Source: Chloroflexi bacterium GWB2_49_20
Lineage (GTDB): Bacteria; Chloroflexota; Anaerolineae; Anaerolineales; Villigracilaceae
Length of the DNA stretch: 64,000 nucleotides
Direction of reading: 5' to 3'
Assembly: GCA_001796335.1 (NCBI GenBank)
Contig: MGMF01000002.1
Span: forward strand, 62,001-126,000
Made by a program: the position numbers and the translations under genes. Positions 1 to 64,000 of this stretch are shown piece after piece. Under the pieces are notes generated by a model. That model was given only the letters and a program-made list of their open reading frames with translations. It did not search any database and was not told where the DNA came from. Numbering within the stretch: position 1 is the stretch's first letter; every line of letters starts with the position of its first letter.

Positions 1-650
1 AATGTTTGATCACAGTCAAAGGAGCTGAAGCACCAGCACACATGCCGCAAGCCAAACGTTCCCTTGCCCTCATCTATGCTGTCAATCCTTTTGGCGCAGA
101 TCATCAATCGTCGGAACACGATGCGTATTATGAAGAAGGAGTTGCTGATCTTAATCTTAACCGGTTGAAGATGCTTGGTTTACACGAACCACAACCACAG
201 TATAGTCTTACCCCAGAAAAAGTTCGCTTTGCCATGCAAGGTGAACTATTTTATAGCATGATGGACTCACTGGAGTTATGCCAGTTCGTGTGGGGACCAG
301 CCTGGACCCTCTATGGTCCAAAAGAAACGGTTGAAATGCTTAATGCAGTTACCGGTTGGGATGTAACGGTGGATGAGCTATTATTGGTTGGGCAGCGCCG
401 GCTAAACCTGATGCGAATTTACAATGCTCGTGAGGGATTGGATCGAAAAAATGACAAATTGCCCAAGAAATTCTTTAAGGCCTTACAAGGAACCGGACCA
501 ACCGCAGGCGTGGCTTTAACGGAAAATGAATTTGAAGCCGCGCTCGATCATTATTACGCACTAAATGGATGGACTCCAAATGGAATTCCCACCCGTCAGA
601 AACTGGTTGACCTTGACCTGGATTGGGCAAGTGAATATTTGCCTGCATAA
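1..650 (+). CDS. Aldehyde:ferredoxin oxidoreductase, C-terminal part (5' end outside window)
   Basis: This is the C-terminal ~215 residues of a tungsten/molybdopterin aldehyde:ferredoxin oxidoreductase (AOR), which oxidises aldehydes to acids with ferredoxin as acceptor. The reading frame is open to the left edge, so the first Leu/Met near base 6 is not a real start. Family features are the segment KGAEAPAH near the edge, the run LIYAVNPFGADH, and the late GWDVTVDEL and LMRIYNAREG blocks. It ends with a normal AOR C-terminus. The next gene begins about 70 bases downstream on the same strand, and a second AOR lies two genes later, so this looks like a duplicated AOR module around aminotransferases. 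The iron-sulfur cysteines would be partly upstream and cannot be checked. Confidence 0.88.
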   Translation, partial: CLITVKGAEAPAHMPQAKRSLALIYAVNPFGADHQSSEHDAYYEEGVADLNLNRLKMLGLHEPQPQYSLTPEKVRFAMQGELFYSMMDSLELCQFVWGPAWTLYGPKETVEMLNAVTGWDVTVDELLLVGQRRLNLMRIYNAREGLDRKNDKLPKKFFKALQGTGPTAGVALTENEFEAALDHYYALNGWTPNGIPTRQKLVDLDLDWASEYLPA

Positions 651-723
651 TTAATGTCATTCGGGCGCGGATGAATCTTGGCAATCTCCCGCCCGATGAT
701 AAATTACCCGATTGGATAAAAAA

Positions 724-2001
724 ATGAACCTTTACGAAGATAATTTTTCGCAAATGGCACCTGTGTGGTCGCGAATATTTCCTATTGAAGCAGCTCGTGC
801 TGAGGGCTGCTATATCTATGCCACGGATGGCAGGAAATATTTGGATTTCACGTGCGGCATAGGGGTAACCAATACCGGTCACTGTCACCCGGCGGTAGTT
901 GCAGCCATCCGGGAGCAGGCTGGATTGTTCCTGCATGCGCAGGCGAACATCGTTGTACATCAACCCATGCTTAAGTTGATAGCTGAGCTAAAGCAGGTTG
1001 TCCCGCCGTCCATTAATAGATTCTTCTTCAGTAATTCTGGTGCAGAAGCAGTAGAAGGAGCGGTTAAATTAGCCAGGGCTGCTACAGGGAAAACAAATAT
1101 CATCGTTTTCTCGGGCTCATTTCACGGTCGCACTGCTGGAACGATGGCTCTGACTACATCCAAGACAATCTACAGGTCTGGATTTCAACCCCTTCCGGCA
1201 GGTGTTTTTGTAGTGCCATACCCGTATAGTTATAAGCTTAAAATGAGTGATGAGCAGACCACAAATTTCTGCCTTGCTGCATTGGAGGAGCTGCTGTTAT
1301 CGCAAACTTCGCCGGCAGAAACTGCAGCAATATTAATTGAGCCTGTATTAGGGGAGGGTGGGTATGTTGTACCCCCGGCACCATTCCTGAAAGGATTAAG
1401 GAAGATTGCGGACGCCAATGGTATTATGGTGATCCTGGATGAGATCCAATCCGGGTTTGGTCGTACCGGTAGGTGGTTTGCGTTTGAACACTCTGATGTT
1501 GTTCCGGATATTTTGACGGTAGCGAAGGGAATTGCTTCAGGTTTACCGCTATCCGGTGTTTTTAGTTCGAACGATATCATGAAAAAGTGGCAAACTGGAT
1601 CGCATGGGGGTACCTATGGAGGCAATGCAGTTGCCTGTGCCGCAGGTGTTGCCACCATACGTGCCATGAAGGATGAAGACATGCTGGGAAACACTACCCG
1701 GCGTGGAACTCAACTAATGACAGGCCTGAGAAAATTGCAAGAGCAATATCCAATTATCGGTGATGTACGAGGACTGGGGTTAATGGTTGGTACCGAGTTT
1801 TCCGATGAAAAAGGAAAACCTGCAGACAAGAAGTTGACAAAAGCAGTTATCCACGCTTGCGAAGAGCGGGATTTGTTGTTGTTATCTTGTGGGACTTATG
1901 ATAATGTCATCCGCTGGATACCGCCCCTGATTGTGTCTGAGACACAAATCAACGATTCTTTAAATATCTTTGGAGATGCACTGAAAGAAGCAACAATGTA
2001 G
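724..2001 (+). CDS. Class-III aminotransferase (GABA/acetylornithine aminotransferase-like)
   Basis: This PLP-dependent omega-aminotransferase has 425 aa, the usual length for GabT/ArgD relatives. An N-terminal ITD.GRKYLDF-like block reads YATDGRKYLDFTCGIGVTN. The cofactor region has SNSGAEAVEGAVKLAR, then SFHGRT, then the ILDEIQSGFGRTG aspartate block near residue 240, and the Schiff-base lysine is in TVAKGIASGLP (about residue 268). The C-terminal GTYGGNAVACAAG block is intact. I chose the ATG at 724; an in-frame TTG lies 12 bases upstream, and neither has a clear Shine-Dalgarno. Being sandwiched between AOR genes suggests that it makes an aldehyde (semialdehyde) that AOR then oxidises. The precise substrate (GABA, beta-alanine or another omega-amino acid) cannot be read from sequence. 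Confidence 0.88.
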   Translation: MNLYEDNFSQMAPVWSRIFPIEAARAEGCYIYATDGRKYLDFTCGIGVTNTGHCHPAVVAAIREQAGLFLHAQANIVVHQPMLKLIAELKQVVPPSINRFFFSNSGAEAVEGAVKLARAATGKTNIIVFSGSFHGRTAGTMALTTSKTIYRSGFQPLPAGVFVVPYPYSYKLKMSDEQTTNFCLAALEELLLSQTSPAETAAILIEPVLGEGGYVVPPAPFLKGLRKIADANGIMVILDEIQSGFGRTGRWFAFEHSDVVPDILTVAKGIASGLPLSGVFSSNDIMKKWQTGSHGGTYGGNAVACAAGVATIRAMKDEDMLGNTTRRGTQLMTGLRKLQEQYPIIGDVRGLGLMVGTEFSDEKGKPADKKLTKAVIHACEERDLLLLSCGTYDNVIRWIPPLIVSETQINDSLNIFGDALKEATM

Positions 2002-2037
2002 TTTTGCTGACCTGCGGAACATTTGTCCGGAGAAAAA

Positions 2038-3396
2038 ATGCCAATTCTTAACCGTGCTCGTCTAAAAAGGTTAATTCAAGAAGAAATCCAAAGATTCCAG
2101 CAAGAGCACCCGAAATCCAACGAATTATATCTGCGCGCTCGTCAATCCATGCAGGGGGGCGTTCCCATGTTATGGATGATCCGTTGGCCTGGCTCTTTTC
2201 CCATCTTTGTTAAAAATGCCAGAGGAGCACATTTTGAAGACGTAGATGGGCATTCCTATATCGATTTTTGCCTGGGTGATACTGGTGCCATGACAGGACA
2301 TTCTCCAGTGGAATCGGTTGAAGCTATCAGAAACCAGGTTGGAAATGGCATAACCTTGATGCTCCCGATGGAAGATGCAATTTGGGTTGGGGAGGAGCTT
2401 CAACGACGCTTTGGCTTGAAGTTTTGGCAATTTACACTGACAGCCACAGATGCCAATCGTTTCGCTATTCGTATGGCTCGCCATATAACCGGGCGCCCGA
2501 AAATCCTGGTTTTTAATTATTGTTATCATGGATCCGTAGATGAAACATTTATAACCCTGGATGAGAAGGGATTGCCTGGTCCAAGATCTGGTAATCTGGG
2601 TCCCCCAATCAATCCAATTGAAACCAGTCGGGTGGTGGAGTTTAATGATATTCCGGCATTGGAAGAGGCGCTCATCCATGGGGATGTGGCAGCAGTGTTG
2701 GCTGAACCAGTGATGACAAATATTGGCATTATCCACCCACAACCTGGCTATCATGATGCTTTGCGTAAGTTAACTCGCAAATACGGATCCTGCCTGATCA
2801 TAGATGAAACCCATACCATCTGCACTTCGCCTGGCGGTTACACAGGAAAATTTGGTTTGGATCCAGATTTTCTTACCTGCGGAAAACCACTAGCAAGCGG
2901 GATCCCGGCAGGAGTCTATGGGTTCACACAACAAGTCGCCGATGCTTTCTGGGCACGCATCCAGCATGATGAATCTGATGTGGGCGGGGTTGGTGGCACA
3001 CTGGCCGGAAACGCCCTTTCTATCGCCGCGATCCGCGCAACCTTGGAACATGTACTTACTCAAGCCATGTATGATCGTTGTGAGGCTTTGGCTGATCATT
3101 ACGAGCAAGGAATACTGGACTGTATTTCGGATTATGAACTTCCCTGGATCGTAAAAAGGCTGGGATTCAGGGTTGAATATTGGTTTTGTGAAACAGCACC
3201 AATCAATGGCGGAGAAGCCAATGCAGCCGTGGATAGTGACCTTGACCGATTTATGCACTTGTGGGCGTTAAACCGAGGTATCCTCATGACACCTTTCCAT
3301 AACATGGCGCTCATAGCCGCGGATACAACTGAAGAGGATATCGAATACCATACGCGGATATTCCGTGAGGCAGTCCAGACCTTAATTGCTGAATAA
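2038..3396 (+). CDS. Class-III aminotransferase, glutamate-1-semialdehyde-aminomutase-like
   Basis: This 452-aa PLP enzyme belongs to the class-III fold and resembles the branch around glutamate-1-semialdehyde aminomutase and related transaminases more than GabT. Landmarks are HFEDVDGHSYIDFCLGDTGAM early on, TATDANRFAIRMARHITGR (cofactor phosphate region), NYCYHGSVDET, CLIIDETHT (the PLP-ring Asp) and CGKPLASGIPAG with the catalytic Lys near residue 283. The ATG at 2038 is preceded by GGAG at good spacing. It is probably not hemL, because it lies in an AOR/aminotransferase cluster rather than with heme genes and diverges at the N-terminus. I infer an amino-acid or amine transaminase feeding the neighbouring AOR; the substrate is unknown. 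Confidence 0.8.
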   Translation: MPILNRARLKRLIQEEIQRFQQEHPKSNELYLRARQSMQGGVPMLWMIRWPGSFPIFVKNARGAHFEDVDGHSYIDFCLGDTGAMTGHSPVESVEAIRNQVGNGITLMLPMEDAIWVGEELQRRFGLKFWQFTLTATDANRFAIRMARHITGRPKILVFNYCYHGSVDETFITLDEKGLPGPRSGNLGPPINPIETSRVVEFNDIPALEEALIHGDVAAVLAEPVMTNIGIIHPQPGYHDALRKLTRKYGSCLIIDETHTICTSPGGYTGKFGLDPDFLTCGKPLASGIPAGVYGFTQQVADAFWARIQHDESDVGGVGGTLAGNALSIAAIRATLEHVLTQAMYDRCEALADHYEQGILDCISDYELPWIVKRLGFRVEYWFCETAPINGGEANAAVDSDLDRFMHLWALNRGILMTPFHNMALIAADTTEEDIEYHTRIFREAVQTLIAE

Positions 3397-3445
3397 GAAA
3401 TCACGGGGAACAATGGTATAAGGATATTAGAAGAGAACAGGAATA

Positions 3446-5170
3446 ATGATGGAAAATCGACCATATAATCTCTCGGTTTGGCGTGTAAATATGCACGACA
3501 AGAACATCAGGCAAGAATCGGTTCCCGAATCATGGATACGTCTTGGCGGGCGAGGCTTGATCGCACGCATACTCCTTGATGAAGTGCCCCCTGAATGTGA
3601 ACCCCTGGGAGAATATAATAAATTAATATTTTCTCCGGGTTTGCTGGTTGGGCATATGCTTTCTTCCTGCGATCGAATATCAATTGGAGGAAAGAGCCCT
3701 CTGACCGGAGGTGTTAAGGAAAGTAATGCTGGCGGAACGACCGGTATGCAGATAACGATGCTGGGCATCAAAGCTTTGATAATTGAAGGAATGCCGGTTG
3801 ATAATGACTTTTCTATTCTTTACCTGGATAAAGATGGTGGGCGTTTTGATAAAGCAGAAGAATTTAGAGGCTTGGGGGTTTACGAAGCTACCCAAAGGAT
3901 CAGAGAGAAATACGGAGAAAAATCTGCCATCGCATTGATCGGCCCTGCGGGTGAGATGAAATTAAAAGCTGCTGGAATTCAAAATCTGGATAAAGATGGC
4001 ACTCCAGCAAGAATCGCAGCCCGGGGTGGATTGGGAGCCGTAATGGGTTCAAAGGGATTAAAGGCGATCGTAATAAACGGGTTTAGTGGAGAAAAAGCTC
4101 CCATTGCCAACCCCGAAGCATTTAAACTTGCTCAAAAGGCTTATACCAAGTCGCTATTGGAGCACCCTCAAACAGCATTGTATCGGGATTATGGTACTGC
4201 AGCCATGGTGGAGATGTGCCAGGCTTTTGGTTCATTACCAACTCGTAATTTTTCTGCCGGGATATTTGAAAAGGCTGAAGACATCAGCGGGGAAAAAATG
4301 CGGGAGTTATTACATGCGCGCGGGGGGGCTTCAAATCCAACACATGCCTGTATGCCGGGGTGTACGATCCGCTGCTCAAATATTTTTGGTGGGGAAGATG
4401 GAAAAATGATCGTGTCTCCGCTGGAATATGAGACAATTGGTTTGATGGGTTCCAACCTGGGAATTGGTGATCTGGAAACAATCGCACGGATGTGTTACAA
4501 GGTGAACGACCTGGGTTTGGACTCCATTGATGTGGGAGCTGCCTTAGGGGTGGCGGCAGAAGCCGGATTATTGCAGTGGGGAGATGGGGTTCGTGCTATG
4601 GAGATGATCGACGAGATCTATTCTGGGACACCTTTGGGTAGAATGATTGGCTGCGGAGCATCGCTTACTGGAATGATACTGGGAATTGAACGTGTGCCGG
4701 TGGTGAAAGGACAGGCCATGGCTTCGTATGAGCCGCGTGCAATCAAAGGCACGGGTGTCACTTATGCAACCTCACCTCAAGGTGCTGATCATACCTGCGG
4801 CTTGACCATCCGGGCAAAAGTTGATCATTTAGATCCGAAAGGGCAGGCTGAAATTTCGCGCTCAGGGCAAATCAATATGGCTGGTTACGATACCCTGGGA
4901 GCCTGTATTTTCGCTGGATTTGGTTTTGCGGCATCTCCTGAGTCAATCCGGGATTTATTGAATGCCCGTTATAACTGGAATATCGATACAACAATTCTTC
5001 AATCATTGGGGAGAGAAACTTTGACTATGGAACGCGAGTTCAACCGGCGCGCCGGGTTTACGAAGATAGATGATCGCCTGCCTGAGTGGATGAGATTGGA
5101 ACCAGTCCCACCGCATAATGCGGTGTTTGATGTCCCCGACGAAGATCTGGATATGCTTTTCAATTGGTAA
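3446..5170 (+). CDS. Aldehyde:ferredoxin oxidoreductase (full length)
   Basis: This is a complete 574-aa AOR, slightly shorter than the archaeal enzymes. The N-terminal domain carries the pterin-binding stretch ARGGLGAVMGSKGLKAI (about residues 191-207). The [4Fe-4S] ligands appear as Cys302, Cys306 and Cys310 in CMPGCTIRC, with a likely fourth Cys in DTLGACIFAG near residue 492. The C-terminus has the AOR block EREFNRRAGF followed by DDRLPEW. The start ATG at 3446 follows a GGA-containing site and is followed directly by a second ATG. Together with the upstream aminotransferases it suggests amino-acid fermentation producing reduced ferredoxin. The metal (W or Mo) cannot be decided from sequence. 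Confidence 0.92.
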   Translation: MMENRPYNLSVWRVNMHDKNIRQESVPESWIRLGGRGLIARILLDEVPPECEPLGEYNKLIFSPGLLVGHMLSSCDRISIGGKSPLTGGVKESNAGGTTGMQITMLGIKALIIEGMPVDNDFSILYLDKDGGRFDKAEEFRGLGVYEATQRIREKYGEKSAIALIGPAGEMKLKAAGIQNLDKDGTPARIAARGGLGAVMGSKGLKAIVINGFSGEKAPIANPEAFKLAQKAYTKSLLEHPQTALYRDYGTAAMVEMCQAFGSLPTRNFSAGIFEKAEDISGEKMRELLHARGGASNPTHACMPGCTIRCSNIFGGEDGKMIVSPLEYETIGLMGSNLGIGDLETIARMCYKVNDLGLDSIDVGAALGVAAEAGLLQWGDGVRAMEMIDEIYSGTPLGRMIGCGASLTGMILGIERVPVVKGQAMASYEPRAIKGTGVTYATSPQGADHTCGLTIRAKVDHLDPKGQAEISRSGQINMAGYDTLGACIFAGFGFAASPESIRDLLNARYNWNIDTTILQSLGRETLTMEREFNRRAGFTKIDDRLPEWMRLEPVPPHNAVFDVPDEDLDMLFNW

Positions 5171-5174
5171 TATA

Positions 5175-5209
5175 AAGACACTCAAGTAAATGTCTAACCT
5201 GAGTGTCTT
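5175..5209 (-). terminator. Hairpin between AOR and tRNA-Thr
   Basis: A perfect 10-bp inverted repeat (AAGACACTCA at 5175-5184, TGAGTGTCTT at 5200-5209) with a 15-base loop. On the minus strand it lies just after tRNA-Thr and is followed by TATATT, so it could end that transcript. It also sits 4 bases after the AOR stop and may act both ways. The U-tract is weak. Confidence 0.5.
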
Positions 5210-5225
5210 ATCATACCAAATGAGG

Positions 5226-5298
5226 AGCCACCGAAGGGAGTCGAACCCTTGACCTGGCGTTTACGAAACGTCTGCTCTGCCAACTGAGCTACGGTGGC
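5226..5298 (-). tRNA. tRNA-Thr (CGT)
   Basis: The minus strand folds as a full cloverleaf. The 7-bp acceptor stem is GCCACCG/CGGTGGC, the D-arm is GCTC/GAGC, the T-arm is AAGGG/CCCTT around TTCGACT, and the anticodon loop TTCGTAA has anticodon CGT (threonine, codon ACG). The discriminator is T. There is one A-C mismatch in the anticodon stem (positions 28-42). CCA is not encoded. Confidence 0.93.
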
Positions 5299-5314
5299 GT
5301 GGCTGGCGGCGGAG

Positions 5315-5344
5315 ATTATACCAGTAGAATATTATTATCAGCAA
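5315..5344 (-). promoter_or_regulatory. Predicted promoter of tRNA-Thr
   Basis: On the minus strand TATAAT (complement of 5315-5320) lies 16 bases before the tRNA 5' end, with TTGCTG 18 bases further upstream (5339-5344). The -10 is perfect; the -35 matches TTGACA at four of six positions. Confidence 0.5.
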
Positions 5345-5387
5345 GCTATCGGTCATTTTTTTTCAGGATTGAAATCAGGTATATCTT

Positions 5388-6632
5388 ATGCTCAGAATAG
5401 CAATGTTGTCTTACCACACCTGCCCTTTAGCAACTTTGGGGGGTAAAAACACAGGTGGCATGAATGTCTATGTACGCGATTTAACACAGGCTCTTGGTCG
5501 CAAGGGAATCCATGTGGATGTGTTCACCCGTTCCCAGGACGAACATGTCCCGCACGTACTACATGACCTGGGGTTTGGTAATCGTGTAGTGCATATACCA
5601 GCTGGACCAGAAGTGCCGCTACCAAAGGATGAACTTGTCACTTACATCCCTAAATTTGTGGATGAGATTCAATCTTTTGCATCCGAGAAAAAATTGCATT
5701 ACGATTTGATTCATAGTCATTATTGGATGTCTGGTCTAGCAGGGCGGACCTTAAAAGCTGCCTGGGACATTCCCATGGTGCAAATGTTCCACACGTTGGG
5801 AGAAATGAAAAATCGAGTGGCAAAAAGCCCAGCAGAAAAGGAAGGTAAATACAGGATAGAGGTCGAAAATCAGCTATTGGTTACTGCAGATAAAATTGTT
5901 GCTGCCACCCTGGCAGAACGGGCACAACTTGAATGGTTGTATAAAGCAGATGTAAAGAAAATTGTCGTAATTCCGCCTGGTGTTGATGTCTCACATTTCT
6001 ATCCCATTCCAGTTGATGAAGCCCGAGCATTTATCGGGGTTGATCCTGGTGACCAGATGGTTCTTTTTGTTGGAAGAATTGAACCTCTAAAGGGTGTGGA
6101 TATACTTATCCAGGCAATATCTTGTCTGAATTTCAGGGATATTACTTCCAATGGACCAATCTTGTTGACAATAATTGGCGGTGATCCAGATGTTATTCCA
6201 GCCGATATGTCTGTCGAAATGGCAAAACTCCAGAAGATGTGCGATGATCTTTGCATGGGGAAAATGGTAATTTTCTTGGGGAAGAGAGGGCAGGATACAT
6301 TGCCATATTATTATTCAGCAGCAGATGTTGTAGTGATGCCTTCACATTATGAATCATTTGGAATGGTAGCTTTGGAAGCCATGGCTTGTGGAACTCCAGT
6401 TGTTGCATCTCAAGTGGGAGGGTTGGCTTTTTTGGTACAGAATGGTGTTACCGGATATCATGTCCCCGATGATGACCCAAGCGAACTATGCATGAGACTA
6501 AAACAATTGCTTGGAGACCGCGAACTCAGGAAGACTCTTGGCAGCCAGGCAAATAGCTATGCCCAGGAGTATTCTTGGGAAAAAATTTCTGATCAAATTG
6601 TTGATCTGTATAAAGATGTCTTGTCAAAATAA
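5388..6632 (+). CDS. GT4-family glycosyltransferase, MshA/sucrose-phosphate-synthase-like
   Basis: A 414-aa retaining glycosyltransferase of the GT4 family (GT-B fold). The N-terminus MLSYHTCPL followed by GGKNTGGMNVYVRDL is the acceptor-domain glycine loop seen in MshA and sucrose-phosphate synthases. The donor domain has IPPGVDVSHF, VLFVGRIEPLKGVD and the nucleotide-sugar block PSHYESFGMVALEAMACGTPVVAS, which contains the EX7E motif. There is no membrane segment, so it is cytosolic. Candidate reactions are D-inositol-3-phosphate or sucrose-type glycosyl transfer; no mycothiol or sucrose genes are adjacent, so the acceptor is open. It stands alone between tRNA-Thr and a convergent NYN gene. 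Confidence 0.85.
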   Translation: MLRIAMLSYHTCPLATLGGKNTGGMNVYVRDLTQALGRKGIHVDVFTRSQDEHVPHVLHDLGFGNRVVHIPAGPEVPLPKDELVTYIPKFVDEIQSFASEKKLHYDLIHSHYWMSGLAGRTLKAAWDIPMVQMFHTLGEMKNRVAKSPAEKEGKYRIEVENQLLVTADKIVAATLAERAQLEWLYKADVKKIVVIPPGVDVSHFYPIPVDEARAFIGVDPGDQMVLFVGRIEPLKGVDILIQAISCLNFRDITSNGPILLTIIGGDPDVIPADMSVEMAKLQKMCDDLCMGKMVIFLGKRGQDTLPYYYSAADVVVMPSHYESFGMVALEAMACGTPVVASQVGGLAFLVQNGVTGYHVPDDDPSELCMRLKQLLGDRELRKTLGSQANSYAQEYSWEKISDQIVDLYKDVLSK

Positions 6633-6673
6633 TTTCTGGATTCCCCGTATTATCCGGTTAAATCTGCATTTAA

Positions 6674-7420
6674 TTACTCTTTTATTTTGACATAGAAAAG
6701 AGTAGAACCGTTGGTTTCCACACTTCGTTGTTCAAAAATGTCTTTATAACTTCCTATCAATCGTGAGAGTTGCTTGTGTCCATAGGTACGTGGATCAAAA
6801 CCAGGGTCCAGTTGGTACAGAGCATTACCCATCACTGCCAGTAAAGACCAACCGTCTTCCTGTACAGACATTTCAAAGGCTTTAATTAGTAATGGAATAG
6901 GCTCCTGATCAACTGTTATTTTTTCCTGGGTTTTTTTGGACTTTATTCTTGGGTTTTTTTCTTCAGTTACAAGGTTTTCTGTATAAACAAATACATCACA
7001 TGCATTTACAAAAGGTTTGGGGGTTTTCTTCTCTCCAATACCCATTGCAAAAATACCAGTTTCGCGAATTCGGGTTGCAAGACGAGTATAGTCGCTGTCG
7101 CTGGATACCAAACAAAAACCATCCACAACGCCAGAATGCAGAATATCCATTGCATCAATGATCATGGCTGAATCGGTGGCATTTTTTCCTACAGTGTAGC
7201 GGAATTGTTGAATGGGCTGAACGGCGTGGAAGTTCAGAACATCTTTCCATGAGTTCATTGAATTCGTAGTCCAATCCCCATAAATCCGCCGGAGGGTGAC
7301 CAAGCCATATTTGCCTGCCTCCACTAACATCTGAGATAGTAAACTTGCTTGCGCATTATCCCCATCAATAAGAATGGCGATTTTATGTCGAGAAATTGAG
7401 GTTATTTGTTCATCTGGCAT
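6674..7420 (-). CDS. NYN-domain protein with C-terminal OST-HTH/LOTUS domain
   Basis: A 248-aa protein of the LabA/DUF88 type. The N-terminal NYN (PIN-like) nuclease domain, residues about 8-145, shows the acidic positions ILIDGDNA, KNATDSAMIIDAMD and LVSSDSDYTRLA, which bind metal in the family. A charged Lys-rich linker follows, then a LOTUS/OST-HTH domain (residues about 170-240, ending YGHKQLSRLIGSYKDIF), a fold thought to bind RNA. The likely role is an RNA-related nuclease or binding protein. It is monocistronic and convergent with the glycosyltransferase. Confidence 0.85.
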   Translation of the reverse strand: MPDEQITSISRHKIAILIDGDNAQASLLSQMLVEAGKYGLVTLRRIYGDWTTNSMNSWKDVLNFHAVQPIQQFRYTVGKNATDSAMIIDAMDILHSGVVDGFCLVSSDSDYTRLATRIRETGIFAMGIGEKKTPKPFVNACDVFVYTENLVTEEKNPRIKSKKTQEKITVDQEPIPLLIKAFEMSVQEDGWSLLAVMGNALYQLDPGFDPRTYGHKQLSRLIGSYKDIFEQRSVETNGSTLFYVKIKE

Positions 7421-7656
7421 ATTTTAATTATACACCTTATCCTTAATAGCACGCTGGTTCTTGTACATAGGGAAAGTGATTCCACAAAGGCTAAATCTTT
7501 GGATTTCCAATTTACCAGAAGGCTGGAAAAATGAAATTTTGGGGTGTGGAAGGTGAAGAAGCCACGCTTATACCCCTTAGGATCTGGAACTACTTCCTAC
7601 GTTCGGCTTCCATAAAAAGACAATTCGAAAACAGATTGAATTGGCGTCTGAAAGTG

Positions 7657-7729
7657 TGCCCCCGGTGAGATTCGAACTCACAACCACTGGATTCGAAGTC
7701 CATTACTCTGTCCGTTGAGCTACGGGGGC
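7657..7729 (-). tRNA. tRNA-Arg (TCG)
   Basis: The minus strand gives the acceptor stem GCCCCCG/CGGGGGC, D-arm GCTC/GAGT, T-arm GTGAG/CTCAC around TTCGAAT, and anticodon loop CTTCGAA with anticodon TCG (arginine, codon CGA). The discriminator is A. The first anticodon-stem pair is an A-G mismatch. CCA is not encoded. Confidence 0.92.
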
Positions 7730-7776
7730 AGATGAACGGATGGTATTATACCTTAATTTTTTCAAGACAAATCCCT

Positions 7777-7804
7777 TTACGCAGTTTTATTAGCGTGTTA
7801 TAAT
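7777..7804 (+). promoter_or_regulatory. Predicted promoter of rplS
   Basis: TTTACG (7777-7782), a 16-base spacer and a perfect TATAAT (7799-7804) stand about 45 bases before the rplS start. A Shine-Dalgarno AAGGA follows at about 7842-7846. Confidence 0.5.
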
Positions 7805-7854
7805 CATACTTCATGAATATTTCCAATATGAAAAAATAATGTAAGGATAATCTG

Positions 7855-8202
7855 ATGGTAAATCTCGATCTTAATTTTCAAACCACCAAAAACCCAAATA
7901 TACCTGACCTTTACCCGGGCGATGCAGTCAGCGTCCACGTCCGAATTAAAGAAGGCGATCGGGAGCGCATTCAAGAGTTTAAAGGAACCGTGATTCGCAT
8001 GCGCAAAGGTGGCAACAATGCCAGTTTTACGGTTCGACGGACAGCGAGCAATGGTATCGGTGTTGAAAGGACTTTTCTAATTCATTCTCCACGTATTGAC
8101 AAAGTTGTTATTGAGCGCCACACGCATGTGCGCAGGGCACAACTCTATTTTCTACGCCAGCGGACTGGCAAAAAAGCTAATCTTAAACAGCGTTTTGACT
8201 AA
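7855..8202 (+). CDS. rplS: 50S ribosomal protein L19
   Basis: A 115-aa protein with the full L19 signature: PGDAVSVHVRIKEGDRERIQEFKG-type core and RTASNGIGVERTFLIHSPRID, then RRAQLYFLRQRTGKKA near the C-terminus. L19 sits at the 30S-50S interface. It has its own promoter and a downstream terminator, rather than the common rpsP-rimM-trmD context, so here it is a single-gene unit. Confidence 0.98.
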   Translation: MVNLDLNFQTTKNPNIPDLYPGDAVSVHVRIKEGDRERIQEFKGTVIRMRKGGNNASFTVRRTASNGIGVERTFLIHSPRIDKVVIERHTHVRRAQLYFLRQRTGKKANLKQRFD

Positions 8203-8225
8203 TAGAATAAATTTTATTCAAAATA

Positions 8226-8260
8226 GCGCAGCACATTTTTTGGGCTGCGCCTTTAATTTA
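8226..8260 (+). terminator. Terminator after rplS
   Basis: The stem is GCGCAGC (8226-8232) / GCTGCGC (8244-8250), followed by CTTTAATTT. It lies 23 bases after the rplS stop and before the next gene, so it is a plausible Rho-independent terminator with a moderate U-tract. Confidence 0.6.
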
Positions 8261-8280
8261 ACAAAGAGCTGCACTCGGAA

Positions 8281-9006
8281 ATGAAAAAACCCATCATTGG
8301 AGTCACAACTTATAAGGATGTAACAATTCAAGGTTATCCAACTGTTATATTACTCAGGGCGTATGTTGATGCTATTGTAAGAGCCAATTGGGTACCTGTG
8401 TTGATACCTTCCTTATTTCCTGAAGATGCAAGGAATGAATTATTTCCAAGACTGGATGGGGTATTATTTACAGGTGGGGGGGATATCTCCATTGAATATC
8501 ATGACGGTCAGTACCATTCTTCAATATCGAATGTCGATGAAGAACGGGATAAATTAGAATTGACATTAATGCAGGCTGCCATCAGCCTGGAAAAACCTTT
8601 TTTAGGAATCTGTCGGGGCTTTCAGGTGTTAAATGTTGTTATGGGTGGATCTCTTTACACCCACATTCCTGCACAAAAACAAGATCCCATCAAACATGAT
8701 TATTATCCCGATTATCCGCGAAATTATCTGGCTCATAAAGTTGCGATTAGCTCTGATTGCGAAATTAGTAAAATTCTAGGTTCATCGGTTGTTGAAGTAA
8801 ATAGTTTGCATCATCAGGGTATCGAAAGTTTAGCTGATGGAATAAAGGCTGTTGGGTTTGCTCCTGATGGTTTAATCGAAGCAGTGGAAGTTCCCGGGCA
8901 TAGATTTGGAATAGGAGTTCAGTGGCATCCAGAATGGTTGACTGAGCAGGTGTCGATGCATCAGTTATTCACTGCTTTTACCGAGGCTGCCAGAAACAAA
9001 AATTGA
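8281..9006 (+). CDS. Class-I glutamine-amidotransferase-like hydrolase (PuuD/peptidase C26 family)
   Basis: This 241-aa protein resembles gamma-glutamyl-GABA hydrolase. The nucleophile elbow is GICRGFQVLNVVMGGSLYTH (Cys near residue 120), with LFTGGGDISIEYH before it and the catalytic His/Glu in GVQWHPEW near the C-terminus. Family members hydrolyse gamma-glutamyl amides such as gamma-glutamyl-GABA in putrescine breakdown. No other puu genes are nearby, so the substrate is an inference. Its stop overlaps the region just before the murI start. Confidence 0.82.
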   Translation: MKKPIIGVTTYKDVTIQGYPTVILLRAYVDAIVRANWVPVLIPSLFPEDARNELFPRLDGVLFTGGGDISIEYHDGQYHSSISNVDEERDKLELTLMQAAISLEKPFLGICRGFQVLNVVMGGSLYTHIPAQKQDPIKHDYYPDYPRNYLAHKVAISSDCEISKILGSSVVEVNSLHHQGIESLADGIKAVGFAPDGLIEAVEVPGHRFGIGVQWHPEWLTEQVSMHQLFTAFTEAARNKN

Positions 9007-9008
9007 TC

Positions 9009-9848
9009 ATGAAAAAAGAATTGATCCCGTCTTCCCCGATAGGAATATTTGATTCTGGTGTGGGTGGTTTATCTGTTTTGAAAGCCATCCGAAATCAGCT
9101 GCCGAATGAATCAATACTTTACCTGGCAGATCAATCCCATGTGCCTTATGGGCAACGCTCACTTGAGGATGTACGCCAGTTTTCAACTGTGATCACTCAA
9201 TTCCTGCTGGACCAGGGGACAAAACTTATCGTTGTAGCGTGCAACACGGCATCTGCGGCAGCTCTTCATCATCTACGTATTACTTTCCCGCACATTTCAT
9301 TTGTTGGAATGGAACCGGCGGTAAAACCAGCTGCTGAGTTTTCACTTACCCGACGCGTTGGTGTTCTAGCGACGCCTGCAACTTTCCAGGGGGCTTTGTA
9401 TGCTTCTGTAGTTGAGCGGTTTGCCAGGGATGTAACCATATATCAACATACTTGCCCTGGTTTGGTTGAGCAGATTGAAGCCGGCGATTTGGATACATCT
9501 AAAACCAGAGCTATCCTTGAAGATGCTTTGTTGCCGATGGTTGAGAAGGGAATCGACACCATTGTATTGGGGTGTACTCATTACCCGTTTGTAATTCCTT
9601 TGATCAAGAATATTGTTGGCGATGGCATCCGTGTTATAGATCCTGCTCCTGCCGTAGCCAGGCAGATCGATCACGTATTAAATTCAGGAAAACTTAGCAA
9701 TATTGACAAGTCAGCATCCACTATGATGTTTTATACAACAGGAAACTCCGTAGAATTTAATAAAATACTTCCGAGGCTTTTACTTGAGGAAGGTGATATC
9801 TCCAGCCTTACCTGGATGAAAAATGGTCTCTCATTAAAGACCAGATAA
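9009..9848 (+). CDS. murI: Glutamate racemase
   Basis: This 279-aa enzyme interconverts L- and D-glutamate for peptidoglycan. The diagnostic pieces are GIFDSGVGGLSVLKAI, YLADQSHVPYGQ, the first catalytic Cys in VACNTASAAAL (about residue 75) and the second in LGCTHYPFVIPLI (about residue 185). The start is placed at ATG 9009, two bases after the upstream stop; an in-frame TTG at 9003 overlaps that stop. The tight spacing indicates co-transcription with the amidotransferase-like gene. It supports a peptidoglycan-bearing cell wall. Confidence 0.96.
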   Translation: MKKELIPSSPIGIFDSGVGGLSVLKAIRNQLPNESILYLADQSHVPYGQRSLEDVRQFSTVITQFLLDQGTKLIVVACNTASAAALHHLRITFPHISFVGMEPAVKPAAEFSLTRRVGVLATPATFQGALYASVVERFARDVTIYQHTCPGLVEQIEAGDLDTSKTRAILEDALLPMVEKGIDTIVLGCTHYPFVIPLIKNIVGDGIRVIDPAPAVARQIDHVLNSGKLSNIDKSASTMMFYTTGNSVEFNKILPRLLLEEGDISSLTWMKNGLSLKTR

Positions 9849-9891
9849 TTTGCTTTGGAATGATACGGGGATTTTTGTACGAAAAAAAGGG

Positions 9892-10509
9892 TTACTGACC
9901 AGCTGGATGAATATTTATTGTTTCGAGAGCATCATTGGCAACGATAGAATTTTCGAAAGACAATGCTTTGTAGATCACCCCCATTGATTTGCATAAGTTA
10001 TTATAGATTTCCAGATATCCAATGTCAATTTTTAATTCCCATTGAAGGTTTAGAATTTTGGCACATTTCTTAATGAAATTAATATCAACATCTTCGATTT
10101 CGATGAAGTTACCGAAAGGTAATTCATCCAACATAATTTTTGAATCGTCAATGAAATAAACAGTCCGGTATTTTTCATAAGACATGAATATCTGATAGCC
10201 AAGGGCTTCAAGGATAGCTTGTGCGCTATTAATATCACTGATTGAAAATTCAATTTCCTGGCGAATACGAATCCCGTCGAGAGAAGTACCCAGACTCTTA
10301 AAAGTCATCCATTGTTTTGAATCTTGCCTAAGACGTAAAACTTTAGATTCTAAAGATAGCTTACGATCGGGAGTATCAAACCGATAATTAATCTCTAATA
10401 TTCGAGGTTGCGATAATCGTGCACCAACCTGTTTGAGGCGTTGTTCAATTGCATTAAGGTCTCTTACATTGAACTTCGCTTCAATTTCCTGATTGGCATT
10501 TGCAGTCAT
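9892..10509 (-). CDS. CYTH-domain protein (CyaB/ThTPase-like)
   Basis: A 205-aa protein of the CYTH superfamily. It begins with an EIEAKFNV version of the hallmark ExExK motif. Further charged tunnel residues occur in KVLRLRQD, WMTFKS and RIRQEIEF, and in FGNFIEIED. Members hydrolyse or cyclise triphosphates (adenylate cyclase class IV, thiamine triphosphatase, tripolyphosphatase). The start ATG at 10509 lies one base after the biotin-carrier gene stop, so it is the last gene of the carboxylase operon. The activity within the family is undecided. Confidence 0.82.
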   Translation of the reverse strand: MTANANQEIEAKFNVRDLNAIEQRLKQVGARLSQPRILEINYRFDTPDRKLSLESKVLRLRQDSKQWMTFKSLGTSLDGIRIRQEIEFSISDINSAQAILEALGYQIFMSYEKYRTVYFIDDSKIMLDELPFGNFIEIEDVDINFIKKCAKILNLQWELKIDIGYLEIYNNLCKSMGVIYKALSFENSIVANDALETINIHPAGQ

Positions 10510-10510
10510 C

Positions 10511-11008
10511 TTAAACCACACTTAATAAAGTTTGACGTTGTTCGACATTGTCTCCTGGTTTCACCCTCACGCGGGCTAATGTTCCATCCCGCGGGGATTT
10601 TAATTCATTCTGCATTTTCATCGATTCCAATATGACTAAGACTTGTCCTTTAGTTACTGCCTGACCTTCAGAGATAGGTAATGAGACGACCATGCCGGGC
10701 ATTGGCGATTTGAGGTGGTATTCTGTGCTTTCGCTGATAGTGCTGCCCCCGGCTGTGCGTAATCTTTTTTCGCGCTCGTCTTCCACTTTTATTGAAAAAG
10801 AGCGACCCTGGAGTAAAACCTGGTAATCATCTTCTCCAGGATATACATACGCCTCAAAGGATTTGCCACCAATAATCAGTGAAAAAACGGGTTGGTCAGC
10901 GATAGACACAAAATCTATGTCGAGGATTTGCCCGTCCAAACACAATTGGTGGTCATCAAGGATCTCAATTGAATATTCCTTGCCATTTACATTGGTTACG
11001 TATTTCAT
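10511..11008 (-). CDS. Biotin carboxyl carrier protein of an acyl-CoA carboxylase
   Basis: A 165-aa protein with a C-terminal biotinyl domain (about residues 95-165). The biotin-accepting lysine is in LESMKMQNEL, and the domain opens with SPMPGMVVSL. The ~90-residue N-terminal part looks like the beta-rich linker region of propionyl-CoA carboxylase alpha chains rather than the Pro/Ala hinge of classic AccB. It lies 9 bases downstream of the biotin carboxylase gene, forming a three-subunit carboxylase with it and the carboxyltransferase gene. Confidence 0.92.
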   Translation of the reverse strand: MKYVTNVNGKEYSIEILDDHQLCLDGQILDIDFVSIADQPVFSLIIGGKSFEAYVYPGEDDYQVLLQGRSFSIKVEDEREKRLRTAGGSTISESTEYHLKSPMPGMVVSLPISEGQAVTKGQVLVILESMKMQNELKSPRDGTLARVRVKPGDNVEQRQTLLSVV

Positions 11009-11017
11009 CGTTAACTC

Positions 11018-12529
11018 CTAGCGGTGCATCCGTTCCCAACGACCAACCCATTTCCAGTTACTTGTATCACGTTCACCCCTCCGAACAATTTGCGCAGAAT
11101 GTTCGAGTTGTTGGTGAGTCATCAATGTAGCGATGACGGCAGCAATCTCAGGATTGGTGACCTTACTATCATCCCCATCTTCCATTGAGAAACGTTCCTC
11201 CACAAAGCGGGTGTCATATTGACCACCCATAAAGCGATGTGAATCCATCATGCGCTGATGGAAGGGAATATTTGTTCTTACGCCAACAATCCGATACTCT
11301 TCCAATGCACGGCGCATGCGCAAGATTGCCTGCCCACGCGTTTCTCCCCATGCAACCAATTTGGAAATGAGTGGATCGTAATAAGAAGTTATCTCAAACC
11401 CAGGGTAAACACCAGTATCAACGCGTATTCCTGGTCCGGTAGGTAGAATGCTATGGCTTATTATTCCTGTGGAAGGAAGAAATGAATTATATGGGTCTTC
11501 AGCATTGATGCGGCATTCGATAGCTGCGCCATTTTGGTGAACATCTTCTTGTGTGTAGGAAAGATGTCTGCCTCGTGCAATGCGGATTTGTTCTTTTACT
11601 ATATCTATTCCTGTCACCATTTCTGTAATGGGGTGTTCAACTTGCAGGCGGGTATTCATTTCCAAAAAATAAAAATTCTTATCCTTGTCCACTAAAAATT
11701 CTATCGTACCTGCATTTACATAGTCTACAGCATGTGCTGCTTTAACCGCAATGTTGCCCATTTTCTCACGAAAATCGGCATCTTCACCAACAAACGAGGA
11801 CGGCGCCTCTTCCAGTAATTTTTGATGGCGACGTTGTAATGAGCACTCGCGTTCACCGAGATGAATGACGTTGCCATGCTGGTCTGCAAGGATTTGGAAT
11901 TCGATGTGGCGGGCTCCTTCGACAAGCTTCTCGAGGTAAACATTTCCGTCACCAAAAGATGCTTCTGCTTCGCGTCGGGCAGAATCAATCAACCTGGGCA
12001 TCTCTTCAACATTTCTTACTTCACGCATTCCTTTGCCGCCACCACCAGCAGTGGCTTTTATCAGGAGTGGAAAACCAATTTTATCTGCAATCGCCAGCAA
12101 GCTTTCATTCGAAAGTGAACCTTCTCCCTCGGTGCCTGGTACAACCTTCACACCTGCTTTGGTGACAGTGGCTCTTGCAACTGCTTTATCTCCCATGGCT
12201 GCGATTGCAGATGGTTTTGGACCTATAAATATTAAACCATTATCCAGACATGCCTGCGCAAAATCAGCTCTCTCTGCCAGAAAGCCATAACCTGGGTGAA
12301 TTGCCTTTGCACCGCTTTTTCTGGCAATATCTATAATCTTGTCGGCGCGCAAGTAGGATTCGCGCGAAGGGGCAGGACCTAACAAATAAGCCTCGTCTGC
12401 ATAGCGGACATGGAGGGCTTGTCTGTCGGCTTCAGAATACACTGCAACCGTTTCAATTCCCAGTTCACGACAGGCGCGTAAAATTCGGACAGCTATTTCA
12501 CCTCGATTTGCAATTAATACTTTATTCAT
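11018..12529 (-). CDS. accC: Biotin carboxylase subunit (acetyl/propionyl-CoA carboxylase)
   Basis: This 503-aa ATP-grasp enzyme carboxylates biotin using ATP and bicarbonate. It starts MNKVLIANRGEIAVRILRA, has the glycine-rich ATP lid KATAGGGGKGMR, then HIEFQILAD, GERECSLQRRHQKLLEEAPS and the active-site block FLEMNTRLQVEHPITE. It is longer than E. coli AccC (~450), with a C-terminal tail like that of PCC-alpha proteins. The order on this strand is carboxyltransferase, biotin carboxylase, biotin carrier. The symbol is approximate, since propionyl-CoA may be the main substrate. Confidence 0.93.
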   Translation of the reverse strand: MNKVLIANRGEIAVRILRACRELGIETVAVYSEADRQALHVRYADEAYLLGPAPSRESYLRADKIIDIARKSGAKAIHPGYGFLAERADFAQACLDNGLIFIGPKPSAIAAMGDKAVARATVTKAGVKVVPGTEGEGSLSNESLLAIADKIGFPLLIKATAGGGGKGMREVRNVEEMPRLIDSARREAEASFGDGNVYLEKLVEGARHIEFQILADQHGNVIHLGERECSLQRRHQKLLEEAPSSFVGEDADFREKMGNIAVKAAHAVDYVNAGTIEFLVDKDKNFYFLEMNTRLQVEHPITEMVTGIDIVKEQIRIARGRHLSYTQEDVHQNGAAIECRINAEDPYNSFLPSTGIISHSILPTGPGIRVDTGVYPGFEITSYYDPLISKLVAWGETRGQAILRMRRALEEYRIVGVRTNIPFHQRMMDSHRFMGGQYDTRFVEERFSMEDGDDSKVTNPEIAAVIATLMTHQQLEHSAQIVRRGERDTSNWKWVGRWERMHR

Positions 12530-12583
12530 GCTGTCTCCGCAAAAATGAAATAATCAAATAACCAATAATTGGTTCACAAATAC

Positions 12584-14134
12584 TTATAAAGGAATGTTTC
12601 CATGTTTCTTGGCAGGATTGGAATCCCTTTTATTGGATAACATCTCCAAGGCATTAATAAGGCGCGGGCGTGTTTCACTTGGTTCGATAACATCATCAAT
12701 GTAGCCACGTGCAGAAGCCACGTACGGATTGGCAAATTTATCACGATATTCTTTCACCAATTCTGCTTTTCGGGCAAAAGGATCTTCGGCATCTTCAAGC
12801 TCTTTCCGGAAGATGATACTGACCGCGCCTTCAGGACCCATAACAGCCAACTCCGCAGTTGGCCAAGCCAGATTGACATCTCCCCGAATATGCTTGGATG
12901 ACATGACATCATATGCACCACCATAAGCTTTACGTGTTATGACAGTTAACTTTGGAACCGTGGCTTCACAATAAGCATATAGCAATTTTGCACCATGGCG
13001 AATGATGCCACCATGCTCCTGGGTGGTTCCTGGTAAAAATCCAGGCACATCTACAAGTGTCAGGATTGGGATATTAAAGGAATCGCAAAATCGTACAAAA
13101 CGTCCTGCTTTATCAGCTGAATTGATGTCCAGTACTCCAGCCAATACGGCTGGTTGGTTTGCAACAATTCCAATACTATGACCCCCAAGCCGGGCGAAAC
13201 CGGTGATAATATTCTGAGCATAGGCTTCATGGATCTCATAAAATGTGCCAATATCGACCACCATTTGAATCACGTCTTTTATGTTGTAAGGTTTGGAAGG
13301 GTCATCAGGCACAATGGTATTCAGTAGATCATCCATTCTCAAATTATCATCATTTGATTGCACAAATGAAGGGTCTTCCATGTTGTTTTGTGGCAGGTAA
13401 CTCATTAACTTGCGGATTAAATATAGCGTATCGGCCTCAGTATCTGCAGCCAGGTGGCATACACCGGATGTTTCCGAATGAACACTGGCTCCACCCAGGC
13501 TTTCAAAATCAATCTCTTCATGGGTGACGGTTTTAACGACATCCGGGCCGGTTACAAACATGTAGGATGAATTTCTGACCATGAATATAAAATCGGTAAG
13601 AGCTGGAGAATAAACAGCTCCTCCAGCACAAGGTCCCATTATCGCGGATATTTGTGGAATGACACCGGATGCCAGGGTATTTCGAAGAAAAATATCAGCG
13701 TAAGCACCCAGGGATACAACACCTTCCTGGATACGAGCCCCTCCTGAATCATTGAGCCCAATGACCGGGGCTCCATTTTTTAAAGCCATATCCATGATCT
13801 TGCATATTTTTTCTGAATGAACTTCTCCGAGGGAACCTCCAAACACTGTGAAGTCCTGTGAAAAGACATACATTAATCTTCCTTCGATGGTTCCCCAGCC
13901 GGTTACCACCGAATCGCCCAAGTATTTCTGTTTATCCAGGTGAAAATCATGAGTACGGTGCTCAACAAAAGCATCCGTTTCTCGAAATGATCCTTTATCC
14001 ATCAGCAGATCAATTCTCTCACGGGCAGTCAATCTGCCTTTACCATGTTGGGCTTCGATCCTTTTTTCGCCTCCACCGACGCGTGATTGGGATCTGAGCT
14101 TGTGTAATCGATTAATTTTTGGGTTGTCTGTCAT
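12584..14134 (-). CDS. Acyl-CoA (propionyl-CoA) carboxylase carboxyltransferase subunit
   Basis: A 516-aa protein of the PccB/MmdA type with fused N and C carboxyltransferase halves. It has the early block [20 protein letters not shown], the first oxyanion segment [29 protein letters not shown], and the second-half segment [16 protein letters not shown] with [18 protein letters not shown]. It transfers CO2 from carboxybiotin to propionyl- or acetyl-CoA. A sodium-pumping methylmalonyl-CoA decarboxylase is the alternative, but no membrane beta subunit is present and a biotin carboxylase is, so the carboxylase reading is preferred. Its start overlaps the preceding gene by 23 bases. Confidence 0.92.
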
Positions 14135-14576
14135 GAGTTTCTCGCTGTTTGAAATAATATTGAGTGTCCCTGCATCTTAATAATATAAAAAAGAATAATA
14201 TCATAAAGACTGAGACAACAAGTGGTATTAGATATGATATTTGTGAGTTTTGAAGAAACAATTGATCAATCCAAAACCAAATTGTATAGAAGAACACTGC
14301 CAGACTGGTTAAAAGAAATGATCGGGAATATCCTTTCAGTAATCCAATAATAAGCGTAAAACCAATTAAAAACCATATAAGACTTAAGATCGACATATAT
14401 TCTGGCCCGGGATGGGAATTATATTTCTTTAGAATATCCCAATGCAAGATGATTTCGTACAAGCGCAGTCCATTCAATATCGTGAAGATTAACACGGTCA
14501 GGGCAAGCATAGTTACGGATAAAGGACGTTTTACCACGGTGCTCCTCTCAGGCAGTTTCCTGACGGGCGATGTCAT
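14112..14576 (-). CDS. Small polytopic membrane protein of unknown function
   Basis: A 154-aa protein that I do not recognise. It shows about four hydrophobic segments (residues about 20-45, 60-80, 85-105 and 115-135) and a basic C-terminus ending [10 protein letters not shown]. Its start overlaps the stop of the upstream membrane glycosyltransferase gene by four bases (ATGA), and its end overlaps the start of the carboxyltransferase gene by 23 bases. It is therefore translationally coupled into the operon. No catalytic motif is visible. Confidence 0.65.
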
Positions 14577-16585
14577 GGCGTTGGTAGGTACTGATAAAGC
14601 GCATAGCTGTCGGAATACTCAATCAACTTAAGCCATTCAGGAAATTCATGTTTATAGGGGTCAGATTCTGTAATTATATAGGGCTTGGTAAAAACATAAT
14701 CCATACCCATATCATCCAGGAATTCGGCCACCTTGAAATTCTTTAGTGCCTGAAAGTACGAAAAAGAATTAATCAACCCATCCAGGTTTACGATAGTCCT
14801 GTCATGAATGAAATAGGCTGTGGTACCACCCCCCGTAATTCCTATGATCGCTCCAGGTTCGGTCTTGTTCTCAAGGAACGATACCCCGAATAAGTATTCT
14901 CCTTCCTTTTTACCAGGATCATTGTAATTGATAAGTCGCAGCACGGATGAAATGTATCCTGAGAAAACCGCTAACCCAATTATCACTACAGAACAAGTTG
15001 CAACAAGGTTCCGAATGGCAGGCCTTTGAATGGCACTTAAAACTAAGGTATAAAGCAAGATAATGCACAGGACAGTCAATAAAAGCTGGGTTATCCAATA
15101 CCAATCTCGAAAACCGACATAGGATCGAATATTGTAGCTCCAAATTTGCGAGAAACACCCCCCCAGGATTGGTAACAACAAAAGGCGATCAATAGACTGT
15201 TTAATGGTTTCTTTATTCTTGGTGATTAGGAAAGCAATCAGGATTAAATAAAGGAGATTAACAAATAAAATGAACCTTGATGAGATGAACTTTTCTGGAA
15301 AAGTCAAGAAGCTGGAAGCCAGACTCCATTGGGCGGTTGCTATCCCAAGGGCATCAGGGTATGTGGAGGCAGGTATCCCATAAACTGTGTACATTGTGCC
15401 CCACCATTGTTTAATTTGGCCACTTACAGGTAGGGGTGTTTGGAATAATATAATATTGTATAGTGTATACCCAACAATAACGACAAGGAGGATGCCGAAA
15501 TAGTAAATGCCATTTCGAAGCCAACTCCGAAAATTAAGCGTAAGGTACTGGAGTGGGGTAGGATTTACCCCGGGTTGTTTCACAGAAATAATATAATCCA
15601 ATGAACGTGAACCTGTTACCAAGATTAAAGAAATAACGTAATTAATGATGGGGAGACTAAGTGGAAAAGAAAAATCTGTTTTGGTTAAAGTGAATAGAAG
15701 GATGGGAAAAGATGTAACTATCTCTCCGATCGTAACAGCTATTACTGCCTTTTTCAGCATCATTCTGATAGAAGATGAGCCGGTTGGCATGCATAAACCG
15801 AAGAAGAAATAGATTGGGATTCTGATGAACAGCCCCAATCCTAAAAAAATGAAAATTCCTGAGGAGAAAGTATAAATATCGATAATTGTGCCAAGGCGGA
15901 TGAGGAGACTTAAAAAAGCAGCCAGCATTATGAATAACGCATCGAGAATCAGGTAATTACGAATGGATGTATTGGCAAACACAAACCAGATCCCGAACAT
16001 TAATATAATAAAAATATTGTCCAATCGGGATAGAAAAGCCAGGGCAGCGACCCCACCCGTAATAACCAGCTTTCTTGTGGAAATTTCGGTGTTTACATGA
16101 GATGTTCCTGAAATAAAGTTCATTAAGAGTATCAAGAAGAACACACTTAATCCGGTTTCCAGACCAGCTTCAGAAGTAATTGAGTGGATTAAAGGGCTCA
16201 TAGCCCAGATGATCGCTCCCAGAATCCCAGCGACTCTCGACAATACTCTGGAAAGCCATCGATAAAGTAATATAGACGTTGCTGCGTTGAGAACCCCCAG
16301 GAGAATTACCAGTAATCGAAATGGCAAGAATAAATTAAAGCGTGCCAGGCTGAAAATGGGAATGCACACCAGCATCCAAAGCGGATGAAAGCCATTGGTA
16401 GGATTTATTCCATCAAAGGTAACTCCCAGTCCGTTTGAAATATTTTTTGCTGTGTTAAAGTAATAATAGGCATCATCTACCCGAAACCAGTTCATTAAAC
16501 TTTTTTCTGGACTTGCGGCAGCATATGCATGCGATGACAAGATTACCAAAATCAGCAAAACCTCGAACCAGGGGAACTTTCTCAT
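14573..16585 (-). CDS. GT-C type membrane glycosyltransferase-like protein
   Basis: A 670-aa protein with a hydrophobic N-terminal helix and many further membrane spans. The first external loop has WFRVDDAYYYFNTAKNISNG with adjacent acidic residues, as in the catalytic loop of GT-C (polyprenyl-phosphate sugar) transferases, followed by GINPTNGFHPLWM. After the last span a soluble tail (from about residue 590) carries GGGTTAYFIHDR and NLDGLINSF. Three paralogue-like proteins with the same layout lie at 48.5-52.8 kb. The sugar and acceptor are unknown; surface polymer or protein glycosylation is the general inference. Confidence 0.7.
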   Translation of the reverse strand: MRKFPWFEVLLILVILSSHAYAAASPEKSLMNWFRVDDAYYYFNTAKNISNGLGVTFDGINPTNGFHPLWMLVCIPIFSLARFNLFLPFRLLVILLGVLNAATSILLYRWLSRVLSRVAGILGAIIWAMSPLIHSITSEAGLETGLSVFFLILLMNFISGTSHVNTEISTRKLVITGGVAALAFLSRLDNIFIILMFGIWFVFANTSIRNYLILDALFIMLAAFLSLLIRLGTIIDIYTFSSGIFIFLGLGLFIRIPIYFFFGLCMPTGSSSIRMMLKKAVIAVTIGEIVTSFPILLFTLTKTDFSFPLSLPIINYVISLILVTGSRSLDYIISVKQPGVNPTPLQYLTLNFRSWLRNGIYYFGILLVVIVGYTLYNIILFQTPLPVSGQIKQWWGTMYTVYGIPASTYPDALGIATAQWSLASSFLTFPEKFISSRFILFVNLLYLILIAFLITKNKETIKQSIDRLLLLPILGGCFSQIWSYNIRSYVGFRDWYWITQLLLTVLCIILLYTLVLSAIQRPAIRNLVATCSVVIIGLAVFSGYISSVLRLINYNDPGKKEGEYLFGVSFLENKTEPGAIIGITGGGTTAYFIHDRTIVNLDGLINSFSYFQALKNFKVAEFLDDMGMDYVFTKPYIITESDPYKHEFPEWLKLIEYSDSYALYQYLPTP

Positions 16586-16594
16586 TCTAATCTT

Positions 16595-17629
16595 CTAATC
16601 AAGGATGGACAGGATTACTTTGCCTAAATTTTGTCCAGATTCCAGGTGAGCATGGGCCTCACTGGCATCAGCCAAAGGATATATTTTTCCGATGGCTGGT
16701 ACCAGGTGATGTGAGGTGATCAGATCCATCACTTCAGAGAAATCTGCGAGTGTCCCCATGGTTGATCCGATAATGGTGAGATGTTTTCCAAAAATGAGGC
16801 GATTATCGATTTCAAATTTGGGACCTGCTGTATTCCCAACTGTAAGTAACCGCCCGCCTTTCATTAATGCTCGGAAGCTCTGTGGAAAGGTAGTTCCGAC
16901 ATTATCAACTACCACATCAACTCCATGTTTGTTTGTGTAATTAAAGACTGTTTTTGTCCAATCTTCATCCCGGGACCGTAAAATTAAAACATCTGCACCC
17001 AGAGATTCTGCAAGAGCCAACTTTTCGGGGGTGGAGCCAACAACAATTGTTTTTGCTCCGATATATTTTGCGATTTGAATACTGGCTGTGCACACGCCTC
17101 CAGAAGCTCCTATGATCAACACAGTCTCATCAGATTTGAGGTGCCCCCTGATTATTAAGGAATGCCAGGCAGTTTGAAAAACCAATCCTGCGGCGGCAGC
17201 AGTTTGGTAAGAGATATCGTCAGGAAGCCTGTAAAGTTGTCGGGTTGGGATTGATATATATTCAGCATAAGTTCCTCGAATCGTTTCACCCAACAAGTGC
17301 CAGTTGCGACACATATTATCCTGTTTATTCAAACAGAATTCGCAAGAACCACAACCAAGATTGGCATTAATGACAACACGATCTCCGATTTTCCATCCGG
17401 TAACACCATCCGCCAGGGCAGCGATCTCACCAGCTCCATCCGCACCCAAAATATGCGGATACTCCAATTTTAAACCAGGCCAGCCCTTACGTACAAAAAT
17501 ATCCATACGGTTGAGCGCTGCAGCATGTAACTTTACCAGTGCATGAGCTTCCTGGAGAGATGGAGTGGGATAGTCTGTAAACTTTAATACTTCTGTGCCA
17601 CCATGTTGGTGAAAAAGGACGGCTTTCAT
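16595..17629 (-). CDS. Zinc-binding medium-chain dehydrogenase/reductase
   Basis: This 344-aa MDR-family oxidoreductase has an N-terminal GroES-like domain (HILGADGAGEIAAL) and four structural-zinc cysteines in CGSCEFCLNKQDNMC (about residues 95-109). The Rossmann domain has IIGASGGVCTASIQIAKYIGA for NAD(P)H. The usual catalytic-zinc Cys of alcohol dehydrogenases is absent (LNRMDI), so a quinone-oxidoreductase or enoyl-reductase-like activity is as likely as alcohol dehydrogenase. The start has a strong AAGGAG site. It is 9 bases from the next gene and heads this minus-strand run. Confidence 0.85.
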   Translation of the reverse strand: MKAVLFHQHGGTEVLKFTDYPTPSLQEAHALVKLHAAALNRMDIFVRKGWPGLKLEYPHILGADGAGEIAALADGVTGWKIGDRVVINANLGCGSCEFCLNKQDNMCRNWHLLGETIRGTYAEYISIPTRQLYRLPDDISYQTAAAAGLVFQTAWHSLIIRGHLKSDETVLIIGASGGVCTASIQIAKYIGAKTIVVGSTPEKLALAESLGADVLILRSRDEDWTKTVFNYTNKHGVDVVVDNVGTTFPQSFRALMKGGRLLTVGNTAGPKFEIDNRLIFGKHLTIIGSTMGTLADFSEVMDLITSHHLVPAIGKIYPLADASEAHAHLESGQNLGKVILSILD

Positions 17630-17746
17630 GGCACTCCTTAATGAGATAATAATATGCGTATAGACAACAAGGCAGCTTATTCAACAAAAATTGCCAGGAT
17701 CTTATTATAAAACACCGCATCCCCTGAAATGTAAACAATATATAGC

Positions 17747-17935
17747 TTAATAAAACTGCTCGCTCATGGCAGTCCAAATGCCAATAAGGAAAATAATAAA
17801 AACGCCAGCTGTAACAAGGAGGGCACTGAATGGTTATATAACAGGGTTATCCTGGTTTAAATGCTGGCTTAAATATAACAATGTCCCTCCGTTCAGCAGG
17901 AGTGCGGTTGAGACATCTGCCTGAAATTTAGCCAT
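17747..17935 (-). pseudogene. Small one-span membrane protein, interrupted by an in-frame stop
   Basis: An ATG one base after the acyl-CoA dehydrogenase stop opens a 62-codon frame that contains a single TAA at codon 34 (17834-17836). The first part reads MAKFQADVSTALLLNG and continues to NQDNPVI. After the stop the same frame continues PFSALLVTAGVFIIFLIGIW to SEQFY, a clear transmembrane helix with a short tail, then stops. This looks like a recently broken small membrane-protein gene, or a sequence error. It fills the 307-base gap between two genes, and I see nothing else there except an AT-rich promoter-like stretch near 17704. Confidence 0.5.
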
Positions 17936-17936
17936 C

Positions 17937-19103
17937 TCATTTCTTATTAAGCTCAGAGCGGGAAATAACCAGTCTTTGTATCTCACTGGTTCCTTCGTAT
18001 ATCTCTGTTATTTTTGCATCGCGGAAATAGCGCTCAACGGGTAATTCTTTACTATAACCCATGCCCCCATGGATCTGAACAGCTGCGTGAGTGACAAACA
18101 TACAGGTTTCAGAAGCAAATAATTTAGCCATGGCGGCATTAATCGAAAATCTTTCACCTGTCTCTTTTGAATTTTCCTTCATGATGGCTGCATTATAGAT
18201 CAACAGTCTGGAAGCTTCGATCCTGGTTTTCATATCCGCAAGTTTGAATGAAATTCCTTGAAATTCGCCGATCTTTTGCCCAAAGGCTTCACGTTCACGA
18301 GCATATGCGAGGCTTGCTTCGTATGCAGCCTCTGAAATACCCAGTGCCTGGGAGGCAATCCCAATCCGACCAGCATCCAGAACTGTCATGGCGATCTTAA
18401 AGCCATCCCCTTCCTCCCCGATACGATTTTCAACCGGTATGCGGCAATTCTCAAAAATAATTTCACTGGTTGCAGAGGCACGGATACCCAGCTTTGGCTC
18501 TTTTTTTCCACGAATAAATCCCGGGGTTTTTGCATCAACAATAAAAGCGCTGACCCCTTTTTGTTTTTTATCCGGGTCGGTCATCATAAATACAACAATA
18601 TACTCTGCAACCGGCCCGCTTGTTACCCAGGATTTACGGCCATTCAAAATGTAGAAATCGCCATCCCGCGTGGCACGGCTGCGCATCGTGCCAGCATCCG
18701 AGCCAGACATGGGTTCGGTTAGTGAATAAGCCCCGATTGCCTTCCCAGAGGCTATTGGTTCGAGATATTTTTTCTTTTGTTCATGAGTTCCAAAGCGAAT
18801 GAAACCATACGCATATAGGGAGTTATTTACAGACATAATAACGCCATGTGCGGCGTCTACTTTACAGATCTCCTCCAAAGCCAGCACGTAGGAAAGAGTA
18901 TCCATCCCAGCTCCGCCATATTCCTCCGGGACCTCGATTCCCATAAAACCCAATTCCCCCATTTTCTTTATCGTGGCGAAAGGAAATTCACCACTTTCAT
19001 CGAATTCGGCAGCTATTGGAGCAATTTGCTTTTGGGCAAAGTCACGAGCAGTTTGCTGGATCATCTCGTGTTCAGCGCTGAATGGAAATAAGGATTTGGT
19101 CAT
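17937..19103 (-). CDS. Acyl-CoA dehydrogenase (short/medium-chain type)
   Basis: This 388-aa flavoenzyme oxidises acyl-CoA to enoyl-CoA, passing electrons to ETF. The family blocks are all present: LTEPMSGSDAGTMRSRA, FMMTDPDKKQKGVSAFI, RIGIASQALGISEAAYEASL, and the C-terminal RDAKITEIYEGTSEIQ with the catalytic Glu. The ATG at 19103 is preceded by GGAGG, so a frame extension of 11 residues upstream is not used. No ETF genes are adjacent. It may act in fatty or branched-chain acid breakdown connected to the carboxylase genes downstream. Confidence 0.93.
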   Translation of the reverse strand: MTKSLFPFSAEHEMIQQTARDFAQKQIAPIAAEFDESGEFPFATIKKMGELGFMGIEVPEEYGGAGMDTLSYVLALEEICKVDAAHGVIMSVNNSLYAYGFIRFGTHEQKKKYLEPIASGKAIGAYSLTEPMSGSDAGTMRSRATRDGDFYILNGRKSWVTSGPVAEYIVVFMMTDPDKKQKGVSAFIVDAKTPGFIRGKKEPKLGIRASATSEIIFENCRIPVENRIGEEGDGFKIAMTVLDAGRIGIASQALGISEAAYEASLAYAREREAFGQKIGEFQGISFKLADMKTRIEASRLLIYNAAIMKENSKETGERFSINAAMAKLFASETCMFVTHAAVQIHGGMGYSKELPVERYFRDAKITEIYEGTSEIQRLVISRSELNKK

Positions 19104-19227
19104 GCATTTCCTCCAGAAATATTTAATTGATGGCAATTATAGCATGCCAGGCAATCAATTATTCAAGAGGAAAGAGAATCTTTAAAACTATCCCCTCTGG
19201 TCAAAAATCCGGCATGTGAAAATAAAA

Positions 19228-19812
19228 TTATAGCTGTTTACCGCAATTAGGGCAGGATTTTTCATCTTTTTTCACTACCCAACCACAATTGATACATGTA
19301 GTTGGGTGTGAATCGCCCAATGGCGCGCCACAAGCAATACAATTCGAAATTCCCACTTCATTTGCGATATGGCAATAATCGCATGTAAGGCGGGACAATT
19401 TGTCAGATAGTTTTGTGCTTGCACCAGTTGACGTGACTGCCCTGTTAATTGTTTGCCATACTTTTTCAGTCATTTGCAGGTTTTCGATATCCTGAGCGAT
19501 ATCGTCCAACCGCCCCAATAAGTTCAATGGGTTGATCAAAGTGGATAACGCGGTATGTCCCAGACTGGCAGCAACGCCCAGCCACTGTTGTTGACCTAAC
19601 TGGATAAAAACACCATCGGTGATTTTCTGAATATTGATTGATAGGGCTGTCTGACCTCCGGATCTCGATATCTGGTTGGTGGAAATTTGTACAGTTAGAT
19701 TATCATTTTGGCCGATGATCTGGGTGTGTAAATTACCCTGGTTAAATTCCGAGATCAGTTGATTGGCTATATCAACCGGTGTGATATTTCCGTGAAAAAT
19801 GCGCTGTTCCAT
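19228..19812 (-). CDS. Double zinc-ribbon protein of unknown function
   Basis: A 194-aa protein. Residues about 1-110 form an unrecognised domain, mostly alternating polar and hydrophobic, with a central hydrophobic stretch (WLGVAASLGHTALSTLINPL). The C-terminus has two CxxC-type zinc ribbons: CDYCHIAN with CIACG, then TCINCG with SCPNCG. Such tails occur in small regulatory or membrane-associated proteins of many bacteria. It is monocistronic and divergent from the SH3 protein gene. No function can be assigned. Confidence 0.7.
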   Translation of the reverse strand: MEQRIFHGNITPVDIANQLISEFNQGNLHTQIIGQNDNLTVQISTNQISRSGGQTALSINIQKITDGVFIQLGQQQWLGVAASLGHTALSTLINPLNLLGRLDDIAQDIENLQMTEKVWQTINRAVTSTGASTKLSDKLSRLTCDYCHIANEVGISNCIACGAPLGDSHPTTCINCGWVVKKDEKSCPNCGKQL

Positions 19813-19898
19813 TAATTAGATTATAATCCCATTATTAATCGCTTGTTTCTTATGCAGATAATTTTAATATACGAATCTCGTTATGGAAAGTTGTCAAA

Positions 19899-20513
19899 AT
19901 GAATAACCGGGTTAAATACACCTTAATTATTTATATTCTAACGGGTGTACTGATGGGTCTATTTTTATCAGCTGGGCATATACCTGTATTAGCACAACAA
20001 CCAACTGGTTCGGTCCCAACTGTCACGGGCACGCCTTCTGGACCATACATTACGGTTGTGAATGCCGATGGAGCCAATGTTAGAGCGGGCCCAAGCTCAG
20101 TTTACTATGAAAAAATTGGTCCCTCGTTGATTGATGGACAGCAAGTTCCTGCATTGGGGCGTTCCCCCGGTGGAGATTGGATCCAGATATATTATCTTGG
20201 CGTACCTGGAAACGTAGGTTGGGTATATGCCCCTCTAGTTGTACTCTCCCCTGGGTACCTTCCGATTGTGGAACCTCCTCCAACCTCCACACCTCGAGTC
20301 ACACCTGTGATAGATCCCACTTTAATGGCTGCATTCGCTGCAACAGGAAATCCAACCCAGCTGCCAACATTTACCAACCCGCCTCCCTTGGAAATACCCA
20401 CTTATGGAAGCAATAACTCTGCATTGCCAGGAATTCCGATGGGGTTGGTAATATTTGGCCTTGCATTCATTGGATTATTTGGAGCCACCATCTCTTTTTT
20501 GAGAAGAAGATAA
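19899..20513 (+). CDS. Membrane-anchored bacterial SH3-domain protein
   Basis: A 204-aa exported protein. The N-terminus is a signal peptide (basic start, then a hydrophobic run to about residue 30). Residues about 52-115 form an SH3b domain (VNADGANVRAGPSS, GDWIQIYY, GNVGWVYAPLV). A Pro/Thr-rich spacer follows, then a C-terminal transmembrane helix from about residue 175 ending in the basic anchor FLRRR. SH3b domains bind cell-wall peptides, so a surface or wall-associated role is inferred. It lies divergent from the zinc-ribbon gene. Confidence 0.75.
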   Translation: MNNRVKYTLIIYILTGVLMGLFLSAGHIPVLAQQPTGSVPTVTGTPSGPYITVVNADGANVRAGPSSVYYEKIGPSLIDGQQVPALGRSPGGDWIQIYYLGVPGNVGWVYAPLVVLSPGYLPIVEPPPTSTPRVTPVIDPTLMAAFAATGNPTQLPTFTNPPPLEIPTYGSNNSALPGIPMGLVIFGLAFIGLFGATISFLRRR

Positions 20514-20547
20514 AAAAAGTACCAACAATTAAATAAATTAACCTTAT

Positions 20548-20910
20548 TTATGAACAGCAACCACCACCATCACCACCGCTATCACAACTACATGATAGAG
20601 CCAAATTAGGATTATCAACCAAAAATCCTTTGCCGCGCTCATCATCGATAAAATCCAATTTTGCACCCTTTAAGTAATCTATCGATGCATTGTCAACTAC
20701 TACTTTTATACCATCAGCATCAAAGCTTATATCAGATTCAGCGATAGCATCATCCAGTGACATGCCATACTGATATCCTGAACAAGTTTTCCCAGAGACA
20801 AAAAGGCGGAGTGCATATCCCTCGAGTTTACGTTCGTTAAGTAATTCGCGAATTGCCTGAACTGCGGAGGATGAGACAGTGATGATATCGGTTTGAATAA
20901 CAGGCTGCAT
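20548..20910 (-). CDS. IscA/ErpA-type iron-sulfur cluster carrier
   Basis: This 120-aa protein is of the HesB/IscA family. The conserved cysteines are in KTCSGYQYGMSLD (about residue 43) and a C-terminal CSC, matching the A-type carrier C...CxC pattern. The C-terminus is unusual: after CSC it ends DSGGDGGG and a CC pair, adding extra cysteines in a Gly-rich tail. A-type carriers deliver Fe-S clusters, fitting an organism with AOR and other Fe-S enzymes. It has a good AAAGGAG ribosome site and is divergent from AlaX. Confidence 0.88.
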   Translation of the reverse strand: MQPVIQTDIITVSSSAVQAIRELLNERKLEGYALRLFVSGKTCSGYQYGMSLDDAIAESDISFDADGIKVVVDNASIDYLKGAKLDFIDDERGKGFLVDNPNLALSCSCDSGGDGGGCCS

Positions 20911-21075
20911 AAGAAACTCCTTTAATTCTAAATTTGAAATATGTTATCAGAATTAAAAATGGTTGTCAACAAAAAATTACAAAAAACACCATTTAGAAGT
21001 AATTTAAGTATGACGAAAAGCGAAATATATTGTAAACTTGTATCCAATGAGTTATGTAAAGAGAAAGGTAAATTA

Positions 21076-21795
21076 ATGACTGACCTCTTGTATCATTCTG
21101 ATAGTTTTCTGAAAGAATTTGAAGCAAAGATAGTAAATGTGGACACAGAATCCAGAGTAATATATCTTGATCGAACTGCATTCTATCCAGTTGGAGGTGG
21201 GCAGCCATGCGATCTGGGAATCCTTTCGCGGGGGGAGACTATATTCCCTGTGGAACGAGTAAAAAAACAAGGCGATGAAGTATTACACTTCATTGGGGGC
21301 AAAGAATCCTTGCCTTTAAAAGGCAGGGAAATGCATGGAGAAATAGATTGGGAGCGGCGATATAAATTAATGCGCACACATACAGGCATGCATATCCTGT
21401 GTGGTGTGATTTTCAGAGATTACGGGGCTTCGGTAACCGGGGGAGATATGGAGCTGCTTAAAGGTCGCATGGATTTTGAATTTGAAACCTTACGGGCAGA
21501 TCTGGTGCATATAATCGAATCTGCAGTCAATCAGGAAATTGAGGCCAGCCGGGAAGTTCGTGTAAAAATCCTACCAAGAGAAGAAGCTTTTAAAATTCCT
21601 GATTTAATTCGAACCAAGATTAATCTCCTGCCAGAGGGTATTGAAATGGTTCGTACAGTGGAGATTGTCGGGTTGGATCTTCAGGCTGACGGGGGCACAC
21701 ATGTTCGTAATTCTGCAGAGGTGGGCCGGATCAGAATTGTTGATTATAAAAGCAAGGGTGCAATAAACAAACGCATTTACGTGGAAGTTGAGTAA
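21076..21795 (+). CDS. alaX: Alanyl-tRNA editing protein AlaX
   Basis: A 239-aa free-standing editing domain that deacylates Ser- or Gly-tRNA-Ala. It shows the editing-site zinc ligands in RTHTGMHILCGV (HxxxH) and the late GGTHVRNSAEVG block (Cys is replaced by the usual Thr-His context), plus FYPVGGGQPCD at the N-terminus. I placed the start at ATG 21076, which follows an AGAAAGG site. The frame is open upstream, but that stretch is AT-rich and not AlaX-like. The following lipid-kinase gene is 72 bases away. Confidence 0.9.
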   Translation: MTDLLYHSDSFLKEFEAKIVNVDTESRVIYLDRTAFYPVGGGQPCDLGILSRGETIFPVERVKKQGDEVLHFIGGKESLPLKGREMHGEIDWERRYKLMRTHTGMHILCGVIFRDYGASVTGGDMELLKGRMDFEFETLRADLVHIIESAVNQEIEASREVRVKILPREEAFKIPDLIRTKINLLPEGIEMVRTVEIVGLDLQADGGTHVRNSAEVGRIRIVDYKSKGAINKRIYVEVE

Positions 21796-21867
21796 TCTTG
21801 GTTTTGCGTAATCCTAATGGTTGCTTTTTGGCTGGATTTTAATAAAATACTCGACTGAGGAGATCGT

Positions 21868-22773
21868 ATGAAAGCAAAAGTAATATTAAATCCTTATTCA
21901 AATCGTTGGAATTCCAAAAAGCGCTGGCCTGAAGCTGAAGCAGCCCTGAAAGAGGCGGGTATGGATTTTGAGCTGGCAATATCTGATCATCCACGCCATA
22001 TTATAGAGTTGGCCCGTGAGGCCGCTGAACAGGGCTTTTCTCCGATCATCGCAGCCGGTGGGGATGGAACAATTGGAGAAGTGGTAAACGGCCTGGCAAA
22101 AGCCTCAAAAACAGAAAACGCATTATTGGGTCCTTTGGGGATTTTACCTCTCGGATCAGCAAATGACCTGGTTGACAACCTGAAGATCCCGAAAGATTTG
22201 GGGGAAGCCGCAAAAGTGATCGCAACCGGTAAGGTAAAGAAAATGGATGTCGGTTGTGTAAACGGATTTTATTTTGCCAATAACTCTGCAATTGGCCTGG
22301 AACCATATATCACCCTTAAACAGGAAAAAATCACCAGAATCAAAGGAATTGCACGTTATCTTGTTGCTGCAGTACAAGGTATCTGGGATAATCCTCAATG
22401 GAATGCGAGGATTGAGTGGGATGATGGAAAATATGAAGGACCCATATTGCTTGTTTCAGTTGGGAATGCTCCCCGGACTGGAGGTGTTTTTTTTATGGCA
22501 CCGCATGCTGATCCATTTGATGGGAAACTAACCTTCGTCCACGGTTATCGAAAAACCCGTGGTCAGATATTCAAATTACTACCTCGTACTATGAAACCGG
22601 GTGAAGGTAGTTTTGTTGAAATGAATGGTATTTTCGAGCACCAGTCAACTTGTGTAAAAATCCATGTAAATCGAGCCACACCGGCACACACGGATGGTGA
22701 AATTTTTTCAACAGAAATGCAAGATTTTGAATACCGGATATTCCCGGGACGATTACAGATCCTGCTTCCTTAA
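21868..22773 (+). CDS. Diacylglycerol kinase-family lipid kinase (YegS/DgkB type)
   Basis: A 301-aa soluble kinase with the ATP-binding block AAGGDGTIGEVVNGL (about residues 64-78), GILPLGSANDLVDNL, and the C-terminal MNGIFEHQ and AHTDGE segments typical of DAGK catalytic domains. It phosphorylates diacylglycerol or a related lipid. The start has GAGGAG. A second family member lies at 32904-33836, so the two probably have different lipid substrates. Confidence 0.88.
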   Translation: MKAKVILNPYSNRWNSKKRWPEAEAALKEAGMDFELAISDHPRHIIELAREAAEQGFSPIIAAGGDGTIGEVVNGLAKASKTENALLGPLGILPLGSANDLVDNLKIPKDLGEAAKVIATGKVKKMDVGCVNGFYFANNSAIGLEPYITLKQEKITRIKGIARYLVAAVQGIWDNPQWNARIEWDDGKYEGPILLVSVGNAPRTGGVFFMAPHADPFDGKLTFVHGYRKTRGQIFKLLPRTMKPGEGSFVEMNGIFEHQSTCVKIHVNRATPAHTDGEIFSTEMQDFEYRIFPGRLQILLP

Positions 22774-22785
22774 ACTGAATAATAA

Positions 22786-22808
22786 AACGAGACCCTAAAG
22801 GTCTCGTT
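22786..22808 (-). terminator. Terminator for tRNA-Val
   Basis: A perfect 9-bp stem AACGAGACC (22786-22794) / GGTCTCGTT (22800-22808) with a 5-base loop. Read on the minus strand it is followed by TTATTATTC, giving a U-rich tail right after tRNA-Val. It also follows the lipid-kinase stop and may serve both strands. Confidence 0.65.
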
Positions 22809-22819
22809 CATTGGACAAG

Positions 22820-22894
<75 letters not shown>

Positions 22895-22907
22895 TGGAGT
22901 GTCCGGG

Positions 22908-22936
22908 ATTATAGCCCAGGTTGAGGGCTTTTGCAA
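22908..22936 (-). promoter_or_regulatory. Predicted promoter of tRNA-Val
   Basis: On the minus strand TTGCAA (22931-22936), a 17-base spacer and a perfect TATAAT (22908-22913) stand 13 bases before the tRNA. This is a near-consensus housekeeping promoter. Confidence 0.65.
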
Positions 22937-22946
22937 GGACATTATT

Positions 22947-24161
22947 TTATGGCAGGAAATTCCATGGATTTACTTTGCCATAGATTGTATTCATCAATTC
23001 GAAGTGCAGGTGTGGACCAGTGGAATTACCAGTACTGCCAAAAGCACCTATGATATCACCCTGACCGACGCTTTGGGAGCAAACTGTATTGATGGTGGAT
23101 AAGTGAGCGTACAAGGATTGCCAATCATTTCCATGGTCAATTATGATCATGTTGCCGTAGCCATAATCGTTCCAGCCAGCATAAACGATCACACCAGCAT
23201 CGGTCGCATACACCGGGCTACCCATATTTCCGGAAATATCAATGCCGCGATGATTGGTATCAGGAGAGTAATCACTACCTGATAGGTAATTACGATCGGC
23301 TGGCCAGATAAAGGATCCATAACCAATCGCTCCCCCGGTTACAGCTCCACATGCACCTACGCCAATTATTCGAGCCATGGCAGGGTTATCGCGGGTCACG
23401 CCTACGGGTGCGGTCCAGGAAATAAACTCACGTTTTCCCCCAGGAATAATCAGCCATGTACCAACAGCGATATTGGGGTTTGTAAAATCGCCGATTACAT
23501 CCGGGTTTAAGTGATTGCCAGGGTAATTGATAATCGTTTCAGGATCCACGCCATAATATTTCGCCACACTATTTAAACCTTCCCCAGCCTGCCATTGATG
23601 ATATGTTCCATCTGTTGGCAGGATGTTCAATTCTTGTCCAGGTCGAAGACTATGTGGAGTATCCTTGAGAACTGCATAATTTCCCCATAATACCGTGGAT
23701 GGATTCAAACCAAATTTCTCAGCTATACCGAAAATTGAGTCACCACTTTGCACAATATATTTGATGGTTTCCAGACGTGGTCTGGACGGTATGCTAGTAT
23801 GCAATGATGTTTTGCGTGTTATCCCGGTAAGAGGAAATGCAGGATCAACGAGACTGGTTGGCAAGGGAAGGAAAACAGGTAAAGTAGTGGGAGAAATTGA
23901 TTCAGTTGGAGATGAAGTGTGAGGCTGAATCGATGGACGATAATAGGTACTCATCAACCATACAACCGAAATAATCAATCCCATCGAGAGAACATTAACA
24001 CCGATCCGGACGGATAGCTCGCTCAATCCCAACCGGGAAAGAAAGTCGAACCATTTTGAAATAAATCCCGGTCGTTCAATTCGTTTGTCATTTTCCCGAG
24101 ATTCTTTTTCCCCATCTGTTTCAATCTGCAGGTTTTCTGGTGATTTCAAATCATTGTTCAT
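22947..24161 (-). CDS. LysM/M23 peptidoglycan endopeptidase, membrane-anchored
   Basis: A 404-aa envelope protein. After a ~60-residue cytoplasmic start there is one transmembrane helix (about residues 65-85), then a Ser/Thr/Pro linker. Two LysM repeats follow (YIVQSGDSIFGIAEKFGL and HQWQAGEGLNSVAKYYGV), and a C-terminal M23 metallopeptidase domain with HRGIDIS (HxxxD) and the zinc motif HLHFE. It probably cleaves peptide cross-links in the cell wall. I chose ATG 24161 because GGAG precedes it at ideal distance. The longer frame would run into the upstream MFS gene. Confidence 0.9.
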   Translation of the reverse strand: MNNDLKSPENLQIETDGEKESRENDKRIERPGFISKWFDFLSRLGLSELSVRIGVNVLSMGLIISVVWLMSTYYRPSIQPHTSSPTESISPTTLPVFLPLPTSLVDPAFPLTGITRKTSLHTSIPSRPRLETIKYIVQSGDSIFGIAEKFGLNPSTVLWGNYAVLKDTPHSLRPGQELNILPTDGTYHQWQAGEGLNSVAKYYGVDPETIINYPGNHLNPDVIGDFTNPNIAVGTWLIIPGGKREFISWTAPVGVTRDNPAMARIIGVGACGAVTGGAIGYGSFIWPADRNYLSGSDYSPDTNHRGIDISGNMGSPVYATDAGVIVYAGWNDYGYGNMIIIDHGNDWQSLYAHLSTINTVCSQSVGQGDIIGAFGSTGNSTGPHLHFELMNTIYGKVNPWNFLP

Positions 24162-24225
24162 TTTGACTCCGTCCGGCATAATATCACGTGTAAAGTTGAT
24201 AGTCAAGCGACGAGTCAGAAGGGTA

Positions 24226-25485
24226 TCAGTATACTTTGCGAAAAATGTTGGGTTTTGCAAGCTGGATGGTAACAGCCGAAACAAGGCAGGCTCCCCCACA
24301 AACGAGTGCGGCAGATGGAATACCCCAGGTCTGTGCCATCCATCCCACAAATAAACTACCAAACGGAGCGACTCCTTGCAATGCCCATAGATATGTGCTG
24401 AATACTCTGCCTCGCAAAGAATCAGGAATATTGATTTGAATAAGAGTATTCATCAATGCCAGTTGGGTGATCATAGCCCAGCCCAGAACGACCATCAACA
24501 AAAGAATAATTGAAATTGATGTCGTAAAAGAAATTAATATCAGAGCGGTTGCAAATATCACCTGACCTACTGCCAATAAAATGCCTTTGCGTTTTAATCC
24601 ACTGAAAAGGGAGATATATACGGCTGCGATCAACGCTCCAATCCCTTGAGCAATATATAAAGCACTGTTGCGGGTTTTAATAATTGTTTCGGTATCTCCT
24701 ACCTGGTGCAAGACATCACGGGCGAGCGCAGGAATTTGCTGACTGAAAGGGAATCCAAAAAAACCTATAAAAGCAGCCATGAGAATCACCAGCGCAATGG
24801 TCGAGTTGCCAAGGACGTACCGTTGTCCTTCCTTGAATTCACTCATCATATTGCGTTTTCCTGCTCCTGGCATTTCGATTTGTGTTTTGAAAGGTGTCTT
24901 GACAAAAAATAGCCCGATAATAATAAAAAGGTAACTGATTGAATTAATTAAGAAAGCCCAGCCTTCCCCCTGGTTTTTAATCAGGATAAGAACAATCGCG
25001 GTCAATGACGGTCCCAGAACTCTAGCTCCATTGAAAATGGCGGTTTGGAGGGCAATTGCATTCGGAAGAGCCGCCCTTCCAACCAACTCGACCAACATTG
25101 ATTGCCGCGCAGTGATTTCAAATGCACTGGCTGAACCAAGAACAAAAGCCAATAAAACGATATGCCATAATTGTATGTACCTTGTCAGGGTGAGGAGGGC
25201 GAGGGTTAGAGCCTGAAGCGCCATGATCGCTTGCATGGCGATGACCGTTTTTCGCTTGTCCAGGCGCTCAACGATAACTCCAGCTGGTAAAGCCAGGACC
25301 AAGGTTGGTAATGTGACTGCAAAACCTACCAGTCCAAGATCCAAAGGTTTACCAGTCAGGCGATACGCCAGATAAGGTTGAGTGGTACTCTGCATCCAGG
25401 TTCCGATTAAAGAAAAAAACTGTCCAATCCAAAAAATGGTGAAATCGCGCGATGCAAAGGCAGGAAAGCGTTCTGAAATTTTCAA
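24226..25485 (-). CDS. Major facilitator superfamily transporter (EntS-like)
   Basis: A 419-aa protein with about twelve hydrophobic spans, starting with SRDFTIFWIGQFFSLIGTWMQ, the signature opening of EntS/DUF894-type exporters. The loop 2-3 motif appears as GVIVERLDKRKTV. Relatives export siderophores, drugs or other small molecules. The substrate is unknown. It follows the truncated SRAP gene with a 33-base gap. Confidence 0.85.
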   Translation of the reverse strand: MKISERFPAFASRDFTIFWIGQFFSLIGTWMQSTTQPYLAYRLTGKPLDLGLVGFAVTLPTLVLALPAGVIVERLDKRKTVIAMQAIMALQALTLALLTLTRYIQLWHIVLLAFVLGSASAFEITARQSMLVELVGRAALPNAIALQTAIFNGARVLGPSLTAIVLILIKNQGEGWAFLINSISYLFIIIGLFFVKTPFKTQIEMPGAGKRNMMSEFKEGQRYVLGNSTIALVILMAAFIGFFGFPFSQQIPALARDVLHQVGDTETIIKTRNSALYIAQGIGALIAAVYISLFSGLKRKGILLAVGQVIFATALILISFTTSISIILLLMVVLGWAMITQLALMNTLIQINIPDSLRGRVFSTYLWALQGVAPFGSLFVGWMAQTWGIPSAALVCGGACLVSAVTIQLAKPNIFRKVY

Positions 25486-25518
25486 TTATTCTTCCAATTA
25501 TTTATATTTCTATTTCGA

Positions 25519-25899
25519 CTATACAGTCTGCCATACTATTAGCAGGATAAAAAATGGGGTTCTGGTTTTAATCCCGGGCCATTGCTTCCATTCATAGTAT
25601 CCATTGGCAAGTATCAAACAACGACGGTATTTAAAGGGTCCTCGAAAAGACGGTTTTTCAGCCAAGGTCTCTGCACGCGCATTTATCATACGAGAACCAT
25701 TGGATGGGTCTTTTGCCCACGCAGGGATCATGCTCCATATGAAATAACTTGCTTTAAAAGATGAATTATTCGGGATTACCAGTACAGGCTGGGATGGAGC
25801 AATATTATAACGAGGTTGAATTGTTCCAGGGATCTTAAACTGAGGAAATGCATCTTGGAGATCAGCCGGTTCCATTGCCAGCAGAAAACGACCACACAT
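25519..25899 (-). CDS. Truncated SRAP-domain (HMCES/YedK-like) protein
   Basis: A 126-aa protein beginning MCGRF, so the catalytic Cys2 that crosslinks to abasic sites is present after Met removal. INARAETLAEKPSF (the Asn) and NGYYEWKQ (the Glu) are also intact. The family is normally about 220 aa. Here similarity stops after RTPFFI and the frame ends eight residues later, so the C-terminal half, including the conserved His, is missing. The other two frames downstream carry no SRAP continuation; the MFS gene begins 33 bases on. The start is two bases after the selB stop with GGA ahead. It could be a decayed gene or a minimal DNA-protein crosslinker. Confidence 0.75.
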   Translation of the reverse strand: MCGRFLLAMEPADLQDAFPQFKIPGTIQPRYNIAPSQPVLVIPNNSSFKASYFIWSMIPAWAKDPSNGSRMINARAETLAEKPSFRGPFKYRRCLILANGYYEWKQWPGIKTRTPFFILLIVWQTV

Positions 25900-25901
25900 T
25901 C

Positions 25902-27797
25902 CTACTTCCTCAAGCGGCGCAGATCTCCATCTCGAGCCGTAAATCCTATTGAATCAAGATATTCCAACAGCGCCAGTACATAGCGCCGGCTGGTTTTGAA
26001 CAAGTCGCGTGCTTCTGCAACCGTGATTTGCCCGTTCTGTTCGATGAATTGGCAGGTTTTTAATAGGAGTGAATCATAATCCTGTTTGCAAAAGACAACC
26101 TCTCCAGAAACCTGTCTAAGTTCACCAATTTCCACCATTGCATTAAATACATCTTCGCCTACAATGTTTTTACATTCTTTTACAGCAGGTGGAGAAAATG
26201 GGGATTGTGCGAAACGTTCGAGCAAACCTTTTATGGACGCGAGTTGATTTGGAGTGAATGTTATTTTAAAATCGGGTTTTACTATCAAGGATCCATTTTC
26301 AACCAATTGATTGCCGGCAGCTAATCTTGCTAATATCGAATTATAAATTGGAGTGGATAACTTTAATCGGCTTTTGAGTTCTTCCCGTGAAATACCGGGT
26401 TTTAAAGGTTGGTTGCGATGATATTCGTTGATCACCTGGTCAATTTGGCCAGTGATTTTTATCCAATGGCTTTGTGAGATGACCAGCTTGTCATTTAGCG
26501 TTTGTTGTTTATCACCTTTAAGGTATATTAATAAGCCATTTTCAACCAGTTCATTATAGGCTCCCTGTACCTGTGCCTGCTCCAATCTGGCGCGGAGAAT
26601 TACATCCTTGAGTTGAGCTGGACCAATCGCCAGGCTGGCTTGAAGCAACAGATCAGCAGGTGAACCCAGCGACAGGGACTCTAAATTAGTAATGACTTCT
26701 GTTGAGAAGCGCTTATGACGGTATTTTGGATGTGGATCAACTATGCTGCCTCCACCCAGGGTTTCACTTGGAGATGGTCTTCGTAAGATAAATCTGTCAC
26801 CCCTTACAGCAACTACTGGAGATCGAAGTTCAAGTTGCACCCAACCTGTCTGACCGGGTTCCAAAATATCTTTTCCCAACAAACGAACTTTGGCAAGTGT
26901 TTCGGAAGTGCCAATAAACAGCTTTACCTCACTGCCATGTTTTAATGAGCCGTTGGCATCTGAAAGCAGGCGAAGACTTATGTCAAGCATGCGGGTTGGA
27001 ATATATTGATGAGGGTGAACAACAACTTCACCTCGCTGAATATCTTCCACATTAAGTCCGGATATATTAATTGCGGTTCTACTGCCAGCAACGGCCATTC
27101 CTTTTTTTTTCTTGTGGTTTTGTAACCCGCGAATTCGTCCAGACTGCTTTCCCGGTAAAATTTCAACTTCCTCTCCTGGGTTGAATGTCCCATCGAGCAA
27201 AGTACCGGTTACAACAGTTCCAAATCCGGGAATGCTAAATACTCTATCAATAGGTAATCTTGGACGTCCCAGGTCTGGGCGGGAAGGGCTGTCTTGTATG
27301 ATTATTGATAATAAATTGATTAGTTCGTCCAGACCAGTTTTTGTACGAGATGAAACCCTTACCACGGGAGCATTAGCCAGGAGAGTGCCGTTCAGAATTG
27401 AGCGAATATCTCCTTCAATCAAGTCCAGCCAATCTGGATCATCGATCATATCAATTTTTGATATAACTACGATCCCTGCTTGGATTTGTAGCAGATCCAA
27501 AATAGCAAGATGTTCCCGGGTTTGTGGCATTACTCCTTCATCTGCGGCAATGACTAGAAGGACTGCATCAATACCCCCTACTCCTGCCAACATATTTCCG
27601 ATGAAATCACGATGACCAGGTACATCAACGATGCCTATCTCCTCGCCATTTGGCAAAGTAAGCCAGGCAAATCCGAGCTCGATGGTCATTTCCCGTTCCT
27701 GTTCTTCTTTGAGACGATCGGGATGCGTACCTGTAAGCGCAGCAATTAATGTAGATTTTCCATGGTCAACATGACCGGCAGTACCAATTACACGCAT
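25902..27797 (-). CDS. selB: Selenocysteine-specific translation elongation factor
   Basis: A 631-aa GTPase that brings Sec-tRNA to UGA codons at SECIS elements. It opens MRVIGTAGHVDHGKSTLIAAL (P-loop), with DVPGHRDFIGNML (G3) and VISKIDMID (G4), then EF-Tu-like beta domains. The ~250 C-terminal residues contain the winged-helix repeats that bind the mRNA hairpin (for example LKSRLKLSTPIYNSIL and RDLFKTSRRYVLALLEYLD). I chose ATG 27797, preceded by CAGGA; a longer upstream frame lacks homology. No selA, selD, tRNA-Sec or UGA-containing gene was found in the window. Confidence 0.94.
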   Translation of the reverse strand: MRVIGTAGHVDHGKSTLIAALTGTHPDRLKEEQEREMTIELGFAWLTLPNGEEIGIVDVPGHRDFIGNMLAGVGGIDAVLLVIAADEGVMPQTREHLAILDLLQIQAGIVVISKIDMIDDPDWLDLIEGDIRSILNGTLLANAPVVRVSSRTKTGLDELINLLSIIIQDSPSRPDLGRPRLPIDRVFSIPGFGTVVTGTLLDGTFNPGEEVEILPGKQSGRIRGLQNHKKKKGMAVAGSRTAINISGLNVEDIQRGEVVVHPHQYIPTRMLDISLRLLSDANGSLKHGSEVKLFIGTSETLAKVRLLGKDILEPGQTGWVQLELRSPVVAVRGDRFILRRPSPSETLGGGSIVDPHPKYRHKRFSTEVITNLESLSLGSPADLLLQASLAIGPAQLKDVILRARLEQAQVQGAYNELVENGLLIYLKGDKQQTLNDKLVISQSHWIKITGQIDQVINEYHRNQPLKPGISREELKSRLKLSTPIYNSILARLAAGNQLVENGSLIVKPDFKITFTPNQLASIKGLLERFAQSPFSPPAVKECKNIVGEDVFNAMVEIGELRQVSGEVVFCKQDYDSLLLKTCQFIEQNGQITVAEARDLFKTSRRYVLALLEYLDSIGFTARDGDLRRLRK

Positions 27798-27807
27798 GAT
27801 TTCCTGC

Positions 27808-28983
27808 TTAGCGAGATTGTCCCATGATGCGTTCGTAGGCAGAGAGCAGTTCGTGAATTTGAGCCAGGAGTCCATGAAGATATTCTTCATTCGCTTCCTT
27901 GGTTTGTTGGATAATATCCTGTTGGGTTTGTGAAAGATCCTCAAGCGGGGCAAACCGTTCTGAGAGTTTTTGTATTTCAGAATTCGTATCCCGGAACTGC
28001 TCATCTTGGGATAAAGTATAATTTGTCCATCGCTTTTGATAATCAGCTTTGAAAGTCACCCATTCCTGCCGGAAACGATCTTCAGAAAGGCGTTGCATTT
28101 CTGTAATTTCGTTAATTCGACGTTCAAATTTCTGAGTGATCTCTTCATAAACTTCTTGGGCGCGACTGACTGCACGTTGAACAGAATCCCATTCCTGGAT
28201 TTGAGCTTCGAGAAGTTGGGATTGTTTACCCATTTTTTCAATTCTATCTTTAAGCTCTTTTTGCATCTGGTCACGATCAATTTGCATAAGTGCCTGTTGC
28301 TCGATGAATGTTTTTTGAGATTGCCGTCTTTCTGTTTCGCTTAAAGTTATCTCTGCCAGCCGGGTTTCCAATCGTCGGATGCTATCCGGGTAAAGTTCGA
28401 CTTTATTCTTTAATTCATCAACACGCTTTCTAACTGTGGCAATATCTGTTTGAATATCGATAGTTTTTTTTGCATCCTGTCGCTGATTTTCTTCGGTTAA
28501 CTTTACTGTTAGAAGAATATCTTTATTCGTGTTGATTTCCTGGGATATCTTTGCGTCCAATTCAGAAAGAGAACGGCTGACTCGATTTTCCTCTTGAAGC
28601 CGCGCGTCCAATTTTCTTCTCAGGTCGGTGGTATCAGATGATTTTTGAAGAGCATCAAGGGATTTGTTAATACCATCGAATTCGAGGCGATAACGCTTAT
28701 CCACTTCATTCTGGTTTTTAGTGAAATGTTTTTCTGCTTCATCAATCCGTATCACAAATTCGGTACGATAGTTTTTTAATGCTTCATCAAACTGGTCAAC
28801 ACGAGCAGATGTGGGTGATATTGAGGATATATCCTTGGACAATTCCTTGATTTGTTGGTTGAGCACATTGAAATTTGCTTCAAAACTTGCCAGGCGATCC
28901 GTAATTTGGGCAAGGCTGGCTTTTTCTTTGCGATGTTCTTCATCCAACCAATCCAATCGTTTAATAATTTGTTCAAATTCCAT
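27808..28983 (-). CDS. Long coiled-coil protein of unknown function
   Basis: A 391-aa protein that is almost entirely heptad-like and highly charged, from FEQIIKRLDWLDEEHRKEK to the C-terminus, with no membrane span or enzymatic motif. The ATG at 28983 follows GGAG. It ends ten bases before selB, so the two are probably co-transcribed, but nothing in the sequence ties it to selenocysteine. A structural, division-related or scaffold role is possible. I cannot assign a function. Confidence 0.7.
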   Translation of the reverse strand: MEFEQIIKRLDWLDEEHRKEKASLAQITDRLASFEANFNVLNQQIKELSKDISSISPTSARVDQFDEALKNYRTEFVIRIDEAEKHFTKNQNEVDKRYRLEFDGINKSLDALQKSSDTTDLRRKLDARLQEENRVSRSLSELDAKISQEINTNKDILLTVKLTEENQRQDAKKTIDIQTDIATVRKRVDELKNKVELYPDSIRRLETRLAEITLSETERRQSQKTFIEQQALMQIDRDQMQKELKDRIEKMGKQSQLLEAQIQEWDSVQRAVSRAQEVYEEITQKFERRINEITEMQRLSEDRFRQEWVTFKADYQKRWTNYTLSQDEQFRDTNSEIQKLSERFAPLEDLSQTQQDIIQQTKEANEEYLHGLLAQIHELLSAYERIMGQSR

Positions 28984-29269
28984 AATGCTTACTCCAATGG
29001 GTTTTAAGTGACTTATGAATGATCCAGGAAAAAGCGGGAGTGTTAACACAAGTATTTCTCGTATCAACACCCCCCAATCCACTTTTCTGTTAAATTGCGA
29101 CTTCAATCATTAATAACGGAGGGCCAATCAAAAGTTTTTAATAATGAGCGAAGGGATTATAGCATGCTCCAGGTTGAAGTGCAGTCTTACCGGGAAGGTA
29201 AGAAATTTAATGGTAAAAACAACAACAATCCACGATCCTGGTTGAATAAGGGGTAATATTCAGATCTTA

Positions 29270-30667
29270 TTATTTTCCCAGATGATTGAACATGGAAGGT
29301 AGCTGTGATAAAAGAGGGGCAGCCCATTGTGGAAAAATTCCCATGATTATCAACAACAAGATGCCTAATGAGAGAGAAAAACGTTGCAACCAATTCTCCT
29401 TTATGGAGAATCCATCTTCATTTGTAATGGTCACTAAAACGGCAAGTGTACGAATTCCACCCATAAGTAATCCGATGGTTGCGACTAAATACAAAATTGC
29501 TCCATTGATTGAGAGGATGCCTAATTGCTCCCACAAAGCCTGGTGTATGGGAAACCCTGCCAGGAGGGGTAATCCTGCCATTGAGAAATGGGAAAGTATG
29601 ATAATTGAAGCAGCAAATGGATAAATTCTCCCCATACCCTTTACCGTGGCAAATTGAGCAGATGAATTCTTATCCAATATTATAGATAAAGCCAATGCCC
29701 ACAAGAATAAAGCGAATGTCCGTGGAATTAACAAACCAAAGAATATGTCAACTCCGATCGTTCCCTTAATACTCAATGCAATTAAGGAGTAACCTGTTTC
29801 CATTATGATTGCATACGCCATCATTCTTTGCAGATTCTTTTGAAACGCTGCCCAAATGCCTCCTGTGACAATCATCAGCAAACCAGATGCGCGCAGAATG
29901 ACAGATAAATTATTTGCTTCACGGATCCAGGTAAAATTGTCCAGGAAATATAAACCAAATAAAAAACCAACTGTAGGAAGAATCCATAGAATAAAAGCTA
30001 AAGCCATCGGATGCGTTTCTGTTGCTAAAAGTGGCATCCAGGTATTGAATGGGAAAATAGCCAAAAGAAAAACGAAGCCCAGCCCCAGGAATATGGCTGC
30101 TTGACTAATGAGGGATAATTCTCCAGAGCCGGCGGTAACTCCAGTCAATAACCAACCAGAAAAAAGAATGAAGGGCATTGCCATTGTTTGAAAAGTAAGG
30201 TAGCGCATTAATCCACGACCGGGTGGATGTTTAGCAGACTTGAGGAGTGGTATTGAAACCATTACTGCGATCTCAATTAATAAAGCGGCATATAAGAAAG
30301 GTTCCACTGCCAGAGCTGAAATGAGAAGGGTAATAATTAATAAACCATAGGGGATATGTTTGTGAGAGGCACCAGCGATTCTAGAACAAATATACCAAAA
30401 ACATAGTGATGAGTAAAAGAAAATTAATAATGGTTGGTCGGTCGATGAAAGATTAAGATGTCTCCCTAATATGGTTAGTGTAGTAGTTATTTTTATCGAC
30501 CAGTTTCCTAGGTTGAGTGGTGTTTCAATTGGCAACAACCATGCAGCCAGGGCTAAAATTAATGAAATCCCAATCCCAAGCCAGGCTACCAGTCTTTCAT
30601 TTGGAATGATCCAGATCATAACTGCAAATACTGTCGGGATGAAAATCCAAATTAGGGGAGCACTCAT
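29270..30667 (-). CDS. NuoN/NuoM-like antiporter-type membrane subunit
   Basis: A 465-aa polytopic protein (about 13-14 spans) of the proton-translocating NADH dehydrogenase / Mrp antiporter family. Support comes from the TM5 Glu region LLIEIAVMVSIPLL and the block IFPFNTWMPLLATETHP (about residue 205), which corresponds to the family's K-x4-P-x-H-T-W-L-P. At the lysine position it has Leu, so the key TM7 lysine is missing. The C-terminal part has ISFHF-equivalent HFSMAGLPLLAGFP. Its start overlaps the upstream stop by four bases. A full complex I is not nearby. Confidence 0.75.
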   Translation of the reverse strand: MSAPLIWIFIPTVFAVMIWIIPNERLVAWLGIGISLILALAAWLLPIETPLNLGNWSIKITTTLTILGRHLNLSSTDQPLLIFFYSSLCFWYICSRIAGASHKHIPYGLLIITLLISALAVEPFLYAALLIEIAVMVSIPLLKSAKHPPGRGLMRYLTFQTMAMPFILFSGWLLTGVTAGSGELSLISQAAIFLGLGFVFLLAIFPFNTWMPLLATETHPMALAFILWILPTVGFLFGLYFLDNFTWIREANNLSVILRASGLLMIVTGGIWAAFQKNLQRMMAYAIIMETGYSLIALSIKGTIGVDIFFGLLIPRTFALFLWALALSIILDKNSSAQFATVKGMGRIYPFAASIIILSHFSMAGLPLLAGFPIHQALWEQLGILSINGAILYLVATIGLLMGGIRTLAVLVTITNEDGFSIKENWLQRFSLSLGILLLIIMGIFPQWAAPLLSQLPSMFNHLGK

Positions 30668-31263
30668 CTGGTTTTCTCCAGATTTTCCGGGACGAGCAAG
30701 TAGATCCCGACCAGGGGCAATCCGAGGTTGATCAACACCAGCATGGCAGATACAAGGGCGGACGATTCAACAAAGGCATAGAGTATTTCAAAACCGGATA
30801 ACAAGGTCAGCAATCCAATAATTACCCGCATGGGTTGTGTAGTAATACCAAGCTGTAATAAACCCATACCCATTAGAAGAAGGCTTGCCCAAGTCCCACC
30901 TGGATTGTTAATTCCAAGCCAGTTGGATGCCTGGGGGGCGATCGCCAGTGTAGTTATTAGGATCAAACCTGCAGCTAATAACCTGAATAGACGTCCTTGT
31001 GGCCAGGATATTTCTGGATTTGAGAAAGATGCTTTACTCTCTTGTGATGTTGCCAGGGAAAAACATACAATCAAGCCTGAAATTAATTTGACAATCGCCA
31101 GGCTGATAGGCCAAATTGTTTGTACAAAAAAGAATACACCCAGATATTGTATAGCAAGAAAACTAAGACTCCATCTCCATCCACGACTAAGCATCAGGCC
31201 AAAAGATGCTACCAAAGTTACCATTATGAAAATCCAATTAAGTATTTCTGCCATAAGAATCAA
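30664..31263 (-). CDS. Membrane protein with NuoK/MnhC-like C-terminal half
   Basis: A 199-aa protein with about six spans. The C-terminal ~70 residues (GMGLLQLGITTQPMRVIIG, then LSGFEILYAFVESSALVSAM) look like the three-helix NuoK/MnhC subunit, including a membrane-embedded Glu. The N-terminal half (SLSFLAIQYLGVFFFVQ) is less clear but hydrophobic, perhaps NuoJ-like. It is coupled to both neighbours by 4-base ATGA overlaps, so the three proteins are very likely made together and form one complex. Confidence 0.6.
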   Translation of the reverse strand: MILMAEILNWIFIMVTLVASFGLMLSRGWRWSLSFLAIQYLGVFFFVQTIWPISLAIVKLISGLIVCFSLATSQESKASFSNPEISWPQGRLFRLLAAGLILITTLAIAPQASNWLGINNPGGTWASLLLMGMGLLQLGITTQPMRVIIGLLTLLSGFEILYAFVESSALVSAMLVLINLGLPLVGIYLLVPENLEKTR

Positions 31264-32852
31264 CGAGTAGCCTGTGTGATGAGGGAGATGAATAGGACCA
31301 ATAGCACAATTGACCAGAGCATGCCTCCATCACCTTCCAAGATGGATGTCAGTAGAGTAATAACTTGGCGAATAAAACGGTAGATTGCCCAGAATCCACT
31401 GGAAATTATATTTACTTTTCCCGATGGAGTTTTTAATTTAATTATTTGTGATGGTTTGATCAACCTGTTGTATAAATAAAAGAGAAGAACTGATAAGATA
31501 AGCGTAATAGCACTAATCCACCAGGAACCGATTGCTCTAGCTTTATACCAACCCCACAAGCCCAGTACCATAATCATAATTGGCAATACACTTAAACCGA
31601 TATGGTAAATGACCTGAATCCAGCGTGGATCAGATCCGATCTCAATATCTCCATGATGTGTAATTGCATGACGGAAAAATCCAGCCAGAATTAAAGAGTG
31701 ACCTATTATGAGAGGAATCATCAATAAGATGTTGCCAGTTGTCTGGTTTATCCAAACACTTGCAGTTGGTGAAAAGGGTAATGCGGATAGTCCCCACATG
31801 CTCAAAACGGGAATCCAATAATTGCTCCTTTTTCGGCTTGAATATATAAAAAGTAAACCACCAGATAGGATCAATATAGTGCCCCAAGCAACACTACCGC
31901 TGGAATTTCCAAATAGTGCAGCTGAAATTGATAGAGAACCAAGGCTTAATATCCAAAAAGGTCGTCCGTTAAGTTCGTCAGGGGATACAAGCCAGATCCA
32001 GCCACCGATTATCGAAAATAATCCTGTAAGTAACAATAAGTAAGGGAGCAAATTAGATGGCACAGGATTTAATGGAAGGCGTGTAAGAAGAGAAAGGCCG
32101 GAAGCCGCTGAGACAAGGCGTAGAGTGGTAATCATCCCGCGCCTGAAATCAATTTCTTTTGTCGGAAGGTGTAGTGGAAGAACCCCCAGCCGAAGACCAA
32201 CTGCCAGTAAAAGCAGTATGCCAGCATTGTCTGGAATTGCCCTGAAATTCAAAGGTAAACCGGAAGAAATACTTATTATGCTCGCCCAGAGCAATAAAAA
32301 TACTCCCCCCAGACGAACAGAGAAAGCCACGACTATATCTTCGCTTTTTTCTGCTTTCACAGATCGCAACAAGGTGACCAATTCAGCAAAATCCAGGGCT
32401 AACCAGGCTATTACCAGGGTTAACGGATTATCGGCAGAAATTGCCAACAAACCTATCGAAACAATAAAGAGGATACCTGCCCAATTCCAGGGATTCGAAA
32501 GCTTACGGGTAACTGCAGTTAATATTACTGCCAAAGCAAGAGATGTCAGGCTGAGGGCGTATGGCCAGGAATATTTATCTGTCAGCCATGTTGGGGTATA
32601 TAGAAAAATAGTTTGTGGCTGCCAGGCAGGCAAGGAGAAAGTTTGTGGCAGATATAATTGCCACAATATTACAACAATTAAGGCGAGAAGAGCACCGCTG
32701 GTGGCAATCAACCAATGAAAGCGAAAACCAGGGCGTAAAAGCTTCAACAGAACAAGTATGAAGGATGTTGTCATCAAGATAAAGACAGGTAACAAGATTA
32801 ACATAATTACAGTTATTTTATCAAGAAATACGGCAGATATTGCTAAACTCAT
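31260..32852 (-). CDS. NuoM/NuoL-like antiporter-type membrane subunit
   Basis: A 530-aa polytopic protein with about 14-15 spans, weakly similar to NuoL/M/N and MnhA/D. VIAWLALDFAELVTLL carries the TM5 acidic residue, and LAVGLRLGVLPLHLPTKEID (about residue 220) matches the TM7 block with Arg in place of the usual Lys. Similarity is lower than for its downstream partner. It is the first gene of the three-gene operon and is divergent from the lipid-kinase gene. It probably belongs to a divergent ion-translocating module. Confidence 0.65.
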   Translation of the reverse strand: MSLAISAVFLDKITVIMLILLPVFILMTTSFILVLLKLLRPGFRFHWLIATSGALLALIVVILWQLYLPQTFSLPAWQPQTIFLYTPTWLTDKYSWPYALSLTSLALAVILTAVTRKLSNPWNWAGILFIVSIGLLAISADNPLTLVIAWLALDFAELVTLLRSVKAEKSEDIVVAFSVRLGGVFLLLWASIISISSGLPLNFRAIPDNAGILLLLAVGLRLGVLPLHLPTKEIDFRRGMITTLRLVSAASGLSLLTRLPLNPVPSNLLPYLLLLTGLFSIIGGWIWLVSPDELNGRPFWILSLGSLSISAALFGNSSGSVAWGTILILSGGLLFIYSSRKRSNYWIPVLSMWGLSALPFSPTASVWINQTTGNILLMIPLIIGHSLILAGFFRHAITHHGDIEIGSDPRWIQVIYHIGLSVLPIMIMVLGLWGWYKARAIGSWWISAITLILSVLLFYLYNRLIKPSQIIKLKTPSGKVNIISSGFWAIYRFIRQVITLLTSILEGDGGMLWSIVLLVLFISLITQATR

Positions 32853-32903
32853 GTAAAATTGACCTCATTATGTATCCCAACCATTTACCAAGGAGGTTAA
32901 AAT

Positions 32904-33836
32904 ATGCCCAGGTATAAGATAATTGTGAACCCGATCTCTGGTCGAGGCTTTGCAGAGAAAATGATCCCTGTAATCGAGGAAAAGCTTACAGAGATCGGAT
33001 TGGATTATGACTTGGTTCAAACCGAACGCCCATGGCATGCTGCAGAATTGGCTGAGAAAGCGGCTCTGGATGGATATGATGTTGTTATCTCAGCCAGCGG
33101 GGATGGAACTGCAAATGAAGTTCTAAACGGATTGATGCGTGCACAAAATCAGGGAGCAAACAAGACAGCTATGGGCATCATAACTGTAGGAACTGGAAAT
33201 GACCTGGCTTATGGAATGAATATCCCCGGGAATTTTGATGAGTGTTTTGCGGTATTAAGAGATGATAAACGAAGAGTTATGGATATTGGTTTGGTTAAAG
33301 GAGGCGAATACCCGGATGGTCGGTATTTTGGGAATGGGGTTGGAATGGGGTTCGATGCAGCAGTGGGGTTCGAGGCTGTAAAAATTCGCTGGACACGTGG
33401 TCTGTTGGCATATTTGATCGCTGCATTAAGAACGGTGTTTTTGTACTTTACCGCACCTTTTGTAAAAATCACTTATGACGAAACAAGTATTGAACAATAT
33501 TCTTTAATGACCTCGATAATGAACGGTCAACGCATGGGGGGAGGCTTCTATATGGCTCCTAATGGCGATCCAAGCGATGGGTGGCTTGATTTATGTATTG
33601 CAGAATCTCCATCTAAAATGCGGATATTTCAGTTGATCACCTACTTTATGAAAGGAACACAAGCTTCCCAACCAGAAGTAAAGACTGCCAAGGCGCGAAC
33701 TATTTCCATCACCGCGATAAAGGGGAGCATGCCAGCGCATTGTGATGGAGAAACCTTGTGTTACAGCGGGGATAAATTGGTAATTGATTTGTTACCCCAG
33801 CGCCTTGAATTTATAATTTCAGGTAAACCCAAATAA
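32904..33836 (+). CDS. Diacylglycerol kinase-family lipid kinase (second copy)
   Basis: A 310-aa DAGK-domain kinase with KIIVNPISGRGFAEK at the N-terminus, SASGDGTANEVLNGL for ATP binding, IITVGTGNDLAYGM, and a C-terminal PAHCDGETL block. A strong AAGGAGG precedes the ATG. The stop and the next start overlap as TAATG, coupling it to a PlsC-type acyltransferase, which suggests the pair acts in phosphatidic-acid or related phospholipid synthesis or recycling. Confidence 0.9.
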   Translation: MPRYKIIVNPISGRGFAEKMIPVIEEKLTEIGLDYDLVQTERPWHAAELAEKAALDGYDVVISASGDGTANEVLNGLMRAQNQGANKTAMGIITVGTGNDLAYGMNIPGNFDECFAVLRDDKRRVMDIGLVKGGEYPDGRYFGNGVGMGFDAAVGFEAVKIRWTRGLLAYLIAALRTVFLYFTAPFVKITYDETSIEQYSLMTSIMNGQRMGGGFYMAPNGDPSDGWLDLCIAESPSKMRIFQLITYFMKGTQASQPEVKTAKARTISITAIKGSMPAHCDGETLCYSGDKLVIDLLPQRLEFIISGKPK

Positions 33837-34513
33837 TGGATTCAGTTCGTTGGTTTGTATATCGTTCCATTAGATTGGGGATTGGAATCCTTTGCCGGAT
33901 AAACTCCAGAGATCTAAATAAAATACCAAATAAGGGACAAATGATTGTTTACTCCAACCACACCGGGTCAATCGAAGTACCCCTTGTATTTGTTTTGCTA
34001 CAACCAAGACCACTCACTGGTCTTGCAAAGGTTGAAACTTGGGATAACGCATTTATGGCATGGTTGTTTAATTTGTGGGGTATTATTCCGATTCGGCGGG
34101 GGGATGCAGATATGGATGCAATGCGAAAGGCTCTGGATAGCTTGAAGGCGGGAAATATCCTTGGGATGGCACCGGAAGGAACTCGCAACAAGTCTGGAAG
34201 ATTGCTGAGAGCCCACCCAGGTATTGTCGCACTGGCATTACATAGTGGAGCACCGCTTATACCCTTAGCTCACTGGGGTGGTGAGAGTTTTAAAACCAAT
34301 GTAAAGAAATTTAAGAGGACGGATTTTTATATCCGGGTGGGAGACCCGTTTGTATTACAAACAAATGGCGAAAAAATAAATAAAATAACCCGCCAAAAAA
34401 TTGTAGACGAGATGATGTATCAATTGGCCACTTTGCTACCAGCCGAGTATCGCGGTGAATATTCTGATCTTTCACAAGCCACGACAGAATTCTTGAAGAT
34501 ATCTACAGAATAA
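33836..34513 (+). CDS. 1-acyl-glycerol-3-phosphate acyltransferase (PlsC family)
   Basis: A 225-aa acyltransferase. Motif I is SNHTGSIEVP, that is HX4E rather than the canonical HX4D. The GIIPIRRGDAD segment and motif III MAPEGTRNKSGRL are standard. The N-terminus is mildly hydrophobic, consistent with a membrane-surface enzyme. It converts lysophosphatidic acid to phosphatidic acid in the general case. The start codon overlaps the lipid-kinase stop (TAATG), so expression is coupled. Confidence 0.86.
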   Translation: MDSVRWFVYRSIRLGIGILCRINSRDLNKIPNKGQMIVYSNHTGSIEVPLVFVLLQPRPLTGLAKVETWDNAFMAWLFNLWGIIPIRRGDADMDAMRKALDSLKAGNILGMAPEGTRNKSGRLLRAHPGIVALALHSGAPLIPLAHWGGESFKTNVKKFKRTDFYIRVGDPFVLQTNGEKINKITRQKIVDEMMYQLATLLPAEYRGEYSDLSQATTEFLKISTE

Positions 34514-34581
34514 GTGAAGTTTCACTGGATCAGTCAAATTGATAAAAGTATAAATTTGTAGCCCATTTCTTAAATCTAAGG

Positions 34582-34716
34582 TTATTCTACATCAGCGAAG
34601 GTGGGTAATGGATGCCGGGTGGTTAATTGAGGCAATAACATCAATATTCCATCGTAAAGCTCTTCGTCCACCTTGTCGGGATTTTGGATGATGGTCATAA
34701 GTTTCCAACCGAGCAT
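34582..34716 (-). CDS. Possible small protein or gene remnant, 44 aa
   Basis: In the 334-base gap between plsC and the TtuB-like gene, the minus strand has a 44-codon frame: MLGWKLMTIIQNPDKVDEEL followed by YDGILMLLPQL and a tail ending TFADVE. The composition is protein-like, and the frame stays open about 15 codons further upstream without a start. It may be the C-terminal remnant of a lost gene or a genuine small protein. No clear Shine-Dalgarno is seen. I see nothing else in this gap. Confidence 0.3.
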   Translation of the reverse strand: MLGWKLMTIIQNPDKVDEELYDGILMLLPQLTTRHPLPTFADVE

Positions 34717-34847
34717 TTTAAAACTAAAGAGGATTAAGTTTGTTGGAAATTGAAAACAGATAGACTCTGATTGAAAAAAATATAGCAGAAAAGTTATTTG
34801 ACTCTAATGAATGCGCAGGGTAGAATGACAGCCTCGAGGAAACGAAA

Positions 34848-35039
34848 ATGGTGACCATCATATTACGTCGAAAGGTTTTTGAAATCCGACCGGGGATGAC
34901 ACTCCTGTCTTCTTTATCAAAATTGGGTATTTTGCCTGAATCAGTACTGGCTACCAGAAATGGAGATATGCTCACTGAGGATGAAATATTGGTGGATGGA
35001 GAGACAATCACCCTGATAGAGGTAATTTCAGGCGGATAA
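34848..35039 (+). CDS. ttuB: Ubiquitin-like sulfur carrier protein (TtuB/ThiS/MoaD family)
   Basis: A 63-aa beta-grasp protein that ends in the diagnostic Gly-Gly, the site of thiocarboxylation. The hydrophobic pattern (VTIILRRKVFEIRP at the start, ILVDGETITLIEVISGG at the end) fits ThiS/MoaD. It abuts the TtuA-like thiolase with TAAATG, so a role as sulfur donor for tRNA 2-thiolation is more likely than molybdopterin or thiamine synthesis. The ATG follows GAGGAAA. The symbol rests on this neighbourhood. Confidence 0.8.
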   Translation: MVTIILRRKVFEIRPGMTLLSSLSKLGILPESVLATRNGDMLTEDEILVDGETITLIEVISGG

Positions 35040-35987
35040 ATGAAATGTAGAACTTGTGGCTCGAAAGCTGTTATTAACATGCGCCAGCACAAACTGGCAT
35101 TATGCAAACCTCATTTTTTGGAATGGCTCCCTGCTCAAACAGAACGATTTATAAAGAAATACGAAATGTTCACCCGTTACGAAAAAGTGTTGGTGGCCGT
35201 TTCTGGTGGTAAGGATTCGCTTTCTTTATGGAATATTCTGATAAAACTGGGCTATCAGGCAGATGGAATATATATCAGTCTGGGAATTGGTGAAGAGGGG
35301 GGGTATTCAGATTTATCACGGCAATTGTGCGAGGACTTTTCACTGGATCGGAACCAACAACTCCATATCGTGGATGTAAAAAAAGAATTTGGTGAAACTA
35401 TCCCCCAATTTGCTCAGCGTACTCGGCGCGGCAAGAATAAAGCGTGTTCGGTGTGTGGGTTGACCAAAAGACATGTGATGAATCAGGTAGCCCAAAAATT
35501 TGGGTATGATGTTCTCGTCACAGGACATAACCTCGATGATGAGGCGGCTGTATTATTTGGGAATACATTGCATTGGGCAGGCGAATTTATGCTGCGTCAA
35601 GCCCCAGTCCTGCCGGCAACTCCAGGTTTGACAAGGAAAGGCAAGCCTCTGTGTCGATTCTACGAAAAAGAGATGGCTGCCTATGCAATCCTGAGCGATA
35701 TTGATTACATATACGAGGAATGTCCTTATTCAATTGGATCTACTTCCATTTATTACAAGCATCAAATGAATTTGCTGGAACATGATAATCCTGGCGAAAA
35801 ATCACATTTTTACCTGCGATTCTTAAGAGCTAAAGACAATGGGTTATTTGCACCACCAGAGATTATTAAACAAGATTTGCATGAGTGCTCCAATTGTGGG
35901 CAACCGACCTCCGGAAAAGATGTGTGTTCGTTTTGCAGGATGCTTGAACAAGGGAATGAGCACCTAGAAAGATCTCAAGTGAATTAG
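35040..35987 (+). CDS. ttuA: tRNA 2-thiolation enzyme, TtuA/Ncs6 family
   Basis: A 315-aa ATP-pyrophosphatase. N- and C-terminal zinc fingers are visible (MKCRTCGSKA with LCKPH, and CSNCGQP with CSFC). The PP-loop is VAVSGGKDSLSLWN (about residues 58-70). The [4Fe-4S] ligands of TtuA are present: the pair in ACSVCGLTKRH (about residue 135) and the Cys in KPLCRFYEKE (about residue 205). It adenylates uridine (U54 in TtuA) for sulfur insertion. It is directly adjacent to the sulfur carrier gene. Ncs6-type U34 thiolation is the alternative role. Confidence 0.9.
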   Translation: MKCRTCGSKAVINMRQHKLALCKPHFLEWLPAQTERFIKKYEMFTRYEKVLVAVSGGKDSLSLWNILIKLGYQADGIYISLGIGEEGGYSDLSRQLCEDFSLDRNQQLHIVDVKKEFGETIPQFAQRTRRGKNKACSVCGLTKRHVMNQVAQKFGYDVLVTGHNLDDEAAVLFGNTLHWAGEFMLRQAPVLPATPGLTRKGKPLCRFYEKEMAAYAILSDIDYIYEECPYSIGSTSIYYKHQMNLLEHDNPGEKSHFYLRFLRAKDNGLFAPPEIIKQDLHECSNCGQPTSGKDVCSFCRMLEQGNEHLERSQVN

Positions 35988-35989
35988 AT

Positions 35990-36712
35990 ATGAACGATAA
36001 AAAACAATTCCGGTATTTTGATATTATCATGGCTGTCTTCGTAACCATCCTGGTTGTAAGCAACATTGCTTCCTCGGCCAAGATTGTGGACTGGGGAGTC
36101 AATCTATTTGGGTTAAAAGATGTGAGATTGGCGTTTGACGCTGGTACGCTTCTTTTTCCGATCAGTTATATTTTTGGTGATGTTTTGACAGAAGTTTATG
36201 GATACCGGCGCTCGCGCAAGGTCATCTGGACTGGTTTTGCATGCTTGAGCCTGAGCGCCTTTGTATTTTGGATCATTAAGTTGTTGCCAGGAGAAGCCAC
36301 CTGGCAGGTGTATGCGGGAGATGCTGCATATCTTGCCATTCTAGGGGGGATGAGCAGCGGTGGTATTGTTTTGGCAAGCCTGATTGGTTTTTGGACCGGG
36401 GAATTCACCAATTCCTATACTCTGGCAAAAATGAAAATATGGACAGAAGGCAAATTTCTGTGGACACGTACAATTGGCAGTACTATTGTGGGTGAGTTTG
36501 TGGATACGTTTGTCTTCGTTATAATTGCCTGCCTGTTTGGCGTTTTTCCATGGAGCTTATTCTGGAGTTTAACGATCACCAACTATCTGTTCAAATGCGG
36601 AATAGAAGGATTGATGACTCCATTGACATATAAAATTGTTAACAAGTTAAAGAAGGTTGAGAGTGAGGATTATTATGACCGGGATACTGATTTCAACCCG
36701 TTCATTTTATAA
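35990..36712 (+). CDS. yhhQ: Queuosine precursor transporter (YhhQ/QPTR family)
   Basis: A 240-aa inner-membrane protein with about six spans and the family blocks RYFDIIMAVFVTILVVSNI, FPISYIFGDVLTEVYGYRRSRK (conserved charged loop), and FVDTFVFVIIACLFG. Members import preQ0/preQ1 or related bases for queuosine in tRNA anticodons. It starts two bases after the ttuA stop, giving a small operon of tRNA-modification functions. Confidence 0.9.
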   Translation: MNDKKQFRYFDIIMAVFVTILVVSNIASSAKIVDWGVNLFGLKDVRLAFDAGTLLFPISYIFGDVLTEVYGYRRSRKVIWTGFACLSLSAFVFWIIKLLPGEATWQVYAGDAAYLAILGGMSSGGIVLASLIGFWTGEFTNSYTLAKMKIWTEGKFLWTRTIGSTIVGEFVDTFVFVIIACLFGVFPWSLFWSLTITNYLFKCGIEGLMTPLTYKIVNKLKKVESEDYYDRDTDFNPFIL

Positions 36713-36806
36713 TTTTTGAGAAGAAGATTGTTATTTGATTGGTTCAAAAAAGGATTCAGGTAAAAAAAGGGGGAGGGAAATTAAATTTACCTGATAAAAA
36801 GAAATA

Positions 36807-36841
36807 AAGGGGCTGTCCAAAAAGGTATGGGCAGTCCCTTT
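36807..36841 (-). terminator. Bidirectional terminator between yhhQ and the helicase gene
   Basis: The stem AAGGGGCTGTCC (36807-36818) / GGGCAGTCCCTT (36829-36840) pairs over 12 positions with two G-U pairs. On the minus strand it ends with CCCCTTTATTTC, after the helicase stop at 36864. On the plus strand it ends with CCCTTTATC. It separates two convergent genes. Confidence 0.65.
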
Positions 36842-36863
36842 ATCCCATGTGTTTACGACGAAA

Positions 36864-38504
36864 TCAGGCTCGTTGGATTGAAATTGAATGTTGGCGTAAC
36901 TTGTAATTGCCTGTATTGGATAGTACTTGGGCAACATATTGTTCAGGTACATCCACCCAGGTTAGTTTATCTTCAATCACGATTTTTCCGATACTGTTTC
37001 CAGGAATATCAGCAAAATATGCAATTGTACTTACGATATCATTTGGCCGAACACCATGCGAGCGACCTTTGCTGATGCTGAGGCGAACCATGCCTGCTTC
37101 ATGAGAAGTCTTGGAGCGGGGAGAGAACTTTTCGCCATTTCGTTTATTACCGGTACGAATGGATTTATTGGGGCGTGATTCCTGGGCTTCTATCACTGAC
37201 GTGATAGGACGTTGTTTTTCCTCTGCGCGGGCAATTTTTAGGGCAGCGGCAGCAATGTCTTCCATCTGGTAACCTGCCTCAACCAACATTGAGACAATTT
37301 CGCGCTCTTTTGTGAAACGAGCGCGCTTCAACCAGACGACTACCTGGTCGACCAATTGTTTTTGTCTATGATTCTGAACATCTTGTTCGGTTGGCAGACT
37401 TGCCCGTGTAATACGGGTATTTGTAAATCCCTCAATCCGGCGCAGACGCCATAATTCTTTAGGAGTCAGCAATGTGAGTGAAATGCCTGTTTTTCCGGCA
37501 CGCCCAGTTCGACCAATGCGATGGACGTAAAGTTCAATTTCATCTGGAAGATCGAAATTAATTACGTGGGAGATATCGTCAATATCAAGCCCACGCGCGG
37601 CTACATCGGTTGCCACCAATACCTTGATCTGATTATTTCGAAAGCGTGCCACGACCCGCTCGCGTGCATCCTGAGCCAAATCGCCGTTAAGGGTTTCAGC
37701 CGGAAAACCACGGGAGTTCAAGGCATTGGTCAGATCTCCGGTACCGGCGCGAGTTCGTACAAAAATCAATGCACGGGTAATAGGTTCAACTTCAAATAAT
37801 AGTGAAAGAGCTGCCAGTTTATCGTGTTCGTTGATCAGATAATAACGTTGTTCGATGCTATCGACAGTAAGGTGATCTGCTTTGATCGTAATTGATTGCG
37901 GATCCTTCATGTAAGTCTTTGCTAATTTTTGGATCCCTGATGGTAAAGTGGCGGAGAATAGGGCGGTCTGGCGATTGGCAGGAGTATGTTTCAAGATGGA
38001 TTCTATGTCCTCTATGAATCCCATACTTAGCATTTCATCTGCCTCGTCCAGAACAAGCGTGTTCACCTGGCTGAGATCGAGGACATTGCGGTCGATCAAA
38101 TCCAATAATCGTCCTGGAGTACCAACCACAATATCCACACCCTTTTTAAGGTGGGTAATCTGGGGGCTGTAAGGTTGTCCGCCATACACAGCCAAAACGC
38201 GGGCACCTGAAATTTTGCCATACTTATTGAATGAATTGGCAACTTGCATGGCTAATTCGCGCGTTGGAGCCACCACCAGTGCCTGGATATGATTTTGATT
38301 CGGGATAAGGTTGTTTAAGATGGGGAGTGCAAAAGCAGCAGTTTTACCGGTTCCGGTTTTCGCCTGACCGAGAACATCCTGCCCGGTCAGCAAAATGGGG
38401 ATCACTTTGCTCTGGATGGGTGTGGGTGTTGTATATCCACAATCAAGTACGGCCTGCACCAACTGTTGGTGCAGGTTCATCTCGTTAAAATCTGAAGTCA
38501 TCAA
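36864..38504 (-). CDS. deaD: DEAD-box ATP-dependent RNA helicase (CsdA/DeaD type)
   Basis: A 546-aa helicase with the motifs in order: Q motif (TPTPIQSKVIP), AKTGTGKTAAF (I), PTRELAMQV (Ia), VLDEADEM (II), SATLP (III), ARGLDIDDISHVINFD (V) and HRIGRTGRAG (VI). A basic linker leads to a DbpA-type RNA-binding domain (about residues 465-540, GMVRLSISKGRSHGVRPNDIV), as in CsdA. It remodels structured RNA in ribosome assembly or cold response. A promoter and folded 5' UTR precede it (separate entries). Confidence 0.94.
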   Translation of the reverse strand: MMTSDFNEMNLHQQLVQAVLDCGYTTPTPIQSKVIPILLTGQDVLGQAKTGTGKTAAFALPILNNLIPNQNHIQALVVAPTRELAMQVANSFNKYGKISGARVLAVYGGQPYSPQITHLKKGVDIVVGTPGRLLDLIDRNVLDLSQVNTLVLDEADEMLSMGFIEDIESILKHTPANRQTALFSATLPSGIQKLAKTYMKDPQSITIKADHLTVDSIEQRYYLINEHDKLAALSLLFEVEPITRALIFVRTRAGTGDLTNALNSRGFPAETLNGDLAQDARERVVARFRNNQIKVLVATDVAARGLDIDDISHVINFDLPDEIELYVHRIGRTGRAGKTGISLTLLTPKELWRLRRIEGFTNTRITRASLPTEQDVQNHRQKQLVDQVVVWLKRARFTKEREIVSMLVEAGYQMEDIAAAALKIARAEEKQRPITSVIEAQESRPNKSIRTGNKRNGEKFSPRSKTSHEAGMVRLSISKGRSHGVRPNDIVSTIAYFADIPGNSIGKIVIEDKLTWVDVPEQYVAQVLSNTGNYKLRQHSISIQRA

Positions 38505-38515
38505 TATCTCCTAGG

Positions 38516-38668
38516 ATGTTTTGATGACTCCGATGTGCTGCATGGCCTTTTCAGGTCATGTCCCTAACCTACCAACAGCCAGATGATCTTTCGACAAACT
38601 GGCTACGTGCAAGAAAAGATCCCGACGAGACAAGCAGGCCGGGAATCCTACTGGAATGATCAAAACAT
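38516..38668 (-). promoter_or_regulatory. Structured 5' UTR of the DEAD-box helicase mRNA
   Basis: The minus-strand leader (about 150 nt) is bounded by a perfect 10-bp inverted repeat, ATGTTTTGAT (38516-38525) and ATCAAAACAT (38659-38668). It begins close to the predicted transcription start and ends just before the AGGAGA ribosome site. Such a closing stem would make the whole leader one folded domain. Long 5' UTRs that allow cold or self-regulation are known for DeaD/CsdA-type mRNAs; regulation here is inference. Confidence 0.5.
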
Positions 38669-38694
38669 TATAAAATTTTATGGTTTGCTCTCAA
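38667..38694 (-). promoter_or_regulatory. Predicted promoter of the helicase gene
   Basis: On the minus strand TTGAGA (38689-38694), a 16-base spacer and TATAAT (38667-38672). It predicts a start near 38660, at the foot of the long inverted repeat that closes the 5' UTR. Confidence 0.6.
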
Positions 38695-38817
38695 AAATTG
38701 AATGGGATGCTTTTAGGGCACCCCAATCATTATTGATTGAAGTAAACCAATCTGATGTTATCCACTTGGGATTAACTAACAAATAGTGTAACACAGAACA
38801 GCTATTTTTGTGAAAGA

Positions 38818-40158
38818 TTATGCAATTTCAAGATAACGTTTTACCTCCCAATCCGTTACTGCTGTTCGGAATTCATCGCGCTCGGCCAATTTTGCACGCC
38901 TAAAGGCTTCGTAAGTAGTGGGTCCGATGGCATCCTGGATAACTGAATCTTTTTCCAATTCAATCAGGGCTTCTCCCAAGGAACCTGGTAAAGATGGGAT
39001 ACCCATTTGTATTCTCTCTTCCTCGCTAAGGTGATATACATTGACATTGTTTAATGGAGCAGGGGGGGTAAGGTTTTTGTCAATGCCATCCAAACCTGCC
39101 CCCAATATGGCAGCAAATGCCAGGTATGGATTTGAGGAAGGATCTGGAAATCGCAATTCTGCACGAACGGCCTTATCGCGTCCTTCGGTGAATCGTGGAA
39201 TTCGGATGAGAGCTGAGCGGTTTTGTTGTGCCCATCCAATATAGACGGGGGCTTCATAGCCTGGTACCAAGCGTTTATAGGAATTTATTGTGGGAGCAAC
39301 AATAGCCGCCAGGGCACGTGCATGGGTTAATTGTCCGGCTATAAAGGAATATGCCAATTTTGAAAGATGGTATTCATCATGGGGATCAAAAAATAAGTTA
39401 TTGCCTTTTGAGTCAAAAATGGATTGATGACAATGCATACCAGAGCCGTTTATTCCAAATATCGGCTTTGGCATGAAGGAGGCTACCAACCCATACTTGG
39501 CGGCAATTGCCTTGACTGTATATTTTAAGGTTAACACATTATCAGCGGTACGCAGAGCTTCAGCAAAACGGAAATCAATTTCATGTTGTCCCAGGGCGAC
39601 TTCATGATGTCCCACCTCCACTTCCAATCCCATGGAGTTCAGGGCATCAATCAATTCAGAACGAACGCGAACAGCCTCATCATCAGCGGAGAAATCGAAA
39701 TACCCACCCACATCATGAGGTACCGGGTGGATGCTATCCCCATTTCCATTCCGCTTGAACAAGAAGAATTCGGGTTCCGGGCCGACGTTAAAGATCCACC
39801 CACGGTCAGTAATTTTCTTCAGCATTTCCTTAAGAGTTCCGCGTGGATCCCCTTCGAAAGGTTGATTGTCTGGCATGAAGATATCGCAGAAGACGCGGGC
39901 TCTGCGGGCTTCCGGAGAAGTCCATGGCAAGACTGCATAAGTTTCCGGATCGATGACTAGGCGCATGTCACTTTCCTGGATGCGAGCAAAACCTTCCACC
40001 GAGGATCCATCAAACCAGACTCCATCTTCAAGGGCAGATTCCAGACGATTGATAGGTGCATCAACGCTCTTGACGGCTCCGGTTACGTCGGTGAATTGGA
40101 AGGAAATAAATTTTATTTTATCTTCCTTCACTCTTGAAATTAGATCTTTTGAGTTCAT
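38818..40158 (-). CDS. glnA: Glutamine synthetase, type I
   Basis: A 446-aa GS-I of the alpha size class, converting glutamate and ammonia to glutamine. It shows DGSSVEGFARIQESDM, the ATP/glutamate block GSGMHCHQSIF, SYKRLVPGYEAPVYIGWAQQNRS, and RAELRFPDPSSNPYLAFAA. I see no match to the adenylylation-loop Tyr context of the longer GSI-beta enzymes. A strong AAAGGAG lies before the ATG. It sits 25 bases downstream of the EamA transporter gene, so both probably share the long structured leader upstream. Confidence 0.96.
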   Translation of the reverse strand: MNSKDLISRVKEDKIKFISFQFTDVTGAVKSVDAPINRLESALEDGVWFDGSSVEGFARIQESDMRLVIDPETYAVLPWTSPEARRARVFCDIFMPDNQPFEGDPRGTLKEMLKKITDRGWIFNVGPEPEFFLFKRNGNGDSIHPVPHDVGGYFDFSADDEAVRVRSELIDALNSMGLEVEVGHHEVALGQHEIDFRFAEALRTADNVLTLKYTVKAIAAKYGLVASFMPKPIFGINGSGMHCHQSIFDSKGNNLFFDPHDEYHLSKLAYSFIAGQLTHARALAAIVAPTINSYKRLVPGYEAPVYIGWAQQNRSALIRIPRFTEGRDKAVRAELRFPDPSSNPYLAFAAILGAGLDGIDKNLTPPAPLNNVNVYHLSEEERIQMGIPSLPGSLGEALIELEKDSVIQDAIGPTTYEAFRRAKLAERDEFRTAVTDWEVKRYLEIA

Positions 40159-40183
40159 TTTTATTCTCCTTTGGGTATGAAAG

Positions 40184-41140
40184 TCAATCAGAGATTGGGA
40201 GGTGGGGATCTTCCTTGTATGAAATTTGCACTTTTTTTCGAGAAGAAGATGAAATTTTCAACATGGTGGAATTGATCAGGAATACAGAGCTGATGATGAT
40301 CATTGCGGCCGTTAGGATTCTCAGGTTCAAAGGTTCCTGTGCAAGGCGATTGCCAATCAGAATGGCAATGAGCGGATTTACATAGGCATAAGTTGAAACC
40401 AATGTGATGGGAGCATTGCGGAGAAGCCAGGTGTAGGCGACGAATCCAATGAGTGAGCCAAACACGATCAGGTAACCAAGACTAAGTAGGGAACGGGTGG
40501 AAATTAAGGAATAATTTATTTGTGTGAATTCGCCTGCGAGAGCGCTCATGATGAGAAGTCCGAATCCACCGGCTAAGAATTCCATCCCGGTGCTGAGCAA
40601 AGGTGAAGCAGGCATGGGGGCATTCCTGCTGAATAAAGATCCTGCAGACCAGAAAATGGCAGCCAATAAAATGGTGATGATACCCAACGGATGGACGCTT
40701 TCGCTATTTCCACCCAGTTGAGTTGGGCCTATTAGCAAAGCTATACCAAAAAAACCAATAATTGATCCGATGATTACGCGCTTATGAAGATGTCTACCCT
40801 CGGGGCGAAAGAGATTCAATACAATAATCCATAAAGGTACCGAACCAATAATTAATGCTGCCACTCCTGAGGGAATGTATTGCTCTGCCCAGGTAACACC
40901 ACCGTTTCCGCCCACCAGCAGCAGGAAACCTATAATAATGGTTGATTTCCATTCAAGGCGGGATGGTTTTGGATCCCCGGCAGCTCTACGCCAGAAAAAC
41001 AATAGAATTCCAGGGATCAAGAATCGAGTAGCTGCCATTAAGAATGGCGGGATGGTTTCGACTGCGAACCGAATTGCTAGATAAGTCGATCCCCAGATAA
41101 TATATATGGCCAGTAATAGGATCCAAACGCGAAGTTTCAA
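40184..41140 (-). CDS. EamA/DMT-family transporter
   Basis: A 318-aa, ten-span drug/metabolite transporter with two EamA repeats (IYIIWGSTYLAIRFAVETIPP at the start of repeat one, ILLAAIFWSAGSLFSR opening repeat two). I chose a TTG start at 41138-41140, with AAAGG six bases before it and the first helix immediately following. The open frame further upstream runs through a terminator-like element and is unlikely coding. Relatives export amino acids or related metabolites. Co-location with glnA points to an amino-acid or nitrogen link, but this is inference. Confidence 0.82.
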   Translation of the reverse strand: MKLRVWILLLAIYIIWGSTYLAIRFAVETIPPFLMAATRFLIPGILLFFWRRAAGDPKPSRLEWKSTIIIGFLLLVGGNGGVTWAEQYIPSGVAALIIGSVPLWIIVLNLFRPEGRHLHKRVIIGSIIGFFGIALLIGPTQLGGNSESVHPLGIITILLAAIFWSAGSLFSRNAPMPASPLLSTGMEFLAGGFGLLIMSALAGEFTQINYSLISTRSLLSLGYLIVFGSLIGFVAYTWLLRNAPITLVSTYAYVNPLIAILIGNRLAQEPLNLRILTAAMIIISSVFLINSTMLKISSSSRKKVQISYKEDPHLPISD

Positions 41141-41160
41141 ATTGAGCCTTTCAAATAAAT

Positions 41161-41186
41161 AAAAAAAAAGACATGACAGGCATGCC
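41161..41186 (-). terminator. Attenuator-like terminator before the EamA-glnA genes
   Basis: On the minus strand a 6-bp stem, GGCATG (41181-41186) / CATGTC (41170-41175), with one G-U pair and a 5-base loop is followed by nine T's (41161-41169). It lies 20 bases upstream of the transporter's TTG start, inside the leader. A second GCATGCC copy at 41234-41240 could pair with the terminator's left arm instead (GCATGCC with GGCATGC, extended by TTTT with AAAA). Confidence 0.5.
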
Positions 41187-41515
41187 TTTTGTAAATCGAA
41201 CCTAAATAAAAGCAGCCCTTCCTTAAGAAAACAGGCATGCAAAAAAAGCAACCTGAATCACTGTGCTACCTTGTAACGCGTGTTGCCATGCGTTTTTCAG
41301 TTGAGTGAGTAATGACTAAAACACACCCGCACTTTCACTGGAAGGGAGAAAGGAGTCTGTGATCAAGACTCTAGAGGCATCCGCTGATCAATCCGATTTT
41401 CCCAGTTCCTCCTGTCGAAATAGCAAGAGTTAAAACTGGTTAGCGTCCTTCGCGAGAAGGGGAACCTCCACCTCGTCATCTCGCTAGTGCGAGATGCAGC
41501 CGCTGATTCTCCAAG
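41170..41515 (-). promoter_or_regulatory. Candidate structured leader RNA upstream of EamA-glnA
   Basis: The stretch between the 6S RNA and the transporter has no convincing gene but dense secondary structure. It contains a perfect 8-bp hairpin CATCTCGC/GCGAGATG (41477-41496), CCTTC/GAAGG (41447-41460), GAGTCT/AGACTC (41353-41372), and an 8-bp stem AACGCATG/CACGCGTT with a GCAA tetraloop near 41276-41295. The motif TCAGCGG(A/C)TGC occurs twice (41377-41387 and 41496-41506). It ends in the terminator-like hairpin. It matches no riboswitch class I can name with confidence. Confidence 0.4.
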
Positions 41516-41532
41516 TATTCAATTGTTAAAAA

Positions 41533-41704
41533 AACCCCACCATGCCGTGTGCTGCAAAGTTTTGAACCTGCTTTCGCAGGTGGGTCCCGCCTCGGAGACT
41601 TCGCCTTGGCTCAGGCCTATCGCGTCGTATTCGTAAGACAAAGACCCCTAATAAAAATGTTGGCTCAAAACCGTGAGCGCAGCATCACGCACACAGCAGG
41701 GCAA
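41533..41704 (-). ncRNA. ssrS: Probable 6S RNA
   Basis: A ~170-nt RNA on the minus strand. The closing stem is TGCTGTGTGC (41689-41698) with GCACACGGCA (41543-41552). The apical stem includes GGGTC (41643-41647) with GACCC (41582-41586). On the 3' side of the central bubble is a small hairpin ACCTGC-GAAA-GCAGGT (41566-41581) followed by TCAAAACTTT. The order GACCC-ACCT-hairpin-AGGTTCAA is typical of 6S RNAs. A TATAAG -10 (41709-41714) precedes it and a seven-U run follows GGTGGGG at the 3' end. 6S RNA binds sigma-70 RNA polymerase and releases it through pRNA synthesis. Confidence 0.68.
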
Positions 41705-41777
41705 CTAACTTATACCATAAACGCAATTTGCTGGGTAGGGAATCCTTAGAAGCACCTTTGCTTCCAACCCATTGGAT

Positions 41778-43121
41778 TCATGGATAGACGCGTTTGATGG
41801 TGCGTGGGAAGGCAATTGCTTCGCGAATGTGCTCGATCCCACAAATCCAGGAAACTGTTCTTTCAAGGCCAATCCCAAATCCACTATGTGGCACAGAACC
41901 ATATTTTCGCAGATCCAAGTACCATTTGAAGGACTCTTCGGGCAGATTGTGTTCATGGATACGTTGAAGCAAGAGATCGTGGTTTGACATTCGTTCAGAA
42001 CCCCCGATGATCTCACCATAACCTTCCGGAGCCAGTAGATCGACGCTCTTGCAAACTTCAGGTCTTCCAGGCCATGGTTCCATGTAAAATGCCTTGACCT
42101 TGGTCGGGTAGCCATATACAAAAACGGGTTTAACGAATTTGCCGGTCAATTCTGTTTCGTGGGGTGCACCAAAATCCATTCCCCATTCAAATTGCAATAA
42201 TTCTTTCTTTTCCAGATCAGTGACTTCAGAACGGATTTGTCCCAACATTTCTGTGGCCTGATCGTAGGAAATTCTTGGGAAGGGTGCTTCTATTTGCTCA
42301 AGTTTGGATAGATCTCGCCCAAGAGATTTAAGTTCTGGTTGGCGGTCTCGAAGAACACGCTTGACAATATGCGTGATGAATTGCTCTTCAATCTCCATCA
42401 GTTGGTCGAGATCACAAAATGCTATCTCTGGTTCAACCATCCAGAATTCGGTCAGGTGGCGGCGAGTTTTTGATTTTTCCGCTCGAAAAGTTGGGCCAAA
42501 ACTATAAACTTTTCCAAAAGCGAAGATATCGGCTTCGTTATAAAGTTGACCTGACTGAGCCAGATATGCCATGCCTTCATCGAAGTAAGGGGTTTCAAAA
42601 AGGGTGGTCGTTCCTTCACAGGCGGCAGGTGTCAGGATGGGTGTATCCATATTGATAAAGCCATTATTATCCAACCATTCACGCATGGCGCTGATGACTG
42701 TGGCGCGGATGCGTAAAACAGCCCATTGGCTTGGCATGCGCAGCCAAAGATGGCGATTATCCAGAGCGAAATCAACCCCATGTTCTTTTAATGACATCGG
42801 GTAATCTTCATTGGCTTCTTGCAGGATTTCTATTTCTTTAATGCCCACCTCAAAACCGCCAGGTATCCCGGGAGCGCGTTTATCTGCACGAACTTTTCCC
42901 GTAATTATGACAGAAGATTCCTTTGGCAAACGCATGATTTTATCAAAGGTCGTTTCATCCAGGTCACCTTTGAAAGCTACACATTGAACGAAACCAGAGC
43001 CGTCCCTGATTAGAAGAAAAACAAGCTTCCCTTTGTCAGTGCGGTTGTAAACCCAACCTTGGATACGGACATCTTGATCCGTGTAATTTGCGATTTTATC
43101 GACCTGGATAATAGATGGCAT
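41778..43121 (-). CDS. asnS: Asparaginyl-tRNA synthetase
   Basis: A 447-aa class-IIb synthetase. The N-terminal OB-fold (VRIQGWVYNRTDKGKLVFLLIRDGSGFVQCV) binds the anticodon. The catalytic core has motif 2 (GPTFRAEKSKTRRHLTEFWMVEPE) and motif 3 (GFGIGLERTVSWICG). The KSKTRRHL and PEIAFC context and the length fit AsnRS rather than AspRS, which lies in the same operon. It charges tRNA-Asn with Asn directly. It is the last gene of aspS-gatC-gatA-gatB-asnS, nine bases after gatB. Confidence 0.95.
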   Translation of the reverse strand: MPSIIQVDKIANYTDQDVRIQGWVYNRTDKGKLVFLLIRDGSGFVQCVAFKGDLDETTFDKIMRLPKESSVIITGKVRADKRAPGIPGGFEVGIKEIEILQEANEDYPMSLKEHGVDFALDNRHLWLRMPSQWAVLRIRATVISAMREWLDNNGFINMDTPILTPAACEGTTTLFETPYFDEGMAYLAQSGQLYNEADIFAFGKVYSFGPTFRAEKSKTRRHLTEFWMVEPEIAFCDLDQLMEIEEQFITHIVKRVLRDRQPELKSLGRDLSKLEQIEAPFPRISYDQATEMLGQIRSEVTDLEKKELLQFEWGMDFGAPHETELTGKFVKPVFVYGYPTKVKAFYMEPWPGRPEVCKSVDLLAPEGYGEIIGGSERMSNHDLLLQRIHEHNLPEESFKWYLDLRKYGSVPHSGFGIGLERTVSWICGIEHIREAIAFPRTIKRVYP

Positions 43122-43130
43122 TTATTCTCC

Positions 43131-44585
43131 TTAATTATTGTTTTTTAATATTTTTTGTAATAGCTGCCGTACAACCTGGGGGTCTGATTTGCCTTTTGTT
43201 TCCCGAGAAACCTGCCCCATGAACCATTGAAAAAGAGATTCTTTTCCTGCCAGATACTGCTTTACCGGGTCAGGATTTTCTGAGAGAATTCGATTTATGA
43301 GATCAGTAAGGTAATTCTCATCGGAGATTTGCAAAAGTCCTTTTTCTGAGATGATATCGCGCACATTTTTATTTGAGATGAATATTTCAACAAGGATTTC
43401 TTTGGCTGTAAAGTCATTGATCACCCTGGATGAAAATAGATCCAATAATTGAGCGAAATTCTCAGGTGTTACAGGAATTTTCTGGATATCAATATTTCTC
43501 TCGTTGATTTGCCGGGTAAATTCACCTGTGAGCCAGTTATAGATCATTTTGGTAGGGCTGGAGGATAAGGTCACAACTTTTTCAAAGAAATCCGCAAATT
43601 CTTTTTCATACGTCAGTGACCGGACTTCCTGCAGGGATAATCCGTACTCTTCCATAAATCGCTTATTCTTTGCATCCGGTAGTTCGGGCAATTGTGAAGA
43701 AATAGTCTGCACCCACGAACGGTCAACAAGAATCGGGGGTATATCAGGTTCTGGAAAGTACCGATAATCGTGTGCTTCTTCCTTGCCTCGTTGTGAGTAA
43801 GTTTCGCCTTTGACTTCATCCCAACCCAGCGTCTCCAAATTGACATCTAGACCATTATTGTATAAATCGATTTGACGATTAATTTCATAACTGGATGCTT
43901 GAGTCAAAGATCGAAAACTGTTGAGGTTCTTGATCTCTGTTCGGGTATTTAATTCCTGGCTTCCGAGAGGACGTACGGATATGTTTGCCTCAAACCGGAG
44001 AACGCCTTTTTCCATATCTCCAGAGTTTACACCAAGATAACGGAGAATGGCCCTGATTTTATTGGCATAAGACAATATGGCTTGCACAGAATGCATATCA
44101 GGTTCTGAGACAATTTCCAGGAGGGGAACTCCGGCGCGGTTAAAATCGATAAGCGCAAAGTTCCCCTTGTGCATTAATTTCGCAGTATCTTCTTCCAGAT
44201 GGGCGCGGCGGATACGAACGCGCTGGCGAGTGCCTTCATTCTCATCTAAAATATCAAGCCAACCATCTGAAGCGACTGGATGGTCATATTGTGATATTTG
44301 GTAACCTTTGGGTAAGTCGGGATAAAAGTAGTTTTTTCGGGCAAAAATATTTACTTCATTGATGGTGCAGTTCAAAGCCAAACCGACCAGGATACTCTGT
44401 TCAACAGCCTTTTTATTCAGGACAGGCATCGCCCCTGGAAGGCCGGTGCATACCGGACAGATCAAGGTGTTGGGTTCAAGCAAAGAAGAATGATCGGCGG
44501 AACATCCACAAAACATCTTGGTTATTGTGAGTAGTTCAGCATGTATTTCCAGTCCAATAATAGGTTCGTATTTGATGGTATTCAT
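43131..44585 (-). CDS. gatB: Asp/Glu-tRNA amidotransferase subunit B
   Basis: A 484-aa tRNA-binding and kinase subunit of GatCAB. It starts with YEPIIGLEIHAELLT, then the metal/tRNA site CPVCTGLPGAMPVLN with the CxxC pair around residues 42-45, followed by KNYFYPDLPKGYQISQYD. The C-terminal YqeY/tail domain (ENFAQLLDLFSSRVINDFTAKEIL) is present. It phosphorylates Glu- or Asp-tRNA and uses ammonia from GatA to form the amide. It lies 15 bases after gatA. Confidence 0.97.
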   Translation of the reverse strand: MNTIKYEPIIGLEIHAELLTITKMFCGCSADHSSLLEPNTLICPVCTGLPGAMPVLNKKAVEQSILVGLALNCTINEVNIFARKNYFYPDLPKGYQISQYDHPVASDGWLDILDENEGTRQRVRIRRAHLEEDTAKLMHKGNFALIDFNRAGVPLLEIVSEPDMHSVQAILSYANKIRAILRYLGVNSGDMEKGVLRFEANISVRPLGSQELNTRTEIKNLNSFRSLTQASSYEINRQIDLYNNGLDVNLETLGWDEVKGETYSQRGKEEAHDYRYFPEPDIPPILVDRSWVQTISSQLPELPDAKNKRFMEEYGLSLQEVRSLTYEKEFADFFEKVVTLSSSPTKMIYNWLTGEFTRQINERNIDIQKIPVTPENFAQLLDLFSSRVINDFTAKEILVEIFISNKNVRDIISEKGLLQISDENYLTDLINRILSENPDPVKQYLAGKESLFQWFMGQVSRETKGKSDPQVVRQLLQKILKNNN

Positions 44586-44600
44586 GTTTCCAATGTTGGC

Positions 44601-46064
44601 TTAAGTAATCAACGGGTGCATGTTGTGCCATTCCGTCTCTGCCTGGTAGGCATAGCCGATCTGAAAGAGAATTTCTTCGCTTAAATGGTTTCCAATCAAT
44701 TGCATCCCAACCGGTAACCCTTCTGAAAATCCGCACGGGAGAGATAATGCGGGGACACCAGCCAGGTTTGTTGCCACCACAAAAATATCTGACAGGTACA
44801 TGGTTAAAGGATCTTGTTTTTTTTCGCCAATTTTGAAAGCCGTGGTAGGGCAAGTCGGAGCAAGCAGAACATCGCATTTTTCAAAAGCAGATCTAAAATC
44901 CTCTCTTATCAAGGAACGTACTTTTTGCGCTTTTAGATAATAAGCATCATAGTAACCAGCAGAAAGTGTATACGCACCCAGCATGATTCTGCGTTTGACT
45001 TCTTCGCCAAAACCTTCCTGTCTAGTTTGGAGAATTAAGTCAATAACACTTTCAACCTTTTGGTTGGTTGAATACCCAAAACGGGTGCCATCAAACCGGG
45101 CAAGGTTTGCACTCGCTTCTGCAAATAAGATCAGATAATACACTGGAAGAGCTGCCCTTGTATGGGGCAAGGATACCTCTTGGACTTGCATACCCAGTTT
45201 TTCAAAAACCCGAATGGCATCTTGGAGGACTGTCTCAACTCCTGCTTCCATCCCTGCTTGAAAATACTCCCTGGGGATCCCAAGACGTAATCCATTAATG
45301 GACTTTTCCAGGGATGTTGTATATATTGGAACGGGATCTGGGAGTGAAGTGCCATCTTTTGGATCTTTTCCGGCAATCGTTTGTAATACTGTGGCACAAT
45401 CGTAAACATCTTGAGTCAGTGGCCCGACCGAATCAAAAGAAGATACCAGGGCAATGTGTCCGTAACGAGATACGCGTCCATATGTGGGCTTCAAGCCAAC
45501 AATATTGCAAAAACCAGCCGGCATACGGATGGATCCGCCGGTATCTTCTCCAATGGCAAAAAGGCTGAGACCGGCTGAAACTGAAGCTGCCGAGCCTCCA
45601 CTGGAACCTCCGGGGACCCTTTCCAAATTCCACGGGTTATGCGTATTAAAAAATGCCGAATTCTCACAGGATGAGCCCATTCCAAATTCATCCATGTTGT
45701 GTTTTCCCAGTAAGACTGCACCCGCATTGTTTAATTTTTCGACAACAGAAGCACTGTATTGAGGGATGTAGTCTTGAAGAATTTTAGATCCGCAAGTGGT
45801 GCGGATACCCCGGGTAGAGAAACAATCTTTGACTGCGTAAGGAATCCCCGTGAGAGGTGTAATGTTTTCTCTTGAATGCAACCGGATATCTGCTTTGCGA
45901 GCCTGCTCCAGAGCCCGCTGTTCAACAACAGTCAGGTAAGCCCGAATTTTTGGATCCAGTCGATGAATGTTTGCCAGGACAGCTGATGTTAATTCAACGC
46001 TGCTGATCTGCTTTTTTACAAGCAATTCATGGGCTTTACGAATGCTTAGATTGTACAATTCCAT
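44601..46064 (-). CDS. gatA: Asp/Glu-tRNA amidotransferase subunit A
   Basis: A 487-aa amidase-signature protein that releases ammonia from glutamine. The Ser-cisSer-Lys triad is visible: Lys in GIPYAVKDCF (about residue 78), and the serines in GGSSGGSAASVSAGLSLFAIGEDTGGSIRMPAGFC. The start is put at ATG 46064; an in-frame TTG directly precedes it. It follows gatC by a short gap within the five-gene operon. Confidence 0.97.
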   Translation of the reverse strand: MELYNLSIRKAHELLVKKQISSVELTSAVLANIHRLDPKIRAYLTVVEQRALEQARKADIRLHSRENITPLTGIPYAVKDCFSTRGIRTTCGSKILQDYIPQYSASVVEKLNNAGAVLLGKHNMDEFGMGSSCENSAFFNTHNPWNLERVPGGSSGGSAASVSAGLSLFAIGEDTGGSIRMPAGFCNIVGLKPTYGRVSRYGHIALVSSFDSVGPLTQDVYDCATVLQTIAGKDPKDGTSLPDPVPIYTTSLEKSINGLRLGIPREYFQAGMEAGVETVLQDAIRVFEKLGMQVQEVSLPHTRAALPVYYLILFAEASANLARFDGTRFGYSTNQKVESVIDLILQTRQEGFGEEVKRRIMLGAYTLSAGYYDAYYLKAQKVRSLIREDFRSAFEKCDVLLAPTCPTTAFKIGEKKQDPLTMYLSDIFVVATNLAGVPALSLPCGFSEGLPVGMQLIGNHLSEEILFQIGYAYQAETEWHNMHPLIT

Positions 46065-46099
46065 CAATAATCCATATCCAATTAGCCGGGTTTAAATAT

Positions 46100-46423
46100 T
46101 TACCTGTCATCAAATATCAAGGGGACTTTCACGTAATAACCCTCATGCTGAGGTAAATTGTTTAGGAATTCTTCGCGCGACATGGATGGGAGCACCTGGT
46201 CATCGCGAAAAACATTATTCATCGGACAGTTTTCATTGGCAGGTGGAACTTCCCGTGTGTCAATTTCATTCAATAATTGGAAATATTCAATTATTTGTGA
46301 AAATTGTTGGCTGAACACCTTGGTCTCTTCATCAAGAATCTTGAGGCGGATAAGATAGGCAATATACCTGACCGTGTCTGTGCTAATCGAAGGTGTTGCA
46401 GTATCTATGGGTGAGATAACCAT
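46100..46423 (-). CDS. gatC: Asp/Glu-tRNA amidotransferase subunit C
   Basis: A 107-aa small subunit that belts GatA and GatB together. It has the family pattern VRYIAYLIRLKILDEETKVFSQQFSQIIEYFQLLNEIDT and a C-terminal hook with the NVFRDDQV motif. It sits between aspS (17-base gap) and gatA, in keeping with a single transcript for the whole transamidation set. Confidence 0.95.
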   Translation of the reverse strand: MVISPIDTATPSISTDTVRYIAYLIRLKILDEETKVFSQQFSQIIEYFQLLNEIDTREVPPANENCPMNNVFRDDQVLPSMSREEFLNNLPQHEGYYVKVPLIFDDR

Positions 46424-46440
46424 TTATTATTCCTACAAAA

Positions 46441-48216
46441 TTATTTTCCAAGATCGATTTTGATATGTAAATCTTTCAACTGGTTGGCATCAGCAGCAGA
46501 AGGAGCGGATGCCATGACATCACGCGCAGCCTGGTTTTTTGGAAAGGCGATCACCTCGCGTATATTTTGTTCGTCAGCCAGAAGCATGCATATGCGATCA
46601 ATTCCGGGGGCAATACCACCATGCGGAGGAGTACCGTATTCAAATGCCTCGAGCATGTGGCCAAAACGCTCTTGGGCAACTTCAGGATCGAGGCCGATTA
46701 ATTTAAATACTTTTTCCTGAAGATCCCGGTTATGGATTCGAATGGAACCTCCTCCGACTTCATAATTATTCAATACCAGATCATATTGTGCACCGCGTGC
46801 TTTACCAGGATCTTTGTCCAATAATGGAAGGTCTTGTGGTAATGGGGATGTAAAAAGGTGATGGCTGGGATCCCAACGCTTTTCCTCTTCGTTCCACATT
46901 ACGAAGGGGAAATCAATCACCCAACAAAAAGCAAGTACATCAGGGTCCCTTAATCCTAGAGCATCACCCATCTTAACCCGAAGACGTCCCAAAGATTCAA
47001 ATACCAGGGATGTTTTGTCTGCAACAAACAATAATAGGTCTCCCTGTTTAGCTTCCATCCTGGTTGTTATGGCCTGAATTTTTTCTTCAGATAAGAACTT
47101 CGTAAAAGATGATCGTAATTCTCCCTGACTGGTCAATGCAATGTATGCAAGACCTTTGGCTCCCAGTTCCTGTACAAATACAACCAGCGCATCGATCTGT
47201 TTTCTTGTATAGTCTCCGCAACCTGTGGCATTGATCCCGCGCACAGATCCACCTGTGGACACAGCATTCTCAAATACACTGAAGCCGCATCCGACAGCCA
47301 GATCGCTGATATTTTTTAAGATCATTTCAAAGCGAATATCAGGGTTATCTTTTCCATATTTTTCCAAGGCTTCTGTGTATGTGAGGCGTGGCCAGGGTTG
47401 GGAAAGCAAGCGTTTATGCGGGACAACTTCAGCAACCAGATTGGTGAACATTCCTTCAACCAACACCATCACATCATCACGCTCAACGAACGACATTTCC
47501 ATATCCAACTGGGTAAATTCTGGCTGGCGGTCCCCACGCTGGTCTTCATCACGGAAACAGCGGGCAATTTGAAAATAACGCTCCATTCCAGCCACCATGA
47601 GCATTTGTTTTAATTGCTGCGGTGATTGAGGCAGGGCGTAAAACTCACCCGGATGGACGCGTGATGGCACCAGGTAGTCACGTGCTCCTTCGGGAGTAGT
47701 TTTAAAAAGGATGGGGGTTTCAATTTCAAGAAAACCTTTGTTATCCAAATAATTTCGAATAAATTTGATGACACAGTGTCGAAGGATAAGGTTATCCTTC
47801 ATTTTTTCGCGCCTTAAATCCAGATAGCGATATTTTAAACGAGTATTTTCATCTGCCATCTGTTCCTCACCATTGATCATAAATGGCAGGGGTTTGGCTG
47901 GATTTAAAATAACTACTTCGCTGGCTATGATTTCAATCTCACCCGTTGCCATTTTAGGGTTGACCATCCCATCAGGCCTCTTTTGTACAGAGCCTATGAT
48001 TTGAATAACCCACTCGAGACGAACATTCGAGATGATTTTCGCATATTTCTGGGGGAGATCGGGATTAAATACAACTTGAACCATTCCAAACCGGTCGCGC
48101 AAATCAATGAAAACTACACCGCCGTGATCCCGACGGCGATGAACCCAACCCGCCAGGGTTATTGTTTGACCAATATGAGATGATCTAATTTCTCCACAGG
48201 TATGTGTTTTGTACAT
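46441..48216 (-). CDS. aspS: Aspartyl-tRNA synthetase
   Basis: A 591-aa bacterial-type AspRS, including the large GAD insertion characteristic of bacterial enzymes. The N-terminal OB domain reads TLAGWVHRRRDHGGVVFIDLRDR. Catalytic motifs include FQIARCFRDEDQRGDRQPEFTQLDMEMSF (motif 2) and GIAPGIDRICMLL (motif 3). The ATG at 48216 has GGAGAGCACC in front. It is the first structural gene after the Asn-rich leader peptide. Whether it also aspartylates tRNA-Asn cannot be read reliably. AsnRS in the same operon makes that unnecessary for Asn, leaving GatCAB mainly for Gln-tRNA if GlnRS is absent. Confidence 0.97.
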   Translation of the reverse strand: MYKTHTCGEIRSSHIGQTITLAGWVHRRRDHGGVVFIDLRDRFGMVQVVFNPDLPQKYAKIISNVRLEWVIQIIGSVQKRPDGMVNPKMATGEIEIIASEVVILNPAKPLPFMINGEEQMADENTRLKYRYLDLRREKMKDNLILRHCVIKFIRNYLDNKGFLEIETPILFKTTPEGARDYLVPSRVHPGEFYALPQSPQQLKQMLMVAGMERYFQIARCFRDEDQRGDRQPEFTQLDMEMSFVERDDVMVLVEGMFTNLVAEVVPHKRLLSQPWPRLTYTEALEKYGKDNPDIRFEMILKNISDLAVGCGFSVFENAVSTGGSVRGINATGCGDYTRKQIDALVVFVQELGAKGLAYIALTSQGELRSSFTKFLSEEKIQAITTRMEAKQGDLLLFVADKTSLVFESLGRLRVKMGDALGLRDPDVLAFCWVIDFPFVMWNEEEKRWDPSHHLFTSPLPQDLPLLDKDPGKARGAQYDLVLNNYEVGGGSIRIHNRDLQEKVFKLIGLDPEVAQERFGHMLEAFEYGTPPHGGIAPGIDRICMLLADEQNIREVIAFPKNQAARDVMASAPSAADANQLKDLHIKIDLGK

Positions 48217-48274
48217 GGTGCTCTCCGTTTTCAATAGTATTTTGCAACGCCATCAAATGATTTTATATAAAATA

Positions 48275-48305
48275 AATCGCCCTCCGCTGGTAGCTTTGGG
48301 CGATT
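48275..48305 (-). terminator. Attenuator terminator in the aspS operon leader
   Basis: On the minus strand AATCGCCC (48298-48305) pairs perfectly with GGGCGATT (48275-48282), with an inner GCT-ACC-AGC mini-stem in the loop. The tail is TATTTTATAT. It lies between the leader peptide stop and aspS. Its left arm can pair instead with upstream leader sequence (see the antiterminator entry), so it is most likely conditional. Confidence 0.6.
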
Positions 48306-48358
48306 GTTTGTTTATAAAAAAATAATTACCACAACAAACATTGCCCACCAAGCGGGGG
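48298..48358 (-). promoter_or_regulatory. Alternative pairings (1:2 and 2:3) of the aspS leader attenuator
   Basis: Region 1 is CCCCC (48354-48358), region 2 is GGTGGGC followed by AATGTTTGTT (48333-48349) and region 3 is AACAAACA followed by ATCGCCC (48298-48312). Regions 1 and 2 form CCCCC-GCTT-GGTGGG with a one-base bulge. Regions 2 and 3 form TGTTTGTT/AACAAACA plus GGGC/GCCC, an antiterminator that occupies the left arm of the terminator. Regions 1 and 2 lie in the last codons of the leader peptide, so ribosome position decides which pairing forms. Confidence 0.55.
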
Positions 48359-48412
48359 TTGACCATTATTATCGTTATTATTTCCATTGAGCTTGAAAGC
48401 CATTGAAATCAT
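48326..48412 (-). CDS. Asn-rich leader peptide of the aspS-gatCAB-asnS operon (28 aa)
   Basis: A 28-residue peptide beginning MISMAFKL, followed by N-G-N-N-N-D-N-N-G (six Asn and one Asp in eight codons), then QPPLGGQCLLW and TAA. The first ATG (48412) is one base after the transcription start predicted from the extended -10 element, so it would be translated leaderless. An internal in-frame ATG at 48403 is the alternative. There is no Shine-Dalgarno. The downstream genes make Asp-tRNA and Asn-tRNA, so an Asn/Asp codon run is exactly what a ribosome-mediated attenuator would sense. It is too short for standard gene calling. Confidence 0.6.
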   Translation of the reverse strand: MISMAFKLNGNNNDNNGQPPLGGQCLLW

Positions 48413-48419
48413 TAAAGAA

Positions 48420-48428
48420 ATTATAGCA
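48420..48428 (-). promoter_or_regulatory. Extended -10 promoter of the aspS operon
   Basis: On the minus strand TGCTATAAT fits the extended -10 consensus TGnTATAAT. No good -35 is seen at the standard distance. The predicted start is near 48413, immediately before the leader ATG. It overlaps back-to-back with the divergent promoter of the glycosyltransferase genes. Confidence 0.55.
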
Positions 48429-48442
48429 TAAAACCCAACCAA

Positions 48443-48471
48443 TTGACCCGCCATAATAATACGATTAGAAT
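48443..48471 (+). promoter_or_regulatory. Predicted promoter of the glycosyltransferase operon
   Basis: TTGACC (48443-48448), a 17-base spacer and TAGAAT (48466-48471), each with one mismatch from consensus. It predicts a start about 17 bases before the TTG start of the first membrane glycosyltransferase gene. Confidence 0.55.
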
Positions 48472-48494
48472 GTTTCTAACTTGAAGGAGGCTGC

Positions 48495-49745
48495 TTGGGT
48501 AATAGATTTAAGAGTATAGGTCGGATAACCTCAGCAATAATTGTGCTTTTATTGCTTTTCGGAATGGTTTTGGCTAGTATTAGCTATATTAGACAAAACC
48601 CGGTCGAAAAGAACTTCCTGCCTCCCTGGTTGGGAATGCGGACATTTCTGGAGTTTGGGAATGATCCGTATGGAGAACCAGCTGCTCAGCGTACGCAAGT
48701 ATTATTTTATGGGAAACTTGCAGAGGCTGGACAGGATCCACTAAGCCTAAACCAACCTTTCGCCAGTGAAATCCTGTTCTTCCCATTGGCTCTAATAAAT
48801 GATTACACAACAGCCCGGTTGGTTTGGATGGTTTTACTGGAGCTGGTTTTAATTGGGTCAGCTTTCTTGTGTCTATATTTGTTTGAATGGAGACTGCCAA
48901 CAATTCTCATACCAATTTATGTATTGGTTGCAATTTTTGGAATTCAAGCTCTTCTACCATTATTTCAAAATAGCCCTGTAATTATAATTTCATTATTTTT
49001 AATGGTTGGATTGATTGGATTACGCAAAGGTTTGGATGAATTGGCCGGTGTTGCCTTTGCCCTGGCTTTCTTTCAGCCTACCGTTACAGGTATATTTTGC
49101 CTGATGACGTTTTGGTGGGTGATTCAAAATCGCCGCTGGCATGTTATTTGGGGTACATTGATGACCTGGGGATTTCTCTTTGTTTCATCATTTGTATTAT
49201 TACCGGGTTGGTTCTTGTCTTTCATCCGATCCTTCAGGTTAGAGTATGAATATAAAAGCTATCAATCCACGTATGATATTTTGACAAAATTGTGGCCATC
49301 AATCGGAAATAAAGTCGCTGCGGCTTTGACAATAGGACTTGTAATAATTCTTATTTTAGAATGGCGCACCACCCGGCATAAAGATTTCCGCTGGTTTTTA
49401 TGGACGGCTTCATTAACTATGGCAACTTACTCTCTGGTAGGTATTCCAACATTGCCAGTAAACAACATTGTTGTGTTGATACCATTGACCTATATATTAA
49501 AGATCTTGTCTGAGAGAATGGGAGGTAAGAAACGATGGTTGTTTATTGTCTTATTATTGGGGCTCATCTTTGTGGGGGGTTGGGCAATAACATTGGGGGT
49601 ACAAAGCCTCAACGATGAAATCACGGCAAATTTAATAAGCATATTTGTACCGTCATTGCTCCTTGTGGCAGGACTCTATTGGATCCGTTGGTGGGCAACC
49701 TGTCCCCCTCGCACCTGGATGGACACAATTGAACGGGATTTATAA
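48495..49745 (+). CDS. Polytopic membrane protein, GT87/GT-C glycosyltransferase-like
   Basis: A 416-aa protein with about ten spans. After the first helix comes a loop with NFLPPWLGMRTFLEFGNDPYG, resembling the DUF2029/GT87 mannosyltransferase opening. The start is a TTG with a very strong AAGGAGG four bases away, and no ATG is better placed. The C-terminus ends shortly after the last helix. It heads a three-gene set of membrane glycosyltransferases. Substrates are unknown. Confidence 0.68.
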   Translation: MGNRFKSIGRITSAIIVLLLLFGMVLASISYIRQNPVEKNFLPPWLGMRTFLEFGNDPYGEPAAQRTQVLFYGKLAEAGQDPLSLNQPFASEILFFPLALINDYTTARLVWMVLLELVLIGSAFLCLYLFEWRLPTILIPIYVLVAIFGIQALLPLFQNSPVIIISLFLMVGLIGLRKGLDELAGVAFALAFFQPTVTGIFCLMTFWWVIQNRRWHVIWGTLMTWGFLFVSSFVLLPGWFLSFIRSFRLEYEYKSYQSTYDILTKLWPSIGNKVAAALTIGLVIILILEWRTTRHKDFRWFLWTASLTMATYSLVGIPTLPVNNIVVLIPLTYILKILSERMGGKKRWLFIVLLLGLIFVGGWAITLGVQSLNDEITANLISIFVPSLLLVAGLYWIRWWATCPPRTWMDTIERDL

Positions 49746-49750
49746 ATGAA

Positions 49751-51322
49751 ATGCTGACCTGGCGGCGCACCCTTATACTCGTCATTCTTGGGTTGATGAT
49801 TTCGGGGGGGATAGCTTATTTTCAGCATTCCCCTGGGTATATGGATGCAGATTATTATTTGGCAGGTGGTTTGCAGCTGGCAACTGGAAAAGGTTTCACA
49901 GAACCTTATTTATGGAATTATTTGGATAATCCTGCCGGTCTGCCCCATCCGTCTCATGCGTATTGGATGCCTCTGGCATCGATTTTAGCTGCCTTGGGAA
50001 TGAAACTAACCGGGCAAAATACCTGGCTTGCGGGGCGAATTGGGTTCCTGGTCATTGCAGCAAGTATCCCGATCGTTACGTCGACATTGGCATACACATT
50101 ATTAAAAAGACGTGATTTGGCGTTCATTTCAGGTTTACTCGCCATATTTAGCGGATTTTACGCCGCATTTATTCCGGTTACGGATACATTTGGTATCTAT
50201 ATGCTGCTGGGTGGAATATTCTTTATGGTTGCGTATAGGCAAGATAATTGGCGAAATTTTATTTTGGGGGTGACAGCAGGTTTTATGCACCTTGCAAGGG
50301 CTGATGGAATCGTTTGGCTATTGGTCTCATTTCTTGTAATTTTATTTATTCCAACTGATGGAAAAACTCAACCCAAACTATTGACGAATATCATTTCATT
50401 ATCAATTTGTGTATTTGGTTATATATTAATTATGGGGGCCTGGTTTGTGCGAAATGATCTTGTTTTTGGGTCATTTCTCGCTCCAGGAGGAGAGAGTCAA
50501 TTTTGGTTGACCCAGTACAACCAATTATTTTCATATCAACCAGAGTCCATTACATTTAATTCCTGGTTGCAGAATGGAATTATGGAAGCTTTAAAAGTTC
50601 GTCTTTGGGCATTGAACATGAACTTGCAAAATACAATCGCTTCTCAAGCAAGCGTATTCCTTTTACCTTTGATAATGATTGGTGCCTGGAAACTTCGGAA
50701 AAATCCGTGCGTAATAATCGCATTTATTACTTGGATTGGTTATATTGTATTGATGAGCATTATATTCCCATTTGCCGGGGCACGAGGTGGTTTTTTTCAT
50801 TCTGGGGCGGCGTTACAACCCATGTGGTGGGCACTTGCTCCAGTAGGGTTGGTAACGCTGGTTGAGTGGGTGGGTAAGAAACGAGCTTGGAATGTAGCAG
50901 AGGCTTCTCGAATATTTCTGGTTGGGAGCGTCGGATTGTCTATCCTGTTAACTGTGATTATTGTTATTGGAAAATTATTTAGTCCCGTTGATGGCGGGAA
51001 TATTTGGAGTTATGAATATAATTTATACCGCGAAGTAAATACAAAAATGATAAATTCAGATAATCTGCTAAATCCAATTGTCGTCGTCGCCAATCCACCT
51101 GGATTTTATCTGGCTTCATCAAAAAATGCAATTGCAATCCCTGATGGAGATGAACAAGCTACACTTTTGGTTGCACGACGTTATGATGCCAGTTATTTAA
51201 TTTTGGAAGAAGGTGGTTTTCCGGACGGATTAATTGGGTTATATCAGAATCCGGGGCAATATCCAAATTTCCATTTTCTGGGAGAGGTGGAGGGCGCACG
51301 TGTCTTTAGAATCGATCCATAA
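49751..51322 (+). CDS. GT-C membrane glycosyltransferase-like protein (GT39-like)
   Basis: A 523-aa protein with an N-terminal signal-anchor helix and about ten spans. The first outer loop begins HSPGYMDADYYLAGGLQLATG, with the adjacent Asp residues expected of GT-C catalytic loops. A soluble C-terminal segment (from about residue 420) has VVVANPPGFYLASSKN and IPDGDEQATLLVARRY. The gene starts five bases after the upstream stop. Function is inferred from fold only: transfer of a sugar from a polyprenyl phosphate on the outer membrane face. Confidence 0.68.
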   Translation: MLTWRRTLILVILGLMISGGIAYFQHSPGYMDADYYLAGGLQLATGKGFTEPYLWNYLDNPAGLPHPSHAYWMPLASILAALGMKLTGQNTWLAGRIGFLVIAASIPIVTSTLAYTLLKRRDLAFISGLLAIFSGFYAAFIPVTDTFGIYMLLGGIFFMVAYRQDNWRNFILGVTAGFMHLARADGIVWLLVSFLVILFIPTDGKTQPKLLTNIISLSICVFGYILIMGAWFVRNDLVFGSFLAPGGESQFWLTQYNQLFSYQPESITFNSWLQNGIMEALKVRLWALNMNLQNTIASQASVFLLPLIMIGAWKLRKNPCVIIAFITWIGYIVLMSIIFPFAGARGGFFHSGAALQPMWWALAPVGLVTLVEWVGKKRAWNVAEASRIFLVGSVGLSILLTVIIVIGKLFSPVDGGNIWSYEYNLYREVNTKMINSDNLLNPIVVVANPPGFYLASSKNAIAIPDGDEQATLLVARRYDASYLILEEGGFPDGLIGLYQNPGQYPNFHFLGEVEGARVFRIDP

Positions 51323-51329
51323 TACGGGA

Positions 51330-52784
51330 ATGAAGCGTTCAACAGTATTGATTTTAGCAGGGCTTTCTATCCTCTCAGTTCTCACATATTTGCTGGTAAG
51401 TCGTATTTATTTTCGCATCGGGTTTCCCCTGGATGATTCCTGGATCCACCAGACATATGCCAGAAATCTGGCTAGATCAGGAGAATGGGCATTCCTGCCT
51501 GGGCAGCCTTCGGGAGGTTCAACTTCACCCCTTTGGACCATGATCCTCTCCATTGGATACCTAATCCATATTTCACCTTATGGTTGGACATTTAGTATGG
51601 GGATCTTGATTTTATGGGGTATCGCCTATTTAGCAGAAGTCACAGTCCGCAGTCAGGTTGCCTCATATCGATCAACCTTTCCATGGATAGGTTGTTTAAT
51701 TGTGTTTGAATGGCATTTGACCTGGGCAGCAGCATCGGGCATGGAAACGCTGTTGTTCTCTGCTGTGGTAATGTGGGTATTATTTTCTTTGATCGAAGAA
51801 AACCCCAAGTATTTTAAAATTGGTATCCTGATTGGGATTGGTATCTGGTTGCGACCAGACGGACTTACACTGCTCGGCCCCGCCTGTTTTGTTGGAATAT
51901 TAAATAAGTCCCCGATCAAGCGAAGGATAAATAATATTGGGAGGATATTACTTGGATTCGGGGGTTTATTTTCACTATACCTTCTGTTTAATCTGGCTTT
52001 AACAGATAATTCCTGGCCAACAACTTTTTATGCCAAACAAGCTGAATATATGTCATTGTTGGATCTTTCTTTTGTAGGGAGGATTGGCAAATTATCTGTT
52101 CAGCTAATTATTGGAGTGGGGAGTATATTGCTGCCAGGATATATATTGACAATGGTTAAGGCAATTCGAAAGCAAATGTGGGGATTCCTGGCAGGTTTGC
52201 TCTGGCTGTTGGGTGTATTGGGGTTATATGCATGGCGGTTGCCCGTGATCTATCAGCATGGACGTTATGTCATTCCTTGTATGCTAGTGTTTTTTACATT
52301 TAGCTGTATCGGGATGATGGATTATCTCCAGAGAAGTTATCAAGGTTGGCGTTGGGTGATGAAAAACACCTGGAAAATAACCGTTGTATCAATACTCATA
52401 ATCTTTTGGGGTTATGGGAGCTTTGTATATTCCAGGGATGTGGCTTTTATTGAAAGCGAAATGGTCGATACGGCTAATTGGGTTAATAAGAATCTCCCTG
52501 CTGACACTCTTGTCGCTGCCCATGATATTGGAGCATTGGGTTATTTTGGAAACTATGAGATTATTGATCTGGCCGGGTTAATTTCGCCCGAAGTAATTCC
52601 TTTTCTTCGTGATGAAACTCGATTGGCGGATTATTTGGATGCAATTAAAGTTGATTACCTGATTACATTTCCGGATTGGTACCCTGAATTAACCAGGGAT
52701 TTATTAGAGGTATTTTCAACCCACGGACGTTTTGCACCAGCCATGGGAGGAGAAAATATGGTTATATATCGCTGGTTGCATTAA
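51330..52784 (+). CDS. GT-C membrane glycosyltransferase-like protein
   Basis: A 484-aa polytopic protein. Its first outer loop has GFPLDDSWIHQTYARNLARSG (acidic pair), then PSGGSTSPLWTMIL. The C-terminal soluble part has AAHDIGALGYFGNYEIIDLAGLISPE, a block also echoed in the 14.6-16.6 kb protein. I start it at ATG 51330, eight bases past the previous stop, rather than at the open frame overlapping that gene. It is the third of three co-directional membrane glycosyltransferases. Confidence 0.68.
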   Translation: MKRSTVLILAGLSILSVLTYLLVSRIYFRIGFPLDDSWIHQTYARNLARSGEWAFLPGQPSGGSTSPLWTMILSIGYLIHISPYGWTFSMGILILWGIAYLAEVTVRSQVASYRSTFPWIGCLIVFEWHLTWAAASGMETLLFSAVVMWVLFSLIEENPKYFKIGILIGIGIWLRPDGLTLLGPACFVGILNKSPIKRRINNIGRILLGFGGLFSLYLLFNLALTDNSWPTTFYAKQAEYMSLLDLSFVGRIGKLSVQLIIGVGSILLPGYILTMVKAIRKQMWGFLAGLLWLLGVLGLYAWRLPVIYQHGRYVIPCMLVFFTFSCIGMMDYLQRSYQGWRWVMKNTWKITVVSILIIFWGYGSFVYSRDVAFIESEMVDTANWVNKNLPADTLVAAHDIGALGYFGNYEIIDLAGLISPEVIPFLRDETRLADYLDAIKVDYLITFPDWYPELTRDLLEVFSTHGRFAPAMGGENMVIYRWLH

Positions 52785-52861
52785 AATTCTTTGTCTAATC
52801 GTTAATAATTGTAGCAATTAACTACCTGTGCTATACTGAAGCCAGGTTTATACAGGGAGCC

Positions 52862-53065
52862 ATGGCAACTAAAAAAGGTGAAATTACTGTCCTTATTGTT
52901 GATGATCATCCCTTATTCCGACAGGGGGTTGTGGATGGGAAAAGCAACAATGAAATTGCAAATCTATTGGGGATCAATCATCTGACAGGTAAAAATCAAG
53001 TCACCTCGATTTTGAGGAAGTTCGGTGTGGAAGATCGAACACAGGCTGTTGGGTATGCATTATAG
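52862..53065 (+). pseudogene. NarL-type response regulator reduced by internal in-frame deletion
   Basis: A 67-aa frame joins the first ~23 residues of a receiver domain (ITVLIVDDHPLFRQGV) directly to the LuxR/NarL helix-turn-helix tail (GKSNNEIANLLGI, then KNQVTSILRKFGVEDRTQAV). A normal NarL-family regulator is about 210-220 aa, so roughly 150 residues, including the phospho-accepting Asp, are gone without a frameshift. The recognition-helix region departs from the usual HTVKNHV. The start has AGGGAG. It precedes a kinase of the matching type. It is probably a remnant, possibly still a minimal DNA-binding peptide. Confidence 0.75.
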
Positions 53066-53119
53066 TGCGGGTGGGTTCAAATTAATGATGAAAAGATGAA
53101 CGATATTCAGGAGTAAATT

Positions 53120-54151
53120 ATGACGTTGGACAATCATCCTAACGAAAAAAATCCTGGTGAGGATCAGAAGCAAAGTTTCCAAACAGAATTGGATGAAAAC
53201 AATAGGGCAATAAAAGAAGTTTCCCTAATGTTGGAACAAAGTCGGGTTGAGTTAGGGAAATTATCTCAAAGAAATGCTGCTATAACGGCGCATTTGCAGC
53301 AGGTTCAAAAGCAATTGAGTACGGTTTCAAGCGAAGAAATAAGAATGGCTTATGACTCAGCCCTGGATGCTCAACAACGCTTATTTGTTATGCGTGGTCA
53401 GTTGGAAAAACTTCAAAGTGACCAGACGCATCTGGAAAGATATCGTTCCTTGTTGGAACGATTGTATGAAATGTCCAGATCGGGAAAACCTGTTGTTAAA
53501 GAGAGAGAAGCAATAGCCAGCCTGGAAATGTTGGTTAATGCCCAGGAAGCGGAACGCCAAAGACTATCCCGTCAGATGCATGATGGCCCTGCACAGGCGC
53601 TCTCAAATTTTATACTACAGACTGAGATAGCGATGCGTTTATTGGATGTAGATATGGAACAAGCACGCGGAGAGTTGAGCGCCTTAAAAGCATCAGCCAT
53701 GGGAACTTTTCAAAAGGTTCGAAATTTTATTTTTGAACTCCGACCAATGATGCTGGATGATCTGGGTATGGTTCCTACTATCCGGCGGTACGCAGAAATC
53801 TTTAAAGAGCAGACGGAAATGGATTTGAGTTTAACGGTCACCGGGACTGAGCGTAGATTTGAAGCATATGTGGAAGTGATGATTTTTAGAGCACTTCAAG
53901 AGCTGCTTGGAAACGCAGCCCGGCACAGCCTGGCAAGTTTGGTGAAGGTACAAATGGATATGGCTGATAATCAAATCAAGTTGATTGTTGATGATAATGG
54001 CAAAGGATTTGATCCAGAAATAATGACGCTAGAAAAAAGTCTGGGACTGAGATTGATCAAGGAAAGAGTGGAATTGCTGGGCGGATCGTTTATGTTGGAT
54101 AGCACTCTTGGGAAAGGTACCCGGATAACTCTATCGGTACCAATTGATTAG
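53120..54151 (+). CDS. DegS/NarX-type sensor histidine kinase with coiled-coil sensor region
   Basis: A 343-aa soluble kinase. Residues about 10-130 are coiled coil (DegS-like sensor). The HisKA_3 H-box is EAERQRLSRQMHDGPAQALSNF with His near residue 154, followed by FIFELRPMMLDDLGMVPTIR. The ATPase domain has N-box ELLGNAARHS, DDNGKGFDPE and SLGLRLIKERVELLGG. No membrane helix, so it senses a cytoplasmic signal. Its natural partner would be a NarL-type regulator, yet the adjacent one is deleted. It lies directly upstream of the Flp pilin and Tad genes. Confidence 0.92.
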   Translation: MTLDNHPNEKNPGEDQKQSFQTELDENNRAIKEVSLMLEQSRVELGKLSQRNAAITAHLQQVQKQLSTVSSEEIRMAYDSALDAQQRLFVMRGQLEKLQSDQTHLERYRSLLERLYEMSRSGKPVVKEREAIASLEMLVNAQEAERQRLSRQMHDGPAQALSNFILQTEIAMRLLDVDMEQARGELSALKASAMGTFQKVRNFIFELRPMMLDDLGMVPTIRRYAEIFKEQTEMDLSLTVTGTERRFEAYVEVMIFRALQELLGNAARHSLASLVKVQMDMADNQIKLIVDDNGKGFDPEIMTLEKSLGLRLIKERVELLGGSFMLDSTLGKGTRITLSVPID

Positions 54152-54281
54152 TAAAAGAGATGGTATTGAATAACAAAACTGTTATGTAAATTAACTTTTA
54201 TTTTTTTATACTTGTTGTATAATGGTTGTATCTCCAGGAGGCCCCTGGGAAAATCCATGAAGAGGAAAGGAGGTGAAACAA

Positions 54282-54434
54282 ATGTTATTCTCCCCTAAGG
54301 AAAAAGGCCAAGGTTTAGTTGAATATGCGTTGATTCTTGTTTTAGTGGCTATAGTTGTTATCGCGGTTTTGACCCTGCTCGGTCCAATCATCGGTAATGT
54401 ATTCAGCGAAATCAACAGCGGTTTAGGTGGCTAA
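54282..54434 (+). CDS. flp: Flp/Fap type IVb pilin
   Basis: A 50-aa prepilin. The leader is MLFSPKEKGQG, and processing is expected after the Gly, giving LVEYALILVLVAIVVIAVLT with the conserved Glu5-Tyr6. The rest is a hydrophobic helix and a short polar tail ending SGLGG. A strong GGAGG site lies ahead, and a TATAAT (54218-54223) lies 58 bases upstream. A perfect terminator follows, so pilin is expressed separately from and probably above the assembly genes. Confidence 0.93.
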   Translation: MLFSPKEKGQGLVEYALILVLVAIVVIAVLTLLGPIIGNVFSEINSGLGG

Positions 54435-54455
54435 ACCCTAAAGGTCTTCCAAACG

Positions 54456-54490
54456 AGTAGAGCCCTGGATTATTCAGGGCTCTACTTTTT
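54456..54490 (+). terminator. Terminator after flp
   Basis: A perfect 12-bp stem, AGTAGAGCCCTG (54456-54467) / CAGGGCTCTACT (54475-54486), with a 7-base loop and a T-run to 54490. It is the clearest Rho-independent terminator in the window. Confidence 0.9.
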
Positions 54491-54593
54491 AACCAATAAC
54501 CCTCCCCCTATTTTTAGGTATATACACAGCCTTGGGTTTTACTGTATAATAATTACGTCGGATGTAACCTATCAATAGAAGAAGGAGAGTGCT

Positions 54594-55721
54594 ATGCGTC
54601 GCGGAAGGATATTCATATACTTGGCGCTGATTCTAATTGTAGGCTTAGGCGCTGCATATTTCTACCTCAAGAGTACAGGGGGGCTTGGTGGATTACAAGC
54701 AGCCCCGACACCAGCAAACCAGGTTAGCATTGTTGTGGCTGGGCAGAATATTCCTAGAGGCAAGCTAATTAACGAAGGCGATCTGAGTACAATTAATATT
54801 CCTGGGAATCAGGTGGTCGCTGGTGAATTCACAGATATCAACCTTGTTATAGGGAAATATTCCAAATATCCTCTTGATCAAGGTATGATAATCACGGGGA
54901 CCGTTTTGTCCTCAACTGCTGGAAATTTGGCAGATACCGGTTCACCCTGGTCTGCATTAATATCTCCTGGGATGACAGCCGTTACCATACCGGTTTCACG
55001 TCTTTCATCTGTCGGTTTTGGTATACGAGATGGAGATCATATCAACTTAATTGCCTCCATGCTCTTGGTTGATGTCGACGCAAATTATCAATCCATTACC
55101 CCCAATTTAACCAACGGCTTATTGGCTTCCAAGAGTGATTCTTTCTATATTGGATCTGGCTTTCAAAACGTTCCAGGAGCGTATAATTTAACCGCACAAT
55201 CCGTTTCCGGACTTTCCCTGTCACAACAGGGACGAGTTGAACTCGATCCTAACTTTCAAGAGCCATTTTATATTGTTCCAGCTGAAAGTCAGCGACCACG
55301 ACTTGTAACCCAAATGGTACTGCAAAACGTCCAGGTATTGCACATGGGGACCTTCCCATTACCGGGTGAACCTGAAGGTGGCTCGACTACCACTCAGGCT
55401 GCGACCCCTGTCCCTGGAAATACGACAACCACCACAGTGAGTATCCAGAAACCAGATATCATAACTTTGGTAGTGACACCACAAGAAGCCGTAACTTTGA
55501 CATATTTATTAAACAGCGGCGTTCAAATGACTTTGACCTTGCGAGGACCAAGTGATGATGTGTCTCGGGTGGAGACTGAAGCAGCCACGCTTCAATATCT
55601 ACTAAGCCAGTATCGAATCCCTGTTCCTGCCAAGCTTCCATATGCCATGGAACCACGCCTGGATGCTATTGTTCCTCCTTTGCTGCCTAACGATATAGTT
55701 ACTCCCGCTCCGGCACAATAG
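54594..55721 (+). CDS. cpaB: Flp pilus assembly protein CpaB/RcpC
   Basis: A 375-aa exported protein with one N-terminal transmembrane helix (FIYLALILIVGLGAAYFYL) and a SAF domain (about residues 45-110, VVAGQNIPRGKLINEGDLS). The RcpC-type region includes MTAVTIPVSRLSSVGFGIRDGDHINLIA. A low-complexity Thr linker sits before the C-terminal domain (EAVTLTYLLNSGVQMTLTLRG). CpaB aids pilus assembly outside the membrane. The ATG has GAAGGAGAG in front. Confidence 0.92.
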   Translation: MRRGRIFIYLALILIVGLGAAYFYLKSTGGLGGLQAAPTPANQVSIVVAGQNIPRGKLINEGDLSTINIPGNQVVAGEFTDINLVIGKYSKYPLDQGMIITGTVLSSTAGNLADTGSPWSALISPGMTAVTIPVSRLSSVGFGIRDGDHINLIASMLLVDVDANYQSITPNLTNGLLASKSDSFYIGSGFQNVPGAYNLTAQSVSGLSLSQQGRVELDPNFQEPFYIVPAESQRPRLVTQMVLQNVQVLHMGTFPLPGEPEGGSTTTQAATPVPGNTTTTTVSIQKPDIITLVVTPQEAVTLTYLLNSGVQMTLTLRGPSDDVSRVETEAATLQYLLSQYRIPVPAKLPYAMEPRLDAIVPPLLPNDIVTPAPAQ

Positions 55722-55735
55722 GGTGGTTGCTTATC

Positions 55736-55776
55736 GAAGCTTGATATTTCACAGTTAATGTAAAATATCAAGCTTC
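55736..55776. repeat. Perfect 13-bp inverted repeat between cpaB and cpaE
   Basis: GAAGCTTGATATT (55736-55748) and AATATCAAGCTTC (55764-55776) are exact reverse complements with a 15-base loop. There is no U-tract on either strand, so it may be a protein-binding site, an mRNA-stability hairpin or a weak terminator in the Tad operon. Confidence 0.6.
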
Positions 55777-55843
55777 CTTGGTTAATGTAAATGGCGGACG
55801 GCCTTCTTGACATAATTAATGAGAGTTTCTATGGAGTCTTTGC

Positions 55844-57082
55844 ATGGCTGAAGGCGAGAAAATTCGCGTATTAGTTGTTGATGATATTTCTGAGACCCGG
55901 GAAAACATCAGAAAATTATTACAATTTGAGACAGACATTGAAGTTGTCGGGGCTGCTCGGTCTGGAAAAGAGGCGATCCAACTTGTCTCAGAAACCAGAC
56001 CTGATGTTGTTCTTATGGATATCAATATGCCTGATATGGATGGCATTACGGCGACCGAGATCATCCGTAAACAAACCCCGTACGTTCAGGTGGTAATTCT
56101 GTCTGTGCAAGGGGATCAGAATTATATGCGTCGGGCCATGCTGGCAGGGGCGAGAGAATTCCTAACAAAACCTCCCATGCCGGATGAATTAACCTCCACC
56201 ATCCGAAAAGCCGGCCAGTTGGCACAAGATGAAAAAGCCAAAGGTGCACAAGTATTTGCTTCACAAACATCCATCGCAAGTCTGCCTTTATCCATGGTGG
56301 GTAGCAGACGAGGCAAAGTGATCATGGTCTACAGCCCAAAAGGAGGCGCGGGTTGTACGACCGTTGCAGTAAACCTGGCGTTGGTTTTACATAACGTAGA
56401 GACTGAAGCAGCAATAGTAGATGCAAATTTGCAATTTGGTGATGTGGCTGTTTTTTTGAATGAACAGGGAAAAAATTCTATCCTTGATCTAACGCCCAGA
56501 GCTGAAGAATTAGATCAAGATATTGTTAATGAAGTTATGATTAAAAATTCTGCAACAGGTTTGCATATCCTTTCTGCACCTCCCAAACCAGAATTTGCAG
56601 AAAAAGTTAAAGCTGAGCAAGTCAGCAAATTGCTAGAATTTCTTAAGAGTATGTATGCCTATATTGTTGTTGATACATCCTCTTATGTGAACGATGTTAC
56701 TCTGGCGGTACTGGATGTGTGTGATGTTATTGTATTACTGACTACACAAGATATCCCTTCAATCAAAAATATTCGATTATTTCTAGACTTGATGTTAACG
56801 TTGGACTTTCCTCAGGATAAAGTAGTTTTTTCGATTAACAAGTTTGACAAGCGTATTGGTATCACGCCAGAAAAAATTGGAGAAAATTTAAAACTACAAA
56901 TATCAGCGGTGATACCCTTAGATGAGCGTGTAGTAATTCCTTCTGTAAACCGAGGAGTACCATTTGTTATTGACAACAAAGCTCAACCAGCTGCAAAAGG
57001 TATACTCTCATTAGCTGAGGCAGTGCGTTCCAAATTAATAGAGCCGCAAGGTAGATTAAGGGAAACTCCAGGTAGAAGATAA
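55844..57082 (+). CDS. cpaE: TadZ/CpaE pilus localisation ATPase with intact receiver domain
   Basis: A 412-aa two-domain protein. Residues about 5-120 form a response-regulator receiver with all key positions: DD in VLVVDDISE, phosphoacceptor Asp in VLMDINMPDMDG, Ser in ILSVQ and Lys in FLTKPP. Residues about 150-400 form a MinD/ParA-like ATPase with the deviant Walker A KGGAGCTT and the Asp block VDTSSYVND. TadZ positions the Tad machinery at the membrane or pole. In many TadZ proteins the receiver is degenerate; here it could be phosphorylated. Confidence 0.92.
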   Translation: MAEGEKIRVLVVDDISETRENIRKLLQFETDIEVVGAARSGKEAIQLVSETRPDVVLMDINMPDMDGITATEIIRKQTPYVQVVILSVQGDQNYMRRAMLAGAREFLTKPPMPDELTSTIRKAGQLAQDEKAKGAQVFASQTSIASLPLSMVGSRRGKVIMVYSPKGGAGCTTVAVNLALVLHNVETEAAIVDANLQFGDVAVFLNEQGKNSILDLTPRAEELDQDIVNEVMIKNSATGLHILSAPPKPEFAEKVKAEQVSKLLEFLKSMYAYIVVDTSSYVNDVTLAVLDVCDVIVLLTTQDIPSIKNIRLFLDLMLTLDFPQDKVVFSINKFDKRIGITPEKIGENLKLQISAVIPLDERVVIPSVNRGVPFVIDNKAQPAAKGILSLAEAVRSKLIEPQGRLRETPGRR

Positions 57083-57094
57083 AGGAGGATATGC

Positions 57095-58507
57095 ATGTCT
57101 TTACTAAAACGTATTGAACAAGGTCAAGGGAAACCATCCGAAGAACCAAAAACTCTAGAACCCTCATCAGGCGATAGTTCGAGATTGGCGTCGTTACAAG
57201 CGCGCAGAGTTAGCGCCCCAAGCTCAAAACCTCAAGCGGGAACATATTTTGACTTAAAAACCCGGGTTCAAAATAAATTATTGGCTGAACTTGATCCTTC
57301 TATGGATATCACCAAAACCGATGAAGTCAGACAGAATATTCAAGAATTATTTGAACAAATCCTTAATGAGGAAAATATTGTTCTCTCGCGACCAGAACGA
57401 GCTCGTCTATTTGAACAAATTACTGCAGAGATTTTAGGATTGGGACCAATACAGATATTGCTGGAAGATGCTTCGGTTACAGAAATCATGGTTAATGGCG
57501 CAAAAAATATTTATGTGGAGCGTAAAGGAAAGATACATCGGGTTCCAGTAACTTTTGAAAACAATGAACATGTTATGCGAATCATTGATCGAATTGTTGC
57601 CCCATTAGGCCGCCGTATTGACGAATCCAGTCCTTATGTTGATGCTCGTTTACCAGATGGTTCGCGTGTGAACGCCGTGATTCCACCAATTTCCTTGATT
57701 GGACCGACAATTACGATCCGCAAGTTTGCCAAAAATCCAATCACAGTGGAGCAGTTGATCCAATACGAGACGGTATCCCAGGAATCAATCCAGTTTTTGA
57801 AAGTTTGTGTAGAAGCAAGGTTGAATATAGTGATCTCAGGTGGTACAGGATCAGGAAAGACAACCCTGTTAAATGTCCTCTCTGCCTTTATACCAGCTGA
57901 TGAGCGAATTTTGACCATAGAAAATGCAGCAGAATTACAATTACGTCAGGAACATGTTATCACTCTTGAATCCCGGCCACCGAATATAGAAGGGCGTGGT
58001 GAGATCACTATTCGCCAATTGGTGATTAATGCTTTGCGTATGCGACCAGACCGGATTATTGTTGGCGAAATCCGCGATGAGGCAGCTTTGGATATGCTCC
58101 AGGCGATGAATACCGGTCATGATGGTTCTATGACTACCTTGCACTCAAATTCCCCACGAGATTCTTTATCTCGTCTTGAAACCATGGTCCTTATGGCTGG
58201 AATGGATTTGCCATCCAGATCCATCCGGGAACAAGTTACATCTGCCATTGACTTGATTGTTCATCAAGAAAGAATGCGCGATGGGTCACGCAAGATTGTG
58301 AATATTACAGAAATTAGCGGGATGGAGGGGGACGTGATTACAACAACAGATATTTTTGTCTTCGAACAGACTGGCATGGACGATGGAAAAATAGTCGGAC
58401 GATTACGCCCAACCGGTTTAAGACCAAAATTCATGGAAAAGATTGAGGCATCTAATTTACATCTACCAGCATCCATATTTGGCGCTGGTGAGAGAAGGCG
58501 ATATTAA
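57095..58507 (+). CDS. cpaF: Tad secretion ATPase CpaF/TadA
   Basis: A 470-aa type II/IV secretion ATPase powering pilus assembly. It has the N-terminal helical domain with [21 protein letters not shown], Walker [13 protein letters not shown] (about residue 250), the Asp box [31 protein letters not shown] (Walker B Glu), and the His box [21 protein letters not shown] lies before the ATG. The N-terminal ~60 residues are a disordered Ser/Pro-rich stretch. Confidence 0.96.
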
Positions 58508-58543
58508 TTAAGAAATGGATCATTATCGAGAATAGGTGAAGTA

Positions 58544-59503
58544 ATGGCTACATTCTTTCTGATCGGTGGTGGGCTTATTGTTATCTTGTTGATTGTCGGA
58601 GTTTTTGTTTCTGCAACCAGCGAGAGAGCACTTGTAGAGGAAAGATTGGGAAAGTACCTTGAAGAGGAAACTCCTACCAAAAAAGGGAGGGAATCAGGAA
58701 CCTCAGCACTGTCCGAATGGGTAAACAAAAGCGTAGAGAAATCATCCCTGGGCGAAAAGATGGCTCGCGACCTTGCCCGGGCTGACTTGAAAATTAAACC
58801 CGGTGAATATGTCTCTCTTTTTGTTATCTCGATTATTGGTTGTGCATTCGTTGCCTGGATTATTGGTGGCAGGGATCTTATTTCGCCAATCATTGGAGCT
58901 GTTATTGGGTTTTTCCTTCCCCGCATGTATATTAGAAGACAGCAATCCAAGCGATTAATTCGCTTCAATGAGCAATTGGCAGATATGCTTAATCTTATGG
59001 TGAACGGCTTACGCGCAGGATACTCAACCATGCAAGCAATGGAAGCAATCAGCAAGGAATTACCACCACCCATCTGTGATGAATTCAGGCGTGTTGTACA
59101 GGAAATGCAAATCGGTATTCCAATGGAACGCGCTTTGACAAACTTGTTGCGAAGAATTCCCAGCGAAGATTTGGATTTTGTGATTACAGCGATCAACGTT
59201 CAACGAGAGGTGGGTGGTAACCTGGCTGAAATTCTAGATGTAATTACCTATACCATTCGCGAACGAGTAAGGATAAAAGGAGAGATCAGAGTATTAACTG
59301 CGCAGGTGATGGTTTCTGGAAAAATCCTGGCTTTTATGCCGGTAGCGTTGATAGGTGTTCTATGGTTCATAAATAAAGAATATATTATGGAATTCTTTAA
59401 CCCCGAAAGAGGAATTTGTGGATATATTGCGTTGGGTGCTGCCGGTTTGCTGATAATAGTTGGCTACTTCATAATGACAAGGATCGCAAATATCGAGGTG
59501 TAA
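58544..59503 (+). CDS. tadB: Tad inner-membrane platform protein TadB
   Basis: A 319-aa type II secretion F-domain protein with an N-terminal helix, two mid spans (residues about 85-125) and two C-terminal spans. The cytoplasmic F domain contains LADMLNLMVNGLRAGYSTMQAMEAI and DFVITAINVQREVGGNLAEILD. It pairs with TadC as the platform around CpaF. The TadC gene begins one base after its stop. Confidence 0.94.
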   Translation: MATFFLIGGGLIVILLIVGVFVSATSERALVEERLGKYLEEETPTKKGRESGTSALSEWVNKSVEKSSLGEKMARDLARADLKIKPGEYVSLFVISIIGCAFVAWIIGGRDLISPIIGAVIGFFLPRMYIRRQQSKRLIRFNEQLADMLNLMVNGLRAGYSTMQAMEAISKELPPPICDEFRRVVQEMQIGIPMERALTNLLRRIPSEDLDFVITAINVQREVGGNLAEILDVITYTIRERVRIKGEIRVLTAQVMVSGKILAFMPVALIGVLWFINKEYIMEFFNPERGICGYIALGAAGLLIIVGYFIMTRIANIEV

Positions 59504-59504
59504 T

Positions 59505-60443
59505 ATGAGTATATGGATTTTTGTTATTGGAGCGTTAGTTGTCATTGGGATTATCCTCGTTGTAGCTGTCGGAGGTCGTCGATTTGAATCCGACGAGGAT
59601 CCACTGGCTGCACGGTTGGCAGAATTTAGTGCCCGTGGAACCCCCGTAACCCTTGAAGAGATTGAATTATCTCAACCGTTTCACGATCGGGTGATTGTAC
59701 CAATGTTACGAAAATTGGGGGATATTTCGACGCGGTTTACACCGCAGCACGCATTAGAGACAACCTCAAAGAAAATCGACCTGGCTGGTAACCCTGGAAA
59801 CCTGGGAGCTGCTTCGTTCTTATCATTGAGATTCGTTGGCGCTGGTGTATTAGGTGGATTAATGTTTTTGATCTTTCTTGCTTCGAATACATGGCCAGTG
59901 AGCCGAGAAATTTTGGCAACGATAGGTTTCACAATATTGGGTTTTTTCTTTCCTCAATTATGGTTACAAAGTAAAATTGATCGACGCCAGAAGGGAATCC
60001 GTAAAGGATTGCCTGATGCTTTAGATCTTCTGACAATATGTGTTGAAGCCGGCTTAGGCTTCGATGCCGCCATGTCGAAGGTGGGAGAAAAATGGGAAAA
60101 CGATCTGTCTTTATCCTTTGCGCGGGTTATTCGCGAAATACAGCTCGGTAAATTACGCCGGGAAGCTCTTCGGGATATGGCAGATCGAATTGGATTACCC
60201 GAAATGACAAGTTTTGTTGCGGCAGTTATTCAAAGCGAATCATTAGGTGTGAGTATGGCGAGGGTTTTACGTATACAGGCAGATCAAATGCGGTTAAAAC
60301 GACGTCAAAGGGCAGAAGAAGAAGCACAGAAAGCCCCGATCAAAATGCTGTTACCGATGGGTTTGTTTATCTTCCCATCTATTATGATCGTCTTGCTGAC
60401 TCCTGCATTAATGCGAATAACATCAACTTTTGGAAATTTATAA
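59505..60443 (+). CDS. tadC: Tad inner-membrane platform protein TadC
   Basis: A 312-aa F-domain membrane protein with the same layout as TadB. The cytoplasmic domain shows GLPDALDLLTICVEAGLGFDAAMSKVG and MTSFVAAVIQSESLGVSMARVLR. The C-terminal span ends the protein. It is the last recognisable Tad gene in the locus; no prepilin peptidase, secretin or TadG-like minor pilin is visible here. Confidence 0.94.
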   Translation: MSIWIFVIGALVVIGIILVVAVGGRRFESDEDPLAARLAEFSARGTPVTLEEIELSQPFHDRVIVPMLRKLGDISTRFTPQHALETTSKKIDLAGNPGNLGAASFLSLRFVGAGVLGGLMFLIFLASNTWPVSREILATIGFTILGFFFPQLWLQSKIDRRQKGIRKGLPDALDLLTICVEAGLGFDAAMSKVGEKWENDLSLSFARVIREIQLGKLRREALRDMADRIGLPEMTSFVAAVIQSESLGVSMARVLRIQADQMRLKRRQRAEEEAQKAPIKMLLPMGLFIFPSIMIVLLTPALMRITSTFGNL

Positions 60444-60451
60444 CTAAACGA

Positions 60452-61183
60452 GTGAAATCGTTTTCTTACCGACTTTATAGTTTAGCTTGGGGCAGCTTGG
60501 ATTGGCTGTACCCACCTACCTGCATAGGGTGCGGTAAAACTGGCTTTCAATTGTGTCAGGATTGTCAAAATTTGATTTTACTTGTGCAACAGCCCGTATG
60601 TAACAATTGTGGGATTCCAATGGTTTCCGGCGGTGTTTGTACAAACTGTAGAAAAAACAAACCAAGTTTTAACTCGTTACGGTCATGGGCAGTTTATAAT
60701 GGTCCAATTCAACAAGCTGTTCATAGGATAAAATATAAACGGGACCTATCGATGGGTATTGGGCTTGCCAGACTTATTACGAAATTTGTTAAAGATTTGA
60801 ATTGGCCTATTGAGATGGTAATTCCAGTTCCATTAGGTCAGAAACGAAAGAGTGAACGTGGGTATAATCAGGTTAGTTTAATTGCATTTCCTCTTTCCCT
60901 AGAACTCGGAATGCATTATGCCCCGGGGGGTCTGATGCGCATTCGAGAGACTGAATCGCAAGTTGGGTTGAATGCAAAGGATAGACATGAGAATGTAAAA
61001 GATGCATTCTTGGCCAATTCACATCGAGTTGCTGGGAAAAATATATTATTGATCGATGATGTCGCAACAACTGGAGCAACACTGTCATCTTGCACCTGTG
61101 CTTTAAAAGCAGGTGGTGCAAGCAATGTCTATGCCATTACCCTGGCGCGTGCATTACCTATTCATGGATTATCTATATTGTAA
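60452..61183 (+). CDS. comF: ComF-family phosphoribosyltransferase-like protein
   Basis: A 243-aa ComF/GntX-type protein. The N-terminus has zinc-finger cysteines (CIGCGKTGFQLCQDC, then VCNNCG and VCTNC), followed by AVYNGPIQQAVHRIKYKRD. The PRPP-binding loop is ILLIDDVATTGATLSSC near the C-terminus. ComF acts in DNA uptake in competent bacteria, and Tad-like pili and competence are sometimes linked, but no other com gene is here. The likely start is GTG 60452, eight bases after the tadC stop. Confidence 0.88.
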   Translation: MKSFSYRLYSLAWGSLDWLYPPTCIGCGKTGFQLCQDCQNLILLVQQPVCNNCGIPMVSGGVCTNCRKNKPSFNSLRSWAVYNGPIQQAVHRIKYKRDLSMGIGLARLITKFVKDLNWPIEMVIPVPLGQKRKSERGYNQVSLIAFPLSLELGMHYAPGGLMRIRETESQVGLNAKDRHENVKDAFLANSHRVAGKNILLIDDVATTGATLSSCTCALKAGGASNVYAITLARALPIHGLSIL

Positions 61184-61225
61184 GAGGATAATTTCCGCTA
61201 TTCTATTGTTAAGGAGGATCGACAT

Positions 61226-61789
61226 ATGGCTTTTGAACTTGAGATTACCGCTCGAAATATGGAGGTCACAGAGCGTATTAGAAATTATATAAATAAGAAA
61301 GTCTCAAAACTGGATCGCCATTTTGATGAAATCGATGAGATAAAAGTTGATTTGGTATACGCAAAATCGGTTAGAAGTTCGACGGATCGGAATGTTGCCC
61401 AGATTACTGCTCGAGGACGTGGTTTTATGCTGCGTTCAGAGGAAAGAGCAGATGAAATATTTGCAGCTTTTGATATTGCCCTTGAAAAAATGCAAAGACA
61501 GGTGGAGCGGTACAAGGGGAAACGCCAGAAAGCGAGAGGAGATGGCCGGTCGGTATCGGAAGTTGTTTTAGAAAAAGAGTCGGTTGAACCAGAAGAAATA
61601 GCTGTTATAGCGAGAAGGAAGGAATTTGACCTGGTGCCAATGAGTGAAGATGAAGCCTTGGAGCAGATGAAATTACTTGCACATGATAACTTCTTTATTT
61701 TCTTCAATGTTGGCAAAAACGTCATAAACGTGTTATACAGGCGAAGAGATGGTTCGTATGGATTAATCGAACCAATTGTACGTCAATAA
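61226..61789 (+). CDS. hpf: Ribosome hibernation promoting factor, long form
   Basis: A 187-aa protein with the N-terminal S30AE/HPF domain (LEITARNMEVTERIRNYINKKVSKLDRHF) that binds the 30S decoding region. A linker leads to the C-terminal dimerisation domain (RRKEFDLVPMSEDEALEQMKLLAHDNFFIFFN) of long HPF, which forms 100S ribosomes. AAGGAGG precedes the ATG. It stands between comF and folE with its own terminator. Confidence 0.96.
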   Translation: MAFELEITARNMEVTERIRNYINKKVSKLDRHFDEIDEIKVDLVYAKSVRSSTDRNVAQITARGRGFMLRSEERADEIFAAFDIALEKMQRQVERYKGKRQKARGDGRSVSEVVLEKESVEPEEIAVIARRKEFDLVPMSEDEALEQMKLLAHDNFFIFFNVGKNVINVLYRRRDGSYGLIEPIVRQ

Positions 61790-61809
61790 TTTTACCGGAG
61801 TTTCACTGA

Positions 61810-61836
61810 CCCGGTAAGTAAATTGCCGGGCCTTTT
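61810..61836 (+). terminator. Terminator after hpf
   Basis: The stem is CCCGGTAA (61810-61817) / TTGCCGGG (61823-61830) with one G-U pair and a 5-base loop, followed by CCTTTTCTT. It lies 20 bases after the hpf stop. Confidence 0.7.
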
Positions 61837-61856
61837 CTTGTCTTATATAAAACACC

Positions 61857-62492
61857 ATGGAAAATATTGATTTTGACGATAATTTATCCCAAAACAGCTT
61901 GACAAATAGCGAGATTGATTCAGACTCAATTAAATCAGCTATTTCATCATTGTTAACTGCATTCGGAGAGAATCCCAAGAGAGATGGCCTTGTCAGAACT
62001 CCAGAACGGGTTGCTCGGATGTATGCAGAACTTCTTGCAGGATACCATGCTGACTCAAATAAGATCGTCAATGACGCTCTTTTTGATGTTCAATATGATG
62101 AGATGGTAATTGTCCGTGATATAGAGTTTTACAGCCTTTGTGAACACCACATGCTTCCGTTTATGGGCAGGGTGCATGTAGCCTATTTGCCCAAAGGGAA
62201 AGTTTTGGGATTGTCTAAGATTCCAAGAATCGTGGATATGTTTGCTCGCCGTTTACAAGTGCAAGAGAGAATGACCCGCCAGATTGCGGATTTCATACGG
62301 GATACGCTAGACCCTCATGGTGTTGCCGTCGTTGTTGAGGGATTGCATTTGTGTATGATGATGCGCGGTGTAAGAAAACACAATGCTCGTATGACTACAT
62401 CGGCAATGCATGGAGCTTTCCGATCCAACCTGGCTACCCGCCAGGAATTCTTGGATAATATTTCCAGGGGAGCATCAAGTTTGCAAATATAG
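61857..62492 (+). CDS. folE: GTP cyclohydrolase I
   Basis: A 211-aa enzyme converting GTP to dihydroneopterin triphosphate, the first step of folate synthesis. Zinc ligands are in [11 protein letters not shown] and HLCMMMRGV; other blocks are [33 protein letters not shown] and TSAMHGAF. Length and order are normal for FolE type IA. The folB gene is convergent, 21 bases away on the other strand. Confidence 0.97.
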
Positions 62493-62513
62493 CGATGATG
62501 ATCAAAAATATAT

Positions 62514-62858
62514 TTATCTTTCGATCTGTACGCCAACCGATGCAGTTCCTTTTACGACGCCTGGTTTTTCCACTCTGACAACTACTTTCTTGACACTTGG
62601 ATGATAAAGACAATTAATGGCAATGTCTTCGGCTAGTGCTTCAACCGTAAAATGAGATGATTTTTCAATAAGCGTTTGAATTTTCCGCGTCATTTCTCCG
62701 TAGTCGATACAATCAGCAATATCATCTGATTTAGCAGCTTGGCGAGTATCAGTAAACATCCTGATATTTACCAGGATATTTTGTGTTTGTGTGCGTTCCC
62801 AATCATGAATACCAATTACACCTTGAACGAGTAAATCTTTGATAAATATTTCATCCAT
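62514..62858 (-). CDS. folB: Dihydroneopterin aldolase
   Basis: A 114-aa aldolase. It begins MDEIFIKDLLVQGVIGIHDWER, has the catalytic Glu in HFTVEALAEDIA (about residue 75) and the catalytic Lys region VEKPGVVKGTASVGVQIER at the C-terminus. It splits dihydroneopterin to hydroxymethyl-dihydropterin in folate synthesis, two steps after FolE. No folK/folP is nearby. Confidence 0.93.
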   Translation of the reverse strand: MDEIFIKDLLVQGVIGIHDWERTQTQNILVNIRMFTDTRQAAKSDDIADCIDYGEMTRKIQTLIEKSSHFTVEALAEDIAINCLYHPSVKKVVVRVEKPGVVKGTASVGVQIER

Positions 62859-63152
62859 TGTATTATCCTATCAATATTATTGAACTGTATATTAGAGAAT
62901 TGTGGCTTTCACGAAGAAAGGTATCAAATAAAATGGTTCAATGTGATCCACCAATTGTGGCAAATAAAATTTCTCAAAGTTGACTGGATTGTTTTGGTAA
63001 GATTCAACTTTTTAATTTTGGATATTATTCTCAGCTTGTCATGAGAAAAAATTATCCAAATGAGCATCTGAAAAATCATTTGCAATCTAAGCAGTTTTAT
63101 TCTACACTTAAGTATCTATTAGTCAATCTTACTTTACTGGTGAGGAAAAGGC

Positions 63153-63914
63153 ATGCTTCTCTCTGGAACAACTTATATTGGAATCGATCCGACTGCCGGT
63201 CGCACCCCTTTTACTTATGCAGTTCTTGATGCAGATTGCAACCTGTTATTATTGGGTTGTGGTGAAATGGATGAAGCTTTAGCGTTTATTACAAGTCAGA
63301 TGGACGTGTTTGTAGCGGTGAATGGACCCAGGAATCCAAATTTTGGGTTGGTGAAAAGAAAATTGGAAAACCAAGGTTTATTACCTGGTCAAATGCGTGG
63401 AGCAGATTTGAGGATGGCGGAATATTTGCTTCGGGAGAAAGGGATCGTAATATCACCCACTCCATCCCGTCGAGAACTATGCCCAGAATGGATGCAGTTG
63501 AGTTTTTCATTATACAAAAAGTTGGACGAAATTGGTTTTAAGCCATACCCATCAGAAAAAGCTCCAAGGCAGTTGTTGGAGACACATCCACATGCCGCAT
63601 TTTGCGTAATGGTTGAACAACAACCACTTTCCAAGCCAACACTGGAAGGACGGTTACAACGTCAACTCATCCTGCACGAAGCGAATGTAGGCATTAGAAA
63701 CCCGATGAAGTTTTTTGAAGAGATCACACGTCACCGCTTGATCAAAGGTATTTTCCCAATGGAAGTGATCTATTCTCCCGAACAATTGGATGCTCTGGCA
63801 GCAGCTTATATTGCTTATCTTGCAGCAAATGATCCAGATAAAATTATATTTATTGGCTCGAGCGAAGAAGGAAGAATCGTTCTTCCCACTCATGAATTAA
63901 ATGATAAATATTGA
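63153..63914 (+). CDS. DUF429 family protein (RNase H-like fold)
   Basis: A 253-aa protein of the DUF429 group. It begins TTYIGIDPTAGRTPFTYAVLD with the first acidic residue of an RNase H-like core, and continues VFVAVNGPRNPNFGLVKRKLENQG and LETHPHAAFCVM. The family has no firm function; a nuclease-like role is only a fold inference. It follows a 294-base region with no convincing gene, and its start has GAGGAAAAGG upstream. Confidence 0.78.
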   Translation: MLLSGTTYIGIDPTAGRTPFTYAVLDADCNLLLLGCGEMDEALAFITSQMDVFVAVNGPRNPNFGLVKRKLENQGLLPGQMRGADLRMAEYLLREKGIVISPTPSRRELCPEWMQLSFSLYKKLDEIGFKPYPSEKAPRQLLETHPHAAFCVMVEQQPLSKPTLEGRLQRQLILHEANVGIRNPMKFFEEITRHRLIKGIFPMEVIYSPEQLDALAAAYIAYLAANDPDKIIFIGSSEEGRIVLPTHELNDKY

Positions 63915-63921
63915 TAGGCCT

Positions 63922-64000
63922 TTATAGTCTGATCACCTGACCACAGTAACCGCAGGAGATACTATCCATGCCCCTGAGGATAACCATATCAATTTTTCCT
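63922..64000 (-). CDS. C-terminal end of a zinc-finger-like protein (truncated by window edge)
   Basis: On the minus strand the frame ends with a 25-residue tail that includes GMDSISCGYCGQVIRL and a TAA at 63922-63924. The CxxCG pair suggests the last half of a zinc ribbon. The gene continues past the window edge, so neither identity nor length can be judged. Confidence 0.4.
   Translation of the reverse strand, partial: GKIDMVILRGMDSISCGYCGQVIRL

Follow-up and report, generated by a model that had tools for sequence, protein, structure and literature searches.

A candidate Asn- and Asp-responsive leader-peptide attenuator ahead of aspS in Chloroflexota

Layout of the aspS leader and its operon

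On the minus strand of the 64,000-nucleotide stretch of Chloroflexi bacterium GWB2_49_20 DNA analyzed here (the window), an extended −10 element is followed by a 28-codon frame, by an antiterminator/terminator pair and then by the genes aspS, gatC, gatA, gatB and asnS (Table 1). The gaps between the five genes are small and every one of the genes scored over the NCBIfam cut-off of its family, in agreement with the aspS-gatC-gatA-gatB-asnS operon proposed in the first-pass annotation of this DNA. The asnS product also lay barely over the cut-off of NF003483, a model of aspartate--tRNA(Asn) ligase (355.7, cut-off 353), and the AspRS of the window scored too low to pass any of the models for aspartate--tRNA(Asn) ligase.

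The elements which that annotation had named within the leader were all there on the minus strand, with the right coordinates and the right letters. The short frame between the promoter and the first gene has its ATG 7 nt downstream of the −10 and is rich in cognate codons: the run reads Asn-Gly-Asn-Asn-Asn-Asp-Asn-Asn and scores 7 (Asn/Asp codons per 10-codon stretch). A longer frame of 42 aa could be read from an upstream ATG at 48454; it begins 5′ of the −10 and was set aside. An intrinsic terminator, made by pairing of regions 3 and 4, stands ahead of the first structural gene, and in the window it is an 8-bp stem of AATCGCCC (48305-48298) with GGGCGATT (48282-48275).

Table 1. Features of the aspS leader and operon in the window (window coordinates), with the putative attenuators of the same scaffold at asnA and ilvD
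Feature	Position	Strand	Basis or score
Extended −10 promoter element TGCTATAAT	48420..48428	minus	sequence
Leader peptide frame, 28 aa MISMAFKLNGNNNDNNGQPPLGGQCLLW + stop	48326..48412 (ATG at 48412)	minus	sequence, ORF
Asn/Asp regulatory codon run AAT GGA AAT AAT AAC GAT AAT AAT	48365..48388	minus	sequence, enrichment
Region 1 CCCCC; weak 1:2 hairpin with GTGGG	48354..48358	minus	sequence; p 0.22
Region 2 GGTGGGC + AATGTTTGTT, within 3′ end of leader frame	48333..48349	minus	sequence
Region 3 AACAAACA + ATCGCCC; forms the antiterminator with region 2 or the terminator with region 4	48298..48312	minus	pairing
Region 4 GGGCGATT, terminator 3′ arm	48275..48282	minus	pairing
U-rich terminator tail TATTTTATAT	48265..48274	minus	sequence
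aspS, aspartate--tRNA ligase	46441..48216	minus	TIGR00459 769.4 bits, cut-off 373.85
gatC	46100..46423	minus	over NCBIfam cut-off of its family
gatA	44601..46067	minus	over NCBIfam cut-off of its family
gatB	43131..44585	minus	over NCBIfam cut-off of its family
asnS, asparagine--tRNA ligase	41778..43121	minus	NF003037 534.6 bits, cut-off 414
asnA with Asn-run attenuator (L168/L176)	G036:C12 about 69112-70280	minus	
Tandem ilvD attenuators (L171, L208), genome of the window	G000:C20 about 3100-3490		

Occurrence and codon content among relatives

The AspRS of the window was used to search 61 genomes and gave matches in all of them (61/61). Four genomes in which the matches were weak, like those of other synthetases (G004, G031, G034, G048), and one with a partial gene (G038) were left out. 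Upstream regions were taken from the remaining genomes and from 80 named GTDB contigs, which yielded 139 aspS starts; among their upstreams, 129 were distinct and measured 200 nt or more. A short ORF with at least six Asn/Asp codons per 10-codon stretch was found in 47 of the 129; the same test was passed by 1 of 2580 dinucleotide shuffles and by 1 of 1974 other windows of those loci. A codon-blind detector, which looks for a terminator together with a region complementary to the terminator 5′ side, picked out 68/129 distinct upstreams and 1/645 shuffles.

When leader, antiterminator and terminator were required jointly, the rule was satisfied in 44 of the 56 genomes with a retrieved aspS start and in 31 of the 34 within the family of the window (the genome of the window counted in both), as compared with 1 of 695 shuffles. 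Thus the Asn enrichment and the pairings, which had been predicted to recur in close relatives, did so. Among the 12 genomes that failed the rule, two (G022, G045) have Asn-rich leaders whose pairing is slightly under threshold. On the named contigs the rule was satisfied at 33 of 79 aspS starts and failed at 46. Four of these 33 are under the stricter detector score and are doubtful (L082, L109, L120, L121), and another (L128) is without a promoter-like hexamer. A MAG that bears the name Anaerolinea thermophila (L090), Anaerolineaceae bacterium X2_MetaBAT.10 (L100) and an Ardenticatenia bacterium (L106) are among the named carriers; the failures include Anaerolinea thermolimosa (L089), Thermosporothrix (L129), Dictyobacter (L133), two Oscillochloris records (L102, L103) and two Dehalococcoidia records (L123, L140). 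The annotated element is genuinely present at the stated place, and its conservation goes far past chance expectation. The copy in the window is itself a diverged, weak example of the attenuator: its detector score of 34.6 is under the cut used for counting, and a score of 34 is reached by 8 of 645 shuffles.

A covariance model run on 400 genomes of the phylum matched 27, two of them (G037, G419) by plain terminators only. Its first pass scores few candidates, and presence was therefore judged on the aspS upstreams. Extra matches in G037, G419, G424 and G013 looked like plain terminators without a matching leader frame; the weak matches L173, L174 and L196 were left aside from that verdict. 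Two genomes (G033, G013) carry two aspS copies each, every copy with an Asn/Asp leader attenuator of its own (L049, L050), and the terminator of one copy has CCGCCC/GGGCGG in place of TCGCCC/GGGCGA.

For the codon and pairing counts a set of 61 leaders from 59 loci was used, namely the 68 structure-positive upstreams less eight, plus the copy of the window. The eight comprise five without a promoter-like hexamer (L084, L107, L115, L128, L133), one without a frame or a visible Asn/Asp run (L017), one with Asp only (L091), and one whose frame was misread, N-D-D-D-N being readable in a different frame (L036). In the 61 leaders Asn makes up 19.5% and Asp 9.4% of the residues; the corresponding shares in nine proteins encoded in the window are 4.1% and 5.0%. 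RAY triplets occur 469 times in frame but only 43 and 37 times in the other two frames, and all synonymous codons are used (AAT 186, AAC 131, GAT 85, GAC 68). This in-frame excess, with both synonyms in use, suggests that the peptide is under selection. In 61/61 leaders Asn and Asp are each represented by one codon or more no farther than 45 nt from region 2 (no farther than 36 nt in 60), and Asn outnumbers Asp in 52. Because the Asp codons are as constant as the Asn codons, the putative sensor is best described as bispecific for Asn and Asp, a specificity which fits the aspS-asnS pair; an Asn-only reading is ruled out by the presence of Asp in every leader.

The same scaffold stands ahead of other genes. 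The covariance model, whose start lies some 60 nt 5′ of the terminator so that no more than the final one or two codons of the run fall inside it, gave two matches ahead of genes other than aspS. The asnA gene of G036 (TIGR00669, 393.9 bits, cut-off 292.8), the sole match to the asnA protein at E≤1e-30 across 81 genomes with that of the window included, is preceded by the leader MFDYSFANFNNNNNNNNAVLRGVGRSASNLQT and the antiterminator GCGTTGGGCG:CGCCCAGCGC. In the 45 nt ahead of region 2 this leader has nine Asn codons but none for Asp; the single Asp that it does contain is residue 3, 58 nt upstream of region 2. In the leader that G036 has at aspS, MTYQPFFANDNNNDNDDPRIVGRSPAG (L043), Asn and Asp are both in the run. 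The asnA gene can thus be regarded as a natural codon swap, in which the scaffold is shared with aspS and the codons are matched to the gene. The ilvD gene of the window's genome has two tandem attenuators with the Ile/Leu/Val-rich leaders MITNLSTLILITIISVLIIKDKFVVGMALVRIN and MNFIQIFDIVIILIIALLLTKERSLVVGLIRIVTER. Fourteen ilvD loci were read of 21 found, that of the window's genome included, and were tallied by eye: 11 have at least nine Ile/Leu/Val per twelve leader codons and 13 have a 2:3:4 element scoring at least 38, and in L211, L215 and L219 no Ile/Leu/Val leader was seen. Judged from the sequences, the codon run follows the gene and the scaffold is constant (Asn and Asp at aspS, Asn at asnA, Ile/Leu/Val at ilvD), and the downstream genes belong in each case to the pathway of the regulatory codons (aspS, gatCAB and asnS; asnA; ilvD).

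These observations bear on whether the leader might be a general sensor of translation, in which any slow or absent ribosome alters termination and the Asn/Asp run is just a stretch that is slow to translate or flexible. Ribosomes can indeed be slowed by homopolymer-like runs. However, a generic slow stretch need not match the product of the gene behind it, whereas the run varies with the gene from aspS to asnA to ilvD. A general sensor is therefore improbable, and the Asn/Asp run is better read as a set of regulatory codons.

Competing pairings and the predicted switch

A promoter-like hexamer is present in 62 leaders, of which 47 have precisely TGCTATAAT at the −10 and 53 have TGNTATAAT. The first in-frame start after the −10, on which the spacing count is based, lies 5-12 nt past the hexamer in 48 of the 62; a later in-frame start ahead of the first Asn/Asp is present in 11 of these 48. 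In five leaders the first start is at 20 nt, with GAGG (four leaders) or GGAG (one) 5′ of it. A spacing of 5-12 nt leaves room for almost no 5′ UTR, and hence the leaders, that of the window included, are probably leaderless, with start sites placed by the position of the −10.

Region 2 has a counterpart CGTTGGGCGA in many relatives, and the CGCCC of region 3 is invariant among 36 aligned leaders. In this alignment standard pairs make up 95.3% of 2:3 and 95.7% of 3:4, shares that are partly circular because the copies were selected by having the pairings and the relatives are not independent. Both-side changes affect nine cells of 3:4, where shuffles give 0.9 (nine reached by 0/500), and eight cells of 2:3, where shuffles give 3.7 (eight reached by 4/500), although kinship alone can exceed shuffles. 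Counted by pairs, both-side changes in 2:3 were 2 against 1.6 in shuffles and 278/500 shuffles reached that number, so that no excess was seen. One 2:3 position keeps a standard pair in 60/60 copies, be it UA, CG, UG or a rarer type. Of 61 copies examined at one 3:4 position, 45 have UA, 11 have CG and 5 have no pair; both counts are partly circular as well. Both-side changes in relatives thus speak for the proposed pairing 3:4 and, less strongly, for 2:3. An antiterminator 2:3 which excludes the terminator and overlaps the end of the frame was found across relatives and is marginal in the window, where the GGGC:GCCC part is exclusive with the terminator but the AATGTTTGTT:AACAAACA helix can coexist with it.

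The 1:2 hairpin is the weakest part of the model as read from these sequences, and its support is partial. In a focused test it reached p<0.05 singly in 20 of 61 leaders, for example as AACGAT:ATCGTT and TGACGCCC:GGGCGTTG, and in a looser earlier test in 5 of 61. The remainder, to which the window belongs (p 0.22), gave no such value. Region 1 (CCCCC) of the window is accordingly present in its letters, as the first-pass annotation had it, but its role in a 1:2 pairing there is weakly supported.

The geometry of the leader is consistent with a switch set by the ribosome. The last Asn/Asp codon ends a median of 8 nt upstream of region 2, the stop codon lies a median of 23 nt past the start of region 2, the terminator starts a median of 21 nt past the stop, and the stop is found between the region 2 start and the terminator in 61/61 leaders. 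If the ribosome is assumed to reach about 10 nt downstream of its A-site codon, a ribosome on the run can free region 2 and a ribosome at the stop covers it.

This arrangement can be set against another reading, in which the frame is a functional small protein or an aid to reinitiation and the terminator a constitutive damper. Leader genes have been proposed as reinitiation aids (PMC4833913), and a Gly-Arg near the leader C-terminus recurs in 36/61 leaders, often as V-G-R-S. That ending is, however, region 2 read in frame; the stop is 5′ of the terminator in every leader, so that a median of 21 nt and the whole terminator separate it from aspS; and a damper would have no use for three-way complementarity. 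We consider this reading very improbable, and return to the ribosome-mediated attenuator.

In the folding model the stability of 2:3 equals or exceeds that of 3:4 in 59 of 61 leaders (means of −26.8 kcal/mol for 2:3 and −18.4 kcal/mol for 3:4). When the ribosome is stalled on the run and region 4 is yet to be transcribed, formation of 2:3 is predicted in 51, 58 and 59 of 61 leaders for stalls at the last, second-last and third-last codon respectively, and in 54/55 for the fourth-last; a ribosome at the stop lets 3:4 form in 61/61. When the complete leader, stalled ribosome included, is folded to equilibrium, on the other hand, the terminator is favoured in most copies, and the antiterminator exceeds 0.5 in only 19/61 (stall at the second-last codon) or 7/61 (last codon). 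Since the terminator wins at equilibrium, the switch must be kinetic, with 2:3 formed first, as in the textbook case. Without a ribosome the terminator fails in 11/61 leaders in the equilibrium model, among them the window, where it is almost absent (0.01). The probability that 2:3 forms before region 4 is likewise marginal in the window copy (0.48 in the model), and single-sequence folding of its leader (z −1.38) is uninformative for a switch.

The following course of events is predicted. Transcription would start at, or a few nt upstream of, the leader AUG, and a ribosome would trail RNA polymerase on the leader. When Asn-tRNA and Asp-tRNA are sufficient, the ribosome should reach the stop, in or just past region 2; region 2 would then be masked, 3:4 would pair, and transcription would end ahead of aspS. 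When charged tRNA-Asn or tRNA-Asp is scarce, the ribosome would stall on the Asn/Asp run, with region 1 covered and region 2 free, and 2:3 would pair before region 4 exists. The terminator would then be lost, and aspS-gatCAB-asnS here, or aspS-asnS in many relatives, would be transcribed.

Relation to known attenuators and T-boxes

Leader-peptide attenuators of the trp/his/thr/leu type, to which those of ilv and pheST also belong, combine a short frame rich in cognate codons, an antiterminator competing with an intrinsic terminator, a stop codon masking region 2 and genes of the cognate pathway downstream. The aspS leader shares these traits. It differs in having Asn and Asp codons together, in standing ahead of a synthetase gene pair (with gatCAB in some genomes), in occurring in Chloroflexota and in being, as far as the −10 spacing tells, mostly leaderless. 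On these grounds it is very likely a ribosome-mediated transcription attenuator of the trp/his type with Asn and Asp as its regulatory codons.

E. coli pheST is a case of a synthetase operon with such a leader. Attenuation of trpS and leuS in some Streptomyces is described in PMC1262725. These systems resemble the present one in that a synthetase gene is under leader-peptide attenuation with codons of its own amino acid; here, in contrast, two synthetases for two other amino acids are served by one bispecific leader, in another phylum. For Sinorhizobium meliloti trpL, PMC7298713 states that the transcript begins at the ATG of the leader frame, which makes it a leaderless attenuator peptide as well. 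It has Trp codons, a biosynthesis gene and an alphaproteobacterial host, and its counterpart here has a start predicted from sequence.

Literature searches on Asn, Asp, synthetases, T-boxes, Chloroflexi attenuation and leaderless leader peptides gave, by titles and abstract openings, no Asn/Asp leader attenuator; Lopatovskaya et al. 2010, on attenuation of amino acid and aminoacyl-tRNA operons, could contain one. As far as these sources go, the mechanism is of a known kind; what is new lies in its being specific for Asn and Asp, in its target, a pair of synthetases, and in the phylum. If the attenuator acts as predicted, Asn and Asp would join the amino acids read by leader-peptide attenuators, and the mechanism would extend to an operon of paired synthetases and transamidase and to Chloroflexota, for which none was found described. 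The covariance model and the simple rules used here can also serve to annotate Asn/Asp leaders.

Genes such as these in this phylum had more often been expected to be under T-box control or no known control, and it might be supposed that a T-box, or another aptamer binding tRNA or a metabolite directly, controls the operon and that the small frame is incidental. T-box leaders also respond to tRNA charging and act via a terminator, but they bind the tRNA directly and without translation. Support for a T-box is to be had from other genes: ileS of the window's genome carries one (RF00230 at L204 1149-1407, 93.2 bits, cut-off 93), T-box leaders at the isoleucine synthetase, trpE and a trpB-like gene of Dehalococcoides appear in PMC2494555, and a T-box on one aspS gene of Clostridium acetobutylicum is reported there too. 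His, Trp, Thr and Leu leader families are among those of Rfam (PMC3766115). In the aspS leader, however, no Rfam family, neither T-box RF00230 nor an amino-acid leader family, was found at its cut-off; six relaxed matches lay far below, and none of them was a T-box. In addition, the leader frame is conserved at the protein level and spans the distance from the promoter to region 2. Direct control by a T-box or other aptamer is thus hardly credible for aspS, and the expectation is half borne out, with a T-box at ileS of this genome and no Rfam family at its cut-off in the aspS leader. By eye, T-box-like GGGTGG-ACC motifs are seen at thrS (L198) and leuS (L205), which are not over the cut-off. 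The ileS T-box and the leader attenuators suggest that the two kinds of regulation coexist in one genome.

With respect to the genes served, aspS-asnS is the most frequent of the downstream arrangements that comprise several genes (50 of 139 starts); aspS was alone at 74 of the 139, a number counted on contigs and loci that are often short stretches. We think it probable, with somewhat less assurance than for the attenuator as such, that the leader is a mostly leaderless, bispecific sensor of Asn and Asp which ties the synthesis of AspRS, of AsnRS and, in some genomes, of GatCAB to how far the two Asx tRNAs are charged, and that it belongs to a clade-wide Anaerolineae repertoire in which one 2:3:4 scaffold carries swapped codon runs alongside T-boxes in the same genome.

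A 6S RNA (RF00013, 77.7 bits) lies at 41530-41705 of the window on the minus strand, 72 nt 3′ of asnS. It was also found 3′ of aspS in L020 and in two of nine long loci searched (L100, L111). Its presence near aspS in several loci indicates that the neighbourhood is partly shared, and the 6S RNA may be co-transcribed with the operon behind the putative attenuator.
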